Shown here: positions 1 to 23,337 of the stretch, one piece after another
How the letters are laid out: every line of letters begins with the position of its first letter
Position numbering within the stretch: position 1 is the first letter of the stretch
IMG/VR virus record: IMGVR_UViG_3300033571_026152
Location: 1 to 23,337 of that record
Strand: one strand, 5' to 3'
From: a virus
Length of the DNA: 23,337 nucleotides
Notes under the pieces: model-generated
Database searches by the model: none
Seen by the model: only the letters and a program-made list of their open reading frames with translations
Told to the model about the DNA's origin: nothing
Translations under genes and position numbers: made by a program

Positions 1-116
1 AGCAGTCGGAGGGGATCCGGGATCCTCAGCGCGAAGTGATCGAGCGGTTGCAGTCGACCGAAGGGCATATCAAGCGATTGGCGGAGGAAGTTTTGCGCAA
101 GGTAGGTGAACAATGA
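1..116 (+). CDS. C-terminal end of an unknown small phage protein (partial)
   Basis: A reading frame is open from the left edge of the window (first full codon at 3) to a TGA at 114-116. It encodes about 37 residues, mostly charged and helix-forming, ending in LRKVGEQ. The stop overlaps the ATG of the next gene in an ATGA junction, the typical sign of translational coupling, which is the main reason to believe it is a real gene end. The start lies outside the window and no domain can be recognised, so no function is offered. Confidence 0.55.
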   Translation, partial: QSEGIRDPQREVIERLQSTEGHIKRLAEEVLRKVGEQ

Positions 117-712
117 AGGCTATAACCATACGGCAGCCCTGGGCCCAGCTCATCGTCGACGGGCGCAAAGACATAGAGAACCGAGACTGGCGAACTAAAT
201 ACCGAGGGCCGATTCTCATTCACGCCAGCGTATCCAGCCACATGGACACCGACGAGTGGGTTAGGTGTCGGGCATTTATGCAGGCGCGCAGGCTTGGCGA
301 TGTGCCACTGATTGCACCCGGATCCCGCGGCGCGGCGATCGGTATCTGTACCTTAGTCGACTGTGTGGTAACCAGCGATTCGCCCTGGTTCATCGGCGAC
401 TACGGCTTAGTTTTGGCCGATCCGATCAAGTTTGAGCAGCCAATACGGATGCGGGGCGCTTTGTCGATCTGGGAGACCAATCCAGTGCACGACCCGGCGA
501 TCGCGGCCGCGATCGATTTGGCGTTGCTTGAGCGCCGCCGCCAAGCGCGGATCGCCGCTGGCGAGGAGACAGCATGCCGCGGATGCGGATGTTCAGATTC
601 CCGAGCGTGCGAGGGCGGCTGCTCCTGGCATTTACCCGGGTGGTGCACGGCCTGCCAGTACAAGGCCGAGGTGCAGGAGTTGTACAAAGCGGTCCAAGGA
701 GGTCAGCGGTGA
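113..712 (+). CDS. ASCH-domain protein with C-terminal cysteine-rich (zinc-binding-like) segment
   Basis: This 199-residue protein begins with the ASCH signature: IRQPWAQLIVDG followed by IENRDW (residues 6-26), then a small beta-barrel region to about residue 120. ASCH domains resemble the PUA fold and are thought to bind RNA or modified nucleotides; they are frequent in phage early regions. The C-terminal part (155-181) contains seven cysteines (155, 158, 160, 166, 170, 178, 181) in a CxxCxC...C...C...CxxC layout, which I infer to bind zinc. The gene starts at 113 inside the upstream stop and its own stop (710-712) overlaps the GTG of the next gene, so the three genes look co-translated. 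The exact substrate is unknown. The domain call is firm; the biochemical role is not. Confidence 0.8.
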   Translation: MKAITIRQPWAQLIVDGRKDIENRDWRTKYRGPILIHASVSSHMDTDEWVRCRAFMQARRLGDVPLIAPGSRGAAIGICTLVDCVVTSDSPWFIGDYGLVLADPIKFEQPIRMRGALSIWETNPVHDPAIAAAIDLALLERRRQARIAAGEETACRGCGCSDSRACEGGCSWHLPGWCTACQYKAEVQELYKAVQGGQR

Positions 713-1647
713 GCGAGAAAGTGAAACGGATCCGGTTTATGTTCGATGTCGACGCCTGGCTGAGTTCCACGGCGATCGCGGCGATGTCCGCGGAGCAGGA
801 GCGAGCCTATCTGCGCCTGTTACTGCATATGTGGAAGCAGGACGACTGCGGGCTGCCGGATGACGAGGAGCTGCTAGCCGGCCTCAGCACCCTAGGTGAG
901 CGCTGGGCGACGGTGGGGGCGCGCGTGCGGGCCCAGTTCTTCGAGAAGGACGGCCGCCTCTACAACGCCAGGCTTCTCGAAGAATGGGGCTACCAGCAAC
1001 AGTTTCACGCGAAGTCGAAGGGCAAGGCCTCCGCCGCGGCAAAGGCCCGCTGGAGCAAGAGCGAGCCCCAGGCCCCCGCTGCAAACATTGTTTCAAATAT
1101 TGCTCCAAGCAATGCCTCAAGCAATGCTCCAAGCATCTCCCAAGCAATGCACGAGCAATGCTTGGGAGATGCAATAGCGAATAGCGAAAAGCGAATAGCC
1201 GCTAAAGCGGCGGCTTCGCCGCGCGCACGCGAGGCCGCGCCGCCGCCGCCCGATGGCCACGCGGCCGGAGATCTGGCTCAGCTGGCAGAGGCGATGCAAT
1301 CCGGCATGCCCAGGGGCTCGCTGCCCCCAGATGCTGGGATCGTCGCTGCCGTGCTGAGCAAAGCTGGGTCCATCGAGGCTGCGCTGATGGTTTGCGCTCA
1401 GCTCGCCGCAAGGCGAGATCGGCCTCGGAGTTACGCTCTGTTCGCTACGGTGGCGGCTGCTCCACCGGCGCCGCGGCGCCCGTCCAGCGTGCTGGAGATG
1501 CCACAGCGGATCGAGTGCGCAGATTGCGGCGGCCTGGGCTTCACTGTGCCGGATCCGCCACCCGGGATGTCTGCATCGGATCGGTGCGACTGGATGCTCG
1601 ACCGCCGGCGGCTGTGCCAATGCCAGGAGAGGAAGGCTACGGCGTGA
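709..1647 (+). CDS. DUF1376 (YdaU-like) replication-associated protein
   Basis: The start is taken as GTG at 709, because AAGGAGG lies just upstream (about 697-702) and the GTGA junction overlaps the ASCH stop. The frame stays open further upstream but only inside the ASCH gene. The product is 312 residues. Residues 1-95 match the DUF1376 pattern (KRIRFMFDVDAWLSST, then EERAYLRLL-like and a Trp-rich helix), a winged-helix-like domain common in phage replication modules. Residues 100-165 are low-complexity and rich in Ser, Asn and Ala; the DNA beneath them is repetitive (see the repeat features). The C-terminus has cysteines at 270, 273, 293, 303 and 305, resembling a zinc ribbon. By position it likely acts as the phage replication initiator or helicase-loading partner, as lambda O does. 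That role is inference; the domain name is the supported part. Confidence 0.75.
   Translation: MSEKVKRIRFMFDVDAWLSSTAIAAMSAEQERAYLRLLLHMWKQDDCGLPDDEELLAGLSTLGERWATVGARVRAQFFEKDGRLYNARLLEEWGYQQQFHAKSKGKASAAAKARWSKSEPQAPAANIVSNIAPSNASSNAPSISQAMHEQCLGDAIANSEKRIAAKAAASPRAREAAPPPPDGHAAGDLAQLAEAMQSGMPRGSLPPDAGIVAAVLSKAGSIEAALMVCAQLAARRDRPRSYALFATVAAAPPAPRRPSSVLEMPQRIECADCGGLGFTVPDPPPGMSASDRCDWMLDRRRLCQCQERKATA
1106..1161. repeat. Iteron-like repeats, unit CAAGCAATGC, inside the DUF1376 gene
   Basis: Five copies of a 10-bp unit occur at 1106-1115, 1118-1127, 1130-1139 (degenerate, CAAGCATCTC), 1141-1150 and 1152-1161 (first A replaced by G). Start-to-start spacings are 12, 12, 11 and 11 bp, close to one helical turn. 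A locally AT-rich stretch (1082-1105) lies directly before them, in otherwise GC-rich DNA. The layout resembles phage origins placed inside initiator genes, such as lambda ori in gene O. The 12-bp period also equals four codons (SNAx repeats), so a protein-level explanation remains possible. Confidence 0.6.
1133..1172. repeat. Perfect 14-bp inverted repeat within the iteron-like region
   Basis: The arms GCATCTCCCAAGCA (1133-1146) and TGCTTGGGAGATGC (1159-1172) are exact reverse complements separated by 12 bases. They overlap the third to fifth iteron-like units. Such a long perfect dyad in coding sequence is unlikely by chance and could form a hairpin or a protein-binding dyad. Whether it acts on DNA or RNA cannot be told from the sequence. 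Confidence 0.7.
1176..1199. repeat. Direct repeat AGCGAATAGC (two copies, 14-bp period)
   Basis: AGCGAATAGC occurs at 1176-1185 and 1190-1199, directly downstream of the 14-bp inverted repeat, with a partial AGCGAAA between. It is followed by GCCGC-TAAA-GCGGC, a small hairpin. These continue the repeat cluster in the DUF1376 gene and are considered part of the same candidate origin. Confidence 0.5.
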
Positions 1648-1673
1648 CCGATAGAGCCCCACGCTCAGCCAAG

Positions 1674-2105
1674 CTATGCGGCGTCCTCGGTTGAGATTAG
1701 CAACCGCTTCCCGAGCGCCGCGAAAGCGGCCTCGATCTGATCGAAGCGCGTTGCTCGGTCGAAGCGCCACAGCCTATGGACGTTGGGAGGCGGGATACCG
1801 AGCCGACGCGCCAGTTCGACCTGGCGGATACCAGAATCCTGCCACAGCAAGTAAAGGGTCAGTTTGGCGTCGTGGATGGCTGAAAGCCCGACCGGCCGAA
1901 TCTTGGCGCCCTTCGTGGCGCTCGGTCGCGGGACGACTTCGGTTTGCTCTATGCGATAGGCGATAGCCATAGTCAGCGAGTCTTTCGCCATGGTCATGGC
2001 CTCCTCCAAGGAATCGCCTTGGGTGACCGCTTCAGGGAAGTCCGGGAAGGTGACGACGAAGCCGCCCTCTGGATTGTCATCGTCGAAGTAAGCCGGGTAG
2101 TTCAT
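1674..2105 (-). CDS. hicB: HicB antitoxin
   Basis: This 143-residue protein neutralises HicA and represses its own operon. Residues 1-65 have the HicB partial RNase H-like fold (MNYPAYF, then EGGFVVTFPDFPEAVTQGDSLEEAM). The C-terminal half carries a helix-turn-helix (QVELARRLGIPPPNVHRLW), the arrangement and length of the E. coli HicB type that binds operator DNA. It lies 6 bp downstream of hicA on the same strand. A good ribosome site (AAAGGAGT on the minus strand, about 2114-2121) overlaps the end of hicA, so hicB can be translated independently as well as by coupling. The gene converges on the DUF1376 gene with a 26-bp gap. It is probably a moron-type insertion between replication and packaging modules. 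Confidence 0.93.
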   Translation of the reverse strand: MNYPAYFDDDNPEGGFVVTFPDFPEAVTQGDSLEEAMTMAKDSLTMAIAYRIEQTEVVPRPSATKGAKIRPVGLSAIHDAKLTLYLLWQDSGIRQVELARRLGIPPPNVHRLWRFDRATRFDQIEAAFAALGKRLLISTEDAA

Positions 2106-2111
2106 GGCGTT

Positions 2112-2315
2112 CTACTCCTTTCGTTTTTGGGATTTGGGATGGTCGAGGCCGAGAGCGGTGAGAATGCTTCGCAGGGTCTTTTCTTTGATCTCGGTGTTCC
2201 AGTGGCGCGGAAGTTGAGAGCGGCGGTCGCCAAGCAATACCCACATATGGTTGGTTCCTTCGGTGAAGGTGCAACCCTGCGATGCCAACCAGCGCTTTAA
2301 TTCCCTCACTGTCAC
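2112..2315 (-). CDS. hicA: HicA toxin, mRNA interferase
   Basis: This 67-residue protein has the HicA double-stranded RNA-binding-like fold: a VRELKRWLASQG helix, then the GTNHMWV strand with the expected catalytic histidine at residue 23, then RRSQLPRHWNTEIK and a C-terminal helix. HicA cleaves mRNA independently of full ribosome activity and is held inactive by HicB. The start is a GTG at 2315; in-frame stops lie just upstream, leaving only this or a GTG two codons later. No Shine-Dalgarno sequence precedes it, and a TAATAT hexamer ends only 6 bp upstream, suggesting a leaderless or poorly translated message. The basic tail QKRKE extends a little beyond the usual 58-60-residue family length. 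Confidence 0.92.
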   Translation of the reverse strand: MTVRELKRWLASQGCTFTEGTNHMWVLLGDRRSQLPRHWNTEIKEKTLRSILTALGLDHPKSQKRKE

Positions 2316-2321
2316 TACTTA

Positions 2322-2327
2322 ATATTA
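2322..2327 (-). promoter_or_regulatory. -10-like hexamer of a hicAB promoter
   Basis: Read on the minus strand this is TAATAT, located 6 bp upstream of the hicA GTG and partly overlapping the proximal TTATC-N6-GATAA repeat. Transcription starting at the usual distance would begin at or very near the hicA start codon, giving a message without a ribosome site for hicA. I see no good -35 at 16-18 bp, so the promoter call is weak. Confidence 0.35.
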
Positions 2328-2340
2328 TCACATCGGATAA
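2325..2340. promoter_or_regulatory. hicAB operator-like inverted repeat, proximal copy
   Basis: TTATC-N6-GATAA is an exact 5-bp-arm inverted repeat beginning 10 bp upstream of the hicA start and overlapping the TAATAT hexamer. The same arms and spacer length recur 32 bp away. HicB proteins of the helix-turn-helix class bind palindromes in their own promoter, so this is the expected place for an operator. The binding assignment is inferred. Confidence 0.6.
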
Positions 2341-2356
2341 CGAGACGCGGGAAATC

Positions 2357-2372
2357 TTATCTGGCTGGATAA
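2357..2372. promoter_or_regulatory. hicAB operator-like inverted repeat, distal copy
   Basis: This is a second TTATC-N6-GATAA with identical arms and a different spacer (TGGCTG). Its start is 32 bp from the first, about three helical turns, so two bound dimers would lie on the same face of the DNA. Conservation of arms but not spacer is what an operator pair would show. Confidence 0.6.
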
Positions 2373-2405
2373 CTTTGTGGCGGTTTGCCGTGGAGCTTGC
2401 ACAAA

Positions 2406-2429
2406 AAACAGAATAGTGTCATTCTGTTT
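2406..2429. promoter_or_regulatory. 9-bp dyad between hicA and the next gene (operator or weak minus-strand terminator)
   Basis: AAACAGAAT (2406-2414) and ATTCTGTTT (2421-2429) are perfect reverse complements with a 6-bp spacer. The dyad lies in the noncoding stretch 2316-2564. On the minus strand it is followed by further T residues (TTTTTT in total), so it could also serve as a weak intrinsic terminator protecting hicAB from antisense transcription. An AT-rich stem with a 6-bp spacer fits a repressor site better. The rest of 2316-2564 holds no other gene I can support. Confidence 0.45.
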
Positions 2430-2564
2430 GCATCGAACCGCCTCCTCGCCGGGCATGCTAAGAGCCTGCTCGGTAACGGTGAACTGGAACAGGGAACCAG
2501 CACCGACCGCCCGGGATACCGTGGCTCCCGCACCGCCGGCCAATTACGGTCGAACTGCGTCCAG

Positions 2565-2921
2565 ATGGCGAAAGACAAAGTAAGAATCATGAACCCCGTC
2601 GAGGGGTCAAGCCGCTTCACTACGCGGAATGCGGCCAATCGCTACGTCGCCCGCGGCCAGGCTCGCTGGGCCGACCTGGGGAAGCAGTGGATTATCTTCT
2701 TCGACCGGGACGCCAACCGCGCGATCATCAGCCAGCGCCGGCTGCAGGAGAGCTTGGGCCTGGACTCGATCGGTCGAAAGATGACGCGCGAGGAGATGGC
2801 GGCCATCCCCGTGCTGCAGGCTACGCGGTTGACGGTCGACACGTCGAAGACGCCGCGGCGCGCGCCAGTGTGGCGACGTGGGCCAGTGGCGCGACGCGAC
2901 GAGGTTGCGGCGGCCCGGTGA
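2565..2921 (+). CDS. Hypothetical protein upstream of the terminase genes
   Basis: From ATG at 2565 this gives 118 residues; an ATG at 2589 (beginning MNPVEGSSRF) with a weak AAGTAAG ribosome site is an alternative start. The frame is open further upstream to TTG at 2385, but that stretch crosses the regulatory dyad and has no ribosome site, so I rejected it. The protein is basic, with NAANRYVARGQARW and a strand GKQWIIFFDRD near the middle and a disordered Arg/Pro-rich tail (TPRRAPVWRRG). I do not recognise a family. Its place just before the terminase genes is where small HNH, DNA-binding or packaging accessory proteins often sit, but none of their motifs is visible. Confidence 0.5.
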   Translation: MAKDKVRIMNPVEGSSRFTTRNAANRYVARGQARWADLGKQWIIFFDRDANRAIISQRRLQESLGLDSIGRKMTREEMAAIPVLQATRLTVDTSKTPRRAPVWRRGPVARRDEVAAAR

Positions 2922-3048
2922 CCGGGACTACCTGTACCCCCCCCCCGGCTTTGGGTCCTTCCTGGCCAAAATCCCTTGAGAGTCTTGACATTGCACCAAG
3001 GCGCTAGCGCCAGAGCGCTGAAAGGTAGTTTTACGTTCATACCGGTCC
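2922..3048. other. Noncoding gap before the terminase genes (possible cos region; -35-like TTGACA)
   Basis: This 127-bp stretch has a C10 run (2937-2946), a consensus -35-like TTGACA (2985-2990) without a convincing -10 at 16-18 bp, and a perfect 12-bp palindrome GGCGCTAGCGCC (3000-3011). In lambda the cos site lies immediately upstream of Nu1, and both terminase genes here are of that type. I therefore expect the packaging start near here, but no sequence match to a known cos can be shown. Confidence 0.35.
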
Positions 3049-3828
3049 ATGAGAGTCGTTAATCGATCCGAACTGGCTGAAGTCTTGGGTGTGAGCCTAG
3101 TCACGGTCGACAACTGGACCGCCGCCGGCTGCCCCTTCCGCCGGAAGCCGGTCCGGAAGGGCGTTGGCCAATGGGAGTTCGAAGTAGGTGCGGTTGTCGA
3201 GTGGCGGCTCGATCGCGAGCGTAAGTCGGCGCTTGGGGAGCTCGCGAACGTCACGGAGATTGAAGCGCGGCGCCGCAAGCTGGCAGCCGAAGCGGCAATG
3301 GCCGAACATGAACTTGCGGTTGCGCAGGGCAAGGCGGCCTCGATCGCCGATGCGGAGCGGACCTGGGGGCGCATGATCGCGGCCGCCCGGGCGAAGTTTC
3401 TCTCGATGGGGGCAAAGTTGGGCCCGCAGGTGGCAATCGAAGACGATCTGGAGACTTGCAAGGCGTTGATCGACAACGCCATAGCTGAAGCGCTCGCGGA
3501 GCTCAGCGGGTACGACCCTGGCCCGGTTGAGGAATCGCCGGCGGAGGAAAGCGTTGAGGCGATCGACGCCCGATTGGCAGGCGCCGCTGCCATCGTCAAG
3601 CGCATTCGAAATGCCGTCGCATCCGGCGGCAAAAAGGATTTGGTCGTAAAGCTTTGTGACACCGCCATCTCAACCATCTTCGACGGCCGAGTACCAGACG
3701 AGCCCGGAGGGGATGAAGGCGCTGCGCGCAGCGGCCGTTCGGGCCGCCAGTCTGTGGACGCCCCCGCCCAAGCTCACGGTGAGCGAGTGGGCCGACAAAC
3801 ACCGCCAGCTAAGCCCCGAAGGAAGTAG
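3049..3828 (+). CDS. Terminase small subunit, Nu1-like
   Basis: This 259-residue protein likely recognises the packaging site and positions the large terminase. Its N-terminus (NRSELAEVLGVSLVTVDNWTAAGCP, residues 4-28) is a MerR/excisionase-type winged helix as in lambda Nu1, and the wing and second helix region GQWEFEVGAVVEWRLDRE follows at about 40-58. Residues 65-105 form a long charged helix for oligomerisation. The ATG at 3049 gives exactly the Nu1-type N-terminus, although no close ribosome site is seen. It is longer than lambda Nu1 (181 residues). The last roughly 40 residues are Gly/Pro/Arg-rich and lie over the start of the large terminase in another frame, so this tail probably carries little fold. 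Confidence 0.85.
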   Translation: MRVVNRSELAEVLGVSLVTVDNWTAAGCPFRRKPVRKGVGQWEFEVGAVVEWRLDRERKSALGELANVTEIEARRRKLAAEAAMAEHELAVAQGKAASIADAERTWGRMIAAARAKFLSMGAKLGPQVAIEDDLETCKALIDNAIAEALAELSGYDPGPVEESPAEESVEAIDARLAGAAAIVKRIRNAVASGGKKDLVVKLCDTAISTIFDGRVPDEPGGDEGAARSGRSGRQSVDAPAQAHGERVGRQTPPAKPRRK

Positions 3829-5641
3829 TTCGCCAGGTCAATGGGTTACGTCCCGCGCGGAGTTCCAGCGCGGGATTATGGATGCCCTCTCGGACCCGAA
3901 GGTCCACACCGTAATCTTCCAAGCCAGTTCGCAAGTCGGCAAAACCGAAATGCTCCTGAACATCATCGCCTTCTTCATCTGCCAGGATCCGTCGCCGATC
4001 CTGATGGTCCAACCGACCCTCGACATGGCCGAGGCGTTCTCGAAGGATCGCCTGGCGCCGATGATTCGCGACACGCCGGCGCTCACCAACCGGATTGCGG
4101 ACCCGCGATCGCGCGACTCCGGCAACACCCTCCTCCATAAGCGGTTCCCCGGCGGCCACATCACCCTTGCGGGCGCCAACTCGCCGGCCTCCCTTGCCTC
4201 CCGCCCGATCCGCATCGTGCTCCTCGACGAGGTCGACCGGTATCCGATGTCTGCCGGCGCCGAAGGCGACCCGATTACCCTGGCGATCAAGCGCTCTACC
4301 ACGTTCTTCAATCATAAGATCGTCATCGTCTCGACGCCCACAATCAGCGGCAAAAGCCGGATCGAGAACCAGTACGAGAAGAGCGACCAGTCGAAATTCT
4401 TCATCGCGTGCCCGCATTGTTCGCACCGCCAGGTCCTGCAGGAAGAGCAGTTGAAGTGGGTGGAGGGCACCCCGCTGAACGGCCAGGACGGTCGACAGAT
4501 TAAGGTGGCGGACGATGCCTGGTTCGAGTGTGTCGAATGCAGGGGCCGGATTGACGACGTCGCCAGGCAAAGAGCCGTACGCGAGGGCAACTGGGAGCCG
4601 ACGGCGCCGTTCCGCGGCGTCCGTGGGTTCTGGCTTTGGGAAGGATACTCGCCCTGGAGCTCCGCTCTCCTCATCGCTAACGCCTGGCTCGCGGCCCAGG
4701 GCAGGCCCGAACAGGAAAAGGCCGTCGTCAACACCAGCTTCGGTCGTTCGTTCCGCGAGACCGGCGAGGCGCCGGACTGGGAAAAGATTGCCAGCCGCGC
4801 CGACAATTACGACCGCGGCACGTGCCCGGACGGCGTTCTGTTCCTGACGGTGGGCGCCGACGTGCAGAAAGACTACCTGGACACGTACGTCTGGGGGTGG
4901 GGTCGCGAGAAGGAACGGTGGCTGATCGACCACCAGGTGCTGATCGGCGACACCAGCCGCGTGAACTCGCCGTGCTGGACCGCGCTGAGCGCGCTGCTCG
5001 ACGCCAACTATCCGCACGCCAGCGGCACCCAAATGCCGATTTCCCGACTCGCCATCGACTCCGGCTACAACACTCAAGCTGTCTACCACTGGGCCCGCAA
5101 GCACATCGGCCCGCGGGTGCTGGTGATGAAGGGCCGCGACACCGGGCACGGCCTGCTGTCCGCCCCACAAACGACGCAACAGAACCAGCAGGGCAAAAAG
5201 CTTAGGCGTGGCGGCATTGAAGTGCGGCTACTCAATGTCAGCCAGGCGAAGACAGAGCTGTACGGTCTGCTCAGGCAGGAGAAGCCAGCCGAGGGCGAAC
5301 CGTTGCCTCCCGGCTGGGTGCATCACTACCGGGAGGAAGACGAATTCTACCGGCAGATCACCGCAGAGGCCTACGTTACACGCGTCGTGAAGGGCTTTCA
5401 ACGTGGCGAGTGGGTCAAGCTTCGCCCTCGAAACGAGGCGCTTGACTGCGCCAACCTGGCCCGCGGCGGCCACGAACAGTTCACTGCCGGCTTCCGGGAG
5501 TCGCATTGGCGCGCGCTCGAGCGCCAGTTGACGGCAGAGGAGTCAGCGCCACTGGCGCCCGAGCGGCCCGTTGCGACGGAGACGCCCGCGGCTGCCCCGG
5601 CAAAGAAAAGGCCTCGCCGCGGCTGGAAGCTGTCCATTTAA
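3713..5641 (+). CDS. Terminase large subunit, lambda gpA-like ATPase/nuclease
   Basis: The packaging motor pumps DNA into the prohead and cuts concatemers. Numbered from the ATG at 3713 it has 642 residues, nearly the length of lambda gpA (641). The Walker A-type motif is FQASSQVGKTE (69-79) and Walker B is IRIVLLDEVD (167-176). CPHC (233-236) and CVEC (273-276) form a zinc-like pair. The nuclease acids are likely D383 (GADVQKD), D449 (AIDSG) and D578 (EALDC). A GTG at 3656 would add 19 residues without a ribosome site. The ATG is preceded by GGAGG, though unusually close. Either way the start lies inside the small-subunit gene, overlapping it by 116 or 173 bp. The stop abuts the next ATG as TAATG. 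Confidence 0.95.
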   Translation: MKALRAAAVRAASLWTPPPKLTVSEWADKHRQLSPEGSSSPGQWVTSRAEFQRGIMDALSDPKVHTVIFQASSQVGKTEMLLNIIAFFICQDPSPILMVQPTLDMAEAFSKDRLAPMIRDTPALTNRIADPRSRDSGNTLLHKRFPGGHITLAGANSPASLASRPIRIVLLDEVDRYPMSAGAEGDPITLAIKRSTTFFNHKIVIVSTPTISGKSRIENQYEKSDQSKFFIACPHCSHRQVLQEEQLKWVEGTPLNGQDGRQIKVADDAWFECVECRGRIDDVARQRAVREGNWEPTAPFRGVRGFWLWEGYSPWSSALLIANAWLAAQGRPEQEKAVVNTSFGRSFRETGEAPDWEKIASRADNYDRGTCPDGVLFLTVGADVQKDYLDTYVWGWGREKERWLIDHQVLIGDTSRVNSPCWTALSALLDANYPHASGTQMPISRLAIDSGYNTQAVYHWARKHIGPRVLVMKGRDTGHGLLSAPQTTQQNQQGKKLRRGGIEVRLLNVSQAKTELYGLLRQEKPAEGEPLPPGWVHHYREEDEFYRQITAEAYVTRVVKGFQRGEWVKLRPRNEALDCANLARGGHEQFTAGFRESHWRALERQLTAEESAPLAPERPVATETPAAAPAKKRPRRGWKLSI

Positions 5642-5889
5642 TGGCTACCGTCGCTACACTTCAGACCAGACTTGCCGAAGCTGAGTCCGCGCTGCATCTG
5701 TTGGCGCAGGGCAAGCGCACGGTGACGGTGCAGTTTGAAGGCAGGACCGTTACCTACACACAGTCGACGATGCAGGAGCTTACCCAGTACGTAGACCGGC
5801 TTAAGGTGGAGCTGTCTACGGCTCAGGCCGCTGCCTCAGGCACGCGGAAGGTCAAGCAGATTCGGCTCTGCGGAGGCAAGGGCTTCTAA
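5641..5889 (+). CDS. Head-tail joining protein, gpW-like
   Basis: This 82-residue protein matches the lambda W pattern: an N-terminal helix (LQTRLAEAESALHLLAQGKR), a beta hairpin (VTVQFEGRTVTYT) and a second helix (STMQELTQYVDRLKVEL). gpW plugs the portal after packaging and gives the site for the next connector protein. The start at 5641 shares its A with the terminase stop codon, and the order terminase-W-portal is exactly that of lambda. The tail RKVKQIRLCGGKGF corresponds to the basic, flexible end of gpW. A longer upstream frame exists but lies inside the terminase gene and is rejected. Confidence 0.93.
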   Translation: MATVATLQTRLAEAESALHLLAQGKRTVTVQFEGRTVTYTQSTMQELTQYVDRLKVELSTAQAAASGTRKVKQIRLCGGKGF

Positions 5890-7389
5890 ATGGGGATCAT
5901 CTTGGGTCCGGACGGCCGCCCGGCGATCAAGGCCGTCTACGGCTACGAGAGCGCGACCAGTGGCCGACGCATGGCGGGTTGGCGTCCGACATCGGCAAGC
6001 ATCAACACCCTGATCGCAGGGGCGGGCGACGTTCTGACCGCTCAGGCTCGCGACCTGGCGCGCCGGAACCTCTGGGCTCGCAACGCGGTGGCGGCCTGGG
6101 CGTCGAACATCGTTGGCAATGGGATCGGCATGGAGCCGCAGCACCGGGATCCCGAGGAACGGGCCAGGCTAAAGAAGCTCTGGAAGCGGTTCGCGAACCA
6201 GGCGGACTACGACGGCCGGATGTCGATCTACGGCCAGCAGGAGGTAGCTGCCCGCGAGATCTATGAAGGCGGCGAAGTGCTGGCCCTGCTACATCAGAGC
6301 GAGCCGGAGTTCCCGGGCGATCTCGGCCTTCGCATTCAGTTGCTCGAGGGCGAGCATTTGCCGTATCTCAAGAGCGATGTGGCCGAGACGGGCAACACGT
6401 TGCGCTGCGGCATCGAGTTTGACCGCCGCGGACGCCGCGTTGCGTATCACATCTATCGGGAGCACCCGGGCGACCTGACTATTGAGCAGCGAAGCGGAAT
6501 GACTGAGCGCATCCTTGCCAAGGACGTGCTGCACTGTTTCGCTCCGATCCGCGCCGGCCAGATCCGCGGCGAGACGTTCTTTGCCCCCGCCATCATTAAG
6601 CTTCACGAACTGGACCAGTACGACGACGCCGAGCTGCTGCGCAAGAAGTTCGCTGCCTTCCTGATCGGCTGGACCAAGAATATGGCACCGGAGGAGACCG
6701 CGTTCGATCCTGAGGCCTCGGTCGACGGCGAGGACGCCCCCGCCGGCGCCGGATTCGTGGCGACGGAGCCGGGCACCATCCTGAATCTGCCGCCAACGAC
6801 AGATTTGGGTTGGAACCAGCCTGCGGACGTGGGCGGATCCTACGAAGCGTTCCTCAACGTGCAGCTGCGATCGCTGGCCGTGGCTCTGCGCCTGGCCGCC
6901 CACCAGTTCACCGGCAACGTGGGCGACGCAAACTACGGTTCGTTGCGGGCGGCGCTTCTCGAAATCCGCCGGATGATGGAACAGTTCCAGTACAACGTTT
7001 TCGAGTTCCAGTTTCTGCTGCCCATCTGGCGCCGGTTCATCTTCGCCGCGGTGCTCGCCGGCGAAATTGACGCCCGCCGGTTTGACCGGGAGCGCGACGA
7101 CTACCTGGACGTGAACATTCGTCCGCCAGCCTGGCCGTGGATCGATCCCGAGAAGGACGCTAAGGCCGAGCAGTTAGCTGTACGCTGCGGGTTCAAAGCC
7201 AGATCGACGGTGATTCAGGAGCGGGGCGAAGACCCCACGGAGGTTGACGAGGCGAACGCGGCCGACAATGCCCGCGCCGACCAACTCCGGCTCCGCTACG
7301 ACTCGGACGGCCGTCAGGACGTGGTGTCTAAGCCGGCCGCCTCGGTTGAACCACGGAACGCGGGAACGAATGGGGAGGGATCTGAATGA
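5890..7389 (+). CDS. Portal protein, lambda gpB-like
   Basis: This 499-residue protein forms the dodecameric ring at one capsid vertex through which DNA enters and leaves. The sequence has the lambda-type portal features: SINTLIAGAGDVLTAQARDLARRN near the N-terminus, NAVAAWASNIVGNGI, the QLLEGEHLP strand, VLHCFAPIRAGQIRGETFF, and the stem/clip section ending in LRLAAHQFTGNVGDANYGSLRAAL (about 336-358). It is slightly shorter than lambda gpB (533). The ATG follows the W-like stop with no gap, and AAGGG lies about 6 bp upstream. The stop overlaps the next gene in an ATGA junction. The acidic, Asp/Glu/Asn-rich C-terminus is typical and is where some lambda portals are processed. Confidence 0.95.
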   Translation: MGIILGPDGRPAIKAVYGYESATSGRRMAGWRPTSASINTLIAGAGDVLTAQARDLARRNLWARNAVAAWASNIVGNGIGMEPQHRDPEERARLKKLWKRFANQADYDGRMSIYGQQEVAAREIYEGGEVLALLHQSEPEFPGDLGLRIQLLEGEHLPYLKSDVAETGNTLRCGIEFDRRGRRVAYHIYREHPGDLTIEQRSGMTERILAKDVLHCFAPIRAGQIRGETFFAPAIIKLHELDQYDDAELLRKKFAAFLIGWTKNMAPEETAFDPEASVDGEDAPAGAGFVATEPGTILNLPPTTDLGWNQPADVGGSYEAFLNVQLRSLAVALRLAAHQFTGNVGDANYGSLRAALLEIRRMMEQFQYNVFEFQFLLPIWRRFIFAAVLAGEIDARRFDRERDDYLDVNIRPPAWPWIDPEKDAKAEQLAVRCGFKARSTVIQERGEDPTEVDEANAADNARADQLRLRYDSDGRQDVVSKPAASVEPRNAGTNGEGSE

Positions 7390-8747
7390 CGCCGTTACCG
7401 CGCTACACAAGCCGGCTGTTTGGCAAGCCGTTGGCCATGGCGCCGACTGAACTGCAGGAGCTAATGCAGTACGTCGGCGATCGCGCCGCTGCGGGCGGCC
7501 GACTACAGCGGCCTGCCGCCGCAAAGGAAGGCATGCAGGCGGTCTGGTCTCAGGCCTACCTGACGGAAGACGGCATCTGCGTAATCCCGATCGGCGGCAC
7601 GCTGGTGCACCGGTCGAGCTGGATGGACGCCGCATGCGGCATGCGGTCTTACGCTGCGCTGGCTGACGACCTGGACATGGCAATGGAGGGAAACTGCCGT
7701 GGCGTCATGCTGCGCCTGGACTCCCCAGGTGGAGAGTGCGCCGGGTTGTTCGCGCTGGCGGACAAGTTGGCGGCCGTCGCTGCAGCCAAGCCGCTTTGGG
7801 GCGTGGTAGACGACATGGCGTGCTCGGCTGCGTATCTGCTGGCGTCTCATTGCGAACGTCTGTACATCTCAGAAACCTCCGTGGTCGGGTCGATCGGCGT
7901 CATTGCCCAGCATCTCGACCAAAGCGGCTGGGACAAGAAGAACGGCCTCCGCTACACCGCCATCTTTGCAGGTGCGCGCAAGAACGACGGCACGCCTCAC
8001 GAAGCTCTGAGCGATCCGGCCCTGCAAAACCTGCAGGCCGAGGTAGATCGGATCTACGGTCTGTTTGTCGACCGCGTGGCCGCCCAGCGACGCGAGACCG
8101 TCGAGTCCATTCGAGCTCAGGAGGCTCAGGTATACACGGCGCAGGCGGCGATCGACGCCGGACTGGCCGACGAATTTGGCAGTCCGGAAGCCGCTTACGA
8201 GGCGTTCCTCGAGCGGCTTGCTACTGCTCAAGCAACATCCGCGACGCGAGCCGCCGCGAGATCCACACAGGAGCAACACATGAAAGTAGTAAAACCGGCG
8301 GCTACGCAACGCGGCGCCGCCAAGCCGACCGCAAGCGCAAAGACCGAGGAGGAGATGAAGACCTCCGAGGAAACCGACGCGTCCATTGAGGCTGAAACCA
8401 AAGACCCGACCCAAACGGATCCCGATCCCGACATGCAGAAGAAGGACAAGCCGTCCGGCGAAGCTGCCGCTCACGCACCGGTGAGCCAGGACGCCTCCCA
8501 GGAAATCGCCTCCCTTTGCAGTATCGCTGGAAAACCGGAATTGGCAGCCAAGTTTATCCTCGCCGGCAGCGAAGTCGCCGAGGTTCGGAAGGAACTGCTC
8601 GCGGCTGCCGCGACCAATCACCAGGTGACCTCCGCCATTACGGCCAGCACGGGCACCAAAGACTTCAACGCTTTCGACCCGCAGCGGAATCCGCTTCTGG
8701 CCGATGCCCAGCGCCGCGCTGCGGCCGTAAAAAAGGAGGGCCGATAA
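7386..8747 (+). CDS. Capsid maturation protease (S49/SppA-like, gpC-like) with C-terminal scaffold region
   Basis: This 453-residue protein is the prohead protease. The S49 fold spans about residues 60-275. LDSPGG (111-116) lies before the active site, the nucleophile is Ser147 in DDMACSAAYLLAS, and the likely general base is Lys199 in GARKNDGTP, the Ser-Lys dyad of SppA and lambda gpC. VVGSIGVI (167-173) is the usual neighbour motif. After about residue 290 the sequence turns into a highly charged, low-complexity linker (many Glu, Lys and Thr) and a helical end, which is the scaffold part. A strong GGGGAGGGA ribosome site precedes the ATG, which overlaps the portal stop. An in-frame internal start at 8280 probably makes the scaffold alone. 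Confidence 0.93.
   Translation: MTPLPRYTSRLFGKPLAMAPTELQELMQYVGDRAAAGGRLQRPAAAKEGMQAVWSQAYLTEDGICVIPIGGTLVHRSSWMDAACGMRSYAALADDLDMAMEGNCRGVMLRLDSPGGECAGLFALADKLAAVAAAKPLWGVVDDMACSAAYLLASHCERLYISETSVVGSIGVIAQHLDQSGWDKKNGLRYTAIFAGARKNDGTPHEALSDPALQNLQAEVDRIYGLFVDRVAAQRRETVESIRAQEAQVYTAQAAIDAGLADEFGSPEAAYEAFLERLATAQATSATRAAARSTQEQHMKVVKPAATQRGAAKPTASAKTEEEMKTSEETDASIEAETKDPTQTDPDPDMQKKDKPSGEAAAHAPVSQDASQEIASLCSIAGKPELAAKFILAGSEVAEVRKELLAAAATNHQVTSAITASTGTKDFNAFDPQRNPLLADAQRRAAAVKKEGR
8269..8282 (+). promoter_or_regulatory. Internal ribosome-binding site and ATG for nested scaffold
   Basis: AGGAG (8269-8273) is followed 6 bp later by an in-frame ATG (8280-8282) inside the protease gene. The spacing is ideal, and the site lies exactly at the junction between the protease domain and the charged scaffold region. 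In lambda, Nu3 is translated from just such an internal start within C. Confidence 0.75.
8280..8747 (+). CDS. Nested scaffolding protein, Nu3-like
   Basis: In-frame translation from the internal ATG yields 155 residues identical to the C-terminus of the protease. The product begins MKVVKPAATQRG, then has a charged, disordered stretch (Glu/Lys/Thr-rich, about 15-65) and a helical C-terminus (EIASLCSIAGKPELAAKFI, EVAEVRKELLAAAA) ending in basic residues. Lambda Nu3 is the internal scaffold that guides assembly of the capsid protein and is later removed by the protease, and C and Nu3 are arranged in the same nested way. Support is the ribosome site, domain boundary and synteny; there is no direct proof of separate expression. 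Confidence 0.72.
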   Translation: MKVVKPAATQRGAAKPTASAKTEEEMKTSEETDASIEAETKDPTQTDPDPDMQKKDKPSGEAAAHAPVSQDASQEIASLCSIAGKPELAAKFILAGSEVAEVRKELLAAAATNHQVTSAITASTGTKDFNAFDPQRNPLLADAQRRAAAVKKEGR

Positions 8748-9419
8748 GTGCCTGTTTTCAACGAACCGTTCTACCTTGCCGACTTCCTCAAGTGGGAGGC
8801 GGATCAAGACTACAGCCGCGATCAGGTGGTCATTCTGGCCGGCAGCGGCTCTCCGCGCACGCTCACGACGGGAATGGTTGTCGGACGCGCGACGAAGGGC
8901 GCCGCGACCGGAGCGGCCGTCGCCGGCAATACTGGCAACGGTACCATCACCGCGGCACCGACCGTCGGCGCCGCCACCAAGCCGGGCGTCTACCGGCTGG
9001 TCTGCATTGAACCGGCGGCGAACTCCGGGCGCTTCATCATGAGTGACCCGGACGGCATCATCGTCGGCGTTCCTACTGTGGCGGTCGAAGCCACCCTCGC
9101 TGGGTTGGTTTTCACCATCGCTGACGGCGCGACCGACTATGTTTCGGGCGACTCGTTCACCATCACCGTTGCCCCCGGCGACGGCAAGGTTGTCCAGTTG
9201 TCACTTGCTGCAACCAACGGCACCCGGGATGCTTACGGCGTCATGGTGGCAGATGCGACGGCGGAGGCCGGCGTGGACGGACGCGGCGTGGTGGTCGTGC
9301 GCAACGCGATCATCGACAGCTCGAAGCTGATCTGGCCGGCTGGTGCGGATGCGGGTCAACGCGCCGCCGCCCTTGCTGCGCTGGCGACCCAGGGCATCAT
9401 CGCCCGCACTGGCGTCTAA
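8748..9419 (+). CDS. Head decoration protein, gpD-like with inserted domain
   Basis: This 223-residue protein starts at GTG 8748, preceded by AAGGAGGG at a good distance. Lambda gpD (110 residues) binds as trimers on the shell and stabilises it after expansion. The N-terminal part (DYSRDQVVILAGSGSPRTLTTGMVVG) and the C-terminal part (AYGVMVADATAEAGVDGRGVVVVRNAII) are the two halves expected of the decoration fold. Between them, residues about 49-144 form an extra beta-rich segment (GNGTITAAPTVGAATKPGVY, later GLVFTIADGATDYVSGDSFTITV) that is not in lambda gpD. Without it the protein would be about 127 residues. The insert likely projects outward from the capsid surface. Its role is unknown. 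Confidence 0.88.
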   Translation: MPVFNEPFYLADFLKWEADQDYSRDQVVILAGSGSPRTLTTGMVVGRATKGAATGAAVAGNTGNGTITAAPTVGAATKPGVYRLVCIEPAANSGRFIMSDPDGIIVGVPTVAVEATLAGLVFTIADGATDYVSGDSFTITVAPGDGKVVQLSLAATNGTRDAYGVMVADATAEAGVDGRGVVVVRNAIIDSSKLIWPAGADAGQRAAALAALATQGIIARTGV

Positions 9420-9448
9420 CGCCCACCCCAAAAAGGAGAATTTGATCA

Positions 9449-10468
9449 ATGCCCGGTATGAATGTGTTCGCCTCGAACCCCGCTTTTTCGATGGCCAGCC
9501 TCACGGCCGCCATCAACGTCCTACCGAACCAGTATGGACGCATCAATCAACTCAATCTCATGCCTGCGCGCGGCGTGACTACCCGCACGATCATGTGCGA
9601 GGAGAAGAACGGCGTCCTGACCCTGCTGCCCACCCTGCCCCCGGGCGCTCCCGCGAGCGTCGGCACGCAGGGCAAGCGCAAACTGCGGTCGTTCGTGATT
9701 CCGCATATTCCGCACGAAGACACCGTCAACCCCAGCGACGTGCAGGACGTTCGGCAGTTCGGATCCGAGGACACCAACGCCCAGTTGGTGACCACGGTGA
9801 ACGACAAGCTGACGACCATGCGGAACAAGCACGCCATTACGCTGGAGCATCTCCGGATGGGCGCGCTGAAAGGATTGATCCTGGACGCGGACGGGAGCAC
9901 GCTGTACAACCTGTTTACCGAGTTCGGCATTACGCAAAACACGGTCGGGTTTACTCTGGGCAACAACGGTACCAACGTTCGCGGCCGCTGCACCAATGTC
10001 ATGCGACTGATCGAAGACAATTTGCTCGGCGAGGTCATGACCGGCGTCCATTGTCTGTGTTCGCCTGGCTTCTATGATTCTTTGACGGCACATCCCAAGG
10101 TGGAGGAGGCGTTCAAGTACTTCCAAACCACGCTGAATCAGAATCTGGCGGGCGACTACCGGCAGGCCTTCTCCTTCGGCGGGATCGTTTTCGAGGAGTA
10201 CCGCGGCCAAGCGTCGGACGCCGCCGGCAACGTGCGGAAGTTCATCCCGGACAACGAAGCGATCGCCTTCCCGTTGGGCACGACCAACACGTTTGAGACG
10301 GTGTTTGCCCCGGCGGACTTCAACGAAACCGTCAACACGGTTGGCTTGCCGTATTACGCCAAGATCGAGCCGAAGAAGTTCGATCGAGGTTACGAGCTGC
10401 ACACGCAGTCCAACCCGCTGCCGATGTGCTACCGGCCGGCGCTACTGGTCCGTTTGACGGTCGCCTAA
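9449..10468 (+). CDS. Major capsid protein, lambda gpE-like
   Basis: This 339-residue protein (lambda gpE has 341) has the gpE-family pattern: NPAFSMASLTAAINVLPNQYGRINQL at the start, TIMCEEKNGVLTLLP, the helix RNKHAITLEHLRMGALKG, and the C-terminal section with FAPADFNETVNTVGLPYYAK and HTQSNPLPMCYRPALLVRL. It forms the HK97-fold shell, with no N-terminal delta domain because the scaffold is separate. AAGGAGA lies about 9 bp upstream of the ATG, a stronger site than most of its neighbours, fitting the need for many copies. A 29-bp gap separates it from the decoration gene, one of the few real gaps in the late operon. Confidence 0.97.
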   Translation: MPGMNVFASNPAFSMASLTAAINVLPNQYGRINQLNLMPARGVTTRTIMCEEKNGVLTLLPTLPPGAPASVGTQGKRKLRSFVIPHIPHEDTVNPSDVQDVRQFGSEDTNAQLVTTVNDKLTTMRNKHAITLEHLRMGALKGLILDADGSTLYNLFTEFGITQNTVGFTLGNNGTNVRGRCTNVMRLIEDNLLGEVMTGVHCLCSPGFYDSLTAHPKVEEAFKYFQTTLNQNLAGDYRQAFSFGGIVFEEYRGQASDAAGNVRKFIPDNEAIAFPLGTTNTFETVFAPADFNETVNTVGLPYYAKIEPKKFDRGYELHTQSNPLPMCYRPALLVRLTVA

Positions 10469-10477
10469 CCAAGAAAA

Positions 10478-10504
10478 GCCCCTCCGGTTACCGCCGCGAG
10501 GGGC
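10478..10504 (-). terminator. Hairpin after the capsid gene, with T-rich tail only on the minus strand
   Basis: GCCCCTC (10478-10484) pairs with GAGGGGC (10498-10504) around a 13-base loop that contains CGG-TTA-CCG. It lies 9 bp after the capsid stop. On the minus strand the stem is followed by TTTTCTT, giving a conventional intrinsic terminator shape. On the plus strand there is no U-run, so it may instead stabilise the capsid message or cause only partial termination. Direction is therefore uncertain. Confidence 0.55.
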
Positions 10505-10517
10505 GCTCTCCAAGCCA

Positions 10518-10820
10518 ATGAGCGAATTCAGCGAGCTGATGGCAATCGCCGACGCGGACATCCTCGAGGTGTGCGGCGACGACGTCGTCTATCAAATTCA
10601 GAACGGCCCTGAGTATCCGCTGCGGGCCGTTCTTGACCGCTCGGAGGCGACCCGGACCAATCTTCGCGTTTGGGCCACCGCCTGGGCGCTATCCAGCGCG
10701 TTTGAGTTGGGCGAGCCGCGGCCCGGCGACTTCGTGCACTTCGGCGACTTCCGCCTTGCCGTCGTTCGCGTCTTCCCGGATGAGTTCGGCGGCCGCTCGC
10801 TGCACCTGGCAATCGCATGA
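10518..10820 (+). CDS. Small head-tail connector protein, FII-like by position
   Basis: This 100-residue, acidic protein lies between the capsid gene and the tail genes, where lambda has FI and FII. A likely beta-barrel core is visible (VVYQIQNGPEYPLRAVLDRS, then GEPRPGDFVHFGDFRLAVVRVFPDEFGG), similar to FII-type stopper proteins (lambda FII has 117 residues) that attach under the W ring. I recognise the pattern rather than a signature motif, so the role is mainly by synteny and size. The ribosome site is weak (GAGGGG within the hairpin right arm, about 13 bp away), so hairpin opening could affect its translation. Its stop overlaps the next ATG (ATGA). Confidence 0.65.
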   Translation: MSEFSELMAIADADILEVCGDDVVYQIQNGPEYPLRAVLDRSEATRTNLRVWATAWALSSAFELGEPRPGDFVHFGDFRLAVVRVFPDEFGGRSLHLAIA

Positions 10821-11308
10821 TTTTCGATACCCGCATCCGCTATAACGGCGTTCGCGTCCGCATCCGCGGCGCCAGCTTCCGGCGTTTCCACAATTTGCGG
10901 ATTCTTTCGGCCGGAGTCGAGTCGATCAAGTTTCGGCTGGAAAAGGGCATCGACAGCGACGATGCCAAGACCAAGCCGCTCAGCACGTCGTATGCCCGAC
11001 GAAAGTCCAAACTGACCAGGCGGAGAGCGATTCGAGATCTGGACTTCACTGGCCAGATGCTTTCCGAGCTGCGGCCGCGCTACGCCGACGATAACCAGGC
11101 GATCGCCGATACGTCAACGCGAATGGGGCGGATGAAGGCCCGTCTGTACAAAGAGCTGCTGCTGTTCAGCGACAACGACCAGGCTGTAATGGCGGAGCTG
11201 GCTGGCAAGCTGTTCAAGGGAGACATCGCGCCTGGTGCCTTCGCGAGCTTCAGGTCGCGGCCTGGGCGATTCCAGGCGCGGCGGTTCCCGGCGAGGTTCG
11301 CTCAATGA
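10817..11308 (+). CDS. Tail completion protein, Z-like by position
   Basis: This 163-residue, strongly basic protein lies in the slot of lambda Z (192 residues). It is rich in Arg and Lys and has the segment KPLSTSYARRKSKLTRRRAIRDLDFTG, which resembles the region of phage virion-morphogenesis/tail-completion proteins in which a loop binds the head-tail interface. The C-terminus is again Arg/Phe-rich (RSRPGRFQARRFPARF). The start at 10817 overlaps the preceding stop and its stop (11306-11308) overlaps the next ATG (11305), so three genes are tightly coupled. The family name is uncertain; the connector/tail-completion class is likely. Confidence 0.65.
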   Translation: MIFDTRIRYNGVRVRIRGASFRRFHNLRILSAGVESIKFRLEKGIDSDDAKTKPLSTSYARRKSKLTRRRAIRDLDFTGQMLSELRPRYADDNQAIADTSTRMGRMKARLYKELLLFSDNDQAVMAELAGKLFKGDIAPGAFASFRSRPGRFQARRFPARFAQ

Positions 11309-11853
11309 ATGCACGTCAGAAGACTCTTGACCTGGTGATCGACGCTCTGTCGGACGGCGTCACGGGCTTTAACGCTCAGCACGCCGTGATCCGCGACACG
11401 TATGAAGTCCCAAAGTGCGAGATCGACTTCGGCAAGTACAGTCCCAACCTGATTCTCGGTTCCATCGACCCATCGGATGCCGACCTGGCGCAGATAACAG
11501 CCTGGCCAGCGCTCATTCTGGCAACGGAAGAGTGCACGCTATTGAACGACAAGAAGTTTGCCGAATTCAGCGGTGAGGTCGTTGTCCTGGTAGACGGCTA
11601 CGTTCGCATACGAGCCACCGACGATCCGGACCGGCCGCCGGCGGAGGTCATTGACCTCTCCAAAAACTACGAAAAGCACGTTAACGCCTTCGAGGACGCT
11701 ATCTACCGATCGCTCCGCGCACGACGCTCAATTTTTCAAGCAGGAAACTGCAACTGGGTTGGCTTTCAATCCAGCCGGTCCCAAGTCGCCGTGATCGGCG
11801 ATGGTTACACGCAACGCACGTCCATCGTGCTCGGCTTTCGAGTCGTGATCTAG
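11305..11853 (+). CDS. Tail terminator protein, U-like by position
   Basis: This 182-residue protein is placed where lambda has U (131 residues), the hexameric cap that stops tail tube growth and joins the head. It has an N-terminal helix (KTLDLVIDALSDGV), a central alternation of strands (AWPALILATEE, FSGEVVVLVDGYVRI) and a C-terminal strand pair (SQVAVIGDGYTQRTSIVLGFRVVI), fitting the alpha/beta fold of tail terminators. The final strand-rich segment is typical of proteins that measure a minor tail ring. The 9-bp gap to the tube gene contains a ribosome site. No diagnostic motif is seen, so the call rests on position and predicted fold. Confidence 0.62.
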   Translation: MNARQKTLDLVIDALSDGVTGFNAQHAVIRDTYEVPKCEIDFGKYSPNLILGSIDPSDADLAQITAWPALILATEECTLLNDKKFAEFSGEVVVLVDGYVRIRATDDPDRPPAEVIDLSKNYEKHVNAFEDAIYRSLRARRSIFQAGNCNWVGFQSSRSQVAVIGDGYTQRTSIVLGFRVVI

Positions 11854-11862
11854 GAGACTTCC

Positions 11863-12888
11863 ATGCCAATTGTTCAGACGCCTGACGAGCGACACTACGT
11901 TCAGGTAACCCATCCCCGCGCGCAGGCCGTACCCCATACGGGCGGCACGGCGACCCTCGCCAATACCGATATCGTTCGGCACATCAGCGCCCAGTTAAAC
12001 GCGGTCGACAACATCGTCCGCTCCGCCGGCAAAACTGGCAGCCGCGGCCTGCTCGCACCGCTGGTCGGTCGGAGGGGCGCAACGTTCACCAACGAGTACC
12101 CGCTGGCTGGGTCCGGGAGCGCTGGCACGTTGTCTGATCTCAACCCAGTCATCGAGGGCATCATGGGCCAATCCAGCACTGTGAGCGCCGGCGTGAGCGT
12201 TACCTATTCGCTCAGCCGCAACATCCCCGGCATGACGTTCTACAACTTCCGCGATCCAGCTGGCACAAACATCTTCAACGAGTGCCTGTGGGGCGGTGTA
12301 ATCGAAACGGCCGAGTTCGCGGCTGGCCAGGAGGCGGAGGCGACGCTCCGAATCAGCGGAAGCGGAGCGTATGTCATCAACAAACCGAACTTCGCCTCCT
12401 TGCCCGCCGCCGCGAAGGGCGGTCTGTCAGCTTTCCCGGCGGAGCCAGGCTCGCTCGCCTACCTGGGATCTCCGGCCCTTGCCTTTATCGGCTCGGTGAC
12501 GGTCAATGGCGTCAGCACTTTCAAGCTCTCGGAGGCCCGCCTGCGGCTGGCACTTAACCGGCAACTTCGCGGTTCGTTCGGGTCGTTCTATCCTGATACT
12601 CCGGCAGCCGGCGTCCGCGAAATCAGCTTGGATATGTCGATCTTCGAGGAGGACACCAGCGATCAGGCGGCTCTTCGCCATTTGGCCCACACCAAGGGCA
12701 CTTTTGACGTGACTCTTGTTCTCGGCAACACCGCCGGCAACATCTGGACGTTCAACCTGAACAACCTCACAATTCCAAGCATTGAGCGCCAGGACGGTGG
12801 ATTGGAAAGCATTCTGCAAATAAACAATTGCGTTGCCTCCATGACCAGCGTCGGGACCGATGACGAGTTGACTATTGTATGCACCTAA
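11863..12888 (+). CDS. Major tail tube protein, V-like by position
   Basis: This 341-residue protein polymerises into the tube. It has the glycine- and strand-rich look of tube proteins, and two similar halves may be present: one around GTLSDLNPVIEGIMGQSSTVSAGVSVTYSL and one around GVREISLDMSIFEEDTSDQAALRHL, both followed by strands such as TFYNFRDP and IWTFNLNNLTIPSIE. It is longer than lambda V (246), which carries an extra Ig domain, so the surplus may be in the core. TAGGAGA lies about 8 bp upstream of the ATG. The stop overlaps the next gene start by 10 bp. Identity as the tube is supported by its place directly before the G/GT pair and the tape measure. Confidence 0.8.
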   Translation: MPIVQTPDERHYVQVTHPRAQAVPHTGGTATLANTDIVRHISAQLNAVDNIVRSAGKTGSRGLLAPLVGRRGATFTNEYPLAGSGSAGTLSDLNPVIEGIMGQSSTVSAGVSVTYSLSRNIPGMTFYNFRDPAGTNIFNECLWGGVIETAEFAAGQEAEATLRISGSGAYVINKPNFASLPAAAKGGLSAFPAEPGSLAYLGSPALAFIGSVTVNGVSTFKLSEARLRLALNRQLRGSFGSFYPDTPAAGVREISLDMSIFEEDTSDQAALRHLAHTKGTFDVTLVLGNTAGNIWTFNLNNLTIPSIERQDGGLESILQINNCVASMTSVGTDDELTIVCT

Positions 12889-13325
12889 AGACCAAAACGA
12901 CCGTTCAGAGCGAGACGTTTCCTGGCGTTTCTTTCACCGTACGCACGCTGAACAGCGTGCAGCGCGCGCGTCGCGACGCCGCGATCGCCGAGCAGCGACG
13001 GGAGTACACCCGGCTCACAACGGAGTTGGCCGCGCTGGTGCAGCAACACATCGGGTCCGGCACAGCCGAGCAGCGATCCGCCAAGCTGACGGCGCTCGAG
13101 CCCGGCGTGTCCCTGCAGATGGCATCCCTCGACGATGAAGCGCGGCTGATCTATGACCAGCACATTGCGCCGGCGATGGTTCGAGCAGCTTTGGTGTCGA
13201 TCGATGGGCCGGACGGACTGACGGTGGAGACACTCTTCGACGAGGCGCCCGACGAGTTGATCGAGGAGATCGCCAAGTCCTGCGGGGACGCCAGCGGGCT
13301 TTCCGCGGAGAAGCAAAAAAACTAG
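12879..13325 (+). CDS. Tail assembly chaperone, G-like
   Basis: This 148-residue protein is the frame-zero product of the chaperone pair. In lambda, gpG coats the tape measure during tail assembly and is absent from the finished virion. It is mostly helical with conserved-looking hydrophobics (EARLIYDQHIAPAMVRAALVSIDG) and a final acidic helix (APDELIEEIAKSCGDASG). The start overlaps the tube stop (12879 versus 12888). The stop TAG (13323-13325) follows directly after a run of seven A residues that forms a slippery site, so a fraction of ribosomes should continue into the next frame. Synteny with the tape measure gene is exact. Confidence 0.88.
   Translation: MHLKTKTTVQSETFPGVSFTVRTLNSVQRARRDAAIAEQRREYTRLTTELAALVQQHIGSGTAEQRSAKLTALEPGVSLQMASLDDEARLIYDQHIAPAMVRAALVSIDGPDGLTVETLFDEAPDELIEEIAKSCGDASGLSAEKQKN
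13316..13322 (+). promoter_or_regulatory. -1 ribosomal frameshift site, A_AAA_AAC
   Basis: In frame zero the codons read CAA-AAA-AAC-TAG. The heptamer A-AAA-AAC at 13316-13322 matches the canonical X-XXY-YYZ slippery pattern. A -1 shift here continues without a stop into the next reading frame (CTA GCG ACC ...) and avoids TAG. A hairpin starts 8 bases downstream (separate feature). Confidence 0.85.
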
Positions 13326-13744
13326 CGACCGCCTACCTGTTCCAGCAGGTGGGCGGGCCCAATAAGGTCGAGTACCACTGCCAGCACTGTAAGGCCCAGA
13401 AGCTGTACATGACTCGCAACTGTCGCAAGTTCTTTCCGGAGCAGTACGACCCCGACCGGCGCGGCGGTTGGGTGCCTCGTTTCAACGTCAAGATGGGGGA
13501 GAAGTCGATCAGTTTCGTGCTGCCGGAGTTTGCTGTCCGGGAATGCCCGGTGTCGTACATCACCGGCGAATCGCTGGGCATCGTGGAGTTGTTCGCCCAT
13601 GCCGAGGTGGCGACGGACCGCGGCGGGGCGATGTTCGGGCCGGACGCCAGTAAGTGGCCGGCCTGGTGGGCGGATGCGCTGGGCGTACTGGCAGTGGTCA
13701 AGCGGGCGCACGAAAAGGCTTTCGAGAAAGCAACGAGTAAGTAA
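13322..13744 (+). CDS. GT-type chaperone extension (T-like), made by -1 frameshift
   Basis: The -1 frame is open from the slippery site and encodes 140 residues (LATAYLFQQVGGPNKVEY and onward). Fused to the first part it gives a 288-residue GT-type protein, a little larger than lambda gpGT. An independent GTG start at 13349 is possible but lies inside the hairpin and has no ribosome site. The segment has cysteines CxxC near the start and more downstream (YHCQHC, RNCRKFF), so a metal-binding knot is possible; lambda T is not known to me to have one. It also has WWADALGVLAVVKRAHEKA near the end, a helical segment. The stop abuts the tape measure start as TAATG. Confidence 0.85.
   Translation, partial: LATAYLFQQVGGPNKVEYHCQHCKAQKLYMTRNCRKFFPEQYDPDRRGGWVPRFNVKMGEKSISFVLPEFAVRECPVSYITGESLGIVELFAHAEVATDRGGAMFGPDASKWPAWWADALGVLAVVKRAHEKAFEKATSK
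13331..13354 (+). promoter_or_regulatory. Stimulatory hairpin for the frameshift
   Basis: GCCTACCTG (13331-13339) can pair with CAGGTGGGC (13346-13354) around a 6-base loop: a 9-bp stem with one G-U pair. It begins 8 bases after the slippery heptamer, the usual spacing for frameshift-stimulating structures. Confidence 0.7.
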
Positions 13745-16581
13745 TGCCAGCCACAGATAGATATCAGCTGATCTTGGAAAGCGCAACCCGCGGCGAGGCG
13801 GAGTTGCGCCGCTTTGAACAATCCATCAACCGGCTCGCCGACGTGGCCGAACGCTCGCAAGGCCGCACGGCCAACTCCTACGAGCGGACATCAAAGCGAG
13901 CCAGCGACGCGCTTAAAAAGACTGGTGATGACGCGATGCAGTTTGGCCAACGCGTCCAGGATTTCATTTCTCGGCCGCTCTCTTCGGCGGCCAATGCATT
14001 TCAAGAGTTTGCGGCTAGCGGCGGCAAGGTAGGGGCCGTTGTGGGTGGAGTGACGCTGGGTTTGGCGGCTGCATCTACAGCGGCGTTTGGTCTGGTAACC
14101 GCATCCGCGCAGGGCGCGCGCGAGATTTCCAACTTTGCGGACTCGACCGGTTTCACACTGAACCAGATGGACCGTTTCCGGGCCGTAGCGAAGCTATCCA
14201 ACTTCCAACTGACCAACCTGAATCAGGCGGCTGTGGATCTGTCACTGGCGCTGCGGGATACGGGAGGGCAAGGCGAGCGGACGCGGGCATCGCTGCGCGA
14301 ACTGGGTGTGTCATTCTCAGACTCAACGGGCAAGGTGCGGCCTCTGAATGCGATCCTGCTCGAAACCATCGAGGCTGTTTCGAAGATCGACGAGACATCG
14401 CAGCGCGTGCGACTATCGACCGTACTGGGAGGCGAAGACGCAGCGGCGCGTATTCAGACGCTGATCGGGAACTACCAGACGACCAACCGGGTAGCAGGGG
14501 AGCTGGGGTTTGGGACGCGTGAGAACGTGCTGAAACCGCTGAAAGAAGCGGGTGATGAGATCAACAGGCTGAATCTTCAGTTTGAGATTCTCCGGGACAA
14601 GATGGCTGTTCCGTTCACGTTCGTACTGCGGCAGGTCAACGAGATTCTGGAGCGAAGGCCTCAAGGTGCAGCCGCTATCATTTTCGACGCGGCGTTACAA
14701 TACTCCAACCCATTCGCTGCCATCGCCACGGCGGCGGCGGGAAGGCCCGCGCTGCAGTCTCTTCCGGGGCGCACGCGCGCGCTTGTGGGTAGCCAATCCC
14801 TAGAGCAACTGCAATCTGGGCTAGCCGACACGCAGGCCGGGGTTGGCTTATTCCAGCGTTTCGCATCAGGACGTGGCGGCGAACAGTCGGCCCAGTTCCG
14901 CTTGACGCGCATCCAGCAAGAGCGGACCGAACTACTCAACAAGCTGAGCCAAGGCACGCTTGCCGCGTCTTCGTTTAACGAAACCCTTTCCAATATTAAC
15001 CGCCTGACGAACGAAGAGCGCAGTCTCCAGAAAGCGCTGGAAAACTTGGAGAAAGCGCGGGCCGGCGCTCAGATTACCGTTCAGGCCGGCGACTTGTCGC
15101 TCCGATCGCGCAGCATTCCTTCGCTATTCCGGCGTGCTGAGGCTTCGCGCGTGGCGCAAGCCGGCGGCGTGTTCGGCGATTTCCAGACATCCGAGGCCGC
15201 GATCTCGGCGGCCAACCCAACACGGACCGCTGCCAATGCAGGGTATGGAGCCCTGCTGCTTCAGCAGGAGCAGCAGCAGCGCGAACGTATCCTCGCCATC
15301 ACCCAGCAAGAGCTGAGTTTTCAGACTCGCAAAGTTGAGCTGATGGCGGGCCCTGGTGGAGAACGGGCCGCGATCGAGGAGATCGCCCGGCTCAAACTCG
15401 CTGCGCTGGAAGAGGAGGCGGCTCGGTCGCTGGAGAACTTCAATATCCGCGACCGGCAAAATCAGATCGAGCAGGAGCGGGTGCTGTCCATCTTAGAATT
15501 GGAGCGTCGTCGCCGGCAGGAAAGCCGGGATGCCATCGGCAGCACGTTCGACGCCCTTATCTCCCGAGGGTCCGGCGGCGTCGGCGCCTTGGTGCGGTCT
15601 GTCGGGATTTCGCAGCTTCGGACAATCGCTCAAAACGCTGGCGAAGGACTGGCGAGGAACGCAGGTGGAGTCCTCGGCCGTATCGGTCAGGCCTCCGGGC
15701 TTGGGCGGCTACTCACGGGAACGCTCTTCGACCCGCAAAACGCTGACCCGTTGAAAAACGCCACGGACGCAAATACTGTTGCTACTCAGCAGAACACCGC
15801 CGCGCTGCTGGGCGTGTCTGCGGGAGGCGGAGGAGGAGTAGTTGGTGCGCTTGCCGGTTTGCTGCCAGGCATTGGTCCCGATCTAACTCGGCTGTCGACG
15901 GTTTCCGCCGGCAATCGAAACCTGGGTAATGCTGGACTCATCGGAGGTCTTTCTGTCAACTCTCCCGCTTTCGACCAGGCGGCCAACGCGGCGGCGGGGA
16001 CACGAAATCTCAACACGGCGGCGCTACTCTATGGCGTCCCCCTGCCGGTTGGCCAAGGCAAGGCCGGCCAGAGTCTCACTTTGGGGCAAGGCGTTGGCAT
16101 AGTGGGCGCCGGCTTGGCGGGTACGCTTGGTGCAATCAATGGATTCAAAGCGGGCGGAGTGCAGGGTGCACTCACGGGTTCTGCGTCGATTGCGGGAGCG
16201 GGCGCGTCCATTCTGGCGCTGTCGGGCGTTACTGGGCCCGCCGCTCCCATTCTCGCGGGAATCGGTCTCGCGCTGTCGGCGACCGCGGCTCTGCTGGGCA
16301 ATCCAAAGGAGAGGCGCGATCGGGCGCTGGATCGCATTGTGAACGATGCCCGATACACGGAGACGTCGCCCCTCGACTTCGCCTTCAGCACCGGCGGCGC
16401 CGGATTCGACTACAACAAGCGGGGCGAGTTGCGCGCCCAGCCGATCATGGTCACCATCAACGCTCTGGACTCGCGGAGCATTATTGACCGCCGGGATGAT
16501 TTGGCGACCGCCCTTCAGTACGCGATGTACGAAGGCCACGCGGTTAACCGCGCTGCCCAGGAGGTCGTCCTCGGCGTCTAA
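13744..16581 (+). CDS. Tape measure protein, H-like
   Basis: This 945-residue protein sets tail length and is injected with the DNA. It is mostly helical with long coiled-coil-like stretches (residues 5-95, and a Gln/Glu/Arg-rich stretch in the middle: QQEQQQRERILAITQQELSFQTRK). A hydrophobic segment at 96-120 (VGAVVGGVTLGLAAASTAAFGLVTA) and a Gly/Ala-rich hydrophobic region near the C-terminus (about 770-860) could enter or cross membranes. With about 1.5 angstroms per residue, a general rule for such proteins, the tail would be roughly 140 nm. Lambda H has 853 residues. No lysozyme or peptidase motif is visible. Translation is coupled to the chaperone frame by the TAATG junction. Confidence 0.92.
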   Translation: MPATDRYQLILESATRGEAELRRFEQSINRLADVAERSQGRTANSYERTSKRASDALKKTGDDAMQFGQRVQDFISRPLSSAANAFQEFAASGGKVGAVVGGVTLGLAAASTAAFGLVTASAQGAREISNFADSTGFTLNQMDRFRAVAKLSNFQLTNLNQAAVDLSLALRDTGGQGERTRASLRELGVSFSDSTGKVRPLNAILLETIEAVSKIDETSQRVRLSTVLGGEDAAARIQTLIGNYQTTNRVAGELGFGTRENVLKPLKEAGDEINRLNLQFEILRDKMAVPFTFVLRQVNEILERRPQGAAAIIFDAALQYSNPFAAIATAAAGRPALQSLPGRTRALVGSQSLEQLQSGLADTQAGVGLFQRFASGRGGEQSAQFRLTRIQQERTELLNKLSQGTLAASSFNETLSNINRLTNEERSLQKALENLEKARAGAQITVQAGDLSLRSRSIPSLFRRAEASRVAQAGGVFGDFQTSEAAISAANPTRTAANAGYGALLLQQEQQQRERILAITQQELSFQTRKVELMAGPGGERAAIEEIARLKLAALEEEAARSLENFNIRDRQNQIEQERVLSILELERRRRQESRDAIGSTFDALISRGSGGVGALVRSVGISQLRTIAQNAGEGLARNAGGVLGRIGQASGLGRLLTGTLFDPQNADPLKNATDANTVATQQNTAALLGVSAGGGGGVVGALAGLLPGIGPDLTRLSTVSAGNRNLGNAGLIGGLSVNSPAFDQAANAAAGTRNLNTAALLYGVPLPVGQGKAGQSLTLGQGVGIVGAGLAGTLGAINGFKAGGVQGALTGSASIAGAGASILALSGVTGPAAPILAGIGLALSATAALLGNPKERRDRALDRIVNDARYTETSPLDFAFSTGGAGFDYNKRGELRAQPIMVTINALDSRSIIDRRDDLATALQYAMYEGHAVNRAAQEVVLGV

Positions 16582-16937
16582 TGGCGTCTTTCCCTGCCCT
16601 ATTCTCGGGTTCGGTGTCCCTGTACCCGCTGACTCGAGGTCGCCGCATGCCGGTCGCCATCCAGGAGTGGAGCGACTTTTCCGAGCAGCGGTGGCGGCAA
16701 TCGGCCGAACTGGCGCGGATCCAGCTTATATTCGACGACGTGGTGACGACCGACAAAGAGGCGATTGTGACGTTCTTTGAGCAGCGGAAGGGCTCTTTCG
16801 ACGCCACATGGGACATCACGGTTGGTGGGTCCACCTATTCCTACATGGCCTTCGATTCGGATGAGCTGACGTGCACGGAATCGACGCCGGGCCTCTGGTC
16901 GCTTCAACTCACAGCGGTGCAGACAAGGAAGAACTGA
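16581..16937 (+). CDS. Minor tail-tip protein (M-like position)
   Basis: This 118-residue protein follows the tape measure, as lambda M (109 residues) does. It has the pattern YPLTRGRRMPVAIQEWSDFSEQRWRQ near the N-terminus and FFEQRKGSFDATWDI in the middle, which I associate with small beta-sandwich tail-tip proteins of the distal-tail class. The start overlaps the previous stop (TAATG), and the next gene begins 1 bp after its stop. It resembles its downstream neighbour in length and layout, so the two may be paralogues. The exact family (for example DUF2460-like or M-like) cannot be settled by eye. Confidence 0.7.
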   Translation: MASFPALFSGSVSLYPLTRGRRMPVAIQEWSDFSEQRWRQSAELARIQLIFDDVVTTDKEAIVTFFEQRKGSFDATWDITVGGSTYSYMAFDSDELTCTESTPGLWSLQLTAVQTRKN

Positions 16938-16938
16938 G

Positions 16939-17292
16939 TTGGCAGCCTACCCCACCTTTGCCTTTGGCGGCTCGGCCCACATCCCGTTCAGGGAAACGGT
17001 GGAGATGCGCAATGTCGTCAATCGACAGCCGCATGGCTGGCAGTATGCGTTCAATCTGCGGGCGACCCCGCTGCGTCGCTTCGAAATCACCCACCTTCTC
17101 AACGCAACCGACCTGGCAACGCTCGAGGCCTTCTGGGCGGCCCGGAAAGGTCCCTACGAATCGTTCAGCTTCACTCATCCGGATACCGCAGTGACCTATG
17201 CCAACTGCCGTTTCGGCATGGAGACGCTCGACATCGAAGGTTTTGAGCCCGGCCTGTTCCGGGTGCGAGTTGTGATCCAGGAACACGCCTGA
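16939..17292 (+). CDS. Minor tail-tip protein, paralogue-like to the preceding gene
   Basis: This 117-residue protein starts at TTG 16939, preceded by AAGGAAG about 7 bp upstream, which supports the non-ATG start. It parallels the preceding protein: a strand-rich N-terminus (FAFGGSAHIPFRETVEMRNVVNRQPHGWQYAF), then LEAFWAARKGPYESFSFTHPD in the place where the first has FFEQRKGSFDATWDITV. The pair may form successive rings at the tail tip below the tape measure. The stop and next start share bases (TGATG). Function is by position and pattern only. Confidence 0.7.
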   Translation: MAAYPTFAFGGSAHIPFRETVEMRNVVNRQPHGWQYAFNLRATPLRRFEITHLLNATDLATLEAFWAARKGPYESFSFTHPDTAVTYANCRFGMETLDIEGFEPGLFRVRVVIQEHA

Positions 17293-20200
17293 TGCCTCTA
17301 TCGACAATCGACAGCGCGAAAGGCCTGGCCCAAGCGTATCAGCCGCTGCTGCTGGCAGTGATCACATTCACAGACGGAGCAGTGCTTCGCGTGGCCACGC
17401 ATCCGCTGAACACTGCTGAGGGCGGCTTTCAGTATGGCGGACAGAACTACACGGGCCGGGTGATCTCGTATGAAATCGGAGCACTTCAGGGCTACGATGC
17501 TGGCGGTATCGACATTATCCCCAAGGTCAGCATGGTCCTGGCAGACGCGGACAAAGCGCTGAAGATCAACTACGAGGACGCCAAAGGGTTCGCCGGAGCC
17601 CGGCTCGATCTGACCTTCGTCTTGTGGGATGCCGACACCTCAACGTACTCAAACGACAACATTCTGAAGTTTCGCGGTATTTGTGACGCCGCCGAGACCG
17701 AGTTCGAAACGCTGGTGGTGAACGCGGCCAACAAGCTGAACCTGCAGCGAAAGCAACTCCCCAGCGTGTTGATCCAGCGGCGCTGCCCCTGGCTGAACCC
17801 GAATACGCCGGAGCAGCGCGCGACCGCCGACCAGGAAGACTCGTTCTTCTACGAGTGCGGTGAGACCAACAATTCGGCAATTCCGTGCAACTACACCAAA
17901 GCGACCTGCACCCGGCCGACCCGCTTCGGAGGAATCGAATACGATACCCCGGCCAACTCCAGGAGTCGGGAGTACACGACGGGCAACTGGATCGACCTAG
18001 CCAACGCGCCAAACGATCTTCGTTACGGAGAGCCTGTCCCGATGGTCTACGGTACCGCCTGGGTCAACGCCAAGATCACGAGCGTCTTCGGCGACGGCAA
18101 CTCAACCCGCGGTGAAGCGATTGTGTGCCTGGGCGAGGTGAACAACATCCTTCGGGTCGTGGTGAATGACACCGAGCTGCAGCCGGCGACGGATGTTACT
18201 GGCGGCGTGAACTACATCGTTCGGGATGCGCTCCTCCGCTACAACGTGATCAACCGCGGCGACCGCGACGGCTCTTCTAATCTCGACGTCCCCTGGAGCG
18301 GAAACGGCGACCCCTACGGCTCGATGTGCGCAATCCTATGGGTGGTGCCGCGTCGGGTGGCCGAGTCTTCCCAGCGGCCGCGGCTCCGGGTCCTGGTCCA
18401 AGGACCGAAGCTCCGGGTCTACTCGGACGGATCCACCTACACGCGTCAGTACACGTCCAATCCGGCCTGGGTGCTGATGGATCTCTTGATCTGGGCCGGG
18501 CTCGATTACGCGGATCTGGACATTCCAAGCTTCGTGGCCGCCGCCGCCATCTGCGCCGCCACCATCAGCTATACCGACCAGTACGGCGCCACCTCGTCGC
18601 ACCCACGCTATGGCTGCTCCCTGGTGATCGATCGCCGGCGATCCGCGGCGGAAATCATCCGCGCCGTTCGTATTGGGTTCGGCGGGATTCTCGTGCCGAA
18701 TGGCGCGGCGGGCACGCTGCAGCTCTTTGTCGAAGGAACAATGGCAAGCCAACAGCCGTCCGCGATCGCTGGGTCCAATAATGCTTCTGCCGTCACGTCG
18801 AAGAGCCTGGCCGGGGTGACGGCCAACGGATACAGCGCCTTCGACTTTGACAAAGTGCTGCTGTCCAGCCGCAAGTCGACTTTGACGATCGCGCCGCGGC
18901 CGGTGTCAAGCACTGCAAATAGGATCCAGTTCCGCTTTCCCAACTCCGAGCGAGACTGGGCGGAGGACTCGCTGTCGCTTATAAACGTCGAGGCCGTCAA
19001 CCGAGCAGCCCAGGAGAACGTTGAGCAGCTGCAGGTGGAGGGCGTCGACACCCTGGACCAGGCCAAGCGGATTACGGCGCGCCGGCTCGCTAGAAATCTC
19101 CTGGGCAATCCGCGCGGGGATGCGGCCGGAACAGAGATTTACGAGTGGCTAGACGGGCAGCGCGCCGTCCGGCTGCGCGTCGGGCAAATTTGCCGGCTGA
19201 GCGATTCCCACTATGGCCTGTCCAATGTGCCGATCCGGTTGCTACAGATCCGGCCATCCAACAACTTCGAAACGGTGAAAATTGTGGCTGAGCGGCATAA
19301 CGATAACTGGTACGTCGACACTTTTGGCCAGACCGGCGACCCTGCGTTGACCGAGGCGCGGCGAGATCGCCTGGAGCGGCCCTCGTATGCCTGGTGCCCG
19401 GTCGCGGCCCAGCCAGAGCCGGGCGATCCCATGTTTAGCCGCGACGACTGGTCGTTCTTCATCCGCGAAACCGGGGAAGTACTGGCAGACGGGACCAACC
19501 TGGTGAAGATGTTGATCTCGGGAGCGCTGCCGGTGAACATGCTGGCGGAGCTGCCGCCGCCAATTGTCGGTCGTCAGGGTACGACATCAACTGGATCCGG
19601 AACCTTTCCTGGCGGCGGTTGGACTTACTTTGCCGCCATCTGCGCAAAGGATGCTGACGGCCGACTGTCGCCGCACTCGACGCTATGTCAGGTGGTCGTG
19701 ACCGCCGCCAACTCTCTGAACACAATTACGATCCCCGTGCTCGACTGGCCGGCGGGAGCCGCGGGTTACATTGTGTACGTCGGTAACACTCCCCAGCTCC
19801 TTACCAAACACGTTGAGGCGACGGGCTCGCCGGCCAGCATCACGGTCTCCAACTGGCGCGAGCGTTTCTATGGAGTGCCGGATCCCGAGTTCGACCGCCT
19901 CCGGCTGAAGCTGAAGCGCGTGAAGCACTCCGGAGTATGGGGTGCCGCCATCACCGGGGTGGCATCCGGGACTTTTACGCTCGCCGGAGCTGGGTGGACC
20001 ACAAACCAGTGGGCGGGGCGGGACTGCTCGATTGTAGGACGGGCGGACGGCACGGTCATGTTGATGGATAACTTTCGTGTTTCGTCGAACACGGCAGATA
20101 CCCTGAGCGTGACGCCGGACCCATCATTGTGGGGCCTGGCGCCAGGCGACGCCTTGGTAATGCGGTCGACGCCGACGATCGGCGCAGACGGCGGCGGGAA

Positions 20201-20642
20201 CTTTATCAGCGATGCCCTTTGGGCGAACTCAATCTCTGGAGCCGGACTTGAGGTAGACGGGCTGATCGGGATGCGGCTGCGCATCATCGCCGGTCCCGGG
20301 CGTGGCCACGGGTATCGAGTCGCCAGCAATACGGCAACGAAGATTTACATCGATGGCGACTGGATCCAGACGCCAACATCCAACTCGCGCTACATCGTCG
20401 AAGAGATGGACTGGCAGGTCACCCAAACATCCGACAGCATCGACAATTCGAACCAGTTTGCGGAGTTTACGGCCACCATCGAGGCCGCCAATTACAAGAA
20501 CCAAACGGTTTTGGTGGAGGTGGCAACCGTCGACGGTGGAGGAGCCGAGTCGTTGGCTAGCTTGAATCCGATTCGGGAAGTGTATGTATACGGCCGATCG
20601 TTAGACTCTGATGGAATTGCGGCGGGTGTGGCCTATGCCTGA
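17292..20642 (+). CDS. Tail-tip hub, apparent fusion of L-like Fe-S domain and J-like protein
   Basis: This 1116-residue protein (lambda J has 1132) forms the tail-tip hub and carries the spike. The N-terminal about 215 residues look like the L/BR0599-type tail protein: RRCPW at 163-167, then cysteines at 189, 199 and 206 followed by FGG, a four-cysteine set (165, 189, 199, 206) like that of lambda L, which binds an iron-sulfur cluster. Roughly 300-660 resembles the J/phage-tail_3 type hub (IIRAVRIGFGGILVPNG at about 454). Residues 760-860 look like a fibronectin-type beta-sandwich (YFAAICAKDADGRLS, then AAGYIVYVGNT). No separate L, K or I gene is present. The stop overlaps the spike start by 8 bp. 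Confidence 0.82.
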   Translation: MPLSTIDSAKGLAQAYQPLLLAVITFTDGAVLRVATHPLNTAEGGFQYGGQNYTGRVISYEIGALQGYDAGGIDIIPKVSMVLADADKALKINYEDAKGFAGARLDLTFVLWDADTSTYSNDNILKFRGICDAAETEFETLVVNAANKLNLQRKQLPSVLIQRRCPWLNPNTPEQRATADQEDSFFYECGETNNSAIPCNYTKATCTRPTRFGGIEYDTPANSRSREYTTGNWIDLANAPNDLRYGEPVPMVYGTAWVNAKITSVFGDGNSTRGEAIVCLGEVNNILRVVVNDTELQPATDVTGGVNYIVRDALLRYNVINRGDRDGSSNLDVPWSGNGDPYGSMCAILWVVPRRVAESSQRPRLRVLVQGPKLRVYSDGSTYTRQYTSNPAWVLMDLLIWAGLDYADLDIPSFVAAAAICAATISYTDQYGATSSHPRYGCSLVIDRRRSAAEIIRAVRIGFGGILVPNGAAGTLQLFVEGTMASQQPSAIAGSNNASAVTSKSLAGVTANGYSAFDFDKVLLSSRKSTLTIAPRPVSSTANRIQFRFPNSERDWAEDSLSLINVEAVNRAAQENVEQLQVEGVDTLDQAKRITARRLARNLLGNPRGDAAGTEIYEWLDGQRAVRLRVGQICRLSDSHYGLSNVPIRLLQIRPSNNFETVKIVAERHNDNWYVDTFGQTGDPALTEARRDRLERPSYAWCPVAAQPEPGDPMFSRDDWSFFIRETGEVLADGTNLVKMLISGALPVNMLAELPPPIVGRQGTTSTGSGTFPGGGWTYFAAICAKDADGRLSPHSTLCQVVVTAANSLNTITIPVLDWPAGAAGYIVYVGNTPQLLTKHVEATGSPASITVSNWRERFYGVPDPEFDRLRLKLKRVKHSGVWGAAITGVASGTFTLAGAGWTTNQWAGRDCSIVGRADGTVMLMDNFRVSSNTADTLSVTPDPSLWGLAPGDALVMRSTPTIGADGGGNFISDALWANSISGAGLEVDGLIGMRLRIIAGPGRGHGYRVASNTATKIYIDGDWIQTPTSNSRYIVEEMDWQVTQTSDSIDNSNQFAEFTATIEAANYKNQTVLVEVATVDGGGAESLASLNPIREVYVYGRSLDSDGIAAGVAYA

Positions 20643-23337
20643 CTTTACCGGTAGCGTACAACGGTTGCCCAAGGAAAAGTGGGGAGAGCGTCCGTCCGTG
20701 CTTGACTTCGTTCCACCGAGCCAGCACGGCGCTATTCGCGACGGATCATCGTCCGCCGACGCTACGAGCTGGATCCAGGCAGGTTTAGATTCCCTGGGCG
20801 ACGCCGGAGGCGGCGTTCTGTACCTTCCATGGGGCGTTTACCCGGTCGTCGATATCGACATCCCGTCTAATGTGACGCTTCTGGGCGACGGCCCGGCGAA
20901 GACGATCCTGAAGCGGCGGGCGAATCTTCCCACCGGCCGCGGTGTATTGAACCTCGCCGGCGTGAAGTCGGGCTTCGAGGCGTTGGCCATCGACGGCCAG
21001 GTGACGATGCCCCAGGTGGCGCTGTACTCGTCCCTCAGCGATCCCAGTTCCAACGCCTTGACCGCCAACTCCTCGGTCCGGATCCATCCGGGCGCGAAGG
21101 ATGTCTCGCTGCGGCGGTTCCGGATCTTCCATACCGGCGGCTACGCGGTCCACATCGACGCGAGGACCGGAACCGTTTGGCGGGTTGCGATCGAAGATCC
21201 CGACCTGCATGACAACCGTTCGTGGCTCTTCGGGGCGGTGAGCGGCAGCGAGATCTACGGAAGCTGGACTGGGGGAATACTTGCCCAAGGCGACGGCCTG
21301 TCTGGGAATCACGCGGTTCGGGGAATGAAGGTGACCGGCGGGAAGTTCCGCCGCAGTACCGGCAATCAGATTTGGAGTCATGTGTACGGCTTCGGCACCC
21401 TGCATTCGGATTTCCGGATTCAGGGTAACTCGTTCGAAGACATCGGCCGCGACGGCATTATGATCGGCGCCGTCGTCGGTGGAGACGTCAGCGGAAACAA
21501 CTTCCGCCGCATTGGGTACGTCTGCACGGACGATACGAACCCCGGCGTGCCCCGCTGGATCAACGGCCAGTGGGCCGTAGGGCTCGACACTGCAGGGCTC
21601 ACGCGCGGCGTGAGCTATCGCGGGAACTCGTTCGTCTCGTGTTACGGCGCCGCGATGGATCTCGACGGTTTCGCCGAGGGCGTCGTCAGCGACAACACGG
21701 TGATCGTGCCGGCCGCCGGCGAACCCGAGTACGCCGAGGACGCGATCGCCTCCTGGGCGGGAAACTACTGCTACGGCGCCCAGACCTCAAACACCAATAA
21801 CCTCGCCGATGCCGCCGTTGGCGTCCGAGTCACCGGCAACCGCTTCCGCAACTGTGGGCTCGGCGCGATCCGGATGTACGCCTCGCGGCGGGGGACGGTC
21901 TCCGGCAACACGATCGAGCACCCGGCCACTGCGTCGATTGCTCCAATCATCCTCGGCAACATCGGCAGCGGCTCCAACCAGCGCGCATCCGGGAACACGG
22001 TCACCGATAACGATGTCTACTACTCGCCAGCGAGCCCAGTAGGGATCGTGCAGGAAGACGCGAACGGATTCAATTTCACCTCCGGCGATGTGAACCGGGT
22101 TTATGGCAACCGGCTCCACGGGACGAACACTTTTGAGTTCCTGAAGCATTCGACGAGTGGCAGCAGGACGGCGCAGGAGTTTGCTAGCGCCAAGCCTGCG
22201 CTTACGGCCGAGTCCAAGACCGTCCTTCAGCGCGAGGATGGTTACTGGCGCGGCTATTGGGTCGAGGCTGGGGTTTCGAAGGCGGTGTTCTCTCTTCTTG
22301 ATCGCGTCTCCTTGTCGGGCGGCGGCTTTGGCGGCGCGCTGTGGAACGTTTCGACTGACGCGGTTGGCGGCGTAATCACCACCGCCGGCCGCACCACATC
22401 CGCCTTTGACGATGCCGTCCTGACCGGGAAGGTTTACGCCGACGGATTTCTCGCCGTGGCGGCGACCACCTACGCAGCCGCGCAGGCGAATCTTCTGGCC
22501 GACACGGTGGGGCTAATTCGGTACAACGCGACCAGTAAGGTATTTGAGAAATCGACCGCTGTTTCGGCGGGCGCGCGCGTGTGGGAGGCGTTCGGCTCCT
22601 CGCAGTGGGTGACAGCCGCAGCGACCCAGATTTACTACCCTGGCCGGGCGGAAGTCCGAAACAGCATCGGCGAAGCTGTGCTGAGCGCCGCTGTGGCCAA
22701 CGGGTCGGTTACGACCTTATCGGTATCCAACTCTTCGCTGGTCCAGGTCGGCGGGTACTATGGTCTCAACAACGAGGTGGTCAAGGTCACTGGCGTGTCG
22801 GGATCGGACTTGACCGTCGAGCGCGGGGCCTACTTTAGCACCCCGGCGGCGCACTCGAGCGGTGCATCGCTGCTTTCGCCGGGTATCATGCGCTTCGCTG
22901 GCGCCCGGTCCGATATGGCGTGGGATCTGCGCAATGGCGCATGGGGCGGGTCACCCAATGCGGCGGTCGCATACTTGCGCCCGGCGAGCTCTGGGCGGGC
23001 GATGGCGCTGGACCTCATGCCCAACAGCAGCGCCGCCGACTGCTGGATTGACATCTGCTCGAATGATGTCCAGGAAGACGTGGCGAACTGGGAGGCACTC
23101 GAGATCCGGAAGTACGCCACTGGACGTGCCCATATCGGCACGAAGCAGCTTGGCTCCGGTTCTGTTCGTCCGCTCTCGCTCAACGAGTTTGGTGGTCAGG
23201 TTTCGATTGGGACATCGACGTTCTCCAATTCGTTACTTGTGGCTGCCGCCGCCACGGACGCGTCCGGAATTACGATCTCTGGCAGCGCCAACCCCGCGCT
23301 GACCCTCACTAACGGCACGAAAAACGGCTACTTTGGC
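20635..23337 (+). CDS. Tailspike with right-handed beta-helix (pectate-lyase-like), 3' end cut by window
   Basis: The frame from ATG 20635 stays open for all 901 codons to the window edge. The N-terminus (MPDFTGSVQRLPKEKW) is a likely attachment segment. AIRDGSSSADATSWIQAGLDSL followed by GGGVLYLPWGVYPV (about 35-70) is the pectate lyase/tailspike opening motif. Between about 21415 and 22125 there are eight rungs of the type xxGNxF or close (QGNSF, SGNNF, RGNSF, TGNRF, SGNTI, SGNTV, YGNRL, and SDNTV), as in parallel beta-helices. A later domain (about 680-745) reads VGGYYGLNNEVVKVTGVSG. The C-terminal visible part (GQVSIGTSTF, ALTLTNG) resembles shafts before a trimerisation or chaperone end. 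It likely binds or degrades a host surface polysaccharide; catalytic residues are not assigned. Confidence 0.8.
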   Translation, partial: MPDFTGSVQRLPKEKWGERPSVLDFVPPSQHGAIRDGSSSADATSWIQAGLDSLGDAGGGVLYLPWGVYPVVDIDIPSNVTLLGDGPAKTILKRRANLPTGRGVLNLAGVKSGFEALAIDGQVTMPQVALYSSLSDPSSNALTANSSVRIHPGAKDVSLRRFRIFHTGGYAVHIDARTGTVWRVAIEDPDLHDNRSWLFGAVSGSEIYGSWTGGILAQGDGLSGNHAVRGMKVTGGKFRRSTGNQIWSHVYGFGTLHSDFRIQGNSFEDIGRDGIMIGAVVGGDVSGNNFRRIGYVCTDDTNPGVPRWINGQWAVGLDTAGLTRGVSYRGNSFVSCYGAAMDLDGFAEGVVSDNTVIVPAAGEPEYAEDAIASWAGNYCYGAQTSNTNNLADAAVGVRVTGNRFRNCGLGAIRMYASRRGTVSGNTIEHPATASIAPIILGNIGSGSNQRASGNTVTDNDVYYSPASPVGIVQEDANGFNFTSGDVNRVYGNRLHGTNTFEFLKHSTSGSRTAQEFASAKPALTAESKTVLQREDGYWRGYWVEAGVSKAVFSLLDRVSLSGGGFGGALWNVSTDAVGGVITTAGRTTSAFDDAVLTGKVYADGFLAVAATTYAAAQANLLADTVGLIRYNATSKVFEKSTAVSAGARVWEAFGSSQWVTAAATQIYYPGRAEVRNSIGEAVLSAAVANGSVTTLSVSNSSLVQVGGYYGLNNEVVKVTGVSGSDLTVERGAYFSTPAAHSSGASLLSPGIMRFAGARSDMAWDLRNGAWGGSPNAAVAYLRPASSGRAMALDLMPNSSAADCWIDICSNDVQEDVANWEALEIRKYATGRAHIGTKQLGSGSVRPLSLNEFGGQVSIGTSTFSNSLLVAAAATDASGITISGSANPALTLTNGTKNGYFG

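Follow-up and report, generated by a model that had tools for sequence, protein, structure and literature searches.

A probable programmed −1 frameshift cassette for G- and GT-like tail assembly chaperones in an IMG/VR virus

In phage lambda, the slippery heptamer of the tail chaperone genes is G_GGA_AAG. The lambda gpG and gpGT chaperones have been described by Levin (1993) and by Xu, Hendrix and Duda (2004, 2013, 2014), as cited in PMC5009743 and PMC3711429, and the roles of G and GT considered here are taken from lambda as outlined in a passage of PMC5009743. Another heptamer, A_AAA_AAC, lies next to a stop codon at the tail chaperone genes gp12/gp13 of Acinetobacter phage Loki (PMC5313236). 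Here we analysed a 23,337-nucleotide stretch of virus DNA (IMG/VR record IMGVR_UViG_3300033571_026152; hereafter the window), in which two adjacent reading frames between the major tail and tape measure genes are joined by such a heptamer. Judged from sequence, this cassette is very likely a programmed −1 ribosomal frameshift yielding two tail assembly chaperones from one message. A first-pass annotation had proposed this GT-type reading, and we find it supported by a heptamer kept in relatives, by stems downstream of it and by the absence of a likely start for T; as that annotation also recognised, the principle is textbook from lambda G/GT.

Organisation of the cassette and its neighbourhood

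The codons at the end of the G-like gene, read directly, are CAA AAA AAC TAG, which places A_AAA_AAC in frame immediately before the stop, as the first-pass annotation had noticed (Table 1). Past the slip site, the −1 frame reads CTA GCG ACC GCC TAC and is free of stops up to the TAA at 13742–13744, so that it is indeed the frame of the next gene; upstream, it stays open back to 13157. The T-like domain is very probably made as the C-terminal part of a predicted GT fusion, whose length (148 + 140 = 288 residues) agrees with that given previously. The G/T overlap has 55 in-phase slots, and only one of them holds an X_XXY_YYZ motif, A_AAA_AAC itself, as compared with 0.14 predicted from the rate in the window's genes (14/5417). 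The AAAAAAC string by itself is not rare, since a second copy lies at 2403–2409 and 1.6 are expected in the window. Readthrough of the TAG was ruled out, as the zero frame meets a further stop soon and does not encode T.

Table 1. Features of the G/T cassette and flanking genes in the window
Feature	Position	Strand	Basis
Major tail (tube) protein, gpV position	11863..12888	+	Pfam Phage_tube_2, E 4.5e-7
G-like tail assembly chaperone gene, 148 aa, zero frame	12879..13325	+	Sequence, aligned relatives, AlphaFold model
Slippery heptamer A_AAA_AAC	13316..13322	+	Sequence; kept in relatives
T-like domain, −1 frame, 140 aa, four invariant Cys	13322..13744	+	Homology, AlphaFold model
TAG stop of the G frame, adjoining the heptamer	13323..13325	+	Sequence
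Candidate stimulatory stem-loop, 12 pairs (two U.G), 4-nt loop, 6-nt spacer	13329..13356	+	Folding
GTG, start of the listed separate T ORF, inside the stem	13349..13351	+	Sequence
Tape measure protein, gpH position	13744..16581	+	PHROG tape measure families, best E 2e-8

The genes are tightly packed: the ATG of the G-like gene overlaps the 3′ end of the major tail gene, and that of the tape measure gene overlaps the T stop in TAATG, the last A of TAA being the first base of ATG. The order major tail, G, T, tape measure is the same in relatives whose neighbours are recognised, and a major tail homolog lies directly upstream of the cassette in 93/183 loci and nowhere else. Further upstream are packaging and head genes of the lambda type (terminase GpA, portal, S49 peptidase, decoration protein D and capsid protein E). 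The pair occupies exactly the position of lambda G and T.

Several other genes were observed in the window. The tape measure gene is followed on the same strand by two small tail genes that adjoin each other and differ little in size (16581–16937 and 16939–17292, +); both are weak matches to PHROG 2913, and they possibly arose by tandem duplication. A large protein that is cut by the contig end (20611–23337, +), with right-handed beta-helix and pectate-lyase-like matches, is likely a tail spike. At the left contig end, an ASCH-domain protein is encoded at 113–712 (+; Pfam E 3.6e-7). On the strand opposite to the structural genes, a HicB-like antitoxin with an HTH (1674–2105, −; Pfam E 5.8e-10) has just upstream of it a 67-aa ORF (2112–2315, −) which, by eye, resembles a HicA toxin.

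The slip site and the protein family

Searching IMG/VR with the T-like protein gave 15 matches, and in each of them the first residue of T homology coincides with AAAAAAC. A DNA pattern that contained the heptamer retrieved at least 120 contigs, and the 80 that were read all encoded T homologs (80/80); as the pattern includes the heptamer, it only gathers sequences and is not a measure of conservation. Because of this bias, we picked 80 further loci by T peptide motifs alone. The slip site was AAAAAAC in 78 of these and AAAAAAT, which is also of the X_XXY_YYZ type and also encodes Asn, in the remaining 2, so that relatives lacking the heptamer, named by the first-pass annotation as evidence against its reading, did not turn up among them. 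The Lys codon of the slip site was AAA in 80/80 loci, compared with 139/613 (23%) of Lys codons elsewhere in the same genes, and the codon before it was CGA in 68 and AGA in 12, both minor Arg codons ending in A. The choice of codons at the slip site is fixed against usage. The slip signal is nearly constant across about 180 related loci. The frame-0 stop adjoins the heptamer in most relatives and lies far downstream in some, which indicates that the heptamer, not the stop, is the element kept.

The same signal was found in bacterial genomes that, by record title, are a Terriglobia MAG (L030) and a 'Deltaproteobacteria' MAG (L031), in two further loci from the phylum of the former (L237, L239) and in seven from the phylum of the latter (L240–L246). 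In L239, AAAAAAC is followed by CGT, and therefore the motif is no mere side effect of a Leu codon. Only L247 (A9-T, 1464–1472) and L238 (A7-G, reverse complement about 1420) depart from it.

These departures bear on transcriptional slippage, in which RNA polymerase would add an A within the A run so that some mRNAs encode the fusion directly. The site in the window is itself a run of seven A, and the two distant loci have a longer run (L247) or an A in the last place (L238); these remote relatives might use transcriptional slippage. However, the run is exactly six A followed by C or T in all 80 motif-picked relatives, which is short for polymerase slippage, and a ribosomal mechanism agrees with the phase, with the conservation of the last base and with a stem that starts 6 nt downstream. 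We therefore consider polymerase slippage very unlikely in the window, and ribosomal frameshifting remains our reading.

With regard to the proteins themselves, neither G nor T had a match at a meaningful score in Pfam, PHROGs, the PDB (searched by sequence) or INPHARED. The G/T family thus appears to be missing from Pfam and PHROGs; it is frequent in IMG/VR and also present in genomes of Terriglobia and 'Deltaproteobacteria'. Both proteins were modelled confidently by AlphaFold (pLDDT 91.9 for G and 92.7 for T). A fold search with G returned one strong match, to an unnamed phage protein, and a series of weak matches that includes several proteins annotated as tail assembly chaperones, none of them significant (the HK97 chaperone 2ob9 at rank 12, E 3.1); in addition, one member of the family had a PHROG match at E 0.059, to a tail assembly chaperone. 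PDB matches of G with Z up to 8.1 look like helical-bundle noise and were set aside. For T, the fold search found no structural relatives, PDB matches reaching only Z 2.9. Cys20, Cys23, Cys34 and Cys75 of T are invariant in the alignments, and these cysteines suggest that T binds zinc. Pfam matches of G to TetR_C_6 (E 0.0016; 1/37 members) and of T to zinc-finger families (E above 0.02, each in a single member) fall below curated cut-offs or are unshared by relatives, and were taken as chance.

The stem-loop and the missing start of T

The first-pass annotation had described a 9-bp hairpin starting 8 bases downstream of the heptamer; a hairpin is present there, but folding gives 12 pairs that start 6 nt after the heptamer. 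The predicted structure has a free energy of −22.3 kcal/mol (z −5.95; 0/200 shuffles equally good) and is stronger than synonymous recodings of the same peptide in 1995/2000 cases for the stem region and in 1970/2000 for 54 nt. About 2% of the 54-nt stretches of the window fold equally well, and the hairpin by itself is therefore not proof. In 80 relatives, the free energy after the site was slightly below that of synonymous recodings (mean z −0.56), a weak comparison on which we do not rely, since the pooled codon usage includes the conserved stem codons and 68 nt were folded.

The first-pass annotation had suggested comparing RNA structure among relatives. Many relatives carry stem-loops at the same place, and within a clade with a short T a structure a few nucleotides past the heptamer is kept by compensatory change. 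In this clade, the codons for V-A-F-H (GTC GCC TTC CA) pair with those for W-K-C-D (TGG AAG TGC GAC), and variants change jointly on the two sides (GTC/GAC, CTC/GAG, ATC/GAT, GCC/GGA). Across 50 sequences, 93.5% of stem cells were paired, far above slid registers, and both-side changes numbered 15 as compared with 3.8 ± 1.7 in shuffles (0/500); as these sequences are not independent, the shuffle count is no probability, and the slid controls retain the relatedness. Strong stems (−22 to −32 kcal/mol) also follow the heptamer in loci from the phylum of L031, the 'Deltaproteobacteria' genome. Both in the clade from that phylum and in the window's own small clade, stems stand at a similar distance with their 3′ arm in other codons, and the folds suggest that this arm has moved to different codons between clades. 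As the 3′ arm in the window lies in other codons than that of the short-T clade, covariation backs the window stem by analogy only.

The 3′ arm also contains a GTG in frame and 27 nt past the slip site, from which T could be made as a separate protein by coupling to the end of G. No Shine-Dalgarno-like sequence precedes it, in keeping with the earlier view of this start as poor. Most relatives have no counterpart: among 180 loci, 20 have a start codon between the slip site and the first Cys, and none of these has a Shine-Dalgarno-like sequence, so that the strong independent initiation at 13349 named beforehand as contrary evidence left no sign. Moreover, T homology extends upstream of the GTG as far as the slip site, where it begins, and residues 1–10 are modelled at a mean pLDDT of 98, mostly as helix (first helix, residues 2–9); starting at the GTG would remove this conserved, confidently modelled helix. 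T lacks a likely start codon of its own, the GTG is probably unused, and a separately initiated T seems to us even less probable than polymerase slippage. Errors in sequencing or assembly are usual at homopolymers, but such an error, or decay of a fused gene, is a scarcely credible source of the frame break, since about 180 loci, drawn from many samples and from bacterial genomes, show it at the same base with the frames open on both sides.

Expected products and comparison with known systems

Under ribosomal frameshifting, most ribosomes would end at the TAG and release the 148-aa G. The stem-loop would slow some of them with tRNA-Lys and tRNA-Asn on AAA-AAC, and both tRNAs could slip back by one base to AAA-AAA, after which the T frame would be read to give the 288-aa GT. 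When both tRNAs slip in tandem, the AAC in the A site has already been read as Asn. The main junction should therefore be KQKN-LATAY, and KQKK-LATAY, the junction put forward by the first-pass annotation, a minor one at most. The tryptic junction peptide would be NLATAYLFQQVGGPNK from tandem slippage, with LATAYLFQQVGGPNK as a minor form. We infer both slipping in the host and its efficiency. One point against this reading comes from a passage of PMC5009743, according to which A_AAA_AAC slips less well in E. coli than A_AAA_AAG does. By analogy with lambda, G may coat the tape measure protein, and GT may recruit the major tail protein through its T part.

On a wider and more tentative reading, which we put at somewhat under even chances, the cassette would represent a large family of frameshifted tail chaperones, absent from the libraries searched and found in phages of at least two bacterial phyla, in which T is a domain with a fold of its own, probably zinc-binding, the hosts slip well on A_AAA_AAC, and the stem has been kept while its 3′ arm moved. 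In practical terms, the analysis names an unannotated gene pair that is common in environmental phages, of which neither half is in Pfam or PHROGs and whose T part gene callers will split or miss. In addition, the roughly 180 loci are naturally occurring variants of a single −1 frameshift signal whose A_AAA_AAC hardly varies and whose stem covaries, and they could let the roles of the host tRNA (tRNA-Asn in the A site) and of the adjoining stop codon be measured.

As in lambda, the gene order is major tail, G, T, tape measure, with a −1 slip near the end of G, and the sequence predicts that T occurs here solely as the C-terminal portion of a fusion protein. Unlike in lambda, the heptamer is A_AAA_AAC, the stop follows it directly and the hairpin is strong and simple; both halves also differ in having no Pfam or PHROG family match, and T in its four invariant cysteines. 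At the slip site, the cassette resembles that of Loki (LN890663), where AAAAAAC stands directly before the stop of the G-like gene in an annotated joined CDS and is followed by CTA ATC in the new frame; tblastn with G and T of the window found nothing in the phage collection that contains Loki. Caulobacter phage phiCbK likewise has the slip site AAAAAAC in the chaperone gene preceding the tape measure gene (gp93/gp94; PMC3556154), whereas the window proteins have no match in the phage collection. A_AAA_AAC is also used in g-t of the haloarchaeal virus HCTV-2, as reported in a passage of PMC5009743; the host of that virus is archaeal, in contrast, and the window proteins have no match among phage records. 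Set beside these systems, the mechanism is textbook and ordinary in principle, and the protein family is new and worth annotating.
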